This document shows, one piece after another, positions 1 through 64,000 of a stretch of DNA of 64,000 nucleotides (the stretch's first letter is position 1; each line of letters starts with the position of its first letter). The stretch comes from Actinopolymorpha alba DSM 45243. GTDB taxonomy: Bacteria; Actinomycetota; Actinomycetes; Propionibacteriales; Actinopolymorphaceae. Both the position numbers and the translations under genes were made by a program. A model generated the notes under the pieces. It had not been told where the DNA came from and did not search any database. It worked only from the letters and a program-made list of their open reading frames with translations. The stretch covers positions 17,763 through 81,762 of the forward strand of contig NZ_KB892741.1 of the NCBI RefSeq assembly GCF_000373925.1, written 5' to 3'.

Positions 1-1070
1 CCCGCAAGGTGGTGGTCGTGGTCGCACCCAGTGTGCCGGCACCCATCCGACTCGGAGGCAGAGTCCTCGCGCGCACCCTCAGCTTCGCCTTGAGCGGGGC
101 TGTCGGCGTTGTTCTGCTCCTCGAGGAGGTCGTCAAAGGATTCTTGACGAGGGCCGGCGTCGTCGCTGTTCTCCCCGGCACCGTTCTCGCAGTCACAGTC
201 GCAGTCCTCGCCTGCACTCTCAGCATCGGCGCTGGTCTGTTCACGACTGCCGGTGCCTTCGCGGGCTTCTTCCTCGCCGTTGCAGATGATGACGTCGGCT
301 TCGCCGGAGAGGATGGAGACGGCGATGTCGGCGCGTAGTTGTGGCAGGGTGCGTTCGTCTCCGCCAGATTTCATGGTGCGGGCGATCGCATCCAGAAGCG
401 CCCAGGCTTGCGCTGCCCGGTCATGAGGGATGCCGTGCAGGCGCACGGTGGAGACGTTGTCCACGTCGGGGTAGACAGCAACACCGCGGTCTTCGCGGGC
501 CTTCTTGTGGCGTTCTTTGGCTGCTTCGGGGTTGATCTTGATGATTTCGGCTTCGACATAGAGCCGTAGCAGCCCGCCCCGCAGTTTCAACACCTCGGGG
601 AAGATCGCCGCATCCACCAAAGCGCGGTCACCCGGGGGTAGGAGGGTGAGCCGGTCGACGATCGTCCGCACCTCAGCGAACTCCAACTCGCCGCGTTCCA
701 ACGCCTGCCGGGTATTCGGCAGGTCGGTAAGCGCCAAAGCGATGAGCATGAACTGATCGGCACGGTAGTTGGTCCACCCCAACATCGGCGACAACAGTTC
801 AGCCGCGCGTGGTTCGGGCTGGGACGAGCGTTCCGCCTCATCGTCTTTGAAACACGGCGGACAGTGCGCCAACGCATTCACAGCACCAAGACTCAGGTAC
901 TCAGTCCAGCGAGCGAGCTTCCGAGCGGCACGAACCAGCTCGCCCAACTCGTAACCGTTACACGCCGACTGGTCAACAGCAGCGAATGCCGCCGCCAACT
1001 CCGGACCGGGAAGCATGTCAGCAAACCCGGGCGGGAGCGGTGAGATCCGCACACCATCGCCGTCGCTCAT
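1..1070 (-). CDS. DUF222 / HNH endonuclease-family protein (13E12-type), C-terminus off the window
   Basis: A continuous minus-strand frame runs from an ATG at 1070 (MSDGDGVRISPL) to the left edge, about 356 codons. Residues about 30-270 look like the DUF222 domain of the mycobacterial 13E12 repeat family. The typical segment is near residues 200-250, with GVAVYPDVDNVSTVRLHG followed by an AIARTMKSGGDERTLPQLRAD block. After it comes an acidic, low-complexity linker rich in Glu, Asp, Cys and Ser, which in this family precedes a C-terminal HNH nuclease domain. That domain would lie beyond the window, so nuclease activity cannot be judged. The family is multicopy in actinobacteria, is often linked to mobile DNA, and its cellular role is unclear. 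Its start faces the end of panB, so the two genes run in the same direction. Confidence 0.8.
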   Translation of the reverse strand, partial: MSDGDGVRISPLPPGFADMLPGPELAAAFAAVDQSACNGYELGELVRAARKLARWTEYLSLGAVNALAHCPPCFKDDEAERSSQPEPRAAELLSPMLGWTNYRADQFMLIALALTDLPNTRQALERGELEFAEVRTIVDRLTLLPPGDRALVDAAIFPEVLKLRGGLLRLYVEAEIIKINPEAAKERHKKAREDRGVAVYPDVDNVSTVRLHGIPHDRAAQAWALLDAIARTMKSGGDERTLPQLRADIAVSILSGEADVIICNGEEEAREGTGSREQTSADAESAGEDCDCDCENGAGENSDDAGPRQESFDDLLEEQNNADSPAQGEAEGAREDSASESDGCRHTGCDHDHHLA

Positions 1071-1119
1071 ACGTTCGATCTTACCCCGTCAAGATCGTCG
1101 TCGCAACCGACGAGGACGG

Positions 1120-1149
1120 CAAGAACCCTTATTTACAAGGGAGTTCTTG
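1120..1149. repeat. Inverted repeat upstream of the DUF222 gene
   Basis: CAAGAACCCTT, a 6-base loop, then AAGGG-AG-TTCTTG form a nearly perfect hairpin in the gap between panB and the DUF222 gene. It could be a regulatory or weak termination structure; no T-run follows on either strand. Confidence 0.4.
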
Positions 1150-1191
1150 CGTGTCAACGCCCAACCGGGTCTCAGCCTCTCCTTGCAGGCA

Positions 1192-1212
1192 CGTTCTCTA
1201 CCTCAGAGAACG
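1192..1212 (-). terminator. Hairpin just downstream of panB
   Basis: CGTTCTCT-acctc-AGAGAACG gives an 8-bp perfect stem with a 5-base loop starting 5 bases past the panB stop. No T-tract is visible, which is common for GC-rich actinobacterial terminators. Position and symmetry are the only evidence. Confidence 0.45.
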
Positions 1213-1216
1213 CAGC

Positions 1217-2254
1217 CTATGGGCGCCGTCCGTGGCGTACGTTCAATCGTGACGCTCTCGTCGTAGGCAAGGCAGCCTTGCGGTCGAGGAAACGACGGAA
1301 CTCCGCGAGCTCCTCCTGGGCGATCCCATACCCGTGCTCAGCGCCCGGGAACTGCCGACCTCGCACTTCAGTAACGTAGTCAGACACGCCACGGATCATG
1401 TCTCCGCGTACGTCCGCATAGCGTTTGACGAACTTCGCGGTGTGCCCACCGAAGATTCCGAGCAGATCGTGGAACACCAGCACCTGACCATCGGTTGCCG
1501 GCCCGGCGCCGATTCCGAATATTGGTACGTCCATGAACGGCATCAGCGCCTCGGTCACCGCCGCGGGAATCGCCTCGAAAACGATCGCGAAACAGCCCGC
1601 CTCCTGTAGCGCAAGGGCATCCGCGGCGATCTGTGCCGCACCGCCAGCGGTACGTCCCTGCGCTTTGTACCCCCCGAGACTCGTCGCGGACTGCGGCGTG
1701 AGGCCCACGTGTCCCATCACGGGAATACCCGCACGGACAATGGCGCGGGCCCGGTCGACAGACGTGCCGCCGCGTTCCAGTTTGACCGCGTCGCAGCCGG
1801 CTTCCTTGAGAAAACGTTGGGCGTTCTCCACGGCGCGTTCGTCCGAACTCTCGTACGACCCAAACGGCAGGTCGCCGACCAGCAACGCCGTACGGAGACC
1901 ACGGCGCACGGCCGCGGCGAGGACGAGCATCTCGGTCATCCCCACCGGGATCGTGGAGGTGTAACCGAGCACAGTCATCGCGGCTGAATCGCCCACCAGC
2001 ACGATGTCGGCGCCGGCCTCCTCCACCACCTGGGCGGACGGATAGTCGTAGGCGGTCACCATCGCGATGGGCTCGCCGGCCGCCTTCATCTCAGCCAGGC
2101 GCGGAATCGTCACGGCCCGCCGCTCCCGCGCCGGACCCTGCCCACCCGCCGGACCCTGCCCACCCGCCGGACCCTGCCCACCCGCCGGACCCTGCCCACC
2201 CGGCGCACCCCGCTCGAGGATCGCAGGTGTGTTCTGTGGCGGTCGCGTACTCAT
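1217..2254 (-). CDS. panB: 3-methyl-2-oxobutanoate hydroxymethyltransferase (PanB)
   Basis: Cytoplasmic KPHMT transfers a hydroxymethyl group from methylene-tetrahydrofolate to 2-ketoisovalerate to make ketopantoate, the first step of pantothenate synthesis. The 345-residue product shows family signatures after residue 45: MVTAYDYPSAQ, the metal-binding VGDSAAM and LLVGDLPFGSYE segments, MGHVGLTPQS and the catalytic-glutamate region AIVFEAIP. PanB proteins are usually 265-285 residues. The surplus is an N-terminal extension holding four exact GGQGPA repeats (about residues 18-42). The ATG at 2254 has an AGGAGGA ribosome site 8 bases upstream, so the extension is probably translated. It lies 53 bases downstream of the panC reading frame on the same strand, presumably as one operon. 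No panD is present here. Confidence 0.95.
   Translation of the reverse strand: MSTRPPQNTPAILERGAPGGQGPAGGQGPAGGQGPAGGQGPARERRAVTIPRLAEMKAAGEPIAMVTAYDYPSAQVVEEAGADIVLVGDSAAMTVLGYTSTIPVGMTEMLVLAAAVRRGLRTALLVGDLPFGSYESSDERAVENAQRFLKEAGCDAVKLERGGTSVDRARAIVRAGIPVMGHVGLTPQSATSLGGYKAQGRTAGGAAQIAADALALQEAGCFAIVFEAIPAAVTEALMPFMDVPIFGIGAGPATDGQVLVFHDLLGIFGGHTAKFVKRYADVRGDMIRGVSDYVTEVRGRQFPGAEHGYGIAQEELAEFRRFLDRKAALPTTRASRLNVRHGRRP
2131..2202. repeat. Four exact 18-bp tandem repeats inside panB
   Basis: The unit CCGGACCCTGCCCACCCG occurs four times without a mismatch. On the coding strand each copy encodes the hexapeptide GGQGPA (in circular permutation). Unit length is a multiple of three, so copy-number change keeps the frame; this is a VNTR-type minisatellite in the PanB N-terminus. 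Confidence 0.95.
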
Positions 2255-2307
2255 CGGTCTTTCCTCCTAACCGCGCCGCCGCAGCGACGGCGCCTCCGCG
2301 CACCTGG

Positions 2308-4023
2308 CTACGCCGGATCCTCACCGTGGGAGAGGTCGATGAGGACGTTGTCGATCAACCGTGCCGACCCGATGCGGGCGGCGACGGCAACGAGTACACG
2401 ACGGTCATCGAACCGCTCGACCTCGGCGAGGGTCTCGGCATCGCGAGCCTCGAGGTACTCCGGCACGATCCCCGCGTCCGCGAGGACCTTCTCCCCAAGT
2501 GCGAGTGCGCGGGCGGTCGAGGTTTCGCCGGACCGAGCCGCGTCCGACACAGCCGCCAACGCGCGGTTCAGCCCACGGGCCCGCACGCGTTCGTCCGGCT
2601 GGAGATAGACGTTCCGGGAACTCATCGCCAGACCGTCGGGCTCGCGTACGGTCGGCAGCACCACGATCTCGACCGGGAACTCCAGGTCGCGCGCCATCCG
2701 GCGGACGATGATCGCCTGCTGGGCATCCTTCTGCCCGAAGAACGCGACATCCGGCCCGACCGCGTTGAGAAGCTTCGCCACGACCGTCGTGACGCCGCGG
2801 AAGTGCGCGGACCCGCGACGTGCGGGATCGCCGCACAGGACGTCGGTGAGCCCGCCGCCGACCTCCACCACGGTCGCGAAGTCGGGTGGGTACACGTGGC
2901 CGGTGTCCGGGGCGTACACCAGATCGGCGCCGGCCTCGCCCGCCAGCGTCACGTCGCTGGCCTCGTCGCGCGGATACGCGGCGAGATCCTCCCGCGGCCC
3001 GAACTGCGTCGGGTTGACGAACAGGCTCATGACCACGACGTCGCAGCGCTCCCGGGCCGCCTGAATGAGGGAGAGGTGGCCTTCGTGTAGGAAGCCCATC
3101 GTCGGCACCAGCCCGATGGTCCGGCCCTCCCCGCGGGCCGGGGCGAGCGCGGCGCGCAGCTCTTCACGGGTACGGACGATTCGTGGCGTACTCACCTGCG
3201 TTCCTCCTTCGACGTGGGGTTGAGAGCGGTTGAGCGTGGCGAGCGCCCGGGTGCGTTCGGCGAGCGCGTCGTACAGCGGCTCGAACTCCGGCGCCATCGC
3301 CCGCAGCGCCGCCCGATGGCGGGCGACCGTGGTCTCGTCGCCCCGCGCGATCGGGCCGGTCAATGCCGCGCGTCCGGTGTCGGACCAGTTGGCGGCGGTA
3401 CGCAGGACCAGCGGGGTGAGGACCGCGCGGGCATCCTCGACGCCTGCCCGGGTGAGCAGGTCAGCGGCGGTCTCCTCCAGGGCGATCAGGAAGTTGGAGG
3501 CGAGTACGGCAGCCGCGTGGTAGGCGGCCCGCTGGTCGTCGGGCACCTCGAACGGTCGCAGGCCGAGTCGCTCCGCCAGCGTGGTGGCGATGCGGGTCGC
3601 CGCCGGCGTGGAGCCGGCCACCGCCGCGGGTACGCCGAGGAGGGTGGTGGTGGGTTCGGGGATGGTCTGGAGCGGATGGAGCGAGAACGTCGGCGCGCCG
3701 CGCTCCATGGCGGGACGCAGGACGTCGAGGCCGGACGCACCGCTGACGTGACCGACGTAGGTGGTGACGTCGATGGCCTGGGCGATCTCGCGGCTGACGT
3801 CGGCGATGGCCCGGTCAGGGACACAGATCAGCACGATGTCGGAGCCTCGCACGGCTTCGAGGACCTGGCCTCGACCGCCGACGCGGACCTCGAGCCCGGC
3901 GGCGCGGGCGGCATGGGCGAGAGAACCGCCGACGCGACCGTTGCCGATCACGGCGAGCCGGCCAAGCTCGGACGACGCCTCGGTGGATGCCGGGGCGTCT
4001 CGGTTCCGTTCTAGTTCCCGCAT
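2308..4023 (-). CDS. panC: Fusion of a Rossmann-like/DUF2520 protein with pantothenate synthetase (PanC)
   Basis: One uninterrupted 571-residue frame. Residues 1-270 are a Rossmann-like plus DUF2520 protein, resembling ketopantoate reductase, with glycine motif GNGRVGGS near residues 27-34. Residues 277-571 are a full-length PanC (295 residues), which joins pantoate and beta-alanine with ATP. It carries the nucleotidyltransferase PTMGFLHEGHLSL motif, FFGQKDAQQ and the KMSKS-like MSSRN. In many actinobacteria these are separate adjacent genes. Here no stop separates them, yet a strong internal AAGGAGG and a GTG at 3195 remain where a free PanC would start. Both a fusion protein and separately initiated PanC are therefore possible. 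The N-terminal part could supply the reductase step (PanE-like) between PanB and PanC, but that is inference. Confidence 0.9.
   Translation of the reverse strand: MRELERNRDAPASTEASSELGRLAVIGNGRVGGSLAHAARAAGLEVRVGGRGQVLEAVRGSDIVLICVPDRAIADVSREIAQAIDVTTYVGHVSGASGLDVLRPAMERGAPTFSLHPLQTIPEPTTTLLGVPAAVAGSTPAATRIATTLAERLGLRPFEVPDDQRAAYHAAAVLASNFLIALEETAADLLTRAGVEDARAVLTPLVLRTAANWSDTGRAALTGPIARGDETTVARHRAALRAMAPEFEPLYDALAERTRALATLNRSQPHVEGGTQVSTPRIVRTREELRAALAPARGEGRTIGLVPTMGFLHEGHLSLIQAARERCDVVVMSLFVNPTQFGPREDLAAYPRDEASDVTLAGEAGADLVYAPDTGHVYPPDFATVVEVGGGLTDVLCGDPARRGSAHFRGVTTVVAKLLNAVGPDVAFFGQKDAQQAIIVRRMARDLEFPVEIVVLPTVREPDGLAMSSRNVYLQPDERVRARGLNRALAAVSDAARSGETSTARALALGEKVLADAGIVPEYLEARDAETLAEVERFDDRRVLVAVAARIGSARLIDNVLIDLSHGEDPA
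3193..3210 (-). promoter_or_regulatory. Internal ribosome-binding site and GTG start for free PanC
   Basis: Reading the minus strand, GAAGGAGG is followed after a short spacer by GTG-AGT-ACG at 3195, in frame with the upstream DUF2520 domain. The spacing is ideal, so PanC can probably be translated on its own from this point. Confidence 0.7.
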
Positions 4024-4258
4024 GGGAGATACCAGACGGCTTTCGGATGATGGGTTGTGGTGTTTTGGCCGCTCTCGCGACCCGTCCGTGCCCGGCGAAC
4101 CAGGTCACGGCGCACCGAAAGTATAGGTGCCGCCAACCCGGCCCCGCCGTTCCTCGCGAAGACGCACTGCCGCCACCCGGCGGTGACGCTTGACATCAAG
4201 TCCACTTGAACTGCAATCCTTCCCGCCGATCGGGATACACGCGGCAGGAGGTACGGCG

Positions 4259-5557
4259 GTGGTACGGCGAGGCGGGTCGGCGTGGCGGGCGGTCTGGATG
4301 TCCATCGCACTGGTCGTGCTCTTCCTGGTCTGCGTGGCGGCGGGCGGCGGGGTGACCCTAGCCCTCGCCGGCGTGTCAGCGCGGCCCTGGCTGTTCCTGT
4401 CGGGTGGCCTGCTCGTGCTGGTCGCCGTGGCGGCCGGCGGGGTGTGGCTGCTGGCCCGGAGCCTGGACCCGACCCGCCGGAGGCGGTTCTGGACCTGGGG
4501 CGGCGGCGCGCTCGCCGTCGGGCTGGCGCTCTTCGCGGCCTCGGTCGTCGTGCCGGTCACGGATCCGCGGATCCCGCCGGCCACGGTGGCCGGCGTGGGG
4601 TACTGGCAACTGCCGAACGGCGACCGGCTCGCCTACACCCACCGCGAGGCGCGCGGCACCCGTCGGGACACGCCGGTGATCTTCCTGCACGGCGGGCCCG
4701 GGGTACCCGACCTGGCCGGCGACACCGAGATCTTCGGCCGGCTGGCCGCCGACGGTTACGACGTCTACGTCTACGACCAGGTGGGCTCGGGGCGATCCTC
4801 GCGCCTGGCCGACCCGTCCGGCTACTCCGTGGGCCGTGACGTCGCCGATCTGGAGGTCATCCGTACGCGGATCGGCGCGCCGCGGGTCATCCTGATCGGA
4901 CACTCCTACGGCGCGACGGTCGCGGCGGGTTACCTGGTGGCCCATCCCGAACGCGTGGCCAAGGCGGTCTTCTCCTCGCCGGGCGCGCTTGATCCGGCGG
5001 ACCGCAGCGACGAGTCCATGACCAGCCGGCTCACACCGGAGGAGAAGCGCCGGCTGTACGCGGCGGTCGCCCGGCCGCGCCTGCTCCTGGCGTACGCCCT
5101 CACCCAGGTCAGTCCGCGCGCGGCGTACGCCTTCGCCGGCGACGCGGAGCTGGATCCGCGGTTCGACCTGACCTACAACCTCTCCCGCTCGGGCGTGCAC
5201 TGCGAGGGGCACCCGCCAGCGCCCGCCCTGCACGGGCTGGGCTACTACGCCATCCAGGTGCCGCAGTCGCCGAGAACGACGCCGCCGCCGGACCTGACGA
5301 AGCAACTGGCCGGGCTCGCCACGCCGGGCCTGGTCATCAAGGGGTCCTGCGACTACCTGTCCTGGTCGTCGGCTCGCGCCTATCTGACGCTGCCCGACTC
5401 CCGGCTGGTCTACCTTCCCCGGACGGGCCACAACGGCTACCAGGAGCAGCCGGCGAGGTTCCTCGCGATCGTCCGAGCGTTCCTGGCCGGACAGGACCTT
5501 CCGGTAGCGCCGTACGCCGGGCCGCACCCGCCGGCCGACTTCGAGGGCTCGCCGTGA
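4259..5557 (+). CDS. Membrane-anchored alpha/beta hydrolase, proline-iminopeptidase-like
   Basis: The product is 432 residues when started at the GTG at 4259, which has CAGGAGG 7 bases upstream. A TTG at 4190 is in frame but lacks a ribosome site. Three hydrophobic helices occupy about residues 14-105. A serine-hydrolase domain follows: the oxyanion motif HGGPG near residue 144, nucleophile in GHSYGA (Ser216), Asp365 in SCDYLSW and His391 in TGHNGY. HGGPG plus this spacing is typical of the S33 prolyl-aminopeptidase group. The domain probably faces outside the membrane; substrate is unknown. It is transcribed divergently from panC and has no obvious operon partner. Confidence 0.8.
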   Translation: MVRRGGSAWRAVWMSIALVVLFLVCVAAGGGVTLALAGVSARPWLFLSGGLLVLVAVAAGGVWLLARSLDPTRRRRFWTWGGGALAVGLALFAASVVVPVTDPRIPPATVAGVGYWQLPNGDRLAYTHREARGTRRDTPVIFLHGGPGVPDLAGDTEIFGRLAADGYDVYVYDQVGSGRSSRLADPSGYSVGRDVADLEVIRTRIGAPRVILIGHSYGATVAAGYLVAHPERVAKAVFSSPGALDPADRSDESMTSRLTPEEKRRLYAAVARPRLLLAYALTQVSPRAAYAFAGDAELDPRFDLTYNLSRSGVHCEGHPPAPALHGLGYYAIQVPQSPRTTPPPDLTKQLAGLATPGLVIKGSCDYLSWSSARAYLTLPDSRLVYLPRTGHNGYQEQPARFLAIVRAFLAGQDLPVAPYAGPHPPADFEGSP

Positions 5558-5686
5558 CGTGAACAGCTTCGCGGCCAAGGTCGGCACGGGTGCGGGCATC
5601 GGTCGCCTCCGGCGTACCACGACCACTACCGTCCAGACCGGTAGCCACGTCGCGGCTGCCACCACGAGCCGTGCGGGAGGTTTGGG

Positions 5687-6607
5687 ATGTCCGGTGACGC
5701 CGCCACCTTCGAGGTACTCGACGCGCGTTTCACCCCGTGCGTCAAGACGAGCGCCCGACTGGAGAAGTTGTACGAAGGGTGCCGGTGGGCCGAGGGACCG
5801 GTCTATGTGCCGGCCGGCCGGTTCGTCGCGTGGAGCGACATCCCGAACGACCGGATGCTGCGCTGGGACGAGACGACCGGTGCCGTGGGCGTCTTCCGGC
5901 AGCCAGCCGGCTACACCAACGGGCACACGCTCGACCGTCAAGGCCGCCTTGTCAGTTGCGAGCACGGCAACCGCCGCGTCACGCGTACCGAACACGACGG
6001 CTCGATCACCGTGATCGCCGACAACTACCAGGGCAAGCGTCTCAACAGCCCCAACGACGTGGTGGTGAAGTCGGACGGCTCGATCTGGTTCACCGATCCG
6101 AGTTACGGCATCGACAGCGACTACGAGGGTCACCAGGCCGAGAGTGAGATCGGTTCCTGCCTGGTCTACCGCGTGGATCCGGGAACGGGTGAGATCCGGG
6201 TGGTCGCGGACGATTTCGTCCGCCCCAACGGCCTGGCGTTCTCGGTCGACGAACGCCGCCTCTACATCGCCGACACAGGAGCCACGCACGTCGCGGACGG
6301 CCCTCGCCACCTCCGGGTCTTCGACGTCACCGACGACGGCACGCTCGCGGGCGGTGACGTCTTCGCCACCTGTACGGCGGGGTTGTTCGACGGCTTCCGG
6401 CTCGACACCGCCGGCCGGATCTGGACCAGCGCCGGCGACGGCGTGCACTGCTACGACCCTGACGGCACGCTCCTCGGCAAGGTCCTCGTCCCCGAGACCG
6501 TGGCCAACGTGGTGTTCGGTGGTCCCAAGCGCAACCGCCTCTTCATCGCCGCCACCACCTCGCTCTACGCCGTGCTGCTCCCGGTCAACGGCGCCCCGCT
6601 GTTCTAG
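5687..6607 (+). CDS. SMP-30/gluconolactonase/LRE family protein
   Basis: A 306-residue six-bladed beta-propeller lactonase. The metal-binding glutamate lies in CRWAEGPVY (about residue 37). Further conserved blocks are LNSPNDVVVKSDGSIWFTDP, DDFVRPNGLAFS and IWTSAGDGVHCY, which carry the Asn and Asp ligands of SMP-30 proteins. Members hydrolyse sugar lactones such as gluconolactone in the cytoplasm, with a divalent cation. The ATG has GGGAGG 6 bases upstream. No sugar pathway genes adjoin it, so the actual lactone cannot be named. Confidence 0.88.
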   Translation: MSGDAATFEVLDARFTPCVKTSARLEKLYEGCRWAEGPVYVPAGRFVAWSDIPNDRMLRWDETTGAVGVFRQPAGYTNGHTLDRQGRLVSCEHGNRRVTRTEHDGSITVIADNYQGKRLNSPNDVVVKSDGSIWFTDPSYGIDSDYEGHQAESEIGSCLVYRVDPGTGEIRVVADDFVRPNGLAFSVDERRLYIADTGATHVADGPRHLRVFDVTDDGTLAGGDVFATCTAGLFDGFRLDTAGRIWTSAGDGVHCYDPDGTLLGKVLVPETVANVVFGGPKRNRLFIAATTSLYAVLLPVNGAPLF

Positions 6608-6639
6608 CGACCTAGCGACCCGGCGGCCCCACGCCCCAC

Positions 6640-7269
6640 CTAGAAGCCGCGGGCGACCCACTCCTGCAGGTGCGGCATCTCCGAACCAATCGTCGTGGTG
6701 TCGCCGTGTCCGGTGTAGACCACGGTTTCCAGCGGCAGGGTGAAGAGCCGGTCGCGGATCGACGCGATGATCGTGTCGAAGCTGGAGTACGAGCGGCCGG
6801 TCGCGCCCGGACCACCGGCGAAGAGCGTGTCGCCGGTGAAGATCGCACCCAGAGCGGCGGCGTGCAGGCACACACCGCCGGGTGAGTGTCCGGGCGTGTG
6901 CAGCGCCTGCAGCTCGATGCCGGCGACCGGGAAGGTCTGCCCGTCGGTGAGCGTGGAGTCGGGTTCGGTCTCGGGATAGACCGCGTCCCACAGCATCCGG
7001 TCGCCACCGTGGAGCCAGACCGGCGCCTTCGTCGCGTCCCGCAGGTCGACGGCAGCGCTGATGTGGTCGTTGTGTCCGTGCGTACACACGATCGCCTGGA
7101 CCTCCCGGTCGCCGATCGCGGCGAGGATAGGCCCGGCATCGTGCGCGGCGTCGATCACGACCACCTCATGGTCGTCGCCGACCAGCCAGACGTTGTTGTC
7201 GACCTCCCAGGTGCCGCCGTCGAGACTGAAGGTCCCCGACGTGACGACGCGTTCGATCCGAGGACTCAT
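6640..7269 (-). CDS. MBL-fold metallo-hydrolase paired with MscR
   Basis: A 209-residue metallo-beta-lactamase-fold hydrolase with the zinc motif THGHNDH (His64, His66, Asp68, His69), and later the conserved HTPGHSPGG and FTGDTLF segments. This glyoxalase-II-like architecture usually hydrolyses thioesters. Its ATG overlaps the stop of the upstream mscR-like gene by four bases (ATGA), so the two are translationally coupled. Mycobacteria have the same pair (Rv2259-Rv2260). A role in hydrolysing the formyl-mycothiol made by MscR is plausible but inferred from context. Confidence 0.88.
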
Positions 7270-8351
7270 GCCATCACCACCACTGAACGCAGGACCTCAC
7301 CAGCATGCATCTTCTCGAACGCCGCCTCTACGCCGTCGATGCCGATCTCCTCGCTGACGAACGCCTGGAGCGGGAGGCGTCCCTGGCGGTAGAGGTCGAT
7401 GAGCACCGGGAAGTCGCGGGAGGGCAGGCAGTCGCCGTACCACGACGACTTGAGGGCGCCGCCCCGGCTGAACAGGTCGATGAACGGTAGCTCGAGGGTC
7501 ATCTCCGGCGTGGGCACCCCGACGAGCACGACGGTGCCCGCGAGGTCGCGCGCGTAGAACGCCTGCTTGTACGTCTGGGGCAGGCCGATCGCCTCGATGG
7601 CGACGTCGACGCCGTCGCCGCCGGTGAGCTCGCGGATGCGGTCGACTGGATCCTCCTGGCGGGAGTTGATGGTGTGGGTGGCCCCGAACTGCCGGGCCCA
7701 CTCGAGCTTGCGGTCGTCGACATCGACGGCGATCACGGTGGTCGCACCACCGAGGCTGGCGCCGGCGATGGCCGCGTCACCGACGCCGCCACAGCCGAAG
7801 ACCGCGACCGAATCCCCGCGCTGGACGGACCCGGTGTTGAGCGCCGCGCCGAGCCCGGCCATCACGCCACACCCGAGGAGCCCGGCCACTGTCGCCGGAG
7901 TGCCGGCGTCGACCTTCGTGCACTGTCCGGCCGCGACCAGGGTCTTCTCGGCGAAGGCGCCGATGCCGAGGGCGGGGGAGAGCGGCGTACCGTCGGCGAG
8001 CGTCATCTTCTGCGTTGCGTTGTGGGTCGCGAAGCAGTACCACGGCCGCCCGCGCCGGCAGGCCCGGCACTGCCCGCACACCGCGCGCCAGTTGAGGATC
8101 ACGAAGTCGCCCGGCTCGACCTCGGTGACGCCGGCACCGATCGCCTCGACGACACCGGCCGCCTCGTGCCCCAGCAGGTAGGGGTAGTCGTCGCCGATAC
8201 CGCCCTGCTTGTAGTGCAGGTCGGTGTGGCAGACCCCGCAGGCCTGGACCTTGACGAGCGCCTCGCCGGGTCCGGGGTCTGGCACGTGGATGGTTTCCAG
8301 GCTCACGGGTGTGTCCTTGGCTCGGGACACCACCGCTCGGACGTCAGGCAT
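7266..8351 (-). CDS. mscR: S-(hydroxymethyl)mycothiol dehydrogenase
   Basis: A 361-residue zinc-dependent medium-chain dehydrogenase. The catalytic zinc ligands fit Cys41 and His62 (GHE), with structural zinc cysteines at 92, 95, 98 and 106. The NAD motif is [12 protein letters not shown]. The WRAVCGQC segment and overall length match the actinobacterial mycothiol-dependent formaldehyde dehydrogenase / nitrosomycothiol reductase group (EC 1.1.1.306). It oxidises the adduct of mycothiol and formaldehyde. The ATG at 8351 has GGAGGGAG upstream; a longer in-frame start at 8378 lacks a good site. It forms a coupled operon with the MBL hydrolase. Presence of this enzyme implies that the host makes mycothiol. 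Confidence 0.92.
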
Positions 8352-8610
8352 CGCCGTACTCCCTCCTCGGCGCGTCATCGCGCCCGTGTCGGATCCTGGC
8401 AGGATCGGGGCCCACCTGTGAAGCCTGTTGGATCAGCGCTGCGGCGCCGGTCGGGCACGCTGCGTGGCGTGATAAGGCAGGCGCCCGTGCTGGTCGGCAC
8501 GCGGTCTGGCGCGCGCCGTACCAGGTGCGTCGTCACGCACCGCCTAAGCTCGCGGTGCCGCTATCGGTCAGGTCAACCGGCTCGGTCACCAGTCAAGGGA
8601 GGGATACCCC

Positions 8611-9402
8611 GTGGGCACCTGGGTGCGACTCGAGGTCGAGGACGGCATCGGCACCATCCGGTTGGACCGGCCGCCGATGAACGCGCTCGACAGCTCGATG
8701 CAGGAGGAGATCCGGGCCGCGTCCGGCGAGGCCGCCGGACGGGCCGACATCGCCGCGGTCGTGTTGTACGGCGGGGAGAAGGTGTTCGCGGCGGGCGCCG
8801 ACATCAAGGAGATGGCCGACATGTCGTACGCCGACATGGAGGTCCGCTCCCGCGGCCTCACTGCCGCGTTCGACGCGGTCGCCCGGATCCCCAAGCCGGT
8901 CGTCGCCGCGATCACCGGGTACGCCCTCGGCGGCGGCTGCGAACTCGCCCTCACCGCCGACCGCCGGGTGGCGGCTGCGACCGCCCGGCTCGGCCAGCCC
9001 GAGATCAAGCTCGGTGTCATCCCCGGCGCCGGTGGGACCCAGCGACTGCCCCGCCTGGTCGGTCCGGCCAAGGCGAAGGACCTCATCTTCACCGGCCGTA
9101 TGGTGGACGCCGCGGAGGCGCTCGCCATCGGACTGGTCGACGAGGTGGTGGTGGTCGACCCGGACGGGCCGGGCACGGAGGTCTACGACGCCGCCCGCGC
9201 GTGGGCGGCGCACTTCGTGGGTGGTCCCGCGGTGGCGCTGCGGGCCGCCAAGGCCGCGGTAGACCGTGGCCTGGACGTCGATCTGGGTACGGGCCTGGAG
9301 ATCGAACGCCAGAGCTTCGCGGGGCTGTTCGCGACCGAGGACCGAACCATCGGGATGGCGGCGTTCGTACAGAAGGCGAGACCGGAGTTCAAGGGACGCT
9401 GA
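8611..9402 (+). CDS. Enoyl-CoA hydratase/isomerase family protein
   Basis: A 263-residue crotonase-fold protein starting at a GTG with GGGAGGG upstream. The oxyanion-hole segment is AGADIKEM, and the two catalytic glutamates are present: Glu111 in [12 protein letters not shown] and Glu131 in [20 protein letters not shown]. That pattern fits a true hydratase of short-chain enoyl-CoA in beta-oxidation or amino-acid breakdown. It is followed 60 bases later by a methyltransferase, not by other fatty-acid genes, so the pathway is unclear. Confidence 0.9.
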
Positions 9403-9462
9403 ACGCCGGCCGCCGGCCACCCGAATCCCCTGGCGACGACGAGAGCTCTTCGAAGGAACCTG

Positions 9463-10449
9463 ATGCCGCGAAACGACAGCGAGCCGTCCATCGGCGCTAC
9501 CCCCGCCCCGGTACCGAACCCCACCGCGAGCGCGGAGGAGGTCGAGGCCGCCTGGGAGGACCCGAGGCTCGCGAACGTCCTCTACCACGACTGGGAAGCC
9601 CAGACGTACGACGACAAGTGGTCCATCTCCTTCGACGACCGCTGCATCGCCTACGCGCGGGACCGGTTCGTCGCGGTCGCCGGCGGGTGGGGCTGGCCGT
9701 ATGCCCGCTCGCTGGAGGTGGGGTGCGGCACGGGTTTCTTCACCCTCAACCTCAAGCAGGCCGGGATCCTCGACGAGGCCCAGGTGACCGACCTGTCGCC
9801 CGGGATGGTCGAGGCGACGAAGGAGAACGCCCGCCGGCTCGGCTACGAGGTCGAGGGCCGGGTGGCCGACGCGGAGCACCTGCCGTACCCCGACGAGACC
9901 TTCGACCTGGTGATCGGGCACGCGGTCATCCACCACATCCCGGATGTGGAGCAGGCGTTCCGGGAGATGCTGCGGGTGCTCAAGCCCGGTGGCCGGTTCG
10001 TGATCTGCGGGGAGCCTACGCGGTACGGCGACCTGGTCGCGCGGCGGCTGTCGCGGGCGACCTGGTGGCTCGCGACCCGCGCGACCCAAGTGCCGGTGGT
10101 CCGTGACCGCTGGGCCCGGCCGCAGAAGGAGCTGGACGAGTCCTCGCGGGCGGCGGCGCTGGAGGCAGTGGTCGACCTGCACACCTTCGACCCCGACACC
10201 CTGGCGCGCACGGCCCGGCGGGCCGGAGCGGAGCAGGTCAGGACCGTGACCGAGGAGCTCACCGCCGCGTGGTTCGGCTGGCCGGTCCGCACGCTGGAGC
10301 ACGCGGTCAACCCCGACCGGCTGGGCTGGGGCTGGGCCACCTTCGCGTACAAAGGCTGGCTCCGGCTGTCGGCACTCGACCGGATGCTGAAGCCGCTGGT
10401 GCCCGCCGAGCTCTACTACAACGTGTCGGTAACCGGCATACGTCCGTGA
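9463..10449 (+). CDS. Class I SAM-dependent methyltransferase
   Basis: A 328-residue protein whose N-terminal 200 residues form a methyltransferase domain: motif I LEVGCGTGFF at residues 84-93, an acidic post-I strand (VTDLSPGMV), DLVIGHAVIHHI and LKPGGRFVICGEPTR. The last about 120 residues (WLATRATQVP onward) are a less familiar helical extension. The ATG has GAAGGA upstream. The substrate cannot be told; similar proteins act on lipids, quinones or small metabolites. Confidence 0.8.
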   Translation: MPRNDSEPSIGATPAPVPNPTASAEEVEAAWEDPRLANVLYHDWEAQTYDDKWSISFDDRCIAYARDRFVAVAGGWGWPYARSLEVGCGTGFFTLNLKQAGILDEAQVTDLSPGMVEATKENARRLGYEVEGRVADAEHLPYPDETFDLVIGHAVIHHIPDVEQAFREMLRVLKPGGRFVICGEPTRYGDLVARRLSRATWWLATRATQVPVVRDRWARPQKELDESSRAAALEAVVDLHTFDPDTLARTARRAGAEQVRTVTEELTAAWFGWPVRTLEHAVNPDRLGWGWATFAYKGWLRLSALDRMLKPLVPAELYYNVSVTGIRP

Positions 10450-10707
10450 GCGGACATCCTTCGGGTATCCGGCGTACAGGGACCATGGTCACAGGGTGAT
10501 CGGGCGTGGTACCGTCCTCGGCGGTCGTTCGTCGTTTCGACAAGACGCGCGTCAGAGTGCGCGTTAGCAGGCCGTCGAAGTGTGATTGGTCCTGCGCGTG
10601 AACTCTCAGCCCGCGGGATTCGACACGCGGGCATGCCCCGTGGCGACTCGGTGCTCGTGAGGTTCGGGCACTGCACCATAACGTCTCCGCGAGGGGAAAC
10701 AAGAAAC

Positions 10708-10908
10708 ATGGCGCAAGGAACCGTCAAGTGGTTCAACGCTGACAAGGGCTTCGGCTTCATTTCCGTCGACGGCGGTCAGGACGTCTTCGTCCACTACTCC
10801 GCGATCGTCGCCGACGGCTACCGCAGCCTGGAGGAGGACCAGCGGGTCGAGTTCGACGTCGTGCAGGGCCCGAAGGGTCCGCAGGCGGAGAACGTCCGCG
10901 CGGTGTGA
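10708..10908 (+). CDS. Cold-shock protein (CspA family)
   Basis: A 67-residue single cold-shock domain. RNP1 is KGFGFI (residues 13-18) and RNP2 is VFVHY (27-31). It binds single-stranded RNA and DNA and acts as an RNA chaperone. The ATG follows GAGGGG. The gene stands alone: about 250 bases of leader precede it, typical of csp mRNAs, and a strong hairpin terminator follows 24 bases after the stop. Confidence 0.97.
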
Positions 10909-10932
10909 GGCCAGGAACCGCAAAGCGTTGAG

Positions 10933-10956
10933 GGCCCGCGGGATTTCCCGCGGGCC
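10933..10956 (+). terminator. Rho-independent terminator of the cold-shock gene
   Basis: GGCCCGCGGG-attt-CCCGCGGGCC forms a perfect 10-bp stem with a 4-base loop, 24 bases after the csp stop codon. Only two T residues follow, but the stem is very stable. Confidence 0.85.
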
Positions 10957-11031
10957 TTCACCATGTTTCCGCAAGCCCTGCGAGCCCGGCCAGGTCACGC
11001 CGGGTCGACGCGTCGTCTAGTGTCGTACGCC

Positions 11032-11778
11032 GTGCGTCATCGAGTCGGGGCTCCTCGCCAGGCCCGCTTCCTCACCTTCGCAAGCCTTCGCTGGGTGATC
11101 CGGCACCGTGCCTGGACGCCCTACTACCTGGTCCGCTACTGGCGTTTCCTGCTCCTGCGGATCCGCCGCCCCGACGTCATCACCGAGGGGTTCGTCTTCC
11201 TCGGACGCCGGGTTGATCTGCGGGTACGACGGGGCTACGGCCGGCTCGTCCTCGGACGCTGGGTGCACCTCGGTGACGGCACCAGGTTGCACGCCCACGA
11301 GGGCACCCTCCGGGTGGGGGACAAATGCGTCTTCGGGCGGGACGTCACCGTCAACTGCTACCTGGACGTCGAGATCGGGGCGGCCAGCCTGATCGCCGAC
11401 TGGTGCTACGTCTGCGACTTCGACCACGTGACGAGTGAGCTCGCGGTCCCCATCAAGGACCAGGGACTGGTGAAGTCTCCGGTACGCATCGGGCCCGACT
11501 GCTGGCTCGGCACCAAGGTCACGGTGTTGCGCGGCGCCTCGGTCGGGACCGGCGTCGTCGTCGCGGCCCACGCCGTGGTCCGGGGCGAGGTGCCGGACCT
11601 GACGATCGCGGCCGGCGTACCCGCCCGCGTTGTGAAGGATCGCCGGGCCCTCTATGAGGCCGGCGCGGGCCGGCGTGCCTACCTGGAAGGGCTGGCGCGC
11701 GGGGCGTCGGAAGCCGCGGCGGAAGTCCGCTCGGGCGGGACCACCGCCGCCACCCCCGACGCGACCGGAACGCTCTGA
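11032..11778 (+). CDS. Acyltransferase with left-handed beta-helix (hexapeptide repeats)
   Basis: About 248 residues from the GTG at 11032. The first 60 residues are basic and amphipathic, suggesting membrane association. Hexapeptide-type turns (VHLGDGTRLHAHEGTLRVGDKC, IGAASLIADWCYVCD, IGPDCWLGTKVTVLRGASVGTG) lead to the terminal IAAGVPARVVKD typical of LbetaH O-acetyltransferases. The likely active-site histidine is in DFDHVTS. No ribosome site precedes the GTG, but TAGTGT lies 8 bases upstream, suggesting leaderless expression. An ATG at 10963 is in frame but sits just past the csp terminator and lacks a site. Likely acceptor: a sugar or cell-envelope glycan. Confidence 0.8.
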   Translation: MRHRVGAPRQARFLTFASLRWVIRHRAWTPYYLVRYWRFLLLRIRRPDVITEGFVFLGRRVDLRVRRGYGRLVLGRWVHLGDGTRLHAHEGTLRVGDKCVFGRDVTVNCYLDVEIGAASLIADWCYVCDFDHVTSELAVPIKDQGLVKSPVRIGPDCWLGTKVTVLRGASVGTGVVVAAHAVVRGEVPDLTIAAGVPARVVKDRRALYEAGAGRRAYLEGLARGASEAAAEVRSGGTTAATPDATGTL

Positions 11779-11781
11779 GCC

Positions 11782-12192
11782 TCATCTCCGCTCGTCCGGC
11801 GTACTCGCCTCCTCCTCACGGGTCGCGGGGCGCGGCGAGGGGAGTACGACGCGGATGGCGTCGCGGAGGGCGTCCCGCTGGTCGGGCGTCATGGCCTCGA
11901 TGAAGTAGACCAGCGCGGCCGCCGGATTCTCCGCCATCGACCAGCCCTCGTGCATGAGGGTCGCGGTGTAGGACTCCCGTGACATGACGGGTTCGTACTT
12001 GTACGCGCGGCCCGCGGCCTCCCGTCGGAGCATGCCCTTGCGGTACAGCTTGTCCAGGACCGTCATGACTGTGGTGTGGGCGAGTTCGCGGTCGGGGCGC
12101 AGCGCCTCGCGAACCTCCCGAACCCGCAGCGGATGGTCGGCCGCCCACAGGCGGAGCATGATCTGTTCTTCGAGTTCCCCGAAACGAGGCAT
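11782..12192 (-). CDS. BlaI/MecI/CopY-type transcriptional repressor
   Basis: A 136-residue winged-helix protein (LGELEEQIMLRLW-type start, HTTVMTVLDKLYRKGML recognition helix region, GRAYKYEPV wing) with the C-terminal dimerisation helix of the Penicillinase_R family. Such proteins bind dyad operators and are usually cleaved by a BlaR1/M56 sensor protease encoded next door. No M56 gene is present in the window; the neighbours are a divergent M23 peptidase gene and the convergent acyltransferase. It may control the adjacent peptidase or act at a distance. Confidence 0.85.
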   Translation of the reverse strand: MPRFGELEEQIMLRLWAADHPLRVREVREALRPDRELAHTTVMTVLDKLYRKGMLRREAAGRAYKYEPVMSRESYTATLMHEGWSMAENPAAALVYFIEAMTPDQRDALRDAIRVVLPSPRPATREEEASTPDERR

Positions 12193-12530
12193 CCCATGCT
12201 CCCCAGCATTCCGGGCGGCGGTGATTCACCCGCACGTGGATTTCTATGGTCAACGTAGCGGCGAAATCTCGCGCTCCGAAATACGGCCCCCGCGTGGCTG
12301 TGAAAAGCGGATTTCTGTTGTACGCCTTTTCTGAGATTAACTTCGGTCGGAATGGTTTGGTATCACCTTAAACGAAAGCTGGAATTTGGTTTTTTTGGGC
12401 TCCGCGGTGGGGATTTCGATGATGTGACCGCCCTGAATTGCCCATCATCGGCACGCGGGGTGCGGTCCCGCGCAGTCGGTGTGGATGGGGTCAGACGTGG
12501 CGATCCGCCGTCCAACCGCGTGAGGTAGGA
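12193..12530. other. Divergent promoter region, blaI-like / M23 peptidase
   Basis: 338 bases without a gene. The middle (about 12290-12420) is distinctly AT-richer than the surroundings, with TTTTTTT at 12391-12397. It presumably holds the divergent promoters and the operators of the repressor. I could not identify a convincing BlaI-type dyad or a known riboswitch. Confidence 0.5.
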
Positions 12531-13454
12531 ATGATGAAATCGCACCCGCAGCGTATTCGCCGGCGACGTCGAATTCGAGGGCGGGTCGTACGACTCGCAC
12601 TCAGCTGTACCGTCGCCGTCGCCGGGGCCGCCACCGTCGTCGGGCTCGCTGGCAGCACGCCACGCCACCTAGGCTCAGCGTCCCTGTCGGCGGTTGTGCC
12701 CGCCGGACGGCAGGGGCCAGTCGAAAGTGCCGCACCAAAGTCCACCGGGGAAGGATCTGCCGGTGTCCGGGCAGAGGTGAAGTCTGACAACGGCGCCGGC
12801 CAGGAGGCGAGCCCGGTCGAGAGTGCCACAGAGTCCACTGACGGAGCCGCACCGACGTCGACCGAAGAAGCCGCGCCGACGTCGACCGAGGAAGCCGCGG
12901 GAGAGGCGACCGGTAGTGAACCGGAGCAATCGGACCAGGCCTCGACTGATGCCTCGACTGATGCCTCGACGACCAGCTGGGACGAGCAGGACGCGGCACG
13001 TAAGCGGGCCGCCGAGCAGGTCGCACGGCATGACAGAACGGATCCCGACTGGGTCCTTCCGGTGCGTTCCTGGTCGTATCACCTCACCGGCCGGTTCAAA
13101 GACAGCGGCGACAACTGGAAGTCGTACCACCACGGACTCGACTTCGCGGCGCCCTATGGCACGCCCATCCGTGCGGTCCACAAGGGCCGGATCATCGCGG
13201 CTGGCTGGAGTGGTGCGTACGGCAAGCGGATCAAGGTCAAGCATTCCGACGGCACGGTGACGTTGTACGGGCACATGGCCAGCTTCGAACGTACCTCCGG
13301 AAAGGTCCGTGCCGGCACGATCATCGGTTATGTCGGAGCAACCGGAAACGTCACCGGTCCGCACGTCCATCTGGAGGTACGCCCCGACGGCGGCGGACTC
13401 TCCGACGCGATCGACCCGATGGACTGGCTCCAGGACAAGGGCCTGGATCCCTGA
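12531..13454 (+). CDS. Secreted M23 (LytM) peptidase, copy 1
   Basis: A 307-residue exported peptidoglycan endopeptidase. The start at 12531 is favoured by GAGGTAGGA. An Arg-rich N-terminus plus hydrophobic segment (residues about 22-45) is a signal peptide or anchor. Then comes a Ser/Thr/Glu/Asp-rich linker with short repeats (PTSTEEAA twice, STDA twice). The C-terminal 120 residues are a LytM domain with zinc ligands His200, Asp204 and His280, and the second histidine of HVH at 278. All catalytic residues are present, so it is probably active on cross-bridges. A paralogue with a near-identical domain follows 512 bases downstream. Confidence 0.92.
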   Translation: MMKSHPQRIRRRRRIRGRVVRLALSCTVAVAGAATVVGLAGSTPRHLGSASLSAVVPAGRQGPVESAAPKSTGEGSAGVRAEVKSDNGAGQEASPVESATESTDGAAPTSTEEAAPTSTEEAAGEATGSEPEQSDQASTDASTDASTTSWDEQDAARKRAAEQVARHDRTDPDWVLPVRSWSYHLTGRFKDSGDNWKSYHHGLDFAAPYGTPIRAVHKGRIIAAGWSGAYGKRIKVKHSDGTVTLYGHMASFERTSGKVRAGTIIGYVGATGNVTGPHVHLEVRPDGGGLSDAIDPMDWLQDKGLDP

Positions 13455-13652
13455 CAAAAGGACCGTGCGGATCCAGCCGACCCGTTCACGGCGATTCTCA
13501 CGGCGAATCCGGAAGAACCGACTGGCCGGCTTCGGGAATTATCTGCCGGTCTGTGGCTCGGGCGGAATTGTGATGCTGGGCACACGGTGTCTGGTACGAC
13601 TATGGATCATCGTAGGAGAGCGGCGCACGCGAATCCATCCATTCCCGCCCTG

Positions 13653-13739
13653 ACAGAGGATCTCGGCCTTCACCGGACTACGACACAGAATCGTAGATTT
13701 GCCTGACCGGCGCGGTGGAAAGGGGCCGAGATCCTCTGT
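13653..13739. repeat. Long fold-back with nested hairpin between the M23 genes
   Basis: Arms ACAGAGGATCTCGGCC (13653-13668) and its exact complement (13724-13739) enclose about 55 bases, inside which CTACGA/TCGTAG (13678-13683, 13691-13696) form a second hairpin. It may terminate the first peptidase gene. It resembles the 14842-14932 fold-back in sharing CAGAGG...TCTCGG. Confidence 0.85.
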
Positions 13740-13840
13740 TAGTACTGTCGCTCGACCGGCTCTGAGGTCGGGCCATCGGCTCCGAATGCCGAATTCTGCC
13801 CGCAACTTTCACCGGTCCGACAATGTCCGTAAACAGGGTT

Positions 13841-13908
13841 CCCCGGCTTACCGGGGGCGCGGCCGAAGACCGCAGCCACGGGTAACCCCTCCGCCCGTCT
13901 TTTCGGGC
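13841..13908 (+). promoter_or_regulatory. Structured leader of the second M23 gene (three hairpins)
   Basis: Three hairpins follow closely: CCCCGG-ctta-CCGGGG (13841-13856), GCGG/CCGC (13859-13873) and GCCCG-tctttt-CGGGC (13893-13908). They lie about 60 bases before the GTG of the second peptidase gene. Cell-wall hydrolase genes of actinobacteria are often preceded by c-di-AMP (ydaO) riboswitches, but the conserved sequence blocks of that class are absent. It is an unassigned structured leader. Confidence 0.4.
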
Positions 13909-13966
13909 ACGGCGTGCTCGCGCCCACACGGCCCGAGCGCGCCGTCGAGCTTTGAGGTTGCGAGTC

Positions 13967-14824
13967 GTGGAACCCTTCGTACGACGTTTCCGTGCCCTGT
14001 GGGCTGTTCGGTGGCGCGATATCCCAGTCCTTGCCCTGGCCGGGGCGGTGGTCCTGCTCGGCGCCGCAGGAGCCGGAACGGCGCTCGCCGTCACCGCCGG
14101 CACGCCGTCTGAGAACTCCGTCTCCACCGCGGCGTCGAAGCAACTCGCGGCTGAGGATGCGCGGGCTGACACAGGTGGACCTGACACAGGTGGACCTGGC
14201 TCAGGTGGACCGGCCTCGGGCGGAGCGTCGGCGTCCGACCAGTCCGGCTCCGGGCAGGTGGCCGCGGACGCGGCAGGCAAGCGGATCGCCCCGCAGCAGG
14301 ACGCCGCCCGCCGTCGGGCGTCCGAGCGGAAGGCGACCCGGGCCGAGCGGAAGGCGACCCGGGCCGAGCGGAAGGCGACCGGGGCCGGGCGGAAGCCGGC
14401 CCAGGCTGACCGGAAGTCCCGGAACTGGGTGCTGCCGCTGGCGTCGTACCACCTGACCGGGCGGTTCGGGCAGAGCGGCCGCCGGTGGTCGTCGTTCCAT
14501 CACGGTCTCGACTTCGCCGCGCCGTCGGGTACGCCCATCCGCGCGGTCGGTAACGGCCGGATCATCGCGGCCGGCTGGGCGGGTGCGTACGGCAACCACC
14601 TCGAGGTCCGGCACTCCGACGGCACGGTCACGTGGTACGCCCACATGTCCCGGTACGCGCGTACCTCCGGGAAGGTGAAGGCCGGGACCGTGATCGGCTA
14701 CGTCGGGGCCACCGGCAACGTCACGGGCCCGCACCTGCACCTGGAGGTCCACCCCAACGGGGGTGGCCTGTCTGACGCGATCAACCCGGTCAACTGGCTG
14801 AAGCGTAAAGGCCTGAACCCCTGA
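13967..14824 (+). CDS. Secreted M23 (LytM) peptidase, copy 2
   Basis: About 285 residues from the GTG at 13967; a TTG at 13952 is in frame and neither has a clear ribosome site. A transmembrane or signal segment at about residues 20-40 is followed by a linker first rich in Gly/Ser/Asp (DTGGPDTGGPGSGG) and then carrying basic tandem heptads (RKATRAE). The C-terminal LytM domain has His178, Asp182 and the HLH pair (256, 258). It is close to copy 1 throughout, but the linkers are unrelated: acidic in copy 1, basic in copy 2. That suggests the same enzymatic function at different wall locations or polymers. Fold-back repeats flank the gene on both sides. Confidence 0.9.
   Translation: MEPFVRRFRALWAVRWRDIPVLALAGAVVLLGAAGAGTALAVTAGTPSENSVSTAASKQLAAEDARADTGGPDTGGPGSGGPASGGASASDQSGSGQVAADAAGKRIAPQQDAARRRASERKATRAERKATRAERKATGAGRKPAQADRKSRNWVLPLASYHLTGRFGQSGRRWSSFHHGLDFAAPSGTPIRAVGNGRIIAAGWAGAYGNHLEVRHSDGTVTWYAHMSRYARTSGKVKAGTVIGYVGATGNVTGPHLHLEVHPNGGGLSDAINPVNWLKRKGLNP
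14328..14391. repeat. 21-bp tandem repeat in the second M23 gene linker
   Basis: GAGCGGAAGGCGACCCGGGC-type units of 21 bases occur three times, with a diverged fourth, encoding RKATRAE heptads. Being a multiple of three, changes in copy number alter only linker length. Confidence 0.85.
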
Positions 14825-14841
14825 GCCGGAGCTCCAGTCGC

Positions 14842-14932
14842 CGACCTGTCAGAGGTTTCTGGCGGGAGCTCTGATTCCCCGACCTGTCAGAGGTTTCTCG
14901 GCTAAGAGACCGAGAAACCTCTGACAGGTTCG
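14842..14932. repeat. Direct plus inverted copies of a CTGTCAGAGG element
   Basis: CGACCTGTCAGAGGTTTCT occurs at 14842-14860 and again at 14880-14898. The second copy pairs with its inverse at 14910-14932 to give a hairpin of about 22 bp with an 8-base loop. It lies 18 bases past the M23 stop and may act as a terminator. Confidence 0.85.
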
Positions 14933-15041
14933 CCTTGAGGCTTATTCAAAACCCCCGTCGCGCCAGGTAGCTGGCTGAGCCGAGGTCGACGTGGAATCTG
15001 GCGAGGATGTGGCGGCCCAGGCACGGCACCCGTGCTCGCCG

Positions 15042-15094
15042 AACCTTGAGTAGACGCCCACTTTTGCGCGGGAACTGGGCACCTGCTCAAGGTT
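15042..15094. repeat. CTTGAGTAG-family fold-back, copy 1
   Basis: AACCTTGAGTAG-ac-GCCCA (15042-15060) pairs imperfectly with TGGGC-ac-CTGCTCAAGGTT (15076-15094). A second element with the same GCCTTGAGTAG end sits at 15682. Confidence 0.8.
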
Positions 15095-15146
15095 TCGCGC
15101 CGCGACACATTCAGGTCTGCCCGCGATGTGAGATGGTGCGGGCGGT

Positions 15147-15334
15147 GTCTCACATTGTGTACACCTACTGCAGTGCGAGGCAGGGCAAGTTCTCACCAGG
15201 CAAGGCAAATTCGCCTAGTGAGGTGGGGAATTGTCGCGTGAGGTCCGCCAAAGGGTGTACGCAATGTGAGACAAAAGCGTGGCTTCTCACTATCCGATAC
15301 AACCGGGTGTACGCCATTCGAGACGGCCGCCACC
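15147..15334. repeat. Three dispersed GGTGTACGCAATGTGAGAC-type motifs
   Basis: An inverted copy lies near 15147-15167 (GTCTCACATTGTGTACACC). Direct copies lie near 15254-15275 (GGTGTACGCAATGTGAGAC) and 15306-15326 (GGTGTACGCCATTCGAGAC). The third continues into GGCCGCCACC, which recurs in diverged form at 24474 and 45746. This is too irregular for CRISPR and could be operator-like or remnants of an element. Confidence 0.6.
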
Positions 15335-15549
15335 TCACACGGTATCTCCCGGCGAAGCATTCAGAATTCAGCTTGCTCGGTGACGACGTGGCGCCGGTTC
15401 AAACCCCGTGGCGCCGGCAGATTGGTGGGTCAGAGTGCGGCGGGAGCCGACGTGACGAAGGTGTGTCGGCTTCTTGACGGAGACTCCTCCGCACATTTTA
15501 GGGTGACGTCGGTGGTCGATCTCGCATAGCGAGCATCTTCGGGACCGCC

Positions 15550-15617
15550 CATGATCAACTTGCGGAAATCGCCCACGCTCCGCGCGAATCGTGGGCGATT
15601 TCCGCAAGTTGATCATG
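15550..15617. repeat. TGATCA-type fold-back with perfect 27-bp arms
   Basis: The arm CATGATCAACTTGCGG... at 15550-15576 is perfectly complementary to 15591-15617. The 14-base loop is part of CCGCGCGAATCGTGGGC, which also occurs in the 15837 element. The same arm type recurs at 45654. Confidence 0.9.
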
Positions 15618-15681
15618 AACAGGTTGCGAGGTGTCCGGTAAGCCATCCGAAATGTGGACGGCTCGAGGTGGCCTCCGCCGA

Positions 15682-15731
15682 GCCTTGAGTAGATGGCCGG
15701 TTTCGGATCGAAGGTGTCGCCTACTCAAGGC
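15682..15731. repeat. CTTGAGTAG-family fold-back, copy 2
   Basis: GCCTTGAGTAG (15682-15692) and CTACTCAAGGC (15721-15731) are perfect 11-bp inverted arms around 28 bases. Outer arms match copy 1 at 15042. Confidence 0.85.
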
Positions 15732-15836
15732 GCAATAGGAGTGCCCGTTATTGCGGACCAACGAGAGGCCGCGAGTTTTGAATTAGCCTCACGGTGGGAT
15801 GTCGGTTGCCTCGTGGGTCGGACGGCTTGTTGTTGG

Positions 15837-15908
15837 CTCAAGGTCATTTCGGGGAAGCGGCCGATGTTCCGCGCGAATCGTGGGCCGCTTCCCCGAAATG
15901 ATCTTGAG
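15837..15908. repeat. TTTCGGGGAA-type fold-back, copy 1
   Basis: 26-base arms (15837-15862 and 15883-15908) with one G/T wobble. The arm core TCATTTCGGGGAAGCGGCC is shared with the fold-backs at 40064 and 45525. Confidence 0.9.
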
Positions 15909-15932
15909 CGGGTTCGAGCGCCTTCAGAATGC

Positions 15933-16020
15933 CGGCCGCTACCGCCCGGCCGCTACCGCCCGGCCGCTACCGCCCAGTCCTGCCGCCCAGTCCTGCCGCC
16001 CAGTCGCTACCGCCCAGCCC
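15933..16020. repeat. GC-rich tandem array (GGCCGCTACCGCCC and variants)
   Basis: About 14-base units, GGCCGCTACCGCCC three times, then AGTCCTGCCGCCC twice, then a hybrid. It is intergenic, upstream of the MFS gene. Confidence 0.8.
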
Positions 16021-16079
16021 GCCCCCGGAGTCGCTGGCGGGACTGGCGGGATGCCAGAGGCGCGAATCCGGGAGATTAG

Positions 16080-16092
16080 TTAGCAATGCTAA
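16080..16092. promoter_or_regulatory. Palindrome TTAGC-AAT-GCTAA upstream of the MFS gene
   Basis: A perfect 5-bp dyad with a 3-base spacer, flanked by further TTAG half-sites, 51 bases before the MFS start. This is the size and symmetry of a MarR/TetR-type operator. No regulator gene is adjacent. Confidence 0.5.
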
Positions 16093-16142
16093 GTTAGACT
16101 GCGAGCGATTACCTCTGCGATGAGGAAGGGGCCTCACCACTC

Positions 16143-17348
16143 GTGTCACATCAGGTGAAACTGCTGGATGCCGTCAAGGGACAGCCGCGGTCGGTCTGGG
16201 TGGTCGCGTTCGCCGCGGTCATCGCGTTCATGGGTATCGGCCTGGTCGACCCGATCCTGCTGTCGATCGCCGAGGGTCTGAACGCCACGCCGTCCGAGGT
16301 GACCCTGCTCTTCGCGTCGTACCTCGTCGTTCAGGTGCTCGCGATGCTGGTCACGGGTGTGTTCGCCTCGAGGTACGGCGGCAAACGCACGATGCTCGCC
16401 GGTCTCGCTCTGATCGTGGTGTTCGCAGGCACCTGTGCGCTCGCCGGCTCCATCGGCCAACTCGTGGCGCTGCGGGCATTCTGGGGACTCGGCAACGCGC
16501 TCTTCATCGCGACCGCGCTGGCGACGATTGTCGCCGCCGCCTCAGGTGGGCAGATGGCCGCGATCCTGTTGTACGAAGCGGCGCTCGGCCTCGGCATCTC
16601 TGCTGGCCCCCTGGTCGGTGCCGCCCTCGGCAGCATCTCCTGGCGTGGGCCGTTCCTCGGGACCTCGCTGCTGATGCTGGTCGCGCTCGTTCTCACCGCG
16701 ACGATGCTCGTGCGCGACCAACCCAGTGCCACCCGCACGTCGATCGCGGCGCCGTTCAGAGCCCTCCGTGACCGGCGGCTGCTGATCGTCGCGCTGGCGG
16801 CGATGCTCTACACGTACGCGTTCTTCACGGTCCTCGCCTGGACGCCGTTCGTCCTCGGGTACGGCCCGTTCGCCGTGGGCGGGATCTTCTTCGGCTGGGG
16901 CCTCATGGTCGCGATCTGCGGCGTGGTCGTCGGACCACGGTTCGCACGGTGGGTCGGTGAACGGAACGCGACAGTGCTCGCGCTGGCGTTGTACGCCGTC
17001 CTGCTGCTGGCGTTCGTCTGGGGATCGCGACCGTTGATCGCGGTCGCCGTCGTGGCGTCAGGAATCGCCTCCGGCTGCCTCAACACGTTCCTCACCGGGA
17101 TGGCGATGTCGGTCTCCAACGCGCCGCGACCGGTCGCCAGCGCCGGCTACAACTTCCTGCGCTGGTCGGGCGGAGCCGCGGCCGCGATCCTCGTGGGGCA
17201 CCTGGCCGAGTGGGCTGGGTCGCCGCGGATGCCGTTCGTGGTCGCGGCTGGCCTGTGCCTGGTGTCCGTCGTGGTGATGTACGCCGGACGCGAACCCAAC
17301 CCTTGCGTGATCCCGGACGAGGCGGCCGCCGTCGGCGAGCAGGTGTGA
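16143..17348 (+). CDS. Major facilitator superfamily transporter
   Basis: A 401-residue integral membrane protein with about twelve hydrophobic helices in two halves. It has the MFS loop motif between helices 2 and 3 (ASRYGGKRTML, near residue 76) and a central cytoplasmic loop at about residue 190-210 (RDQPSATRTS). The GTG start is preceded by GAAGGGG at a rather long distance. Substrate is unknown; the architecture resembles drug/metabolite exporters. A dyad operator candidate upstream suggests inducible control. Confidence 0.85.
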   Translation: MSHQVKLLDAVKGQPRSVWVVAFAAVIAFMGIGLVDPILLSIAEGLNATPSEVTLLFASYLVVQVLAMLVTGVFASRYGGKRTMLAGLALIVVFAGTCALAGSIGQLVALRAFWGLGNALFIATALATIVAAASGGQMAAILLYEAALGLGISAGPLVGAALGSISWRGPFLGTSLLMLVALVLTATMLVRDQPSATRTSIAAPFRALRDRRLLIVALAAMLYTYAFFTVLAWTPFVLGYGPFAVGGIFFGWGLMVAICGVVVGPRFARWVGERNATVLALALYAVLLLAFVWGSRPLIAVAVVASGIASGCLNTFLTGMAMSVSNAPRPVASAGYNFLRWSGGAAAAILVGHLAEWAGSPRMPFVVAAGLCLVSVVVMYAGREPNPCVIPDEAAAVGEQV

Positions 17349-17491
17349 GCTAGCGCAGGTCGGGGCCGGCCGGGTGGCCAGGTGGTCGAGCTTCGGGGGA
17401 CTGGTCACGCGGCCCTGTCCGGCCGGGCCGTGGGTGTGACACCGGGTGTTGGCTGGCCTTAACCTCTCATCTGTCGTGGAGGGGAGCGACC

Positions 17492-17899
17492 GTGACAGAT
17501 GAGGCCAGATCGGACGCCGTGACCGAGGACGCACCCATGGCAGCCGAGCCGGACCAGGGCCGCCAACGCCGGCGGGATCGGAGCGGGCAGGCGGCCGGGC
17601 GGGCGTCGTTCGGCCACCTGATCGCACGGCTTCGTGACCTGCTCGCCACCGCCGTGTTCACAGTCGCGGTGCTGGCGGCGCTGGTGCTCGCGCTGGGCGC
17701 ACTGCTCACCGCGCTCGGCGCCAACGAGGGCAACGCACTCGTCTCCGGCGTACTCACCCTCGCCGGGCGGTTCGACGGGCCGTTCGCCGACATCTTCACC
17801 TTCGACAGCGTGGTGAAGCAGACCCTCGTCAACTGGGGGATCGCGGCCGCTGTCTACCTCGTGGTCGGACGGATCCTGGAGCGGCTCATTCGCCCCTGA
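17492..17899 (+). CDS. Small membrane protein of unknown function
   Basis: 135 residues from a GTG with GGAGGGG upstream. An acidic then basic N-terminal tail (residues 1-40) precedes a long hydrophobic helix (about 50-75), an extracytoplasmic-looking loop (NEGNALVSGVLTLAGRFDGP) and a final helix (about 112-130) ending in RILERLIRP. Similar two-helix proteins are widespread in actinobacteria without assigned roles. I do not recognise a named domain. Confidence 0.75.
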   Translation: MTDEARSDAVTEDAPMAAEPDQGRQRRRDRSGQAAGRASFGHLIARLRDLLATAVFTVAVLAALVLALGALLTALGANEGNALVSGVLTLAGRFDGPFADIFTFDSVVKQTLVNWGIAAAVYLVVGRILERLIRP

Positions 17900-17925
17900 C
17901 CGCCCGATCGCCTAAAGACCGTCCA

Positions 17926-17967
17926 CCGGGCGCCTCAGCCCGTCACCCGGGCGCCTCAGCCCGTCAC
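17926..17967. repeat. Two exact 21-bp tandem repeats covering a stop codon
   Basis: CCGGGCGCCTCAGCCCGTCAC occurs twice in tandem, followed by a partial third. The stop codon of the minus-strand methyltransferase lies inside the second unit. Confidence 0.9.
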
Positions 17968-18765
17968 CCGGGCGACCGCCAGCAGGTCCAGCGCGGAGTC
18001 GAGGTCGGTCGAGTCCAGCACGAAGTCGTCCGCGCTGAGGGAAGAGACGAACTCCGCGAGGTGTGCCGGCCACGCGCTCGGCGGCGCTGCCAACTGCGCG
18101 TTGACAAGATTTCCGTACCGGCGTTCCCACTCGACGATGCGTTCGCCGTGGTGCAGCCCCGTGAGCAGGGTGAGGTCGAGGGCCGGCGTGGTGAGGAGCG
18201 CTCGGAGCTCAGCGCCGGTGAGCTCGCGGGCGTGGCAGATGTTGCCGGGGGGAAAGGTGAGTCGGTTGGGCGTGGAGAGCACGACTCCGCCTCCTGGTCG
18301 GGTGACCCGCGCGCATTCGGCGACGAACGCCTCCTGGTCCCAGAGGTGTTCCACCGTCTGGAGGCTGACCGCTCCGTCGAACACCCGGTCGGCGAACGGC
18401 AGCCGCACGAGATTGCCCCGCACCACCGGAACGTGGGGGTACGACCGGCGGACGTGCGTGGCGGCCAGCTGGTCGTAGTCGAGGGCGACGACCGCGGCTC
18501 CGGTGGAACGCCGGAGGAGCTCGGCGCCGTAGCCTTCGCCGCAGCCGGCGTCGAAGAGGCTGCGGGTGGGTCCGAGACGCGGTGGGGGTGGGCCCCCACG
18601 ACGTTGAGGGCCGGAACCAGCACCGTTGTCGGCGAGGGTACGCGCCACCCATTGGTAGACGATCTCGTGCCGGCGGAACCAGTAGTTCTCGTGCCAGATC
18701 CCGGGCATGGTGCGCTCGCCCGTCAGGGGGAGAGCCTGGCTCGCACCTACGCTGCCGTCCGGCAC
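17956..18765 (-). CDS. Class I SAM-dependent methyltransferase
   Basis: 269 residues. The GTG at 18765 is preceded by AAGGAGG, so the N-terminal LPLTGERTMPGIWHENYWFRRHE block is translated; this block is characteristic of a conserved actinobacterial methyltransferase subgroup. Motif I is LFDAGCGEGYGAELL, followed by VALDYDQLAATH, FDGAVSLQTVEHLW and RPGGGVVLSTPNR. The substrate is unknown. It is divergent from the MMPL-like gene. Confidence 0.85.
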   Translation of the reverse strand: MPDGSVGASQALPLTGERTMPGIWHENYWFRRHEIVYQWVARTLADNGAGSGPQRRGGPPPPRLGPTRSLFDAGCGEGYGAELLRRSTGAAVVALDYDQLAATHVRRSYPHVPVVRGNLVRLPFADRVFDGAVSLQTVEHLWDQEAFVAECARVTRPGGGVVLSTPNRLTFPPGNICHARELTGAELRALLTTPALDLTLLTGLHHGERIVEWERRYGNLVNAQLAAPPSAWPAHLAEFVSSLSADDFVLDSTDLDSALDLLAVARVTG

Positions 18766-18851
18766 GAGCGGGCCTCCTTGAGGCGGAGGGTGTCTGGGGC
18801 GATCACGCGACCGTCAGGGTATCCACCGGCACCCGTGGGGACCATCACCGC

Positions 18852-20183
18852 ATGGGAACGATGGCGCCGGTGGTTCGCCTGGCGGTGGGGGTGGGCCTGG
18901 CGGGCGAAGCCCGTGGGGGCCAGATCCCGCTCGAGCTGGCCCAGGCGTTCGCCGGACCGGAGCTGCTGCTTCCGCTGGCCTCGGCGATCGCCTTCGGGAT
19001 CCTGGCGTTCGTCACCCGCAGCGCGCTGCTCCCCGTCGTCGTGCTGGTGAGCGCCGGCCTCGGGGTGGCCGTGGCCGCAACGACCAGCTTCGGGCTCGAC
19101 AGAGCTGGAGTGATCAGGCTGGACGGTCAGAGTGAGGCGGTCCTCGTCAGTCTTGTGGTCGGCGCCGGTGCGGGCTACTCGCTGCTGGTGGCGGGGCGGT
19201 GCGGGGAGGAGCTGCGGCATCGCGAGCGTCCTGTGGAGGCGGTCAGGGCAGCCGTGCGGCGCAGCGCCCGGCCACTCCTGGCATCCGGACTCACGGTCAT
19301 CCTCGCAGCTCTGTGCCTGGTGACGAGCGGGATGCCGACCACCAGGGCGTCGGGCGTCGTCGTCGGCCTCGCTCTGGTCGCCGCGCTCGGGATCGCGGCG
19401 GCCCTGCTGGTCGCGCTGACCTTCCTGCCGGGGGCGCTGGCGCTGCTCGGTCGCCTGGCGTACTGGCCGCGGCGCCTCGCGGTCGATGGTGAGCCGCCGG
19501 GGGCGGGTGGGCGGGTGTGGGCGGTCCTGGCCGCACTGATCGTCCGGCGTACCAAGGCGGTCTGGGTGCTCACCTTCGCGGTCCTCATCGTCCTCGTCGG
19601 GTTCGTGCCGGCGTTCCGGGCGAGTCGCGCCCTGCCGCCCGGAGGTTTTGTGCGGACGGTCCCGCTCGTGCTGGTCGTCCTGCTCGGCGTACTCGCCCTC
19701 ACCCTCAGGGCCCTGGTCGCGCCGCTGGTGCTGGTCTTCGCCGCCGTCCTGTCCGGCGGTGCGACGATCGGCGTGGCCGCGCTGGTGTTCCGGGACGTCC
19801 TGCGGTTTCCGGGCGCCGACCCGGTGGTCCCGCTGGTGGGGTTCGTCCTCCTTGTCGGCCTGAACAGCGGGTACGCCGTCCTCCTGATGGCGCGGGTGCG
19901 GGCCGAGGTGCCGGCGCTCGGAGCCCGGGCGGCGATGCTGGAGGGGCTCCGGATGACCGGCGGTGTGATCGCCGCGGCCGGCGTTGTGCTCGCGGGCAGC
20001 TTCGCCGCGCTCGCGGTCGTGCCGACGGTGTTCCTGGCACAGCTGGCGTTCATCGTGGCGTTCGGCGTTCTCCTCGACACGTTCGTCGTCCGGCCGCTTC
20101 TCGTCGCGGCGCTCGCGTTCGTGGCGGGCCGGTGGATGTGGTGGCCCGGCCGGCTCTGCCGCGAGGGATACGGCGGCCACTGA
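18852..20183 (+). CDS. Reduced MMPL/RND-superfamily membrane protein
   Basis: About 443 residues from the ATG at 18852 (weak ribosome site). Two MMPL-like membrane halves are recognisable: a helix cluster at about residues 38-205 and another at 265-435 ending in WWPGRLCRE. MMPL transporters are normally around 700 residues or more, with two large periplasmic porter domains. Here the first is missing and the second shrinks to a few residues (RASRALPPGG). The Asp-Tyr proton-relay pairs of the family (DY in TM4 and TM10) are Gly108-Tyr109 and Gly340-Tyr341. It therefore looks unable to run the usual proton-driven cycle: a decayed transporter or one reshaped for another task. Family assignment is by pattern only. 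Confidence 0.7.
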   Translation: MGTMAPVVRLAVGVGLAGEARGGQIPLELAQAFAGPELLLPLASAIAFGILAFVTRSALLPVVVLVSAGLGVAVAATTSFGLDRAGVIRLDGQSEAVLVSLVVGAGAGYSLLVAGRCGEELRHRERPVEAVRAAVRRSARPLLASGLTVILAALCLVTSGMPTTRASGVVVGLALVAALGIAAALLVALTFLPGALALLGRLAYWPRRLAVDGEPPGAGGRVWAVLAALIVRRTKAVWVLTFAVLIVLVGFVPAFRASRALPPGGFVRTVPLVLVVLLGVLALTLRALVAPLVLVFAAVLSGGATIGVAALVFRDVLRFPGADPVVPLVGFVLLVGLNSGYAVLLMARVRAEVPALGARAAMLEGLRMTGGVIAAAGVVLAGSFAALAVVPTVFLAQLAFIVAFGVLLDTFVVRPLLVAALAFVAGRWMWWPGRLCREGYGGH

Positions 20184-20194
20184 GCCAGGGCCCC

Positions 20195-20247
20195 AAATGA
20201 TCACGTATACGTGGAAGCCGGCAATGACCACGTATACGTGATCATTT
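20195..20247. repeat. Pair of CACGTATACGTG palindromes (family C, copies 1-2)
   Basis: AAATGATCACGTATACGTG (20195-20213) and its complement CACGTATACGTGATCATTT (20229-20247) face each other across 15 bases. The whole forms a fold-back, and each half carries the GTATAC-centred palindrome that recurs at 53132, 55966, 56034 and 59914. Confidence 0.9.
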
Positions 20248-20347
20248 AGGCAGGCGGCGGAGCCCCTGGGAGACCCGGTGTCTGGCTTCCTCACGTGGGG
20301 GAGGGAGCACGCAGAGGCGTCGAGTGAGTACGTTACGTTTCTCCGCT

Positions 20348-21073
20348 ATGCGGACCAACCGGATGAAACTCGTGGCCTGCGTGGCCGCCCTCGCCGTACC
20401 CGTCGTAGCGCTTTCGGCCTGCTCCAGTTCGGATCCCGAGGCCGCCGCGCCGACACCCACGAAGACCTCCGCGGCGCCCGCGCCCACCGCGCAGGCGGGC
20501 GCGACCCTCACCGCGCCCGCGCGCGAGCCCGTACAGGACGCCGGCAAGGCCGCCGGCAAGGCCGACACTGACCAGGCCGCGGACCGCGCACCCCGCAAGC
20601 CCGCCGCCACGCCCTGGCCGGAGGAGAAGAAGCCCCAGAAGATCAGCCTCACGAAGACCGCGGGCTGCCAGCTGCTGGGCAAGATGTCGGTCGCGGACTT
20701 CGACGTCGACGCCGGCAAGCCCAGCGACGACGCGTCCACGTTGTTCGAGAACGCCAGGGACTGCTCGCTGAAGGGGAAGTCGAGCGAGCGGTACCTCAGC
20801 GTCACCGCCGTCACCGACGAGGGCTTCGAGGCGTTCATGCCGGGCGTGGACGGGGACGTGCGGAAGTTCAAGGCCGCGGGGTTCGCGGCCGCGACGATCC
20901 GCCTGCCGCACCTCAACACCGCCTGCTTCGCCAGCGTCGACGTGGCGAAGGGTCAGATGCTCTTCCTGCAGTACACCGCGAGTTCGACGGGTGCCAAGGC
21001 GTCGCAGGACGAGCTGTGCGACACCGCCTCGAAGGCCGCGACCGCGGCGGTCAAGGTGCTCGTCGGCAGCTGA
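20348..21073 (+). CDS. DUF3558-type lipoprotein
   Basis: 241 residues from the ATG at 20348. The N-terminus is a lipoprotein signal with lipobox ALSAC (Cys25), followed by a disordered Ala/Pro/Thr/Lys linker to about residue 105. The C-terminal domain has the paired cysteines and layout of DUF3558: GCQLLGKMSVADF, NARDCSLKG, LPHLNTACFASVDV, QDELCDTASKAATAAVKVL. These outer-face lipoproteins are common in actinobacteria with unknown function. A GTG at 20324 is an alternative start. It does not form an operon with its neighbours. Confidence 0.85.
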   Translation: MRTNRMKLVACVAALAVPVVALSACSSSDPEAAAPTPTKTSAAPAPTAQAGATLTAPAREPVQDAGKAAGKADTDQAADRAPRKPAATPWPEEKKPQKISLTKTAGCQLLGKMSVADFDVDAGKPSDDASTLFENARDCSLKGKSSERYLSVTAVTDEGFEAFMPGVDGDVRKFKAAGFAAATIRLPHLNTACFASVDVAKGQMLFLQYTASSTGAKASQDELCDTASKAATAAVKVLVGS

Positions 21074-21219
21074 CCGCCCCAGACGGGTCCGGTATCGGAC
21101 CCGATGGGAGGGCGACGGGGGTGTTGCCGGGCATTCCTGTACCAGACTGAGGCCCTGTACGAGGCGCGGCGGTCACGCGGCCGCCGCGCGCACGTTTGGA
21201 GAAGGAGAGGGGTACGCCA

Positions 21220-22104
21220 GTGTCCGGCACTGGTTCCACCACCGGCGGGTCCGCCGCGACAGACACGTTCTTCACCAACCTCAGTCCCGGTGCACTGGGC
21301 ATCAACCCCGGCTTCGAGGCGGCGGTGGAGCTGGCCGGCGAGTTCGGGTTCGGAGCGGTCGAGCCGGATCTGCGCTACCTCGGCACGCTGACAGAGGAGC
21401 AGGCAGGCCAGCTTCGTGCCCGCCTGGCCGACCGCGACATCCGGTGGGGTAACACCGGCATCCCGGTCGACCTCAACGCCGACGCCGCGACGTTCGCCAC
21501 CCAGCTGGCGGAGCTTCCCGCGTACGCCGCGACGCTGCGCAGGTGGTCCGTCGACCGGGCGGGCACCTGGATCCGGCCGATGAGCGACCACCTGACGTAC
21601 CGCCGTAACTTCACCCGGCACGTGGAGCGGATCGCGCTGGTCGACGAGATCCTCGCGGATGCGGGGGTGCGGTTCGGCCTGGAGTACGTCGGTCCGAAGA
21701 CGTTCTGGTCCACCGAGCGGCATCCGTTCGTCCATACGCTCGCCGAGGTGAAGGAACTGCTCGCCGCGGTCGGGAGCCCGAACGTGGGCGTCATCCTCGA
21801 CACCTTCCACTGGTACACCTCGGCGGAGACCGCTGACGACCTGCGCGGCCTGGCCGCCGAGCAGATCGTGGCGGTCGACGTCAACGACGCGCCGGCCGGG
21901 CTGGAACGCGACGAGCAACAGGACCTCTCCCGCACGCTGCCCGGGGCGACCGGGGTCATCGACCTCGCGGGCTTCGTCGGCGCGTTGCGCGAGATCGGGT
22001 ACACCGGACCAGTCAAGGTCGAGCCGTTCAACGCGGAGCTTCGGGCCCTACCGGTCCGTGACGTCGTAGCCAAGACGGCGGAGTCGCTCGCCGCGGTTCT
22101 GTAG
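21220..22104 (+). CDS. TIM-barrel sugar phosphate isomerase/epimerase (AP-endonuclease-2 family)
   Basis: 294 residues from the GTG at 21220, which has AAGGAGAGGGG upstream; the earlier in-frame TTG at 21196 lies inside that ribosome site. The fold signatures are strand-end acidic and histidine residues that bind metal: FGLEYVGP, VILDTFHWY, IVAVDVNDAP, GPVKVEPFN. The family interconverts keto- and aldo-sugars or inositols, or acts as dehydratase. Without neighbouring sugar genes the substrate remains unknown. Confidence 0.85.
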   Translation: MSGTGSTTGGSAATDTFFTNLSPGALGINPGFEAAVELAGEFGFGAVEPDLRYLGTLTEEQAGQLRARLADRDIRWGNTGIPVDLNADAATFATQLAELPAYAATLRRWSVDRAGTWIRPMSDHLTYRRNFTRHVERIALVDEILADAGVRFGLEYVGPKTFWSTERHPFVHTLAEVKELLAAVGSPNVGVILDTFHWYTSAETADDLRGLAAEQIVAVDVNDAPAGLERDEQQDLSRTLPGATGVIDLAGFVGALREIGYTGPVKVEPFNAELRALPVRDVVAKTAESLAAVL

Positions 22105-22158
22105 AGGTCGCGCGGACAGGGCCGCGCAGCCCGCGACATCCCATCCGCGCGACCTCTA
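22102..22158 (+). terminator. 15-bp perfect inverted repeat at the isomerase stop
   Basis: TAGAGGTCGCGCGGA (22102-22116, including the stop codon) is exactly complementary to 22144-22158, enclosing 27 bases. It is placed as a terminator. GCGCGGACAGG within it recurs nearby and at 53098. Confidence 0.65.
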
Positions 22159-22374
22159 AGGTCCGCTTCTTTCGGCCGCGGCAGCCGATGGTTGCGGTAA
22201 AAGCTACTCGCGGGTAACGTCGCGCGGACAGGATCGCCATCCCCGCGGACAGGGTCACCGGCGGCCTGGCAGGCTGTGAAGCGTCCCAGGCAGCCGTGAC
22301 CGCTCCCGAGCGGTGGACGACCTGCCGCGCAAGCCAGCTCGGTGCGAGGAGCGAGTGAGGAGCCCGACGCGAGC

Positions 22375-23172
22375 ATGAACATCGTCGTGTGTGTGAAGTA
22401 CGTTCCGGACGCCACCGCCGACCGGACCTTCGACCCGGCCGACAGGACTGTCGACCGCGTCAACGTGCCCGGCGTCCTCTCCGAACTCGACGAGCACGCC
22501 ATCGAGGCGGCGCTACAGCTCGCGGAGTCCGGCGACGCCGAGGTCACGGCCCTCACGGTCGGACCCGCTGGCGCCTCGGACGCCATCAAGAAGGCCCTGC
22601 AGATGGGTGTCGACAAGGGCGTCCACGTCACCGACGACGCGATCCACGGCTCCGACGCGCCGGCGACCTCGCTGGTGCTCGCGAAGGCGCTGACGAAGCT
22701 CGACGAGACCAGCCCGGTCGATCTGGTTCTGTGCGGCATGGCGTCCACGGACGGCGGGATGTCCGTCGTTCCCGCGATGCTGGCCGAACGCCTCGGTCGG
22801 CCGCAGGTGACTTTCGCAGGGTCGCTCGAGCTCTCCGATGACCGCGGGACGCTGACGATCCGCCGGGATGGCGAGGCCGCGACTGAGACGGTCGAGGCCA
22901 CCCTGCCCGCCGTCGTGTCCGTCACCGACCAGGCCAACGAGCCCCGCTACCCGTCGTTCAAGGGAATCATGGCGGCGAAGAAGAAGCCCGTGGAGACCTG
23001 GAGCCTCGCCGACCTCGGCGTGGCCGCCAGCGAGGTTGGCCTGGCCGTGGCGTGGTCCACAGTCGAGTCGTACGCCCAGCGGCCGCCGCGCCAGAAGGGC
23101 ACCGTCGTCACCGACGACGGAGACGGCGGGCGGCAGCTCGTCGCGTTCCTGGCCGAGCAGAAGTTCGTGTGA
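22375..23172 (+). CDS. etfB: Electron transfer flavoprotein beta subunit
   Basis: 265 residues beginning MNIVVCVKYVPD at the ATG 22375. EtfB holds AMP and the interdomain loop that docks acyl-CoA dehydrogenases; LALQLAESG-type (ALQLAESGDAEVTAL), the VDLVLCGMASTDGG segment and the C-terminal RYPSFKGIMAAKKKP are diagnostic. It works with EtfA in the cytoplasm to pass electrons from beta-oxidation dehydrogenases to the membrane quinone pool. etfA follows 15 bases later in the same operon. Confidence 0.96.
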   Translation: MNIVVCVKYVPDATADRTFDPADRTVDRVNVPGVLSELDEHAIEAALQLAESGDAEVTALTVGPAGASDAIKKALQMGVDKGVHVTDDAIHGSDAPATSLVLAKALTKLDETSPVDLVLCGMASTDGGMSVVPAMLAERLGRPQVTFAGSLELSDDRGTLTIRRDGEAATETVEATLPAVVSVTDQANEPRYPSFKGIMAAKKKPVETWSLADLGVAASEVGLAVAWSTVESYAQRPPRQKGTVVTDDGDGGRQLVAFLAEQKFV

Positions 23173-23187
23173 GAGAAGGCTGCGCAG

Positions 23188-24153
23188 ATGGGTGAGATTC
23201 TCGTCCTCGTCGACCACGCCGACGGGGTGGTACGCAAGACCGCCATGGAGCTCCTGACCATCGCCCGGCGTCTTGGGGAGCCGGCGGCGGTCTTTGTCGG
23301 GACCGGGTACGAACGCGCCAAGGACACCCTCGCGGCGTACGGCGCGCAGAAGGTCTACCTGCTCGAGCAGCCCGAGCTGACGGAGTACCTCGTGGCACCG
23401 CAGGCGGACGCACTCGCCCAACTCGCCGAACGGGCCCAACCGGCCGCGATCCTGCTGACCTCGAACTCCGACGGCAAGGAGATCGCCGGGCGGCTCGCGA
23501 TCAAGCTCGGCTCCGGCCTGGTGACGGACGCGGTCGACGTGGTGGCGGGCGACGATGGTGCCCCGGTCGCGACGCAGTCCGTGTTCGCCGGCAACTACTC
23601 AGTCCAGGCGAAGGTCACCCACGGGACCCCCATCATCACTGTGAAGCCGAACGCCGCGACTCCCGAGCCCGCGGCGGCACAGCCGGTCGAGGAGAAGGTC
23701 GGCGTCACGATCTCTGAGGCGGCGAAGGGTGCCCGGGTGGTCGAGCGTGCGCCGCGTACCCAGACCGGGCGGCCCGACCTCACCGAGGCCGCGGTCGTCG
23801 TGTCGGGTGGTCGTGGTGTCGGCTCGGCGGAGAACTTCACCGTTGTCGAAGGGCTCGCTGACGCGCTCGGCGGCGCGGTCGGTGCGTCGCGGGCGGCGGT
23901 CGACTCCGGGTGGTACCCCCACGCCTATCAGGTCGGGCAGACCGGCAAGACCGTCTCGCCGCAGTTGTACGTCGCGGCCGGCATCTCCGGCGCGATCCAG
24001 CACCGTGCCGGCATGCAGACCTCCCGGACGATCGTCGTCGTCAACAAGGACCCGGAGGCTCCGATCTTCGAGATGGCCGACTTCGGAGTCGTCGGCGACC
24101 TCCACAAGGTGCTCCCGCAGGCGACGGAGGAGATCACCCGCCGTAAGGGCTAG
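23188..24153 (+). CDS. etfA: Electron transfer flavoprotein alpha subunit
   Basis: 321 residues, ATG with AGAAGG upstream. The C-terminal FAD-binding domain is clear: [57 protein letters not shown] and [11 protein letters not shown]-type [22 protein letters not shown]. It completes the heterodimer with EtfB. The N-terminal domain (residues 1-190) has the usual ETF alpha pattern. No ETF dehydrogenase is visible in the window. Confidence 0.96.
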
Positions 24154-24646
24154 ACCGTGTCTTGTCTGTGGTGCTGAGGCTTATTCAGAACCCATCGCCT
24201 TGGGCACGGTTCTTTTGGATCCGGTCGAGCGAAGTTGATCAACGGCGGCGGAACCGGACACCCGCAGCGGTGAACGCCCGAAGCCGGGACCGTTGATCAA
24301 TTTCGCGGATGTGCGGGCCAGGATGAGGAAGAGATCTCGGCGCTAGGTGGCCAATCGGGCAAGGCAATGGAGCATTTCCGCATCCGGAGCACCGGAAAAG
24401 CTCCACTGCTCTAGGCCCGCGCTCCTGCGGCGGCCAAGTTGTCTCACGAACCCAGGCTCGAAGATCGTCCTCGATGCGAGATCGGCCACCGCGGCTGCCA
24501 TGACCTGGCAGAGGTGACGAAGCTGAGACACCTCCACCAAGTCCTCGCGCCGCTCGGGGCACGGCAGGGCACCCGCCGGGTAGGCCGATCCTCATCCACG
24601 ACGGTCAGTCAGACCAAGACCTCAACGAAGATCTACGGAACACGCG
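24154..24646. other. Intergenic region with repeat remnants
   Basis: About 490 bases with no convincing gene. It holds a 19-base copy of TGAGGCTTATTCAGAACCC (24175-24193; other copy at 14936), a TTGATCAA fold-back (24231-24304) and ATGCGAGATCGGCCACCG (24474-24491), preceded by GTCTCACG. A related arrangement is seen at 45624-45763. Confidence 0.6.
24231..24304. repeat. TTGATCAA fold-back
   Basis: GAAGTTGATCAACGG (24231-24245) and CCGTTGATCAATTTC (24290-24304) are imperfect inverted arms, separated by 44 bases. Confidence 0.7.
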
Positions 24647-25813
24647 CTAGTTCGTTCCGAAGAGGTCGCGGGTGTAGACCTTGTGCCGCAGGGGTTGGAC
24701 CTCGTCGGTAAGACGGTTGGCGATGATCAGGTCGGTGGTCTCGGTGAAGTGCGCGAAGTCCTCGGTCACCGGCGTGTTGTGGAAGCTGTCGGCATCGAGT
24801 GCTGGCTCGTAGATGAGGACATCGACGCCCTTGTCGCGGAGCCGCTCGATGACGCCCTGGATGCTGCTGGCACGGAAGTTGTCCGAGCCGGCCTTCATGA
24901 TGAGGCGGTAGACACCCACGCGGGTCGGTTGGCGGCTGAGGATGTCGTCGGCAATGAAGTCCATGCGGGTCGCATTGGAGTCGACGATGGCCTGGATCAG
25001 GTTCTGTGGCACGTCCGCGTAGTTGGCCAGAAGTTGCTTGGTGTCCTTGGGCAGGCAGTATCCGCCATAGCCGAAAGACGGGTTGTTGTGGTAGTCGCCG
25101 ATGCGCTGGTCGAGGCCGATACCGTCGATGATCTCCCGAGGATTGAGGCCGTGCGTCGCGGCGAAGGAGTCGAGTTCGTTGAAGTAGGCGACCCGCATGG
25201 CGAGGTAGGTGTTGGCGAAGAGCTTGATCGCCTCTGCTTCCGTGCTGCCGGTAAGCAGGACGGCGGGGTCCTCGTCGATGGCGGCATCGCGGAGCAACTC
25301 GGCGAACGTCCGCGCGCGGTCGCTGACCTCACCGACGATGATCCGGGAGGGGTGGAGGTTGTCGTACAACGCCTTGCCCTCACGGAGGAACTCCGGGGAG
25401 AAGATGACGTTCTGGGCGTCCTTGGTGACGCGAAGTCGCTCGGTGAAGCCTACTGGGACCGTTGACTTGATGACTGTCACGGCGTCGGGCTCGATGCGCA
25501 TGATGTCGTCGATGACGCTCTCGACCGTCGTGGTGTTGAAGTAGTTCGTGTCTGGGTCGTAGTCCGTCGGCGTCGCGATCACGATGAAGTCGGCGCCGGC
25601 GTAGGCGTCCTGCCTGTCGAGGGTGAATCGAAGGTTGAGTTCCTTGGTCGTCAGGTACTCGATGATCTCGGGGTCCCTGATCGGACTTTGCCGATCGTTC
25701 AGCGCCGCCACTCGGCTGGGGTCGATATCGAGACCCACGACCTCGTTGTGCTGGGCGAGGAGCACGGATATCGAGAGTCCGACGTATCCAGTACCGACGA
25801 CTGCGATCTTCAT
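24647..25813 (-). CDS. ugd: UDP-glucose 6-dehydrogenase (short, enterobacterial-type)
   Basis: 388 residues; oxidises UDP-glucose twice to UDP-glucuronate for surface polysaccharide. N-terminal NAD motif is [10 protein letters not shown] (residues 5-14); catalytic Cys253 is in [23 protein letters not shown] and [21 protein letters not shown] are family signatures. Length and these signatures match the short class typified by E. coli Ugd, rather than the longer (about 440-residue) form common in actinobacteria. It stands alone, with no glycosyltransferase genes beside it. Acquisition by transfer is possible but unproven. Confidence 0.93.
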
Positions 25814-25898
25814 GCGGCGAGGACCCTCTCTCTGCGGACCAAAGTGTCAGGAGCATACGCCCACAAAGTGATGGCGAAAGGGTCGCACTCGAGCCCCG

Positions 25899-26465
25899 GT
25901 GACCACCGATGAGGTGGCCGGGGCACTCGAGGGGTTGCGTGCTGGCGCACCTCTCGTTCACTGCCTGACCAACGTTGTCGTCGCGGGATTCACTGCCAAC
26001 GCGCTCCTGGCCGCCGGGGCGTCGCCGGCGATGGCTGATGCGGTCGAGGACGCTGAGGTGCTGGCCCGAGCGGCCGGGGGCGTCCTGGTCAACCTGGGTA
26101 CGGCCACCCACGCCTCGGCGGCGGGCATGCGGGCCGCCGTGGATCTGTGCCGCCTGGGAGCGCGGCGGGTCCTGGTCAAGGGCGGGCATCGAACCAGCGC
26201 CGGCGAGTCCGCCGATGTTTACGTCGACCGGGAGGTCACCACGTGGTTCCGGGCGCCGCGGGTCGACACCAAGCACTCCCACGGCACGGGCTGCACCCTG
26301 TCGTCCGCGATCGCGGCGCTGCGCCCCCGGCGCCCCGACTGGATCAGCGCGGTCGGTGACGCGAAGGCGTACGTCACCGAGGCGCTCGCGGCCGCCGACC
26401 GGCTCTCGGTCGGTACGGGTTGCGGACCGGTCCACCACTCCCACGCCTGGTGGGGACCGCGATGA
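25899..26465 (+). CDS. ThiM/ThiD chimera: hydroxyethylthiazole kinase N-part joined to HMP(-P) kinase C-part
   Basis: 188 residues, much shorter than either parent (about 260-280). Residues 1-80 ([28 protein letters not shown]...) are the N-terminus of hydroxyethylthiazole kinase ThiM. From about residue 84 (RRVLVKGGH) the sequence is the C-terminal half of hydroxymethylpyrimidine kinase Thi[40 protein letters not shown] and the terminal [15 protein letters not shown]. Both parents share the ribokinase fold, and the join keeps frame. The GTGC anion hole is kept, but the ThiD substrate and ATP elements of its N-half and the ThiM C-half are gone. It is most simply a deletion between neighbouring thiM and thiD genes. 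The downstream tenA remnant supports a decayed thiamin-salvage operon. Activity is doubtful. Confidence 0.75.
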
Positions 26466-26755
26466 CCGATGCCAGTGCGGCCGGTGCCCCCGGTGCCGCC
26501 GGTGCGGCCAGGACGCGCACTCCCTCGACGGGTACGCCCGGGCGCTGGCCGCAGCGGCGGTGAAGGCCGAAACGGCCGCCGACCTGACGTTCTTCGCAAA
26601 GGCGGCGTACGAGACGATCGTGGTCGAACGCGAGCCGCACCGGGTGCACGTCCACGACATCGAGCGCCATCGGCGCGCACCGACCTGCGCGGGGTACACG
26701 TCGTACCTCCTCGGCATCGCCCACACCCGCGTACGGCCGTGGCGGGCGGTGGGGT
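26462..26755 (+). pseudogene. tenA (thiaminase II) remnant
   Basis: An ATG at 26462 overlaps the chimera's stop by four bases (ATGA) and begins [16 protein letters not shown], but that frame stops after 34 codons. A different frame from 26509 encodes QDAHSLDGYARALAAAAVKA, then a segment through [20 protein letters not shown] to [14 protein letters not shown]. This is the middle of a TenA domain, after which similarity ends near 26755. So the TenA N-terminal part has been deleted out of frame and the C-terminal part lost. ThiD-TenA neighbours or fusions are common in thiamin salvage, which fits a former thiM-thiD-tenA operon. Confidence 0.7.
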
Positions 26756-26785
26756 GTCGGCAGCGGTCATTACTCTGGAGAGGCG

Positions 26786-28000
26786 ATGACCACCCGATCT
26801 CCCCACGTCTACCTCGATCACGCCGCGACGACGCCGATGCTTCCCGAGGCCGTCGCGGCGATGACGGCTCAGCTCACCCGGCTGGGCAACGCGTCGTCCC
26901 TGCATACCTCCGGCCGGGCCGCCCGGCGGGTTGTCGAGGAGGCGCGGGAGACGATCGCGAAGGCCCTGGGCGCGCGCCCGTCGGAGGTCATCTTCACTGG
27001 CGGCGGCACCGAGGCTGACAACCTCGCGGTCAAGGGGCTGTACTGGTCGCGCCGCGCCGCCGACCCCCGTCGCCGCCGGGTGCTCGCGAGCGCGGTCGAG
27101 CACCATGCCGTCCTCGACGCCGTGGCCTGGCTCGGATCGGTCGCCGGAGCGGACGTCGAGTGGCTGCCGGTCGACAAACTCGGCCGGGTCGACGTCGACG
27201 CCGTACGTTCGAGCGTCGAGCGCGACCCCGAGTCGGTGGCGCTCGTGACGCTCATGTGGGTCAACAACGAGGTCGGCACCGTCCAACCGGTCCGTGAAGT
27301 GGCCGCGATCGCGCGGCAGCACGGCATTCCCACCCACACCGACGCCGTACAGGCCGTGGGTCAGCTGCCCGTCGACTTCGCCGCGAGCGGGGTGGACGCG
27401 ATGACGGTGACCGGTCACAAGGTGGGCGGCCCGATCGGCGTCGGCGCGCTCGTCGTACGCCGGGAAACCAACCTCGTCCCAGTGCTCCACGGTGGTGGAC
27501 AGGAGCGCGACGTGCGCTCTGGGACGCTCGACGTTCCGGCGATCGCCGGCTTCGCGGCCGCCCTGGAGATCGCGACCGCGGAGCAGCCGGCCCGAGCCGC
27601 CACGCTGGCCGGGCTCCGGGACGAGCTGATCCGGCAGGTGCGGGCCGCGGTTCCAGAGGCCGAGCTCAACGGCGACCCCGACCCGTCCGTGGAGCACCGG
27701 TTGCCGGGCAACGCGCACTTCTCGTTCCCCGGCTGCGAGGGCGACTCCCTGCTGTTGCTGTTGGACGCTCGCGGCATCGAGTGCTCGACGGGTTCGGCGT
27801 GCTCGGCCGGAGTCGCCGAGCCGAGCCACGTCCTCATCGCCATGGGCCGTGACGAAGAACGCGCCCGTGGATCGCTTCGGTTCAGCCTGGGGCACACGTC
27901 GACCCGTGCCGAGGTCGACGCGCTCGGTGCGGCGATCGGTCCGGTCGTCGAGCGTGCCCGCGCCGCGGGCCTGGTCAACGTGAGTGGAGGAACGTTCTGA
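26786..28000 (+). CDS. Cysteine desulfurase (IscS/NifS family)
   Basis: 404 residues, start ATG with GGAGAGG upstream. PLP enzyme that releases sulfur from cysteine onto its own cysteine. Visible features: N-terminal [28 protein letters not shown] lysine K212 in TGHKVGG and persulfide cysteine C339 in STGSACSAG, which identify the class I IscS-like group. The stop overlaps mnmA by one base (TGATG). It therefore most likely feeds sulfur to tRNA thiolation, and possibly to Fe-S clusters as well. It begins only about 30 bases beyond the tenA remnant. Confidence 0.95.
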
Positions 28001-29085
28001 TGCGGGTGCTCGCAGCCATGTCGGGAGGCGTCGACTCGGCGGTCGCGGCCGCCCGCGCCGTCGCCGCCGGCCACGACGTCACCGGCGTCCATCTCGCGCT
28101 CTCCCGCAATCCGCTGTCCTACCGCTCCGGAGCCCGTGGGTGCTGTACGCAGGAGGACGCCCGCGATGCCCGGCGGGCCGCCGACGTACTCGGAATCCCC
28201 TTCTACGTATGGGATCTGGCCGAACGCTTCCACGCGGACGTGGTCGAAGACTTCGTTCAGGAGTACTCCTCCGGCCGCACGCCCAACCCGTGCCTGCGGT
28301 GCAACGAGAAGATCAAGTTCGCCGCCGTGCTCGACCGGGCGCTCGCGCTGGGCTTCGACGCCGTGTGCACCGGCCACTACGCGCGCCTGGTCGACGGCCC
28401 GCACGGTCGGGAGCTGCATCGTTCGGTCGACGCCGAGAAGGACCAGTCCTACGTCCTCGGCGTGCTGACCGCCCAGCAGCTCGCGCACGCGATGTTCCCG
28501 CTGGGGGGATCCCGCAAGACGGAGGTCCGGGCCGAGGCGGCCGAGCGCGGGCTCGCGGTTGCCGACAAGCCGGACAGCCACGACATCTGCTTCGTCGCCG
28601 ACGGTGACACGGCCGGGTTCCTGGCGCGTGAGCTGGGCGACCAGCCGGGCAACGTCGTCGACGAGGACGGCACCGTGCTCGGGCAGCACGACGCGTCGTA
28701 CGCCTTCACTGTCGGCCAGCGCCGTGGCCTGCGGATCGGGCGTCCCGCCGCCGACGGCAAGCCACGCTACGTCCTGTCGATCGAACCGGTGAGCCGGACC
28801 ATCACGGTTGGCCCGCGCGAGCACCTCGCCGTCTCCGTGATCGAGGGGGCCAAGCCGCGCTGGTGTGGGGAGCCTCTCGACGGCACGCAGGAGTGCCGGG
28901 CCCAGATCCGGGCGCACGGCGAGACCCTGGCCGCACGGGCCTGGCTCGACGGCGACACTCTCCGGGTCGAGCTGGCCGAGCCCGCCGTTGGCGTGGCCCC
29001 AGGTCAGGCGGTCGTGTTGTACGACGGCACCCGGGTGATCGGCTCGGCGACCATCGCCGGCACGCTGGCAGCGGCCACCGCCTGA
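28000..29085 (+). CDS. mnmA: tRNA-specific 2-thiouridylase (MnmA/TrmU)
   Basis: 361 residues. ATP-PPi loop SGGVDSAVA near residues 8-16 adenylates the wobble uridine. The catalytic cysteines are C98 in NPCLRC and C197 in [20 protein letters not shown] and the C-terminal beta-barrel complete the family pattern. It makes 2-thiouridine-34 in tRNA for Lys, Glu and Gln using sulfur from the desulfurase encoded immediately upstream, with which it overlaps by one base. Confidence 0.96.
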
Positions 29086-29153
29086 GCCCTCACTTGCCTC
29101 CTCGCCCACCGAGGCGTCGACGAGTTCGCCGGCCGGGCCCGTAGTCTTGCCCC

Positions 29154-30200
29154 GTGCCGAACGATCAGGGGCTGCCGTGGACTGCCGGAACGGCGACCGG
29201 AATCGGCTCACTGCCGTACGACGACCCGATCGAGGCGACCCGGATCGTCCTGGGTGAGCTCCCGGATCTCCCACACCTGCCGGAGCTGCCGTCGCGCGGG
29301 CCCGGCGCCGACATGATCGGTCGTACCTGCGGCCTGCTCGTTGAGCTGGGGGTCGACCTCCAGCCGGCCGGCTGGAGGCTCACCGCGGCCGAGGGCCTGG
29401 ACCAGCGGCGGAGCAGGTCGATCCTCGCGCGAGACCTCGACGCGCTGGAGGAGCTCGCGCTGGGATATACCGGTCCGCTCAAGGTGCAGGTCACCGGGCC
29501 GTGGACGCTGGCGGCCTCGGTGGAGCGGCCGCGTGGCGGTCGGGTGCTGGGCGATCCGGGCGCGCGACGGGACGTGGCGCAGTCGCTGGCCGAAGGGCTC
29601 GCCGCCCATCTCGAGGGGGTACGCCGCCGGGTGCCGGGCGCCGCGCTGGTCGTCCAGCTCGACGAGCCGTCGCTCCCCTCCGTTCTGCGTGGTGCGGTTC
29701 CCACCGCGTCGGGCTTCTCCCGCTACCGCACCGTCGAGGAACCCGAGGCGGTCGAACTCCTGCGCACCGTGATCGGCCGGGTCGCGGCGGACGGCGCTCT
29801 ACCAGTGGTGCACTGCTGTGCGGCCGGCGTGCCGTTCGGGATGGTGGCCCGCACGGGGAGCCGGGGGCTGTCGTTCGATCTCAGGACCGTCACTGAGGCT
29901 GATCTCGAACCACTCGCCGAGGCGGTCGAAGATGGCGTGGCGCTGTTCGTCGGCGCCGTACCCTCGCTGCGGCCGGAAGCGCCGGCGACCCGCAACACTG
30001 CGCGCGGGCCCAACGACGTCGAGATCGCCCGGACGGTGCTGAGCTTCTGGCGCCGGCTCGGCTTCTCCGAGGACAGCGCGGCTTTGGGCTGCGTCGTCAC
30101 GCCGTCCTGTGGCCTCGCCGGTGCCGACCCGGCCTGGGCACGCACCGCGTTGACGCTGGCGCGTAAGGCCGGTGCCCACCTTGCCGAGCGTCCGACCTAG
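29154..30200 (+). CDS. Cobalamin-independent methionine synthase-like protein (MetE C-terminal family core)
   Basis: 348 residues, about half of full MetE, matching the actinobacterial stand-alone barrel proteins often found beside mnmA and ligA. Probable zinc ligands are retained: His220 and Cys221 in VVHCC, and Cys319 in TPSCGLAG. GIGSLPYDDP and QLDEPSLPSV are conserved. Whether it methylates homocysteine or another thiol is unknown. The GTG start has no ribosome site but has TAGTCT exactly 6 bases upstream, so the message is probably leaderless. Confidence 0.85.
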   Translation: MPNDQGLPWTAGTATGIGSLPYDDPIEATRIVLGELPDLPHLPELPSRGPGADMIGRTCGLLVELGVDLQPAGWRLTAAEGLDQRRSRSILARDLDALEELALGYTGPLKVQVTGPWTLAASVERPRGGRVLGDPGARRDVAQSLAEGLAAHLEGVRRRVPGAALVVQLDEPSLPSVLRGAVPTASGFSRYRTVEEPEAVELLRTVIGRVAADGALPVVHCCAAGVPFGMVARTGSRGLSFDLRTVTEADLEPLAEAVEDGVALFVGAVPSLRPEAPATRNTARGPNDVEIARTVLSFWRRLGFSEDSAALGCVVTPSCGLAGADPAWARTALTLARKAGAHLAERPT

Positions 30201-30280
30201 GGCGGGTCAGCAGGTCCTGGCTCCGCATCCCGGCTGGCTATTGCGCGCAGCCAGGCAAGGCACCCTGACCCGTGGTGCGG

Positions 30281-31450
30281 TCAGGCCCCACCCCGCCAGC
30301 CCGCGGGGAGAGGAGCGGAGAGTAGCGAGGCGAGGAGTGCCGCGCGCTCGACCAGGGACTCACCCACGATCTCCTCGTGAAGAGCGTGGGCACCCCGGCC
30401 ACGCGGGCCGAACCCGTCAAGAGCTGGCACTCCGGCAGCCCCGGCGAAGTTTGTGTCCGCGGCTCCGAGCGCGGGGGCGCCGGTGACCGTCTGCCCGACC
30501 CGCTCACCCGCGCGGACCGCCTCCTCCAGCAGCGCGTTGGAGGACGGCGCGCCCCAGGCTGGGCGGTTCGTGAGGATCTCCGCGACGACTGAGGCCCCCG
30601 GGCGTGCCGGCCGTAGCTCGGCCAGTTGCTTCAGCACCCGGCGTTCGGCGGCGGCATTGCCGAACCGGAAGCCGAGGTCCGCGACAGCCTCGCCCGCGGT
30701 GACGTTGGTGCGGCTGCCACCGCGGATCGTCCCGACGTTGTAGAGCACCTGCTCCTCCGCGGCGGCGACCGCCCGAAGGTGTATGAGTTGGTCGAGGAGT
30801 TCGTCGATCGCCGACACGCCACGACCGGCGTCCAGCGCGGCGTGCGCCTCGACACCTCGGACACTGAGGCGTACCCGCGTGCTCCCGTGCCGGCCGGTCT
30901 TCAGGCCACCGTCGGGGTGCGGGGGTTCGAGGCCCAGGGCGGCAACGGCGCCCGTGGCCTGCTGCTCGACCAGAGCCCGCCCGGTGGGGCTGCCGATCTC
31001 CTCATCGGCGGTCACCAGGATCCTGACCTGCTGGCCGAGTGTGGTGTCGCAGTCGCGCAGGATCTCCAGAGCCGTCTCGAAGACCACCAACCCGCCCTTC
31101 ATGTCGAAGACGCCGGGCCCCTTGATCAGGTCGCCCTCGTCGGCGTACGGCATCCGCGCGCCGAGCTGACCGATCGGCCACACGGTGTCGTGGTGGCCGA
31201 GCACCAGCACGTACGGCTGGTCGCCCTCCGCGCCGCCCCAGCTGGCGAGCAGGTGGTCACCGGCGGGGGCCGGGATCCTCGTCGCGACCGCGCCGAGCGC
31301 GGTGTAGCGCTCACCCAGGACGTCGGCGAGGCGGTTGAGGGCGTCGGCTTCGCCAGTGGGTGTCTCGTGATGGACGTACGACGCGAGCCGTTCCCGCATC
31401 ATCGGCGCAAGCTCGCGAGCCCGGTCGACGAAACCGTGCGACGTGTTCAT
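30281..31450 (-). CDS. M20-family metallopeptidase / N-acyl-amino-acid hydrolase
   Basis: 389 residues from the ATG at 31450. Dinuclear zinc amidohydrolase of the ArgE/DapE/carboxypeptidase-G2 group: GHHDTVWP (first His ligand), KGPGVFDMKGGL (bridging Asp), the catalytic glutamate pair in VTADEEIGSP, and a lid domain in the middle (KTGRHGSTRVRLSVRGVEAHA). The C-terminal His ligand is in ALHEEIVGES. It is divergent from the SIS/racemase/D-aminoacylase genes and shares a 270-base promoter region with two identical-type operators. In this setting deacylation of N-acyl-L-amino acids is a reasonable role; glutamate carboxypeptidase activity is the alternative. Confidence 0.88.
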   Translation of the reverse strand: MNTSHGFVDRARELAPMMRERLASYVHHETPTGEADALNRLADVLGERYTALGAVATRIPAPAGDHLLASWGGAEGDQPYVLVLGHHDTVWPIGQLGARMPYADEGDLIKGPGVFDMKGGLVVFETALEILRDCDTTLGQQVRILVTADEEIGSPTGRALVEQQATGAVAALGLEPPHPDGGLKTGRHGSTRVRLSVRGVEAHAALDAGRGVSAIDELLDQLIHLRAVAAAEEQVLYNVGTIRGGSRTNVTAGEAVADLGFRFGNAAAERRVLKQLAELRPARPGASVVAEILTNRPAWGAPSSNALLEEAVRAGERVGQTVTGAPALGAADTNFAGAAGVPALDGFGPRGRGAHALHEEIVGESLVERAALLASLLSAPLPAGWRGGA

Positions 31451-31461
31451 AACGAACCAGG

Positions 31462-31474
31462 ATATGTTCCGTAT
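31462..31474. promoter_or_regulatory. Operator candidate 1 (ATATG-TTC-CGTAT)
   Basis: ATATGTTCCGTAT lies 12 bases upstream of the M20 start codon. It differs at one base from the perfect dyad at 31607, so a repressor bound here would block M20 transcription. Confidence 0.6.
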
Positions 31475-31606
31475 CAGGACGAGCGCACGCGAACCCACCA
31501 CGGTCCCAGGCGATCAGGAAGGTGGCCGAAGCCAACCATTCCTGGCTTATCCAGCGTTCACCCCATTGACCCGAGGCCGCCAGTCCTGCTCAATAGAATC
31601 GCGTTC

Positions 31607-31619
31607 ATACGTTCCGTAT
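31607..31619. promoter_or_regulatory. Operator candidate 2 (ATACG-TTC-CGTAT, perfect dyad)
   Basis: ATACGTTCCGTAT is a perfect 5-bp inverted repeat with a 3-base spacer, 101 bases before the SIS gene start and 145 bases from operator 1. The paired placement suggests one regulator for both directions. Confidence 0.6.
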
Positions 31620-31719
31620 CTTCCTCATCGAGGAGCCCTGTCGGTAGGCCCACCCAACGCTGGAGCGGTGGGGACGACGGTGATCGCGACAACGCGGAGG
31701 CGGCAGAGGAGACAGCACT

Positions 31720-32364
31720 ATGACCGGCGAGGGACGCGGGCCGAGCAGTCCTGACGAGCGGTACGGCGCTCGGCTGCGCCGCCGGTCGTCCTCCACGCTC
31801 CTCCTCGACCGGCTGCTCGAGCACGAGACGGCCAACCTCGCCGACACCGCCCAGCGGATCCGCGAGGACGGCACCCTCGAGCGGGCCGCGGCCACGATCG
31901 TCGCCGCCCGGCGCCGCTTCGTCATCGGGGGAGCCAAGTCCGCGGCGTACGCCGCACTGCTCGCCATCGACCTTTCCGCCAGCCTGGCCAATGTGACGCT
32001 GATCGACGGGCTCGCCGCCCGGCCGGTCGACATCCTCTGCGACGTCCGCACTGACGACGTGCTGGTGGCGTTCTCCCTGCGCCGCTACACCCGCCACACC
32101 ATCGCGGTCGCTCGGGAGTTCGCGGCGGCTGGCGGCACCGTCGTCGGGATCACCGACGACGAGGGCAGTTCGCTGGCCCAGTTCGCCGATGTCGCCATCG
32201 TCGTGGGCACGAGGAGTGCGTCGTACGTCGACTCGCCCACGGCAGTCGCCGCGGTCACCCACATCCTCGCCACGTTGACCGCGGCGAGCGCCAAGGGTGC
32301 GCGCCGGCGGCTGACCCGCCGGGAGGCCGTCACGCGCGAGCTCGAGATCTACGAAGGAGCCTGA
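31720..32364 (+). CDS. SIS-domain protein, RpiR/MurR-like but without the HTH domain
   Basis: 214 residues, ATG with GAGGAGA upstream. Residues about 40-190 form a sugar-isomerase (SIS) domain of the RpiR/MurR type: RFVIGGAKSAAYAALLAIDL, DVLVAFSLRRYTRHTI, GTVVGITDDEGSSLAQFADVAIVV. Family regulators also carry an N-terminal helix-turn-helix of about 75 residues. Here only the linker helix (LLDRLLEHETANLADTAQRI) remains, and no HTH coding is visible in any frame upstream. It is the first gene of a run with the racemase-like enolase (7-base gap) and D-aminoacylase. It could sense an amino-sugar or acyl-amino acid with a partner, or be an enzyme. Confidence 0.8.
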   Translation: MTGEGRGPSSPDERYGARLRRRSSSTLLLDRLLEHETANLADTAQRIREDGTLERAAATIVAARRRFVIGGAKSAAYAALLAIDLSASLANVTLIDGLAARPVDILCDVRTDDVLVAFSLRRYTRHTIAVAREFAAAGGTVVGITDDEGSSLAQFADVAIVVGTRSASYVDSPTAVAAVTHILATLTAASAKGARRRLTRREAVTRELEIYEGA

Positions 32365-32371
32365 GGCCCGC

Positions 32372-33493
32372 ATGCGGATCGTCGCCGCCGAGTTGTTCCA
32401 CGCGAGGTTGCCGCTGGTGCACGAGTTCGAGACCAGCTCACATCGCAAGGCCCACCTCGACCACATCCTCGTCCGCCTGACCAGCGCCAGCGGTGCGGTC
32501 GGCTGGGGCGAGATCGCGTCGCCGTCGGATCCCTACTACTGCGGGGAGACGGTGGACAGCTGTTGGCACGTCGCGAGCGAGTACCTCCTGCCGGCCGTTC
32601 TGGGAGCGGAGTGGTCGCATCCGCGGGAGCTGCCGGCCTTGTGGTCGAAGGTACGCGGCAACGAGTTCGCCAAGGCCGGAATCGACATGGCCGGCTGGAC
32701 TCTGTGGGCGATCGAGTCGGGGATCTCGTTGGCGGAGGCGCTCGGAGGCACTCGCCAGCGGGTTGTCGCCGGCGTGAGTCTCGGCATCGAGGCGACGCCG
32801 GCGGACCTGGTCGCCCAGGTGGCCCGCCAGGTGGACGCCGGCTATCCGCGGGTCAAGCTGAAGATCGCCCCCGGTTGGGACGTCGAACCAGTCCGCGCGG
32901 TCCGGGCGCGGTTTCCTGAGCTCGACCTGCACGTCGACGCCAACGGCGCGTACACCGAGCACCCCGACCACCTGGCCGCCCTGCGCGGGCTCGACGACGC
33001 GGGGCTGTCGATGATCGAGCAGCCGTTCGCGCCGCGGAACCTCCTCGCCCACGCCCGGTTCCGGCGTACCCTCACCACCCCGATCTGTCTCGACGAGTCG
33101 ATCGTCGACCTCGACGACCTGCGGACGGCGCTCGCGCTCGAGGCGATCGCGATCCTCAACATCAAGGTGTCGCGGATGGGTGGCCTCACCGCGGCGGTCG
33201 CGGCACACGACCTTGCGCGCGCCCATGACGTTCCGGTCTGGTGCGGAGGCATGCATGAGTTCGGCGTGGGACGAGCGGCCAACGTCGCGCTGTCCAGCCT
33301 GCCTGGCTTCACGCTGCCGTCTGACGTCTCGGCGTCTGACAAGTACTACTCCCGTGACGTCGTAATCCCACCGATCAGCGCGGATCGCGGTCTGGTCGAC
33401 GTTCCGTGGCAGGCCGTCGGGGACGGCCATCGCGTGGACGAAGCCTTCGTTCGTGAGATCTCGCTGCGCGCGCTCCAACGCTCCGCTGGATGA
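32372..33493 (+). CDS. Enolase-superfamily N-acylamino-acid racemase / o-succinylbenzoate synthase-like protein
   Basis: 373 residues with the complete MLE-subgroup catalytic set: KLK lysines 162 and 164, metal ligands Asp189 (DANG), Glu216 (IEQPF) and Asp241 (CLDES), and the second-face Lys265 (NIKVSR). GNEFAKAGIDMAGW, GVSLGIE and the terminal WCGGMHEFGVGRAANVALSSLPGFTLPSD are characteristic of the NSAR/OSBS family. No menaquinone genes are near, while an M20 hydrolase and a D-aminoacylase are. So N-acylamino-acid racemisation is the better guess. The start ATG follows the SIS gene after 7 bases. Confidence 0.88.
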   Translation: MRIVAAELFHARLPLVHEFETSSHRKAHLDHILVRLTSASGAVGWGEIASPSDPYYCGETVDSCWHVASEYLLPAVLGAEWSHPRELPALWSKVRGNEFAKAGIDMAGWTLWAIESGISLAEALGGTRQRVVAGVSLGIEATPADLVAQVARQVDAGYPRVKLKIAPGWDVEPVRAVRARFPELDLHVDANGAYTEHPDHLAALRGLDDAGLSMIEQPFAPRNLLAHARFRRTLTTPICLDESIVDLDDLRTALALEAIAILNIKVSRMGGLTAAVAAHDLARAHDVPVWCGGMHEFGVGRAANVALSSLPGFTLPSDVSASDKYYSRDVVIPPISADRGLVDVPWQAVGDGHRVDEAFVREISLRALQRSAG

Positions 33494-33567
33494 GTTGACG
33501 CTCCCGCGGGGTCCATCGAAGGTCCGACCGTGGTTCGGCGATCCGTCAGGCTCAGGAGGTCACCGCG

Positions 33568-35157
33568 ATGTACGGGTTGGTTCTCGCCGGCGGGACGGTG
33601 CTCGACGGCACCGGCGCGCCCGGCGTCGTTGCCGATGTCGCGATCGACAGTGGCCGGATCGCCGCCCTCGGGCGATTCGGGCGGCAGGCGGCGCGCAGGT
33701 ACGTCGACGTGAGCGGGGCCGTCGTCAGCCCGGGGTTCATCGACCTGCACTCCCATGCGGACTACACGGTGTTTGGCGCGCCCGAGGCCGTGACCCAGGT
33801 GGCTCAGGGCGTGACGACCTTGGTGACGGGCAACTGCGGGTTCTCGCCGTTCCCGGTCGTGCCGGAGCACGCGGCCGAGCTGCGGGCCCACGCGGGTTTC
33901 CTCGATGAGGACCTGCCGTGGGACTGGTCGACGGCGGGGGAGTACGCCGCCGCGGTCGAGCGGCTGCCGCTCGGGGTCAACCTCGCGCCGCAGGTGGGCC
34001 ATGGGGCGGTGCGGATCGCGGCGATGGGAGTCGACGACCGGGCACCCACCCCCGCGGAGCTCGACCGGATGCGGGCCCTCGTGGCGGGCGCGCTCGCCGA
34101 CGGCGTGACGGGCCTGTCCAGCGGACTGATCTACGCGCCCGCGTCGTACGCCCGGCCGGCGGAGCTCACTGCCCTGGCCGCGCTCGTCGCCGGTGCTGGC
34201 CGGGTCTACTCCACCCACATCCGCGACGAGGGCGCCCGGCTGGACGAGGCGATCGAGGAAGCTCTGGAAGTGGGCCGGCGGACCGGCGTACGCGTCCAGA
34301 TCTCGCACCTGAAGGCGGTCGCGCCACCGAACTGGGGACGCGTACGCCAGGCGATGGACACGATCGCACAGGCACGGGACGCCGGGGTGGACGCGCATGC
34401 CGACCAGTACCCCTACACCGCGTCGAGCACCACTCTCACGTCCAGGTTGCCCGACTGGGCGATGGACGGCGGTGTGGGTGCGCTGCTCCGGCGGCTCGAG
34501 GACGCCGGCGACCGGGGCCGCATCGTCGCCGACCTCGACGCCAGGCTGGGCCGGACCTTCCTGCCCGAACGGATCGTGCTGTCCGGGACACCGGCCGGGC
34601 CCTACCACGGGTTCGTGGGGGAGGACGTGGCGGCGATCGCCCAGGCGGTCGGGCTCGCGCCGTCGGAGGTGACCGTCGACATCCTGCGCCGCCAGGGCGG
34701 GCTCGCGTCCATCATCAGCCACGGGATGGCCGAAGACGATGTACGCGCGGTCCTGGCCGACCCGACCGTCGCGGTCGCGAGCGACGGGTGGATCCTGCGC
34801 TGCCCGGGTGCCGGCACGCCGCATCCGCGCAGCTTCGGGACCTTCGTCCGTGTGCTTGGCCACTACGTACGTGATGTTGGCGTCCTCGACCTGCCGACCG
34901 CGGTCGCGAAGATGACGTCGCTGCCGGCGGCGCGGCTCGGGTGGAGCGACCGCGGCGTCATTCGTCAAGGCACGGTTGCCGACCTGGCGGTGTTCGACCC
35001 GGACACGGTGGCTGACCTGTCGACGTACGACGAACCCTGGCAGCTGGCCCGGGGCGTGCAGCACACCCTGATCGGCGGGGAGTTCGGGTGGGAGTCGGGC
35101 GCGCCCACCGGGGCGCCGGCCGGTCGGGTCATTCGTACCGGAGTCGGCGGTCGCTGA
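33568..35157 (+). CDS. N-acyl-D-amino-acid deacylase (D-aminoacylase)
   Basis: 529 residues of the amidohydrolase superfamily; ATG with AGGAGGT upstream. Metal-site features: DLHSHAD (His61, His63), the bridging-type Cys90 in GNCGFSPF, His in YSTHIRDEG and in QISHLKA, and the late Asp in VASDGW. The flanking beta-sandwich (VLAGGTVLDGTG, GTVADLAVFDPDTV) is typical. These enzymes split N-acyl-D-amino acids to D-amino acid plus carboxylate. It is third in the SIS-racemase-deacylase run. Together with the divergent M20 enzyme, both stereoisomers of an N-acyl-amino acid could be used. Confidence 0.92.
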   Translation: MYGLVLAGGTVLDGTGAPGVVADVAIDSGRIAALGRFGRQAARRYVDVSGAVVSPGFIDLHSHADYTVFGAPEAVTQVAQGVTTLVTGNCGFSPFPVVPEHAAELRAHAGFLDEDLPWDWSTAGEYAAAVERLPLGVNLAPQVGHGAVRIAAMGVDDRAPTPAELDRMRALVAGALADGVTGLSSGLIYAPASYARPAELTALAALVAGAGRVYSTHIRDEGARLDEAIEEALEVGRRTGVRVQISHLKAVAPPNWGRVRQAMDTIAQARDAGVDAHADQYPYTASSTTLTSRLPDWAMDGGVGALLRRLEDAGDRGRIVADLDARLGRTFLPERIVLSGTPAGPYHGFVGEDVAAIAQAVGLAPSEVTVDILRRQGGLASIISHGMAEDDVRAVLADPTVAVASDGWILRCPGAGTPHPRSFGTFVRVLGHYVRDVGVLDLPTAVAKMTSLPAARLGWSDRGVIRQGTVADLAVFDPDTVADLSTYDEPWQLARGVQHTLIGGEFGWESGAPTGAPAGRVIRTGVGGR

Positions 35158-35332
35158 CGGGCGCTCATGCCTCCTTGGTTCGGATGGTGTCCAAGGATGG
35201 CGTCGAACGCCGCCCGGGGCAGCGGACTCATCCACAGGGCCGCGGACTGTGGATAACGACGGCCGCTGATCTCTGATCGGGGCTGGTTTCGGCGGATCGG
35301 CCGGGCCTACGGATCGGCCTGGTTGGCGGTGA

Positions 35333-37516
<2,184 letters not shown>

Positions 37517-37637
37517 CATCCGGGTGCGGCACCTTGCCTGGCGCCGCACCCGCCCCTCAGGGAACCTGAACTCACTGCGGCCATTCCGGTGAGCGCCCGA
37601 GCCAGGCGACGAGCTGGTCCAGGCGCGAGCCGCCGGT

Positions 37638-38210
37638 TCAGGGCATCTCGGGCCCGAACACCGCGCCGGGCGCTAGCCGAGCGGCACCGGTGGGCACGAT
37701 CATGGCGATGTCGAAGGCGGCTTCCACGACGTCGTCGTCAAGTTCCACGGTGGTCCCCAGCGCCTTCGCGACATCCCAGGAATGCACCACGTAGTCGACC
37801 AGGTGGAAGCTGATCGCCTGCCGTGCGGGGAATGGCTGGTCCGCGCTGAACTCCGGTAGCAGGAACTTCCGCTCGGGTACGCCGTCGGCGGCGAATGCTT
37901 CCAGCAGATGTTCGGCGGAGGCCCGATATGCCCTGACCGGATCGTCACCGAGCGAGCGCGGCTTCCACGCTGCCGGGTCCGCGTCGCCTCGTGATGCCGC
38001 GGCGAAGCCGTAGTGCTCGGTGGCCATGTGAGCCAACAATCCGTACAACGTCCAGCCGATGCACGGAGTCGGTTTGGTCATATCCGCAGCGGTTGCTTGC
38101 GCCACCAGGTCGATGCTGGCCTGGACCGCTTTGGCGTCGAGTACGACGAGATCGGCGGCGGTGGGTGCGTCTGCCGTGCCCGGTGGCACGCTCTTCGAAT
38201 TAGTAGGCAT
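37638..38210 (-). CDS. TIGR03086-type DinB-like metal-binding protein (mycothiol-dependent enzyme family)
   Basis: 190 residues. The four-helix DinB/MDMPI-type fold is indicated by TPCIGWTLYGLLAHMATEHYGF (first His), and by SFHLVDYVVHSWDVAKALG, which supplies the other metal histidines and the WD motif. Members of TIGR03086 are thought to use mycothiol as thiol cofactor, consistent with mscR in this window. The start ATG at 38210 lacks a ribosome site but has a consensus-like TATGAT exactly 6 bases upstream, suggesting leaderless transcription. It is divergent from a MarR gene that may control it. Confidence 0.85.
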   Translation of the reverse strand: MPTNSKSVPPGTADAPTAADLVVLDAKAVQASIDLVAQATAADMTKPTPCIGWTLYGLLAHMATEHYGFAAASRGDADPAAWKPRSLGDDPVRAYRASAEHLLEAFAADGVPERKFLLPEFSADQPFPARQAISFHLVDYVVHSWDVAKALGTTVELDDDVVEAAFDIAMIVPTGAARLAPGAVFGPEMP

Positions 38211-38261
38211 ATGCAGATCATACGCAGTTACTTATCGCTCTGCCACTGTTATCTTCGGCGC
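38211..38261. promoter_or_regulatory. Divergent leaderless promoters, TIGR03086 gene / marR
   Basis: Only 51 bases separate the two starts. Minus strand: TATGAT (38217-38222), six bases, then ATG. Plus strand: TATCTT (38250-38255), six bases, then GTG. GCATATGC straddles the TIGR03086 start. The MarR protein could repress both from here. Confidence 0.6.
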
Positions 38262-38723
38262 GTGACGGATCGGGAGGTTGGACGCCGCGATCTCGCCGCG
38301 ATGATGGGTCCGCTGATGCGGTCGCTCGTCGCTGCCGAGCTACCGGTGCTTGCCGCGCACGGAGTCTCGATGTGGGGATACGCCGTGCTCAGTACGCTGG
38401 ATGAAGGCCCGGTGCGTACGCAGACAGCGCTTGCGGAGGCGATTGGGGCGGACAAGACGCGGATCATCGCTACGCTCGACGAACTCCAGGAAGCCGGGTT
38501 GATCTCGCGTACGCCGGACCCGGACGACCGTCGGGTCCGGTTGTTGTCGATCACCGACCAGGGACGCCGGGTTCGCAGGGCGGCGATGAAGGAGATCCAG
38601 GCAAAGGAGGATCGGATACTCGCCATGCTGACGCCGGCTGATCGGAGAGGCTTTCTTCGTGCGTTGGAAACGCTGTCAGCGCTTCCGGTCGAGGACGTCG
38701 CCGGGCCTGCGCAGTCGGATTGA
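38262..38723 (+). CDS. MarR-family transcriptional regulator
   Basis: 153 residues from the GTG at 38262. Winged helix with HGVSMWGYAVLSTLDEGPVRTQTALAEAIGADKTRIIATLDELQEAGLISRTPDPDDRRVRLLSITDQGR: the DDRR wing is the MarR hallmark. It is probably a dimeric, ligand-responsive repressor. It is transcribed divergently from the TIGR03086 protein with only 51 bases between them, so autoregulation and control of that neighbour are likely. Longer in-frame upstream codons antisense to the neighbour are not credible. Confidence 0.9.
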   Translation: MTDREVGRRDLAAMMGPLMRSLVAAELPVLAAHGVSMWGYAVLSTLDEGPVRTQTALAEAIGADKTRIIATLDELQEAGLISRTPDPDDRRVRLLSITDQGRRVRRAAMKEIQAKEDRILAMLTPADRRGFLRALETLSALPVEDVAGPAQSD

Positions 38724-38725
38724 GG

Positions 38726-38896
38726 TCAGGCGAGTTCTCGCCGGCAAATTCGGTCGATGCCGGCCTCGGTGGCGAGCTCGGCCCTTAGCTTCGGATGTGC
38801 GTGGTAGAAGCTCAGTGCGTGATAGGTCACCGCTGGGTTGATGGCCAGGTATCCACTCCACAATTTCCCGGCCTTTGCGGAGTCCCCACTCGACAC
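38726..38896 (-). pseudogene. Possible antitoxin-like C-terminal remnant (DUF433-like)
   Basis: A 56-codon frame ends YLAINPAVTYHALSFYHAHP followed by KLRAELATEAGIDRIC. The segment ALSFYHAHPKLRAEL resembles the C-terminal helix of DUF433/VapB45-type antitoxins (ALAYYYDH-EEI pattern). It has no ribosome site and a stop a few codons upstream. It ends 3 bases from the marR stop. It may be a truncated gene end; this could also be chance. Confidence 0.25.
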
Positions 38897-39007
38897 GCAC
38901 CACCATGCCTAGACCTAGTACTACAGCCGTCTCAACTAGGCCTTACCCATACCTGTAGATAGTCGTAGAGAACTAAGGTCGGTGGTGGGTGCGCTTAGGT
39001 GACAGCC

Positions 39008-39257
39008 ATGACGCTTGGACCGGACGACATGATCCGTCACAATGCGCCCGAACCGCCGTACCGGCGGCTGGCGGAGAGCATCGCGGCACGGATCGCGTGG
39101 TGACTGGCTGCCGCGCCATCCGATCCCCTCCGAGTCGCAGCTAATGGGCGAGTTTGGTTTGGCCCGCATGACTGTACGGAAGGCGATCAGTCTCCTTGTC
39201 GAGCAAGGGCTCGTGTTCACTGTGAAAGGTCGCGGGACCTTCGGCACCGACGAATAG
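39008..39257 (+). pseudogene. Small GntR-type wHTH regulator, frameshifted
   Basis: From the ATG at 39008 (AGGTGA upstream) the frame gives MTLGPDDMIRHNAPEPPYRR, then LAESIAARIAW and a stop. Directly after, in another frame, comes GDWLPRHPIPSESQLMGEFG followed by LARMTVRKAISLLVEQGLVFTVKGRGTF. Joined, they make a typical 80-residue GntR winged helix (expected ARIASGDWLP at the junction). Loss of about two bases near 39097-39102 explains the break. Stand-alone GntR wHTH proteins of this size are common in actinobacteria. A sequencing error cannot be excluded. Confidence 0.75.
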
Positions 39258-39340
39258 CGCACACCGCGACCGGGCCCTTAGGGGAACCCGCCGGGATTTC
39301 CCGGAAGCGAAATGGTGTGGGTCGCCGCTAGTTTGCGATC

Positions 39341-39964
39341 ATGAAAATGAATGCGATAGCTGCGTCGTCCGTACGGCTCGATGCGATCGCGCTCGCCGCG
39401 TCGCCCGGCGTCTGGTTGGCTGGCTGGGCGGTCATGCGGGTCGAGGGGCAGCCTCAGCCCGGGCTCGGCTGGACACTCGCACACCTGCTGTGGACCGTCG
39501 CGTTCGTCCTATTCGCCTTCGCCAGTGTGGCGCTGTACCGAATGCTCGGGACCCGCGAGGTCGTCGCCCGCGCGGCTCTCGGTGCCGCGCTGGTGGGAGC
39601 GGTCGCGCTCATCGGCCAGATGCTGATCGACCTCGGTGTGGGCCTCCAGAGTGGAAACCGGACGGCGATGCGCGAGAACTACGCCCGCGTCTTCGATGTA
39701 CCCGGGGTGGAGCTGATCTTCTTCATCGCCGGTCCGGTGCTGCTGTTTGTCGGCCTGCTGGCGTTGAGCGTCCTCGCTGGCGTACGACAGGTCGTCAGCG
39801 GCTGGAGTGTTGCGGTATTGGCGTTCGGTATCGCGCTGATGGTCGCGGGACGGGAGCTCGACGGCTGGCTCCGAGGCCTCGAAGGACTCGGCGGACTCGG
39901 GCTGTGGCTCGCGCTCGTGGTCATGGCGCGTGGCCGGAGCCGGAGCCGGAGCCGGAGTAGTTGA
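39341..39964 (+). CDS. Membrane protein of unknown function
   Basis: 207 residues with about six hydrophobic segments (for example 40-65, 80-105, 125-150 and 155-172), few charged residues and a C-terminal run of Arg-Ser repeats (GRSRSRSRSS). I recognise no named domain; DUF4386-like proteins have similar size and layout. The ATG lacks a ribosome site but has TAGTTT exactly 6 bases upstream. Confidence 0.7.
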   Translation: MKMNAIAASSVRLDAIALAASPGVWLAGWAVMRVEGQPQPGLGWTLAHLLWTVAFVLFAFASVALYRMLGTREVVARAALGAALVGAVALIGQMLIDLGVGLQSGNRTAMRENYARVFDVPGVELIFFIAGPVLLFVGLLALSVLAGVRQVVSGWSVAVLAFGIALMVAGRELDGWLRGLEGLGGLGLWLALVVMARGRSRSRSRSS

Positions 39965-40063
39965 CCTGCGGCCAGGGCCTGGACGCCGGACCACCCTGAG
40001 CAGGGGGAGCTACCTATCGAGTGGGTGGCTCCTGCCGTCGCGCTCGTGGCATTCGGCTCAAGA

Positions 40064-40139
40064 CTTTCAAGATCCTTTCGGGGAAACGGCCCACCGTGCG
40101 CGCGGTGCGTGGGCCGTTTCCCCGAAAGGATCTTGAAAG
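40064..40139. repeat. TTTCGGGGAA-type fold-back with perfect 31-bp arms
   Basis: CTTTCAAGATCCTTTCGGGG... at 40064-40094 is exactly complementary to 40109-40139, loop 14 bases. It is the longest perfect arm pair in the window and shares the GGGGAAACGGCCCAC core with 45525. Confidence 0.95.
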
Positions 40140-40190
40140 CTCGGGTCCCGCCAGTTCAGGGAGGGGCCTAGGTGCACAAGAAGACCCGAG

Positions 40191-40227
40191 CCCGAGGAAA
40201 CGGGGCCCGAGGAAACGGGGCCCGAGG
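40191..40227. repeat. 15-bp tandem repeat CCCGAGGAAACGGGG
   Basis: Two exact copies plus a partial third between the fold-back and the end of the ACT-domain gene. Confidence 0.9.
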
Positions 40228-40255
40228 TGCGAGAGGCGTGCGAGCGCCGTACGAC

Positions 40256-40948
40256 CTAGCCGCCGTTGATCGCGCCGGCGTCTTCGTCGGGGGCGAGGGC
40301 GCGGCGTACCGTCTGCGCCAACGCCGCGAGGTGGGCCATCCGTGCCAGTTCGGAGTCGAGGATCTCCGGCCCGCCGGACCGCCCGATCACGAGGGCCCGG
40401 TCGGGTGCGCCCAGGGGGACGGCCGCCGCGGCGACGTGGCGCCAGCCCTGGTCGGCCCACGCGGCCGGGAGGGTCAGCCTGATGGCATGGTCGAGCGGAA
40501 ACCAGAACGCGTTCCCTCCGGGCAGGTCCGGCGCCGCGATCGTCGCGTAGTGCACCTCCGCGGTGGTCGCAAGGTCCGCGCGGGACACGAGGAATGCCCA
40601 GTCGGCCCGGAAGGTCGAGGGTGCGTGCTCCACCAGCAGGCGTTCGGCCTCGGCCGGCCGCGCCGTCATCGCCTCCACCACCTCGAGGTCGCGCCGGAGG
40701 TTGCCACCGGCGGCGTACCTCGACAGCCAGATCACGCGGACCCCAGGCACCGACTGGCAGGCGGACACCAGGCTGTCGGCCCGGCCGCCGAGGGGTAGCT
40801 CCACCACGAAGTCGTCGACCGCGGTGCCGTCGGCTTCGCGGGCTACGACGTCGACCGCGACGATGTCGCCGCCGGCCCGGCCGAGAGCCGAAGCGACAGT
40901 GCCGAGCGCGCCGGGCTGGTCTGGGAGCGCGATGCGGAGGAGATACAC
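40256..40948 (-). CDS. ACT-domain amino-acid-binding protein
   Basis: About 230 residues if started at the GTG 40948 ([16 protein letters not shown]); an in-frame ATG at 41080 would add an unconserved Arg/Pro-rich stretch. The N-terminal 75 residues are an ACT domain, a ligand-binding module for amino acids; the rest ([12 protein letters not shown]-type, [24 protein letters not shown]) is a conserved actinobacterial extension of unknown role. It is divergent from gatCAB, where this gene is often found. Confidence 0.75.
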
Positions 40949-41234
40949 ACCGAGGATTGTCCACCCGCCCACCGACCAGGTGGATGGCGGCGGCGTTACG
41001 CGGTTGTGCCCGGCCCCGGGGAGCAGCCGCGGGGAACGGCCGCGCGGAATGGCCGCGGGGCGACCGCCGCGGGAACCCATGCGGGCGATGTCGCATGGCG
41101 CGCCTAGGATTGCTGAACGTCCGGAAGGACTGCTTGTACGCCCGGATTGCCCGCCGTACGCCCACGTTCCGACGGATGAGTCGTACGCCTCGGACGAGCA
41201 CCCGAGCCATTACCACGCGAGGAAGGTCTACCCA

Positions 41235-41552
41235 GTGCCTGCGATCAGCCGCGACGAGGTGGCGCATCTGGCGCGCCTTGCCCGGATCGACCTGAGCGAT
41301 GACGAACTCAACCATCTGGCACCGCAGCTGGATGTCATCCTCCAGTCGGTCGCCCAGGTGAGTGAGGTCGCGGCCCAGGACATTCCGCCCACCTCGCACC
41401 CCCTTCCGCTCACCAACGTCTTCCGGCAGGACGAGATCCGCCCCTGCTTGTCGGCCGAGGAGGCGCTCGCCGGTGCGCCGATCGTCGACGGAGCGCAGGC
41501 GGTCGAGGACGAGCGCTTCCGGGTCCCGCGAATCCTGGGGGAGGAGGCGTGA
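41235..41552 (+). CDS. gatC: Asp-tRNA(Asn)/Glu-tRNA(Gln) amidotransferase subunit C
   Basis: 105 residues from the GTG at 41235 (GGAAGG 8 bases upstream), beginning [25 protein letters not shown]. It has the usual [15 protein letters not shown] motif. GatC wraps around GatA and stabilises the complex that converts Glu-tRNA(Gln) to Gln-tRNA(Gln), and Asp-tRNA(Asn) to Asn-tRNA(Asn). Its stop overlaps the gatA ATG by one base (TGATG). Confidence 0.95.
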
Positions 41553-43045
41553 TGACCGATCTCACCAAACTCACCGCCGCCGAGACGGCGCGGCTGATCC
41601 GCGACGGCGAGGTGTCCGCGGTCGACGTGGCCCAGGCGCACTTCGACCGGATCGCCAAGGTCGACGACCGGATCCACGCGTTCCTGCACCTCGACACCGA
41701 GGGTGCGCTCGGGGCGGCCCGGAGGGTCGACGAGAAGCGAGCCGCGGGCGAGGAGCTCGGCCCGCTGGCCGGCGTACCCCTCGCGCTCAAGGACGTTCTC
41801 GCGATGAAGGACGTCCCCACCACGTGCGGGTCGAAGATCCTCGAGGGCTGGCGGCCGCCGTACGACGCGACGGTGGTCCAGCGGCTGCGGGACGCCGACC
41901 TGGTGATCCTCGGCAAGACCAACATGGACGAGTTCGCGATGGGCTCGTCGACGGAGAACTCCGCGTACGGCCCGACCCGCAACCCGTGGGACACCGACCG
42001 GATTCCGGGCGGATCGGGTGGTGGATCGGCGGCGTCGGTGGCGGCGTACCAAGCCCCACTCGCGATCGGCACCGACACCGGCGGGTCGATCCGGCAGCCG
42101 GCCGCGGTCACCGGCACGGTGGGCGTGAAGCCGACGTACGGCGGGGTGTCGAGGTACGGCCTGGTGGCGTTCTCGTCGAGCCTGGACCAGGTGGGTCCGT
42201 GCGCCCGCACGGTCCTCGACGCGGCGCTCCTGCACAGCGTCATCGCGGGGCACGATCCATTCGACTCGACCTCGATCGACCAGCCGGTCCCGCCGGTGGT
42301 CGAGGCGGCCCGGGCGGCTGACGTGCGCGGCCTGCGGGTCGGCGTGGTGAAGGAACTCGGCGGCGAGGGCTTCCAGCCGGGCGTTGAGCAGCGGTTCAAC
42401 GAAGCGGTCGCGCTTCTGACCGAGCTTGGTGCCGAGGTCGTCGAGGTGTCCTGCCCGCACTTCGTCTACGGCCTGCCCGCCTACTACCTCATCGCCCCCA
42501 GCGAGTGCTCGAGCAACCTGGCGCGGTTCGACGCGATGCGCTACGGCCTGCGGGTCGGTGACGACGGCATTCGCAGCGCCGAGGAGGTCATGTCGCTGAC
42601 CCGCGAGGCCGGCTTCGGGGCCGAGGTCAAACGCCGGATCATGATCGGTGCGTACGCCCTGTCCAGCGGCTACTACGAGGCCTACTACGGGCAGGCGCAG
42701 AAGGTTCGTACTCTCATCACCCGCGACTTCGCCCGCGCCTTCGAGCAGGTCGACGTACTCGTTTCGCCGACGACGCCGACAACCGCGTTCCGGATCGGTG
42801 AGCGGGTGGACGACCCGCTGGCGATGTACAAAGCAGACCTCTGCACGATCCCGTCCAACCTCGCCGGCAACGCGTCCGCGTCGTTCCCGTGTGGTCTGTC
42901 CCCTGACGACGGCCTTCCGGTCGGGCTGCACGTGATGGCTCCCGTGATGGCTGACGACCGGCTCTACCGCGTTGGTGCGGCGCTCGAAGCGGCGTCCGTC
43001 CAGCGGTGGGGTCACCCGCTTCTGGAGGAGGCGCCGGAACTATGA
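41552..43045 (+). CDS. gatA: Glu-tRNA(Gln)/Asp-tRNA(Asn) amidotransferase subunit A
   Basis: 497 residues from ATG 41552 (GGAGGAGG upstream); a GTG at 41549 is directly in front. Amidase-signature enzyme with a Ser-cisSer-Lys triad: catalytic lysine in PLALKDVL, cis-serine in [11 protein letters not shown] and nucleophile in [12 protein letters not shown]. It releases ammonia from glutamine for GatB. The [23 protein letters not shown] segment is diagnostic. The stop overlaps gatB by four bases. Confidence 0.97.
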
Positions 43046-44556
43046 GCACGCCCGCCGCGACCGTGCCCGACCTGCTCGACTACGACGAGGTGCTTGAGCG
43101 CTTCGACCCGGTCCTCGGGCTCGAGGTACACGTCGAGCTGAACACTCTCACGAAGATGTTCTGCGGCTGCCCGACGGAGTTCGGCGCGCCCCCCAACTCG
43201 CAGGTGTGTCCGATCTGTCTTGGCATGCCGGGTTCCCTGCCGGTGGTCAACGGCAAGGCGGTGGAGTCGGCGATCCGGATCGGGCTCGCGCTCGGCTGCG
43301 ACATCGCCGAGTGGTGCCGGTTCGCCCGGAAGAACTACTTCTACCCGGACATGCCGAAGAACTTCCAGATCAGCCAGTACGACGAGCCCATTGCCATCAG
43401 CGGCGAGGTCGAGCTGGAGGTCGAAGGGCAGACGTTCAAGATCGGCATCGAACGCGCCCACATGGAGGAGGACACCGGCAAGTCCACCCACGTGGGTGTG
43501 ACCGGCAGGATCCACGGCGCCGAATACTCGATCGTCGACTACAACCGCGCCGGCATCCCGCTGATCGAGATCGTCACCAAGCCGATCGAGGGGACGGGCG
43601 CGCTGGCGCCGCAGGTCGCGCGGGCGTACGTCGCGCATCTGCGGGACCTGATGCGGGCCCTCGACGTCTCCGACGTCCGCATGGAGCAGGGGTCGTTGCG
43701 GTGCGACGCCAACGTGTCCCTGCGGCCGCTCGGTGAGACGGCGTACGGCCTGCGGACCGAGACCAAGAACGTCAACTCGCTGCGGTCGGTGGAGCGTGCG
43801 GTGCGGTACGAAATGTGCCGGCAGGGCGCCCTACTCGCGGCCGGTGGCAAGGTCATGCAGGAGACCCGGCACTGGCACGAGGACACCGGCATCACGACGC
43901 CGGGCCGGTCCAAGGAGCAGGCCGAGGACTATCGGTACTTCCCCGAGCCTGACCTCGTGCCGGTGGCGCCGTCCCGGAAATGGGTGGAGGAGCTGGGGAC
44001 CACCCTGCCCGAGCCCCCGGCCCAGCACCGCAAGCGGTTGTTCGAGGCGTGGGGCTTCACCGAGATGGAGTTCCGGGACGTGATCGGTGCCGGGGCGCTG
44101 CTCCTGGTCGAGGCGACAGTGGCGGCGGGCGCCACTCCCGCCGCGGCGCGGAAGTGGTGGCTCGGTGAGCTGGCCCGGCGGGCCAAGGAGACCGAGGTCG
44201 AACTCGACGCGCTGTCGATCACGCCGGCCCAGGTCGCCGAGATCCAGGCCCTGGTGGATGCCGGGAAGATCAACGACAAGCTGGCCCGCGAAGTCTTCGA
44301 CGGCGTCCTCGCCGGTGAGGGTTCGCCGGAGGAGGTCGTGGCCGCGCGCGGTCTGGCGGTGGTGAGCGACGACTCGGCGCTCGGTGCGGCGGTGGACCGG
44401 GCGATCGAGGCGAACCCGGACGTCGCGGAGAAGATCCGAGGCGGGAAGGTCGCGGCCGCTGGTGCCCTGATCGGTGCGGTGATGAAGGAAATGCGTGGCC
44501 AGGCCGACGCGGGCCGCGTGCGGGAGCTGATCCTGGAGCGGCTCGGGGCTGAGTGA
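43042..44556 (+). CDS. gatB: Glu-tRNA(Gln)/Asp-tRNA(Asn) amidotransferase subunit B
   Basis: 504 residues from ATG 43042 (GGAGGAGGCG upstream, ATGA overlap with gatA). Kinase/transamidase subunit: [26 protein letters not shown] zinc cysteines, [29 protein letters not shown] and the C-terminal tRNA-binding YqeY-like tail. It phosphorylates the mischarged glutamate and transfers ammonia. The trio implies indirect Gln- and/or Asn-tRNA synthesis in this organism. Confidence 0.97.
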
Positions 44557-44680
44557 GTGGAGTGGTCGGGGTTGCGAGGTACGAGTGGCGCCGGCCGCGG
44601 AGCGAGCGAGGTGCCGAGCGTGACCATAAGGCTGGAGCGGCTCGGCGTGGAGTGATCCGGTAGTCTTTGGTTCGACGTGG

Positions 44681-44722
44681 CCTCCCGGCCTGGGGATCTG
44701 TCCCCGAGCCGGGAGGCTTTTT
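44681..44722 (+). terminator. Rho-independent terminator downstream of gatB
   Basis: CCTCCCGGC and GCCGGGAGG pair (9 bp), with an inner GGGG/CCCC, followed by CTTTTT. This is the clearest T-tailed terminator in the window. Confidence 0.9.
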
Positions 44723-44773
44723 CATGCCCGCGGTGTCCTGACGTGCCTTCAACGCCGACCTGTGCGATCGCCC

Positions 44774-44882
44774 GTCAAGGCCAGCTTGCCGACGCCAGCT
44801 TGCCAAGGCCAGCATGCCAACGCCGGCAGCCGTCAACGCCAGCTTGTCAACCGCTGGCCGCCGTCAACGCCGGCTTGCCAGC
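44774..44882. repeat. Degenerate tandem array of (A)ACGCCAGCTTGCCA
   Basis: About seven units of 14-16 bases, such as GCCAGCTTGCCGACGCCAGC and AACGCCGGCTTGCCA, with two longer interruptions, immediately upstream of the GNAT gene. Confidence 0.75.
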
Positions 44883-44958
44883 ACCGAAGCCGGGTCGCAT
44901 GCCGGCATTCGTGGACCGCGGAGCGAACCGCACCTCACCGTTACCTCGAAGGAGTCCC

Positions 44959-45456
44959 ATGTCCGCTGTCTGTCTGCGCCCCGCGAGCGTCGCCGACCGT
45001 GCTGTTCTGGAACGGCTCTGGCTCATGTTTCGCCACGATCTCTCGGAGTTCCGGGGCACGCTGCCAAACCCCGATGGCACCTTCCGCAGTGAACGGCTGC
45101 TGGCCGCGTTCGAAAACCCTGACTGGGCGGCGTACCTCCTGATGGCCGATGACCGGCCGGTTGGCCTTGCCCTCGTCCGCGGACTGGCTGGACGGACGCG
45201 GGTGCTGAGCGGCTTCTTCGTCGTACGCGCGGTACGCCGGACCGGGGTCGGATCGGTCTCCGTCCAGCAGTTGGTGATGCGGCACCCTGGCCCATGGGAG
45301 GTCCCATTCCAGGACGACAACATGGCGGCGGTGCGGTTCTGGCGCCACATCGCGACCACCATCGCGGGCGACGCCTGGACTGAGGAGCACCGGCCGGTAC
45401 CCAACCAGCCCGACCTGCCGCCCGACGTCTGGATCTCCTTCGAGGTGCCCGCGTGA
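44959..45456 (+). CDS. GNAT-family N-acetyltransferase
   Basis: 165 residues from ATG 44959 with GAAGGAG upstream. RPASVADRAVLERLWLMFRHDLSEF is a RimJ/RimI-type start. The acetyl-CoA loop region is at VLSGFFVVRAVRRTGVGSVSVQQLV (RxxGxG-like), and PWEVPFQDDNMAAVRFWRHIA is the usual C-terminal motif (residues 118-138). The substrate is unknown. It appears monocistronic. Confidence 0.85.
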   Translation: MSAVCLRPASVADRAVLERLWLMFRHDLSEFRGTLPNPDGTFRSERLLAAFENPDWAAYLLMADDRPVGLALVRGLAGRTRVLSGFFVVRAVRRTGVGSVSVQQLVMRHPGPWEVPFQDDNMAAVRFWRHIATTIAGDAWTEEHRPVPNQPDLPPDVWISFEVPA

Positions 45457-45524
45457 CTCGCCTGAGAATCCGTTGGCAATAGGGAGAGCCGGCTCCGGCC
45501 GTAGGGCGAAGTTGGTCAAGCCAT

Positions 45525-45586
45525 GATCATTTCGGGGAAACGGCCCACGCGCCGCGCAGCGCGTGGGCCGTTTCCCCGAAATGATC
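45525..45586. repeat. TTTCGGGGAA-type fold-back with perfect 26-bp arms
   Basis: GATCATTTCGGGGAAACGGC... at 45525-45550 pairs perfectly with 45561-45586 around a 10-base loop. Same family as 15837 and 40064. Confidence 0.95.
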
Positions 45587-45653
45587 TTGAAGCTTCGCGC
45601 CGGCGTCCCGACGGCGGCAGATCGTCTCACGGATTGGACGGCCTGCAATTGGT

Positions 45654-45723
45654 TCATGATCAACTTGTACAAATCGCCCACGATTCGCACGCAGCCTGGG
45701 CGTTTTCTGCAAGTTGATCATGA
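45654..45723. repeat. TGATCA-type fold-back, diverged copy
   Basis: TCATGATCAACTTGTACAAA... (45654-45680) pairs with 45697-45723 with several mismatches. Same family as 15550. Confidence 0.85.
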
Positions 45724-45839
45724 GCTGGAGTGAGGATCGCTCGCAATGCGAGACCGGCCACCGACCTCACCCCGACGTGGCGGGAGGTTATGCCGGCGCA
45801 CTTCCGCGACGTCGATTCCAGCCCCACTCGTGCCGAGCG

Positions 45840-47054
45840 CTAGCGGGGCAGCGTGAGCCTCAGGATGCGATCGTCTCCGTGGTTCGGTGTGCCCCGACCG
45901 TCGGTGTTGCTGGTGACCAGCCAGAGCGATCCGTCGGGAGCGCGCGCGACGGTACGCAGCCGGCCGTACTCTCCGATGAGGTAGGCCTCGGGTGGCCCGG
46001 TGACTCGCCCCTCGTTCACCGGAATCCGCCAGAGACGTTCGCCTCGCAGGCCCGCCATCCAGATCGCGCCGTTGGCGTACGTGATCCCCGACGGGGAGTT
46101 CTCCTCGACCGGCCACTGCGCCACGGGATCCATCAGGCCCTGCCTGATTCCGCCCCTGCCCTCGAACCTCGGCCAGCCGTAGTTGATGGCCTTGCTGATC
46201 AGGTTGAGTTCGTCGGCCGTGTGGTTGCCGAACTCAGCTGCCCACAGCCGACCGTCCGGATCCCAGACGAGCCCTTCGATGTTGCGGTGTCCGTACGTCC
46301 AGATCGCCGAACGGAACGGATTGCCTGGTGCGGGTTCGCCGTCTGGTGTGAGGCGGAGGATCTTGCCGCCGAGTGAGCGTTTGTTCTGTGCCCGGGCGGG
46401 CACCTCACCGTCCCCGGTCGGGACGTACAGGTAGCCGTCGGGACCGAACCTGATCCGTCCGCCGTTGTGGTGTGCGGCCCCGCGGGGGATCCCGGCGAAG
46501 ACCACCTGCGGCGTCCCGAGCCGGGTGCCGTCGAACGTCATCCGTACGACGCGGTTGTCGGTCCTGGTGGTGATCGCGGCGTAGAGGAGGTGGTCCTGGG
46601 CGTACGTCGGTGACAGCGCGAGCCCGAGGAGCCCGCCCTCCCCGCCGTGGGCGACACCGGCGACCTTGCCGACGGTGCGCACGTCACCGCCTGGGGTGAT
46701 CAGTTTGATCAAAGCGGTGTCGCGTTCGGACAGGAGAGCTCTGCCGCCCGGAAGGAAGATCAGGTCCCACGGCGACGTGAGATTCGTGGCGATGGTGCCG
46801 GTGGTCCTGGGCGCGAGGGTTGCTGCGGGGGTCGTTGGGACACCGATCCCGGCGGCACCGGGGCGAGCCGGCGCCGGCGCTGGGCGCTGCGGTGGGCCGC
46901 TCGTCGGGCTTGTGGGCGGGCCCCCGGGTGTGGCGCTGGCCGTGGATGTCGAGTCGGCCGCGCGCGGGCCGCCGCAGGCGCCCACGGCCACGACCGTGAG
47001 AGCAGCCACGACCGCGAGCCCGGCGCCGGTTCTAAGCCGGGCGAATCTGGACAT
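45840..47054 (-). CDS. PQQ-dependent sugar dehydrogenase-like lipoprotein, copy 1
   Basis: About 404 residues from the ATG at 47054 (GAGGAGC upstream). Signal with lipobox VGAC near residue 27, then a Ser/Thr/Pro linker, then a six-bladed propeller of the GSDH/sorbosone dehydrogenase family: LTSPWDLIFLPGGRALLSERD, GGEGGLLGLALSPTY, AHHNGGRIRFGPDGYLYVPTGDG, GHRNIEGLVWDPDGRLWAAEFG, NYGWPRFEG. These extracytoplasmic enzymes oxidise aldoses with PQQ. Cofactor use cannot be read directly and no pqq genes are here. A paralogue lies 9 bases upstream, so this is the second gene of the pair. Confidence 0.9.
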   Translation of the reverse strand: MSRFARLRTGAGLAVVAALTVVAVGACGGPRAADSTSTASATPGGPPTSPTSGPPQRPAPAPARPGAAGIGVPTTPAATLAPRTTGTIATNLTSPWDLIFLPGGRALLSERDTALIKLITPGGDVRTVGKVAGVAHGGEGGLLGLALSPTYAQDHLLYAAITTRTDNRVVRMTFDGTRLGTPQVVFAGIPRGAAHHNGGRIRFGPDGYLYVPTGDGEVPARAQNKRSLGGKILRLTPDGEPAPGNPFRSAIWTYGHRNIEGLVWDPDGRLWAAEFGNHTADELNLISKAINYGWPRFEGRGGIRQGLMDPVAQWPVEENSPSGITYANGAIWMAGLRGERLWRIPVNEGRVTGPPEAYLIGEYGRLRTVARAPDGSLWLVTSNTDGRGTPNHGDDRILRLTLPR

Positions 47055-47063
47055 CAATGCTCC

Positions 47064-48224
47064 TCAGGACAGCTCGAGCCGCAGAATGCGGTCGTCGCCC
47101 GGATGTGGGTCGCCCCGTCCGTCGGTGTTGCTGGTGGTCAGCCACAGGGTGCCATCCGGTGCCGCGGCGATCGTGCGCAGGCGTCCGAACTCGCGGACGA
47201 AGTGGGCTGCCGGCTCGCCCATGTCCCGGGCCGACGGCTCTCGCGACGCCGGGACCTGGATCCGCCACAGTCGCTGACCGTGCAGCGAGGCCATCCACAG
47301 GGCGCCGTCGGCGTACGCGAGTCCCGACGGCGACGCGTCCTCGGGCCGCCAGACCGCCACCGGGTCGACGAACCGCCGCTCCTCCGCGGTGCCCTCCGCC
47401 TCGGGCCAGCCGTAGTTGCCGCCCTTGCGGATGAGGTTGAGTTCGTCCCAGGTGTCCTGCCCGAACTCGGTGGCCCACAGGCGTCCGGCCTCGTCGAACG
47501 CGAGGCCCTGCACGTTGCGGTGTCCCTGGCTCCACACCGGTGAGCCGGGTCGGGGATTGCCGGGCGCGGGTGCGCCGTCGGGGGTGAGCCGCAGGATCTT
47601 GCCGCCGAGGGAGTTGGGGTTCTGAGCGTCGTCGCCGTTGGAGGCGTCGCCGGTCCCGACGTACAGCTGGCCGTCCGGCCCGAACACCATCCGGCCGCCG
47701 TTGTGCACGAACCCCGCCGGGATTCCGGAGAGGATGACCTCCGGCCTGCCAAGAGTGGTCCCGTCGTAGCGCATCCGCACGATCCGGTTGTCGGCCTCCG
47801 CGGTGAAGTACGCGTACACGAACGGCCGCGACGTGAACGTCGGCGCCACGGCCAGGCCCAGCAGTCCGCGCTCGCCGCGTGCCCGAACGCCGGGAACCCT
47901 GCCCACCCGGCTGGCCGTACCATCCCGGCTGACCCGCTTGATCTGGCCGGTGTCGCGCTCGGCGACGAGGGCGTCACCGGATGGCAGGAACGTGAGCCCC
48001 CAGGGCGCGGCGAGGTCCTCCGTGACGGTCCCCGTGACCCGCGGCGTACCGGCCGTGGGCGACGAGCCGCCGCGCGACGGCGACGACGACGCCCGCGGAG
48101 TGGCCGCAGTTGTCTGAGACTCGGGAGGCGGGGTCCGGGTGCCGGTTGGTGCGGGATCCGAGGTGCAACTGCCGAGAAGTCCCAGACTGGCGACAGCGGC
48201 GGCGAGAACGGTTGAACGACGCAC
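47064..48224 (-). CDS. PQQ-dependent sugar dehydrogenase-like lipoprotein, copy 2
   Basis: 386 residues from the GTG at 48224 with AAGGAG 7 bases upstream (MRRSTVLAAAVASLGLLGSC). Lipobox LLGSC, a short linker, then the same propeller with matching blocks: LAAPWGLTFLPSGDALVAERD, GERGLLGLAVAPTF, VHNGGRMVFGPDGQLYVGTGDA, GHRNVQGLAFDEAGRLWATEFG, NYGWPEAEG. It ends 9 bases before copy 1 and both end in a near-identical TDGRG-(T/D)P-HxGDDRILRL tail. Clearly a tandem duplication that has since diverged. Confidence 0.9.
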   Translation of the reverse strand: MRRSTVLAAAVASLGLLGSCTSDPAPTGTRTPPPESQTTAATPRASSSPSRGGSSPTAGTPRVTGTVTEDLAAPWGLTFLPSGDALVAERDTGQIKRVSRDGTASRVGRVPGVRARGERGLLGLAVAPTFTSRPFVYAYFTAEADNRIVRMRYDGTTLGRPEVILSGIPAGFVHNGGRMVFGPDGQLYVGTGDASNGDDAQNPNSLGGKILRLTPDGAPAPGNPRPGSPVWSQGHRNVQGLAFDEAGRLWATEFGQDTWDELNLIRKGGNYGWPEAEGTAEERRFVDPVAVWRPEDASPSGLAYADGALWMASLHGQRLWRIQVPASREPSARDMGEPAAHFVREFGRLRTIAAAPDGTLWLTTSNTDGRGDPHPGDDRILRLELS

Positions 48225-48398
48225 CGGCGGCTCCTTGACGGTCTGCCTCACTGAGGTCACTGAGGTTGATCTCCCGACTGGGCGACCCATGAACAGACCC
48301 CCGGGCCCCGCTCCGGGTTGCTTGACTGGACCGTCCCGCCTGGACTGTCCTCTGGCCAACGAACGACATCGTGCTCAGGATCCAGAACGGGCCGGGCG

Positions 48399-48860
48399 TC
48401 ACTGGTGACTGGCCCGCGGCAGCGGCGCCGTGACGTCGTTGACCCGCAGCACTTCAGACGGCCAGCCGAGCTGGTACGCGGACCGCACGAGTCCGGCGAG
48501 GGTCCGCGGGCGAAGCGGGAACGCCTCGAGGGTACGCAGCGGAAGCCAGACCGCGCGGTACGTGCCCGCCGGACCCTGGTCGCCGACCATCTCCGGTCCG
48601 TGCCCGCTGCCGAACTCCCCGCCCCGGATGCTGGCCAGGAAGTGGAGCTGGCGATTGCCGTCGCGCCAGACCTCGGCGACCAGGCGTTCGAGCGCCACGC
48701 TGACACCGAGTTCCTCTTCGGCCTCGCGGCACGCCGCCTCTTCAGGGGTCTCGCCGGGCTCGACGGTGCCGCCGGGGAAGAGGTAGTAGAGCGTTCCGTC
48801 GCGACGGCGTTCGATCGCCGCGACCCGGTCTGCCTCGAGGAGTACGACGGCCGCGCGCAA
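48399..48860 (-). CDS. NUDIX hydrolase
   Basis: A complete Nudix box, GGTVEPGETPEEAACREAEE followed by ELG, matches GX5EX7REUXEEXGU, so a nucleoside-diphosphate-type hydrolase is secure. I prefer the TTG at 48860 (GGGAGG 5 bases upstream), giving 153 residues beginning LRAAVVLLEADRVAAIERRR, a normal Nudix N-terminus. An in-frame start at 48989 would add a Ser-rich, unconserved stretch. The substrate is not deducible. It is divergent from the 2-hydroxyacid dehydrogenase. Confidence 0.88.
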   Translation of the reverse strand: MRAAVVLLEADRVAAIERRRDGTLYYLFPGGTVEPGETPEEAACREAEEELGVSVALERLVAEVWRDGNRQLHFLASIRGGEFGSGHGPEMVGDQGPAGTYRAVWLPLRTLEAFPLRPRTLAGLVRSAYQLGWPSEVLRVNDVTAPLPRASHQ

Positions 48861-49009
48861 ACCTGACCTCCCTCGTCCTGCGGGTCCCACACCGGATCGT
48901 TCGGCGGACCCGCTGTCGCCCACAGTGGTGCTGCTGGAGACGATGCTGCTGGAATCGATGATGCGATGGGTCACGTCCGCAACGCACACTGCCGAGGAGG
49001 ACCCCAGTC

Positions 49010-49954
49010 ATGGGCGCAGCTACAGGCGTATCACCCGCGGGCGCGGTCCGGGTCTGGTTGCCCGAGCCGCCAGCGGTCTACGACGGTCTACCCGAGGGTC
49101 TCCAGATCGACGTGTACGACGGTGCCGGCGAGCCACCCGCGTCGCTGGCCGACGTGGAGTTCTACGTACCTCCGTACATGTCCGGCCCACACACCGTCGA
49201 GTTGATCACCCGGATGCCCAGGCTCAAGGTGGTCCAGACGCTGACCGCCGGGGTCGAGAACCTCCGGCCGTACCTCCGCGCGGGCGTCACCCTCTGCAAC
49301 GCCCGTGGCGTTCACGACGCGAGCACCGCCGAGTTGGGCGTCGCACTCATCCTCGCCTCGCTGCGGGGCTTTCCTGACTTCGTACGCGCGCAGGACGAGG
49401 GCCGGTGGGCGGCTGGTCGCCGGCAGGCGCTCGCCGACAGCCGGGTGCTCATCGTGGGCGCCGGCTCGATCGGGCAGGCACTCGCCCGCCGGTTGGCGCC
49501 GTTCGAGTGCGAGGTGGTCATGGTCGCGCGGACCGGCCGCGACGGCGGGGTCGCCGGCATGGACCGCCTACCCGAGCTGCTGCCCACCGCGGACGTCGTC
49601 GTCCTCCTCGTGCCGATGACCGACGAGACCCGCGGCCTGGTGGACGCGAAGTTCCTTGCCCAGCTGAAGGATGGCGCCCTCGTGGTCAACATCGCCCGGG
49701 GCCCGGTCGTCGACACCGACGCCCTGCTGGCCGAGCTCACCAGCGGCCGGATCCAGGCGGCACTGGACGTCACCGATCCCGAGCCCCTGCCGGTAGACCA
49801 TCCGCTGTGGAGCGCTCCGGGCCTGCTGATCAGCCCGCACGTCGGCGGGAACACCTCGGCCTTCGTCCCCCGCGGGCGCCGGTTGGTGAGCGCGCAGCTT
49901 CGGAGGTACGTCGCGGGCGAGCCGCTCGCCAACGTCGTCGACGGCGCGTACTAG
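49010..49954 (+). CDS. D-isomer-specific 2-hydroxyacid dehydrogenase
   Basis: 314 residues, ATG with GAGGAGG upstream. NAD motif VLIVGAGSIGQALA, catalytic Arg in NIARGPVVDTDAL, Glu in TDPEPLPVDHPLW and His in ISPHVGGNT: the full catalytic set of the SerA/glyoxylate-reductase superfamily. It lacks the ACT and ASB domains of the true SerA encoded at 57605, so it probably reduces glyoxylate, hydroxypyruvate or another 2-ketoacid. Confidence 0.9.
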   Translation: MGAATGVSPAGAVRVWLPEPPAVYDGLPEGLQIDVYDGAGEPPASLADVEFYVPPYMSGPHTVELITRMPRLKVVQTLTAGVENLRPYLRAGVTLCNARGVHDASTAELGVALILASLRGFPDFVRAQDEGRWAAGRRQALADSRVLIVGAGSIGQALARRLAPFECEVVMVARTGRDGGVAGMDRLPELLPTADVVVLLVPMTDETRGLVDAKFLAQLKDGALVVNIARGPVVDTDALLAELTSGRIQAALDVTDPEPLPVDHPLWSAPGLLISPHVGGNTSAFVPRGRRLVSAQLRRYVAGEPLANVVDGAY

Positions 49955-50075
49955 AGGTCCCGCGGCCCCCTGGTGCTTCATCATTGCTCGAAGGGTCGCG
50001 AACTGTGGACCCGGAGCATCCTCCTCTACAGTGAGCGACCTCTCGACGGTCACCTCCCGACGAAAGGACCAGCGC

Positions 50076-51290
50076 GTGCGGACTCGATCCGGCCTCCTCG
50101 CACAGATCGCGCTGCCGATCCTGGCTGCGCTGGCGGTCGTGGCGTCGGCCGCGCAGTGGGGTACGGAGTTCTGGCCGTGGTCGCCCAACCTGGTCGACCT
50201 CAAGGTGTACGTCTACACCGGCCAGGTCCTGCTGGACGGGGGTGACATCCTCACCGCGCGGACGCCGGACACCCAGCTGGCGTTCATCTATCCGCCGTTC
50301 GCCGCGCTGCTCAGCGTGCCGCTGGTCTACGTCCCGTACACCCTCCTGCAGGTTCTCTGGACGGCGTTCAACGCCCTGGCCGTCGTCTACGTGCTCTTCC
50401 GTGCGGGGGTGCGCGGGTGGGTCCTGTCGCTGGCCGCGACCGCCTGCGTCCTGATCGCCGAGCCGGTCCGTGCCACGCTCGCCTTCGGCCAGGTCAACAT
50501 CTTTCTGATGGCCCTCGTGGTGGCCGACCTCACGAGCGGCCAGCGTCTCCTCCCGACCGCGCGACGGTGGCTGCCGGTGGGGGTGCTCACCGGGATCGCG
50601 ACCGCGATCAAGGTCACGCCGGCGCTCTTTATCCTCTACCTGCTCGCCACCCGCCAGTGGCGGGCGGCCCGGAACGCCACGGCCACCGCGGCGGGGATCA
50701 CGCTGGTCATGGCCGCGCTGATGCCGCGGGAGTCGTGGGGGTTCTGGAAGCTGCTGCTCGAGGGGGACACCCGCACCGGCCCCGCGCACTTCCTCACGAA
50801 CCAATCCCTGCTGGGCATGGTGATCCGCCTGGTCGGGGATGCCGGACCCGCACATTACGCGGGGCTCGCGCTCAGCGGCGCGGTCGGGCTGCTCGGTGTC
50901 TACGTCGCCGCGCTCTGGTACCGCCGGGGCGAGACCCTGCTCGCGATCTCGCTGTGCGGCGTCGCGGCGCTGCTCGCCTCGCCGCTGTCCTGGACCCACC
51001 ACTTCGTCTGGATCGTCCCGCTCGGTGCCGTCCTGGTGACCCGGCGCGAGCTGCCGGCCGTGCTGCGTGGTGTGGGCGCGGCGTTCGTGCTCTGGGTGTC
51101 GGGGGCGTTGTTCAAGTACGTAATCCCATGGGGCGGCGACGTCGAGTTGTCGTACGCGCCCTGGCAACAGCTGCTGAGCGTGTTCGGACCGCTGCTCGGA
51201 CTCGCGGTGCTGGGCGTCGCACTGGTCGAGGCTCGGCGGCCACGGGATGAGCCCGCACACCGGCCGATCGCCACCGCCGCCGTACAGTGA
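50076..51290 (+). CDS. GT87-family polyprenol-phosphate-mannose-dependent glycosyltransferase
   Basis: About 404 residues from GTG 50076 (AAAGGA 7 bases upstream); a GTG at 50031 is in frame. An integral membrane GT-C protein with about ten helices. The first loop carries the acidic [22 protein letters not shown] (catalytic Asp region of GT87), then [10 protein letters not shown] and [12 protein letters not shown], all typical of DUF2029/GT87, the PimE group. It likely transfers mannose from polyprenyl phosphate to a lipoglycan or wall glycan on the outer face. It is monocistronic here. Confidence 0.88.
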
Positions 51291-51411
51291 AGCTGCGGCG
51301 ATCCCGCTCTCCGGTGCTGCCATCCGCAGCGCTCGAAGGCCCTGCCAACCGCGGCCTCCGAGCAGTCACCACTTCACCACCTCTGCGGCGAACGAGGAGC
51401 CGAACGCGATC

Positions 51412-53088
51412 ATGAGCATCGACATCAAACCACGCAGTCGGGAGGTCACCGACGGTCTCGAGCGCGCGGCCGCGCGTGGCATGCTGCGTGCGGTAGGGAT
51501 GGGCGACGAGGACTGGGAGAAGCCGCAGATCGGCGTCGCCTCCTCCTGGAACGAGATCACGCCCTGCAACCTCTCCCTCGACCGGCTGGCGAAGGCCGCG
51601 AAGGACGGCGTGCACGCGGCCGGCGGCTACCCGCTGGAGTTCGGCACGATCTCGGTGTCCGACGGCATCTCGATGGGCCACGTCGGCATGCACTTCTCGC
51701 TGGTGTCCCGGGAGATCATCGCCGACTCGGTGGAGACGGTGGTCGAGGCCGAACGCCTGGACGGCACGGTCCTGCTCGCGGGGTGCGACAAGAGCCTGCC
51801 CGGCATGCTGATGGCGGCGGCCCGGCTCGACCTCGCCTCGGTCTTCGTGTACGCCGGCTCGATCCTGCCCGGTCGGGTGGACGACAAGGACGTCACGATC
51901 ATCGACGCGTTCGAGGCCGTTGGCGCCTGTGCGCGCGGGCTCATCACCCGGGAGAAGGTCGACGAGATCGAGCGCGCGATCTGCCCGGGTGAGGGTGCCT
52001 GCGGCGGGATGTACACCGCCAACACGATGGCCAGCGCCGCGGAGGCGCTCGGCATGGCGCTGCCCGGGTCCGCCTCGCCGCCGGCGGTCGACCGGCGCCG
52101 GGACGGCATCGCGCGGCGCTCCGGTGAGGCGGTCGTCGAGATGCTGCGGCGCGGCATCACGGCCCGGCAGATCCTGACCAAGCCGGCGTTCGAGAATGCC
52201 ATCGCCGTGGTGATGGCGCTCGGTGGCTCCACCAACGCCGTCCTGCACCTGCTCGCGATCGCGCGCGAGGCCGAGGTAGACCTGACCCTGGACGACTTCA
52301 ACCGGATCGGTGACAAGGTCCCGCACCTTGGTGACCTCAAGCCGTTCGGCCGGTACGTCATGAGCGACGTCGACCGGGTCGGCGGCATCCCGGTGGTGAT
52401 GAAGGCGCTGCTCGACGCCGGCCTGATGAACGGCGACTGCCTCACGGTGACCGGACGCACGCTCGCCGAGAACCTCGCCGACATCGCGCCACCCGACCTG
52501 GACGGCACCATCGTCCGCGCGGTCAAGGACCCCATCCACCGCACCGGCGGCCTGACGATCCTGCGCGGCTCACTCGCGCCCGAAGGTGCGGTCGTCAAGA
52601 GCGCTGGCCTGGAGGCGGCGGTCTTCGAGGGGCCGGCGCGGGTCTTCGAGCGGGAACGCGGCGCGCTCGACGCCTTGGAGGACGGCACAATCCAGGCCGG
52701 CGACGTGGTGGTCATCCGGTACGAAGGGCCGAAGGGTGGGCCGGGTATGCGCGAGATGCTCGCCATCACCGGTGCGATCAAGGGCGCGGGGCTCGGCAAG
52801 GACGTCCTGCTACTGACCGACGGGCGGTTCTCCGGCGGCACGACCGGTCTGTGCGTCGGTCACGTCGCGCCGGAGGCGGTGGACGGCGGGCCGATCGCCC
52901 TGATCCGCGACGGTGACGTCGTACGCCTCGACATGACGGGCCGGCTGCTTGACCTGCTCGTCGACGAGGACGAGCTCGAACGCCGCCGCCAGGAGTGGCA
53001 GCCGCTGCCGCCGGCGTTCACCCGTGGCGTCCTGGGCAAGTACGCCAAGCTGGTGAAGTCGGCCGCGCAGGGCGCCGTCTGCGGCTGA
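51412..53088 (+). CDS. ilvD: Dihydroxy-acid dehydratase
   Basis: 558 residues from ATG 51412 with GAGGAG upstream. Dehydrates 2,3-dihydroxy-isovalerate and its ethyl analogue to the keto acids of valine and isoleucine; Fe-S enzyme. Visible features: [46 protein letters not shown] (cluster cysteines) and [17 protein letters not shown]. It lies upstream of the ilvB leader in the same direction, separated by a 36-bp palindrome. Confidence 0.97.
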
Positions 53089-53131
53089 CAAGGTCCGCGC
53101 GGACAGGGCGCGCCGGAGCGGCGCAGGCGTG

Positions 53132-53167
53132 GCCCAGAATGATCACGTATACGTGATCATTCTGGGC
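53132..53167. repeat. 36-bp perfect palindrome (family C, copy 3)
   Basis: GCCCAGAATGATCACGTA is followed directly by its exact complement, centre GTATAC, no spacer. It sits 44 bases after the ilvD stop and could double as a bidirectional terminator. Confidence 0.97.
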
Positions 53168-53278
53168 TGCTACTCCGTCGGGCCACGACCCCATCGCCGC
53201 CCACGACCGCATCTCGGATCGCAAGACAGGCGTCCCACGAGCTTGACGGAAGGGGCGCCCATTAGAGAACGTGCATGA

Positions 53279-53320
53279 GTGCGTCCACTGATTCTCGTAC
53301 TTCGCCAGCGCGCGGGCTGA
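53279..53320 (+). CDS. ilvB leader peptide (13 residues, MRPLILVLRQRAG)
   Basis: GTG at 53279 opens a 13-codon frame whose residues 4-8 are Leu-Ile-Leu-Val-Leu, five consecutive branched-chain codons, ending at TGA 53318-53320. It closely resembles the leader peptide recalled for Streptomyces ilvB (MRTRILVLGKRVG). A hairpin begins at the stop and a T-tailed terminator follows 32 bases later, about 140 bases before ilvB. When branched-chain aminoacyl-tRNAs are scarce, stalling on these codons would favour read-through. Frame, composition and position are seen; the mechanism is inferred from known attenuators. No strong ribosome site is visible, so it may be leaderless. Confidence 0.8.
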   Translation: MRPLILVLRQRAG

Positions 53321-53352
53321 GCCGTTCCCACACGGCACACGCCAGCGCGCAC

Positions 53353-53386
53353 CCCTCGTTGCCCGTCCGGGCCGGGGGGTTTTTGT
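53353..53386 (+). terminator. Attenuator terminator before ilvB
   Basis: CCCC ... GGGG outer pairs and a GCCCG-tc-CGGGC inner stem are followed by TTTTTG-TTT at 53381. The hairpin is 32 bases past the leader-peptide stop and in the correct orientation for ilvB attenuation. Confidence 0.75.
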
Positions 53387-53525
53387 TTCCTCCCGAACAC
53401 CCGCCAGCCCCGCTGAAGCCAGGCCAGGCCGGTGCGATAGGCGGAGGTAACGATGGCTCGACAAGACGGGAAGGACGACCGGTGAAGGACCCCAGGGACC
53501 ATGGCGTCGCACGGAAGGGCGAACG

Positions 53526-55271
53526 ATGAGCGAGCAGATGACCGGAGCCCAGAGTTTGATCAGGGCACTGGAAGCGGCTGGGGTAGACACGGTTTTCGGC
53601 ATTCCCGGCGGGGCGATCCTTCCGGCGTACGACCCGCTCCTTGACTCCAAGAAGATCCGGCACGTCCTTGTCCGCCACGAGCAGGGTGCCGGCCACGCGG
53701 CCGAGGGGTACGCGCTCGCCACCGGCAAGGTCGGCGTCTGTATGGCGACCTCGGGGCCGGGCGCCACCAACCTGGTGACCCCGATCGCGGACGCTCACAT
53801 GGACTCCGTGCCCATCGTCGCGGTCACCGGGCAGGTCGCGACCGGCTCGATCGGCACTGACGCGTTCCAGGAAGCCGACATCCGCGGGATCACCCTGCCG
53901 ATCACCAAGCACAACTTCCTCGTCACCGATCCGCTGGAGATCCCGCGGACCATCGCCGAGGCGTTCCACATCGCGTCGACCGGGCGGCCGGGGCCGGTCC
54001 TCGTCGACGTCGCCAAGGACGCCATGCAGGCCATGACGACGTTCTCCTGGCCGGCCTCGCTCGACCTGCCCGGCTACCGCCCGGTGAGTCGTCCGCACGC
54101 CAAGCAGGTGCGGGAGGCCGCCAAACTGATCAGCGAGGCGCGCCGGCCGGTGCTGTACGTCGGCGGCGGCGTGCTCAAGGCCCGGGCCTCGAAGGAGCTG
54201 CGGGTCCTGGCGGAGATGACCGGCATCCCGGTCGTCACAACCCTGATGGCGCGCGGCGCCTTCCCCGACAGCCACCAGCTCCACCTCGGCATGCCGGGCA
54301 TGCACGGCACGGTGGCCGCGGTTGGGGCCCTCCAGAAGTCCGACCTGCTGATCACGCTGGGCGCGCGGTTCGACGACCGGGTGACCGGCAGCCTGGCGTC
54401 GTTCGCGCCGCACGCGAAGGTGATCCACGCCGACATCGACCCGGCGGAGATCTCCAAGAACCGCGTCGCGGACGTGCCGATCGTCGGTGACTGCCGCGAG
54501 GTGATCGCCGACCTGGTGGTCGCCATCCAGGCCGACCAGGCGGCTGGGCGACGTGGCGACTACACCGGCTGGTGGCGGTTGCTCGACGAGTGGCGGGGGC
54601 GTTACCCCCTTGGCTACGAGAAGCCCGAGGATGGTTCGCTGGCGCCGCAGCAGGTGATCGAGCGGATCGGCCAGATCGCCGGACCAGAGGCGATCTACGT
54701 TCCCGGTGTGGGTCAACACCAGATGTGGGCGGCGCAGTTCATTTCGTACGAGAACCCGAGCACGTTCCTCAACTCCGGCGGCGCCGGAACCATGGGCTTC
54801 TCGGTGCCGGCCGCGATGGGTGCGAAGGTCGGCCGTCCCGACGCGACGGTCTGGGCGATCGACGGCGACGGCTGCTTCCAGATGACCAACCAGGAGCTTG
54901 CCACCTGCGCGCTGGAGAACATCCCGATCAAGGTGGCCGTCATCAACAACTCCAGCCTCGGCATGGTGCGGCAGTGGCAGACGCTCTTCTACGACGGGCG
55001 CTACTCCAACACCGACCTCCACTCCAGCCGGATCCCCGACTTCGCGAAGCTGGCTGAGGCGTACGGCTGTGTCGGCCTGCGCTGCGAGCGCCCCGAGGAG
55101 GTCGACGAGGTGCTCGAGAAGGCGATGGGAATCAACGACGTGCCGGTGGTGATCGACTTCGTGGTGCACCGGGACGCCATGGTGTGGCCGATGGTCGCGG
55201 CGGGCACCGGCAACGACGACATCAAGATCGCGCGTGACCTCGCGCCCGAATGGGAGAAGGACGACCTCTGA
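53526..55271 (+). CDS. ilvB: Acetolactate synthase large subunit
   Basis: 581 residues. ThDP-dependent condensation of pyruvate with pyruvate or 2-ketobutyrate, the first common step to Val, Leu and Ile. The catalytic glutamate is in [18 protein letters not shown]-binding middle domain contains [10 protein letters not shown]; ThDP/Mg motif is [14 protein letters not shown]...INN. The ATG has GAAGGGCG upstream. It is first gene of ilvBNC, under a leader-peptide attenuator. Confidence 0.97.
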
Positions 55272-55395
55272 GCCCGGGTTGTCGGCGCTGGCCCGCGAGC
55301 GCGGTGCCCAGCGCCGACCACCGCGCCGACCACCGCGGCGGCGCAAGGCCTCGTTGACGATCTCTCGTACAGGCGCCCGAAAGGAAATGACTCCC

Positions 55396-55932
55396 GTGTC
55401 CCGACACACCCTGTCCGTGCTGGTCGAGAACAAACCCAGCGTCCTGGCCCGGATCGCTGGACTTTTCTCCCGGCGTGGTTTCAACATCGACTCGCTCGCC
55501 GTCGGACCGACCGAGCACCCCGAGATCTCGCGGATGACCATCGTCGTCAACGTCGAGGAACTCCCACTCGAGCAGGTGACCAAGCAGCTCAACAAGCTCG
55601 TGAACGTCATCAAGATCGTGGAGCTGGACCCGACCGCGGCGGTCCAGCGCGAGCTGCTCCTTGTGAAGGTGAAGGCCGACACCCAGAGCCGTGGCGCGGT
55701 CCTGGAGACGGCGCAGCTGTTCCGGGCGAAGGTCGTCGACGTCGCGCCCGATACCGTGACAATCGAGGCAACCGGTAATCCCGAGAAGCTCGACGCAATG
55801 CTCCGGGTGCTCGAACCCTTCGGCGTCCGCGAGCTCGTCCAATCAGGCATGGTCGCCATCGGCCGTGGCAGTCGTTCGATCACCGACCGCACCCTGCGCT
55901 CCCTCGACCGGGTAGGCGAGCGCTCGGCCTAG
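55396..55932 (+). CDS. ilvN: Acetolactate synthase small (regulatory) subunit
   Basis: 178 residues from the GTG at 55396, which has AAGGAA 9 bases upstream and begins SRHTLSVLVENKPSVLARI as in other actinobacteria; an ATG at 55387 lies too close to that site. The N-terminal ACT domain (GLFSRRGFNIDSLAVGPTEH) binds valine for feedback control of IlvB; the C-terminal ALS_ss_C domain follows (ELLLVKVKAD, GNPEKLDAML). A 124-base gap after ilvB contains no visible signal. Confidence 0.96.
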   Translation: MSRHTLSVLVENKPSVLARIAGLFSRRGFNIDSLAVGPTEHPEISRMTIVVNVEELPLEQVTKQLNKLVNVIKIVELDPTAAVQRELLLVKVKADTQSRGAVLETAQLFRAKVVDVAPDTVTIEATGNPEKLDAMLRVLEPFGVRELVQSGMVAIGRGSRSITDRTLRSLDRVGERSA

Positions 55933-55965
55933 GGCGTGCCCCTGATCAACGGGACACGGTCTGAG

Positions 55966-57190
<1,225 letters not shown>

Positions 57191-57209
57191 CCGGCGTTCT
57201 TCGCTGCGA

Positions 57210-57244
57210 AAGGCCCTCGAGCGGATCTCCTGCTCGGGGGCCTT
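57210..57244 (+). terminator. Terminator of the ilv operon
   Basis: AAGGCCC-t-CGAGC pairs with GCTCG-g-GGGCCTT around a 9-base loop, 20 bases after ilvC. Confidence 0.85.
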
Positions 57245-57255
57245 CGCTCGTTGGG

Positions 57256-57385
57256 CCGTGATCATGAAGTCGGGTCGTGATCATGAAAGGGACTGGGGCG
57301 CATTTCCCGGTGCGCTGACCGTGATCATGAAGGCAGAAGGGGTCATAGCTCCCGAATCCCTTCACGAAGAAGTTCATGATCACCG
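57256..57385. repeat. Cluster of CGTGATCATGAA repeats
   Basis: GTGATCATGAA occurs in direct orientation near 57257, 57277 and 57310. Inverted TTCATGATCAC lies near 57373, with ACATGATCA just after. The core TGATCA is shared with the fold-back families elsewhere. Confidence 0.8.
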
Positions 57386-57604
57386 ACATGATCAGGGGAG
57401 GGTTCCAGAGGGACGTGGGGGCGCGGGTGAGCGGCGGCCAGTTATGGGCGAGTTCGGTAACAATCGAGTGCACTCCTGCGAAGCCCGTAACCTGCTGGCT
57501 ATCCTGAGCCCACATGCCGGGCCCAGGGTCGTGCTCGGGGTTGGGCTGCGCCCATCCGCACGGGCTGTCAGCCTCCTCAGCGGACGCAGGAAGGCCACGC
57601 GAAC

Positions 57605-59230
57605 GTGAATGCCCCCGTGACGCCCCCAGCGAAGGTGACGGCGCGCAAGCCCGTCGTCCTCATCGCCGAAGAACTCTCCGCCGCCACCATCGAGGCGCTC
57701 GGACCCGACTTCGAGATCCGTACGTGCGACGGTGCCGACCGGGCCGATCTCCTCGCGGCCATCACCGATGTCGCCGCGCTCCTCGTCCGGAGCGCGACCA
57801 AGGTCGACGCCGAGGCGCTGGCGGCCGCACGGCAGCTCAAGGTTGTCGCCCGGGCCGGCGTGGGGCTGGACAATGTCGACGTCAAGGCAGCGACGCAGGC
57901 CGGCGTGATGGTGGTCAACGCCCCGCAGTCCAACGTCGTCTCGGCTGCCGAGCACGCGATCGGCCTGCTCCTCGCGGTCGCCCGGCACATTCCCGCCGCC
58001 GACGCGTCCTTGCGCGCGGGGGAGTGGAAGCGGAGCAGGTTCACCGGCGTGGAGCTGTCTGGCAAGACGCTCGGCGTGCTCGGCCTCGGCCGGATCGGGG
58101 TCCTGGTGGCACAGCGGCTGGCGGCGTTCGGCATGAACGTCGTGGCCTACGATCCCTACGTCCAGCCCGGCCGAGCGGCACAGATGGGGGTCCGCCTCGT
58201 CCCGCTCGACGAACTCCTCACCGCCAGCGACGTGATCACCGTCCATTTGCCCAAAACCCCAGAAACATTGGGGATTCTCGGTGAGGCCGAGCTCGGCAAG
58301 GTCAAGCCGGGCATGATCATCATCAACGCGGCCCGTGGCGGAATCATCGACGAACACGCGTTGTACGTCGCACTCAAGGAAGGCCAGGTCGCGGCCGCGG
58401 GCATCGACGTGTTCGTGAGCGAGCCCTGCATCGACTCGGCACTGTTCGAGCTCGACAACGTGGTCGTGACTCCGCACCTTGGCGCGAGCACGCAGGAGGC
58501 GCAGGAGAAGGCCGGCATCTCGGTCGCGAAGTCCGTACGCCTTGCCCTGGCAGGGGAGTTGGTGCCCGACGCGGTCAACGTCCAGGGTGGCGTGATCGCC
58601 GAGGACGTCCGGCCCGGCATACCGCTGGCCGAGAAGCTGGGGCGGATCTTTACCGCGCTGGCCGGCGAGGTAGCGCTCCAGATGGACGTGGAGGTACGCG
58701 GCGAGATCACCGACTATGACGTCAAGGTGCTCGAACTCGCTGCCCTCAAAGGCGCCTTCGGTGCCGTGGTCGAAGACCAGGTCTCCTATGTCAACGTCCC
58801 CTTGCTCGCCGCCGAGCGCGGGCTCGAGGTGCGGCTCCTCACCGATCCCGACAGCCCGGATTTCCGCAACCTGGTCACGTTGCGCGGCACCCTCGCCGAC
58901 GGCCGCCAGATCTCGGTGGGCGGCACGCTGGTGGGCCCGAAGCATGTCGAACGCCTTGTGGAGGTGGAGGGTTTCGACATCGAGATCGAGTTGACCGAAC
59001 ACATGGCCGTCCTGAAGTACGTCGACCGTCCCGGCATCGTCGGTGTGATGGGCCGCATCCTCGGTGAGGCGGGCATCAACATCGCGGGGATGCAGGTGAG
59101 CCGTGACCGTCGCGGTGGCAAGGCACTGGTGGCGATGACGGTCGACTCGGCGATCCCGCAGGCCGCGCTGGACGAGATCGCCCGGGCGATCGACGCCGAG
59201 GGAGCCCGCGCCATCGACCTCGTCGACTAG
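57605..59230 (+). CDS. serA: D-3-phosphoglycerate dehydrogenase
   Basis: 541 residues from the GTG at 57605 (GGAAGG upstream). First step of serine synthesis. Domain order: substrate-binding half, NAD domain (LGVLGLGRIGVLVAQRL), catalytic Arg in NAARGGIIDEHAL and His in VVTPHLGASTQEAQ, then an intervening (ASB) domain from about 320 and a C-terminal ACT domain (VDRPGIVGVMGRILGEAGINIAGMQV). This long form with ASB plus ACT is the type found in mycobacteria, where serine feeds back. Confidence 0.97.
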   Translation: MNAPVTPPAKVTARKPVVLIAEELSAATIEALGPDFEIRTCDGADRADLLAAITDVAALLVRSATKVDAEALAAARQLKVVARAGVGLDNVDVKAATQAGVMVVNAPQSNVVSAAEHAIGLLLAVARHIPAADASLRAGEWKRSRFTGVELSGKTLGVLGLGRIGVLVAQRLAAFGMNVVAYDPYVQPGRAAQMGVRLVPLDELLTASDVITVHLPKTPETLGILGEAELGKVKPGMIIINAARGGIIDEHALYVALKEGQVAAAGIDVFVSEPCIDSALFELDNVVVTPHLGASTQEAQEKAGISVAKSVRLALAGELVPDAVNVQGGVIAEDVRPGIPLAEKLGRIFTALAGEVALQMDVEVRGEITDYDVKVLELAALKGAFGAVVEDQVSYVNVPLLAAERGLEVRLLTDPDSPDFRNLVTLRGTLADGRQISVGGTLVGPKHVERLVEVEGFDIEIELTEHMAVLKYVDRPGIVGVMGRILGEAGINIAGMQVSRDRRGGKALVAMTVDSAIPQAALDEIARAIDAEGARAIDLVD

Positions 59231-59267
59231 GACGTACGTACGCCGCCGTACGCCGCTGCCGGTGTCG

Positions 59268-59834
59268 CTAGGTTCTGCGAGCGGTGACTGCCGTACCGGC
59301 GTCGGCGTACGTCACCGTCGCATCGCTGAATCCGTTGGCGGTAACGCTTTGCTTGATCGCGGCCATTGCCGCGTCGCTCGCCGTGGGCTGGACCGTTCCG
59401 TAGATGACGTGGAGAAGCCCACCTGGCCGGATGACGCGGCGAAGGATCGCCAACTCAGGCGTGGGATTCCTTACCCAGAAGAGATTGACGTTGATCGAGA
59501 ACGCGATGTCGAAGCCGCTCTCGGCGTCGTCCAAGGTGTCAAGCACACATTGCCGCACGTGGAGCCGGCCCGCGTCGACGTGCTGGTCGTTACGCTCGGC
59601 GGTGCGCTGAATCGCGGTCGCTGAGCGATCGATGGCCAGAAGGTGGCCGCTGGTCAGGCGTGGACAGATCAGTTCGGCCGCGGCACCCGGACCACACCCG
59701 ATCTCGAGGACGCGCGCGTGCGGCGCGGGGTCGATGAAGTCGACCGCCCAGCGGACCCGGTCGGGGATGGCCGGGCGCGAACGCCGGCCGTTGCGGGCGC
59801 CGGCAGCGGCCGGCCGGGACGTACGGCCGGTCAT
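59268..59834 (-). CDS. Class I SAM-dependent methyltransferase
   Basis: 188 residues from ATG 59834 with AAGGAT 9-10 bases upstream. Motif I VLEIGCGPGAAAELI, then LLAIDRSATAIQRT, DIAFSINVNLFW and RPGGLLHVIYG. It is small and lacks an extra substrate domain; substrate unknown. Convergent with serA (37 bases apart). An in-frame ATG at 59936 lies inside a palindromic repeat and is unlikely. Confidence 0.82.
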   Translation of the reverse strand: MTGRTSRPAAAGARNGRRSRPAIPDRVRWAVDFIDPAPHARVLEIGCGPGAAAELICPRLTSGHLLAIDRSATAIQRTAERNDQHVDAGRLHVRQCVLDTLDDAESGFDIAFSINVNLFWVRNPTPELAILRRVIRPGGLLHVIYGTVQPTASDAAMAAIKQSVTANGFSDATVTYADAGTAVTARRT

Positions 59835-59913
59835 GAGCGCGGATCCTTTCCGGACACAGACGTATTTTCGTACATGTCTGCGGATGGGCAACTCCGCCGG
59901 CGGCGACGACCGC

Positions 59914-59937
59914 AATGACCATGTATACGTGATCATT
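59914..59937. repeat. CATGTATACGTG palindrome (family C, copy 6)
   Basis: 24 bases centred on GTATAC (AATGACCATGTA then TACGTGATCATT), between two minus-strand methyltransferase genes. Confidence 0.9.
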
Positions 59938-59991
59938 ACGTGCGGCCCGGGAGCCGCCGGCGGAGGCGAAGGGGCAGGGCTTGGGTGGACC

Positions 59992-60558
59992 TCAGCGACG
60001 CGTGGCGATCAGGACGCTCGCATCGGAGGCCACCATCACCTCGACGGTGCTGAACCTCGAATCGGTCAGCCACTGCTGGCGTACCGTGTCAACCCGGCCT
60101 TGATACATCGGCGGCCAGGTGGCGCAGGGGGTGAAGTCGTCGAGTACGACGAAGCCGCCGGGCTCGACCAGGTCGGCAGCCATGTCGGGCCCCGCGCGCT
60201 TGGCCTCGCGAACATCGAGGAACAGCAGTGAGAACGGCGCTTCCGGCGCAAGATCCTTCCAGTCCGCTTCGAGGACGCTCACGGTCTCATCGCCGGCGAA
60301 GATCTCGCGCACGGCCTCGACCAGGCCCGCGTCGTGCTCGGCGGTGAGCAGGTGGGCGCCCGCGCGCATCCCGCTGCGCAGCCAGGCCGAACCCACGCCA
60401 CAGCCGGTGCCCAACTCCGCGAGTGTGCCGGTACGCGAAGTCGCCAGGCTCGCGAGGAGCCAGCCGGTCTCGTTACGGCAGGACGACACGAAGCCGCGCC
60501 GGCGGGAGAGTTCGTGCGCCCGAGCCACGATGCCCGGAACGTGCGGCAACGCGCTCAT
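59992..60558 (-). CDS. O-methyltransferase-like SAM-dependent methyltransferase
   Basis: 188 residues from ATG 60558 (GCGAGGA upstream), beginning SALPHVPGIVARAHELSRRRGF. Motif I LAELGTGCGVGSAWL, VLEADWKDL, FSLLFLDVREAK and GGFVVLDDFTP fit the O-methyltransferase 3-like group. The substrate is unknown. The start region (60554-60587) is copied almost exactly at 60634-60667, which creates a spurious longer frame. Confidence 0.8.
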   Translation of the reverse strand: MSALPHVPGIVARAHELSRRRGFVSSCRNETGWLLASLATSRTGTLAELGTGCGVGSAWLRSGMRAGAHLLTAEHDAGLVEAVREIFAGDETVSVLEADWKDLAPEAPFSLLFLDVREAKRAGPDMAADLVEPGGFVVLDDFTPCATWPPMYQGRVDTVRQQWLTDSRFSTVEVMVASDASVLIATRR

Positions 60559-60667
60559 GCACGTCCTCGCTTCGCTCCGGGCGCGCATGAGGCACTCGAG
60601 GCGCTGTGCTTGATGATTCGCTCGCTGCGCTCCCTCATGCACGTCCTCGCTTGGCTCCGGGCGTGCA
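60554..60667. repeat. 34-bp direct repeat around a methyltransferase start
   Basis: CTCATGCACGTCCTCGCTT... occurs at 60554-60587 and 60634-60667 with two mismatches. The left copy contains the start codon and ribosome site of the methyltransferase gene. Confidence 0.85.
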
Positions 60668-60978
60668 AGCGCGTCGGCAGGTGGTGCCGGGATGGCTGCG
60701 GAGAATCCTTCGTTCGCGGGGTTCGGTCATCTGGTCAGGGTGTCAGAGCGGCGCCGAACGGCGGTCGACGTCTCGTTATCCGAGAAGTTCCCCCGATTGG
60801 CGAGACAACTGCTTGGACGTCCAACTATTCTCGGCGGGGTCATGAGGTTCGTACTCATTCTTCGCTGCCGCGGCGGGGCTCGCTGACATGCAGGGCCGGC
60901 CACCCGTCGCGGAGTTCGCGTTTGCTGGCCCGAGCTTCCTCGATGATCTCGAGACCCGTTCCCATGAAGGAGAATCTC
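60668..60978. other. Non-coding stretch upstream of a small ORF
   Basis: About 310 bases in which I see no supported gene, terminator or operator. Confidence 0.4.
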
Positions 60979-61125
60979 ATGACCGAAGCGCAACGCCTGG
61001 CTTATCGAGCCCTGCAGGAATCCCTTGACAGGCGCGACAACGGCGGCCGGTCGGGCCAGCTGCTGGAATGGTCAACCGGACCGGATGACCGCGACACACC
61101 ACCGCAACCCGCCACGGGGCGCTAG
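60979..61125 (+). CDS. Small hypothetical protein (48 residues)
   Basis: ATG at 60979 with GAAGGAGA 6 bases upstream, an ideal ribosome site. The product MTEAQRLAYRALQESLDRRD continues hydrophilic, with a predicted N-terminal helix and a disordered Pro/Asp-rich tail ending ATGR. No domain is recognised and there is no signal peptide. The ribosome site is the main support. Confidence 0.5.
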   Translation: MTEAQRLAYRALQESLDRRDNGGRSGQLLEWSTGPDDRDTPPQPATGR

Positions 61126-61258
61126 CCACGGGGCGTTAGGTCCGTACGCCAATCCCGGACGATCCCGGCTGTTTCCGGGCCGCCTCGCAGGCCTCTCCGA
61201 ACTGCCCATATATCGAGACCGATGTGTCGAGATGTGAAACGACGAGTACGGTGACCGC

Positions 61259-62314
61259 ATGGCGCAGAGCATCCGGCTGGCGGTGATTCCCGGCGACTAC
61301 ATCGGTCCCGAGGTCACCGCGGAGGCACTGAAGGTCCTCGAGGCCGTCGTGCCCGCTTACGACATCAAGATCGAGTCGACCCACTACGACCTCGGTGCGC
61401 AGCGTTATCTCGCGACCGGCGAGGTCCTTCCTGACTCCGTGCTCGCGGAGCTTCGCGGTCACGACGCGATCCTCCTCGGCGCGGTGGGCGGACGCCCGGG
61501 TGATCCCAACCTTCCCTCGGGCATCCTCGAGCGCGGGCTGCTCCTGCGACTGCGCTTCGAGCTCGACCATTACGTCAACCTCCGCCCGGCCCGGAGCTTC
61601 CCCGGCGTTCCGACCCCGCTCGCGAGCGACGCCCCGATCGACTTCGTGGTCGTGCGGGAAGGCACCGAGGGGCTGTACGTCGGCAACGGCGGCACGGTCC
61701 GCAAGGGCACCCCACACGAGCTCGCCACCGAGGTGAGTATCAACACCGCCTACGGTGTCGAGCGGGTGGTGCGCGACGCGTTCCGTCGGGCGCAGGCCCG
61801 GCGCAAGAAGCTCACCCTCGTTCACAAGACCAACGTCCTCGTGCACGCCGGTGGTGTCTGGTCGCGGATCGTGGCCGAGGTGGCGCCGGAGTTCCCGGAC
61901 GTCACGGTTGACTACCTGCACGTCGACGCGGCGACGATCTTCCTCGTCACCCAGCCCGAGCGCTTCGACGTGATCGTCACCGACAACCTCTTCGGCGACA
62001 TCCTGACCGACCTGGCCGCCGCCGTGACGGGTGGGATCGGCCTGGCCGCCAGCGGCAACGTCAACCCCGACCGGACCGCTCCGTCGATGTTCGAGCCGGT
62101 ACACGGGTCGGCGCCCGACATCGCCGGCCAGGGCAAGGCCGACCCGACCGCGGCGATCCTGTCGGCTGGCCTGCTCCTCGACCACCTCGGTGAGCCGGGC
62201 GCGGCGCGCCGGGTTGAGGATGCCGTCACCGCCGACATCGCGACGCGCGCGTCCGCTCCTGCGCGCACCACCACCGAGATCGGCGACGCCATCGCCACCC
62301 GAGTAGCTGACTAG
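61259..62314 (+). CDS. leuB: 3-isopropylmalate dehydrogenase
   Basis: 351 residues. NAD-dependent oxidative decarboxylation of 3-isopropylmalate in leucine synthesis. Seen: [60 protein letters not shown], the Mg-binding [10 protein letters not shown] and the NAD site [18 protein letters not shown]. The actinobacterial short form lacks long inserts. No ribosome site, but TACGGT lies exactly 6 bases before the ATG, so it is probably leaderless. The stop TAG is also the first bases of a MITE-like inverted repeat. Confidence 0.97.
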
Positions 62315-62476
62315 GGTCTGTCTGGAAGTGCCGGGCCGGCTCGCGACGTCCCGCATCCAACCTGGCTGCGTTCTCGTCGTCGCCAATAGAACACCGCTAT
62401 TGGCTCCTCCTCGGCCTTGCCAGCTGGGCGCGGTTACGCCGCTCGCTGATCGACCCAGCACCACCAGACAGACCCT
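62313..62476. mobile_element. MITE-like element with 13-bp terminal inverted repeats
   Basis: AGGGTCTGTCTGG (62313-62325) is exactly complementary to 62464-62476; the 164-bp interval is non-coding and has an internal hairpin GCCAATAG/CTATTGGC (62382-62404). No target-site duplication is evident. It abuts the leuB stop codon. The ends resemble IS5-group termini, from memory only. Confidence 0.6.
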
Positions 62477-62504
62477 GCCTTCGAAGCTCACCCCTTCGAA
62501 GGCC

Positions 62505-62532
62505 GACGCCGCCCACACTCGTGGGCGGCGTC
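62505..62532 (+). terminator. Terminator between leuB and ilvE
   Basis: GACGCCGCCCAC-actc-GTGGGCGGCGTC, a perfect 12-bp stem followed by CTTTAT. It lies beyond the MITE-like element and probably ends leuB transcription. Confidence 0.85.
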
Positions 62533-62586
62533 CTTTATGTGTCTCTCGTCTGGCTCTCGCAGGAAGTTCCGTGAACGATGCGCGCT

Positions 62587-63681
62587 ATGACCGCACAGTT
62601 GGAGTTCACCCATCGCCCGGCGCAGTCACCGACACCGGTCGCCCGCCGGCAGGAGATCCTGGCGGACGCGGTATTCGGGCGCCACTTCACTGACCACATG
62701 GTCACCGCGACCTGGACACCGGATCGCGGCTGGTATGACGGTGCGGTCGTGCCGTACGGCCCCCTGAACCTCGACCCCGCAGCTGCGGTCCTCCACTTCG
62801 GGCAGGAGATTCTCGAAGGGCTGAAGGCGTACCGTCACGCTGATGGATCGATCTGGATGTTCCGCCCGGACGCCAACGCGGCTCGGTTCGCCCGGTCCGC
62901 ACGCCGGCTGGCACTGCCCGAGTTGGCGGTCGAGGACTTCGTGGCCGCGCTGGACAGGTTGGTACGGATTGACCGCGACTGGGTGCCATCCGGCGAGGGG
63001 CGGAGTCTGTACCTCCGGCCGTTCATGTTCGCTTCGGAGGGCTACCTCCAGGTCCGGGCGGCGCGGCACGTGACGTTCGGCGTGATCGCCTCGCCGGCCG
63101 CCTCGTACTTCGGGGGCCAGGCCGCCCGACCGGTCACCCTCTGGTTGTCCGAGGAGTACACCCGCGCGGCGGCCGGCGGCACGGGAGCGGCGAAGTGCGG
63201 CGGCAACTACGCGGCCAGTCTGATCGCGCAGCGCGAGGCGATCGAGAACGGCTGCGACCAGGTGGCGTTCCTCGATTCGGTCGAAGGTCGATGGGTCGAG
63301 GAAAGCGGCAGTATGAACCTCTTTGTCGTGTACGACGACGGGCGGATCGTCACCCCGGAGCTCACCGGCACCATTCTGGAAGGGATCACCCGCGACTCGA
63401 TCCTCACGCTGGCGTCCGAGTGGGGGTACGCGGTCGAGGAACGCCGGCTCGACGTCAACGAATGGCGGACCGGCCTGGCCAGCGGCCAGATCCCGGAGGT
63501 GTTCGCGTGTGGCACCGCCGCGGTCGTCACTCCGATCGGGATGCTCAGGTGGCGGGGCGGCCAGCTGCGCGTCGGCCACGGGGACGCCGGGCCCGTGACC
63601 GCCCGTATTCGCCGCCACCTGCTCGACCTACAGGAAGGGCGGACGCCCGACACCCGCGGCTGGCTCCACCGGGTCTGCTGA
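62587..63681 (+). CDS. ilvE: Branched-chain amino acid aminotransferase
   Basis: 364 residues from ATG 62587, chosen because the next paralogue aligns from the same MTA start. Class IV PLP aminotransferase for the last step to Val, Leu and Ile: YGPLNLDPAAAVLHFGQEILEGLKAYRHADGSI, LYLRPFMFA, PLP lysine K203 in TGAAKCGGNYAASL, EESGSMNLFVV and CGTAAVVTPIG. No strong ribosome site. A second, very similar gene follows 88 bases downstream. Confidence 0.96.
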   Translation: MTAQLEFTHRPAQSPTPVARRQEILADAVFGRHFTDHMVTATWTPDRGWYDGAVVPYGPLNLDPAAAVLHFGQEILEGLKAYRHADGSIWMFRPDANAARFARSARRLALPELAVEDFVAALDRLVRIDRDWVPSGEGRSLYLRPFMFASEGYLQVRAARHVTFGVIASPAASYFGGQAARPVTLWLSEEYTRAAAGGTGAAKCGGNYAASLIAQREAIENGCDQVAFLDSVEGRWVEESGSMNLFVVYDDGRIVTPELTGTILEGITRDSILTLASEWGYAVEERRLDVNEWRTGLASGQIPEVFACGTAAVVTPIGMLRWRGGQLRVGHGDAGPVTARIRRHLLDLQEGRTPDTRGWLHRVC

Positions 63682-63769
63682 CGATGTCTGTTACCCCCAC
63701 CTTTCCCGCCCCTCAGTCCCGCCTTCCTCTACGCTCCTCCGCAGATTGATGATTGGGTACGGTGCAGCC

Positions 63770-64000
63770 ATGACCGCAAGCCTCGAGATTCGCCGCCAGC
63801 TCACGGAGTCGCCGGTGCCGGCCGAGCGCCGGGCAGAGATCCTCGCAAACCCCGGATTCGGACGGTTCTTCACCGACCACATGGTCACCGTGACGTGGAC
63901 CCCCGAGCGGGGGTGGCACGACGGCGTACTCCGTCCGTATGGCCCGCTCTCCCTCGACCCGGCGACGGCGGTCCTCCACTACGCGCAGGAGATCTTCGAG
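63770..64000 (+). CDS. Second branched-chain aminotransferase-like gene, cut by the window edge
   Basis: 77 codons seen. MTASLEIRRQLTESPVPAER and later FFTDHMVTVTWTPERGWHDG, then YGPLSLDPATAVLHYAQEIFE, align closely with residues 1-77 of the preceding ilvE product. It is therefore a tandem paralogue. The catalytic lysine lies beyond the edge. The ATG has TACGGT exactly 6 bases upstream and no ribosome site, like leuB. Confidence 0.9.
   Translation, partial: MTASLEIRRQLTESPVPAERRAEILANPGFGRFFTDHMVTVTWTPERGWHDGVLRPYGPLSLDPATAVLHYAQEIFE

Follow-up and report, generated by a model that had tools for sequence, protein, structure and literature searches.

The window, a stretch of 64,000 nucleotides from Actinopolymorpha alba DSM 45243, lies on contig C35 of a draft assembly of 7.98 Mb (127 contigs, 95.9% complete), and was compared with seven relatives in the family (G001-G007), among them A. 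pittospori (G003) and A. rutila (G004). Most of its coding stretches are collinear with those of A. pittospori and G002. The locus discussed here is bordered by an intact etfA (23188..24153, + strand) on the left and an intact cysteine desulfurase gene (26786..28000, + strand) on the right, both syntenic and identified by Pfam matches and homology to the relatives. In five congeners, including A. pittospori and A. rutila, the locus is intact and reads etfBA, TPP riboswitch, thiM-thiE-thiD-tenA, cysteine desulfurase, mnmA. Six relatives (the five congeners and G006) have separate, intact thiM, thiE and thiD genes at this site, tenA is also present there in the five congeners, and an RF00059 TPP riboswitch lies upstream in all seven. 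The A. pittospori proteins have 269 (ThiM), 234 (ThiE), 272 (ThiD) and 218 (TenA) amino acids. The operons of A. pittospori (NZ_JADBEM010000001.1) and A. rutila (NZ_JACBZH010000001.1) share site and gene order with the remnant in the window, and the thi fragments are 65-78% identical to their counterparts there. However, those operons are intact and carry their riboswitch, whereas the remnant is deleted, leaderless and fused. Among the other relatives, G006, which belongs to another genus of the family, has no tenA at its thi locus, and G007 has no thiM there.

The centre of the remnant is an open reading frame that runs from a GTG codon at 25899 to 26465 (+ strand) and encodes 188 amino acids without an internal stop. 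Pfam assigns residues 11-82 to PF02110 (HK/ThiM; E 3.2e-20, profile positions 2-73 of 247) and residues 74-179 to PF08543 (ThiD; E 6.1e-27, 142-246 of 246). In NCBIfam, TIGR00694 (ThiM) matches residues 12-83 (profile 3-74 of 249) with 73.8 bits against a cut-off of 256.4, and TIGR00097 (ThiD) matches residues 69-180 (145-253 of 254) with 98.3 bits against 204.95. These separate, adjoining matches bear out an earlier note on this DNA, which had described the frame as ThiM-like at first and as the C-terminal half of ThiD thereafter. The note's alternative, a product that aligns over its full length with one known short family, found no counterpart: neither Pfam nor NCBIfam gave a full-length match to any single-function family, and the long NCBIfam matches are ThiD-type models that span both homologous halves.

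The thiM part (25899..26138, + strand) corresponds to codons ~8/9-87 of ~269, according to PF02110 and the alignments, with 75-78% amino acid identity to the congeners. The thiD part (26142..26465, + strand) corresponds to codons ~166-272 of 272, stop included, according to PF08543, with 65-73% identity. Residues 1-80 of the product thus resemble ThiM (hydroxyethylthiazole kinase; PF02110, TIGR00694), but lack the last two thirds of that protein, including the VLDPV and RGNxSE motifs. Residues 81-188 resemble ThiD (HMP/HMP-P kinase; PF08543, TIGR00097) and keep its HGTGC motif, but the first ~165 residues are missing. Compared with the relatives, the stretch from codon ~87 of thiM to codon ~166 of thiD is shorter by 1,708-1,750 nt, and this deletion of ~1.7 kb took the rest of thiM, the entire thiE and half of thiD. 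It may have gone through a short putative GGCCGCCG-like microhomology shared by both ends at 26130..26141 (+ strand).

Upstream, a remnant of the TPP riboswitch (from its 3' third) and thiM leader persists at 25869..25898 (+ strand), where the local alignment to A. pittospori starts at 25869, and the 5' two thirds of the riboswitch are gone. The native thiM ATG is missing as well: there is an alignment gap opposite GATGG of A. pittospori, and the GTG start of the chimera aligns to an internal valine codon of intact thiM. No RF00059 riboswitch was found in the window at the gathering score, and none around the thiM leader at E<=1. A promoter scan found nothing, although such a scan says little in actinobacteria. 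The site of the 5' part of the riboswitch is occupied by an acquired segment between etfA and thiM (24154..25868), which by synteny is absent from the relatives and has a GC content of 62%, against 70-73% in its neighbours. It carries a UDP-glucose 6-dehydrogenase-like gene (24647..25813, - strand; NCBIfam, Pfam) that is divergent from the chimera and matches TIGR03026 above its cut-off and NF011631 with E 1.6e-180 and 600 bits, under the model cut-off of 757. A palindromic unit of ~70 nt lies 3' of etfA (24229-24306) and has a copy of 79% identity on another contig (L049, 1971-2038).

Downstream, the stop codon of the chimera and the start codon of tenA overlap in an ATGA at 26462-26465, as noted earlier, and the same overlap is present in A. 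pittospori. According to the reading frame and the alignment to A. pittospori, the tenA start codon is followed by ~16 Gly/Ala-rich codons (26462..26508, + strand), after which the frame is lost; the frame opened at 26462 meets stops soon after its first 16 residues. The part of TenA ahead of QD, 43 residues long in A. pittospori, has been deleted or can no longer be recognised. A central fragment at 26509..26730 (+ strand), in another frame, covers TenA residues 44-117 of 218, with 64-68% identity to the congeners in tblastn and a PF03070 E-value of 0.03. A second tenA deletion, seen in the alignment at 26731..26785 (+ strand), removed the C-terminal ~100 codons and joined the fragment to the conserved end of the tenA-cysD intergenic region; positions 26746-26792 align directly upstream of the A. 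pittospori cysteine desulfurase gene. Thus, residues 44-117 are still recognisable as TenA (PF03070), but the remnant lacks both ends, is out of frame and stays below the Pfam cut-off.

The earlier note had attributed this state to two deletions in one operon of neighbouring thiM, thiD and tenA genes. Collapse by deletion is confirmed, but the count was too low, since the locus has four or more lesions and, in addition, an insertion. The three genes are indeed operon neighbours in the congeners; what the list omitted is thiE, which sat between thiM and thiD and was lost whole. The comparison with the syntenic locus that the note had called for, which gave intact thiM, thiE and thiD in six relatives, and the loss of the riboswitch leader and the native start in A. 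alba favour the reading as a snapshot of decay. By truncation or frameshift relative to syntenic intact orthologues, the remnant classifies as pseudogenic. Judging from the gene content of the loci, piecemeal loss of the thi operon is not unique to A. alba, which is the most advanced case among the genomes seen.

The earlier note had suggested that the chimera of these two ribokinase-fold enzymes, if expressed, is a natural domain-swap experiment. This is not supported: the folds of ThiM and ThiD are homologous, but the positions at which they are joined do not correspond to each other. The ThiM part stops in the helix after the NLGT strand and the ThiD part restarts just ahead of the VLLKGG strand, which leaves the chimera without ~70 residues of the ribokinase core. 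In a model of the intact A. pittospori ThiD (AlphaFold2, pLDDT 82, pTM 0.85), the lost stretch comprises strand 103-107 (VVLDP), the TPN strand, helices 121-134 and 142-149, and the greater part of helix 157-169. The model of the chimera has a pLDDT of 68 (mostly 40-60 in the N-terminal half) and a pTM of 0.64, from an input alignment with an 11-residue misplacement in the ThiD half. It superposes poorly on solved kinases, with TM-scores from 0.36 to 0.58 and an rmsd of mostly 7-10 Å, in what is a soft comparison with an imperfect alignment at the join.

In S. aureus ThiM, Mg2+ is bound by D88, K115 and E120, and THZ is contacted by N19, V21, P37-A38-M39 and G61 (PMC4785402). Assigned by motif position, the metal ligands fall in VLDPV and RGNxSE. 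Both motifs are absent from the chimera, as is TPNxxE, the ThiD counterpart, and the matching ThiD columns D107, T139, P140, N141 and E144 are invariant in 23 ThiD sequences. The motifs of the THZ contacts are kept (LTNVV at 23-27, SPAM at 42-45, NLGT at 65-68), and so is the ThiD anion hole with the catalytic cysteine (HGTGC at 128-132). Because two central β-strands and the Mg2+ ligands are missing, it is to be expected that the product is either not made or, if made, phosphorylates nothing.

The frame of the chimera is open, but in this GC-rich DNA an antisense frame that covers the same stretch (597 bases) contains no stop either. In a two-ratio codon model, omega on the branch of A. alba is 0.04 for the thiM part, 0.02 for the thiD part and 0.05 for the broken tenA part. 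The model is uninformative here, with saturated dS and a long branch before decay that masks relaxation, and the broken tenA, taken as a control, gives the same omega as the chimera. Since tenA is plainly broken and yet equally low, the low values reflect the long time before decay. These data hold no evidence of selection on the chimera. Neither the relative amino acid rates nor the codon model indicated any acceleration of amino acid change in the fragments. Family-conserved residues are kept nearly as often as in the intact relatives; notable among the few violations are F100S, in the VHHFHAW end of the ThiD part, which is 99% conserved, and, in the tenA part, Y5S and L43P. The small number of violations would point to a recent loss, and the open frame, the unaccelerated change and the kept residues would be compatible with a recent decay as well as with weak retention.

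The remaining thiamin pathway was searched in the whole assembly, which included the search for thiM and thiD elsewhere in the genome that had been proposed. No other ThiM, no other or complete ThiD, no ThiE and no other TenA were found in the assembly; two weak ThiD matches are PfkB sugar kinases. For ThiG, there are only weak partial matches. ThiC was found neither in A. alba nor in the seven relatives, and a true TPK in none of the eight family genomes, where the sole match in each is a SteA-like protein. In contrast to these absences, ThiL is intact, and a TPP riboswitch precedes an intact ykoE-ykoD-ykoC transporter. The entire family (eight genomes, G000-G007) seems to depend on thiamin salvage, because all eight lack ThiC and have only the SteA-like match for TPK. 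Presumably, the relatives can recycle thiamin breakdown products, or HMP and THZ, by way of TenA, ThiM, ThiD, ThiE and ThiL, whereas A. alba cannot.

Taken together, the locus is very likely a decayed thiM-thiE-thiD-tenA salvage operon that died recently, and not a working domain swap. The fused gene in particular is almost certainly a dead remnant, since it no longer has its regulatory switch, the start codon native to thiM or the core that binds the metal. The deletion of ~1.7 kb removed thiE and joined codons ~8-87 of thiM to codons ~166-272 of thiD, tenA lost both ends, and the leader lost the 5' part of the riboswitch with the native thiM start, where the low-GC segment of 1.7 kb now stands. 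The open frame of the fusion would be an accident, as the earlier note had supposed, since the phase is right in one case out of three and frames stay open easily in DNA of 73% GC. Measured against the divergence from A. pittospori, the loss of the operon would be recent.

It could be argued that the chimera functions as a small enzyme or regulator of the ribokinase fold, with a substrate pocket from ThiM and, from ThiD, the catalytic cysteine and the anion hole (GTGC), given that LTNxV, SPAM, NLGT and HGTGC are all kept, conserved residues are largely unchanged and the frame is open. This is highly improbable in view of the ~70 missing core residues with their Mg2+ ligands, the F100S replacement, and the loss of start codon and riboswitch. 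Moreover, any product would have no user without ThiE, the antisense frame is equally open, and the broken tenA has the same evolutionary signal. Hardly more probable is an assembly collapse, in which the operon is intact in the real genome and pieces that lie far apart were wrongly joined in the contig. A draft of 127 contigs might raise this suspicion, but the homology at the junction (~8 nt) is presumably too short to mislead an assembler, the removed genes are nowhere else in the assembly, and the flanks are collinear with the relatives. The riboswitch, the start codon and both ends of tenA are independent lesions at separate places, and conserved tenA residues have changed (Y5S, L43P).

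A further scenario supplies a cause for the decay of the operon rather than opposing it. The strain may have gained another thiamin route, for example a thiamin kinase feeding ThiL or the import of TMP or TPP, after which the operon was dispensable and decayed. In its favour, ThiL and the riboswitch-controlled YkoEDC are intact in an assembly that lacks ThiM, ThiE, ThiD, TenA and ThiC. However, no replacing gene was found, the only TPK-like match being the SteA-like protein common to the eight family genomes, and the scenario is no more than tentative. The cell probably lives on a vitamer imported by YkoEDC, together with ThiL. If every known step from imported precursors or from thiamin to TMP has been lost, while ThiL and the riboswitch-controlled YkoEDC are kept, an unrecognised thiamin kinase would feed ThiL, or TMP or TPP would be imported directly, a reading that we consider rather unlikely. 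The dull answer would be that the source of TMP is a gene in the ~4% of the genome missing from the assembly. No paper on thiamin in Actinopolymorpha was found in the literature searched.

The locus shows, within clear boundaries, how an operon dies piecemeal. It also calls for caution: where the GC content reaches 70% or more, a chimera that matches two domains well can stay open in frame by accident, and automatic annotation could label this frame ThiM or ThiD and so attribute to the strain a pathway that it does not have. The physiological gap, with ThiL and YkoEDC kept and no TMP maker seen in the assembly, is testable, as the genus can be cultivated.

Some minor features were seen in passing. 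A TPP-riboswitch-like element on another contig (L049, G000:C124, 4275-4388) scores 54.0 bits against a gathering score of 54.3, and lies upstream of a DUF1918 and CBS-domain gene, which is not a thiamin gene. A dispersed, partly tandem family of ~40-nt repeats (CGCTCGCTCATGCGCGTCCTCGCTTCGCTCCGGGCGCGCC...) is present at positions 60552-60667 of the window, in L048 (5605-5716) and in L049 (5720-5881), and one set of these repeats sits at the ykoD end. Finally, positions 13050-13451 and 14423-14821 of the window match one and the same gene of the relatives, with identities of 71% and 75% to that of G002, which looks like a local duplication.
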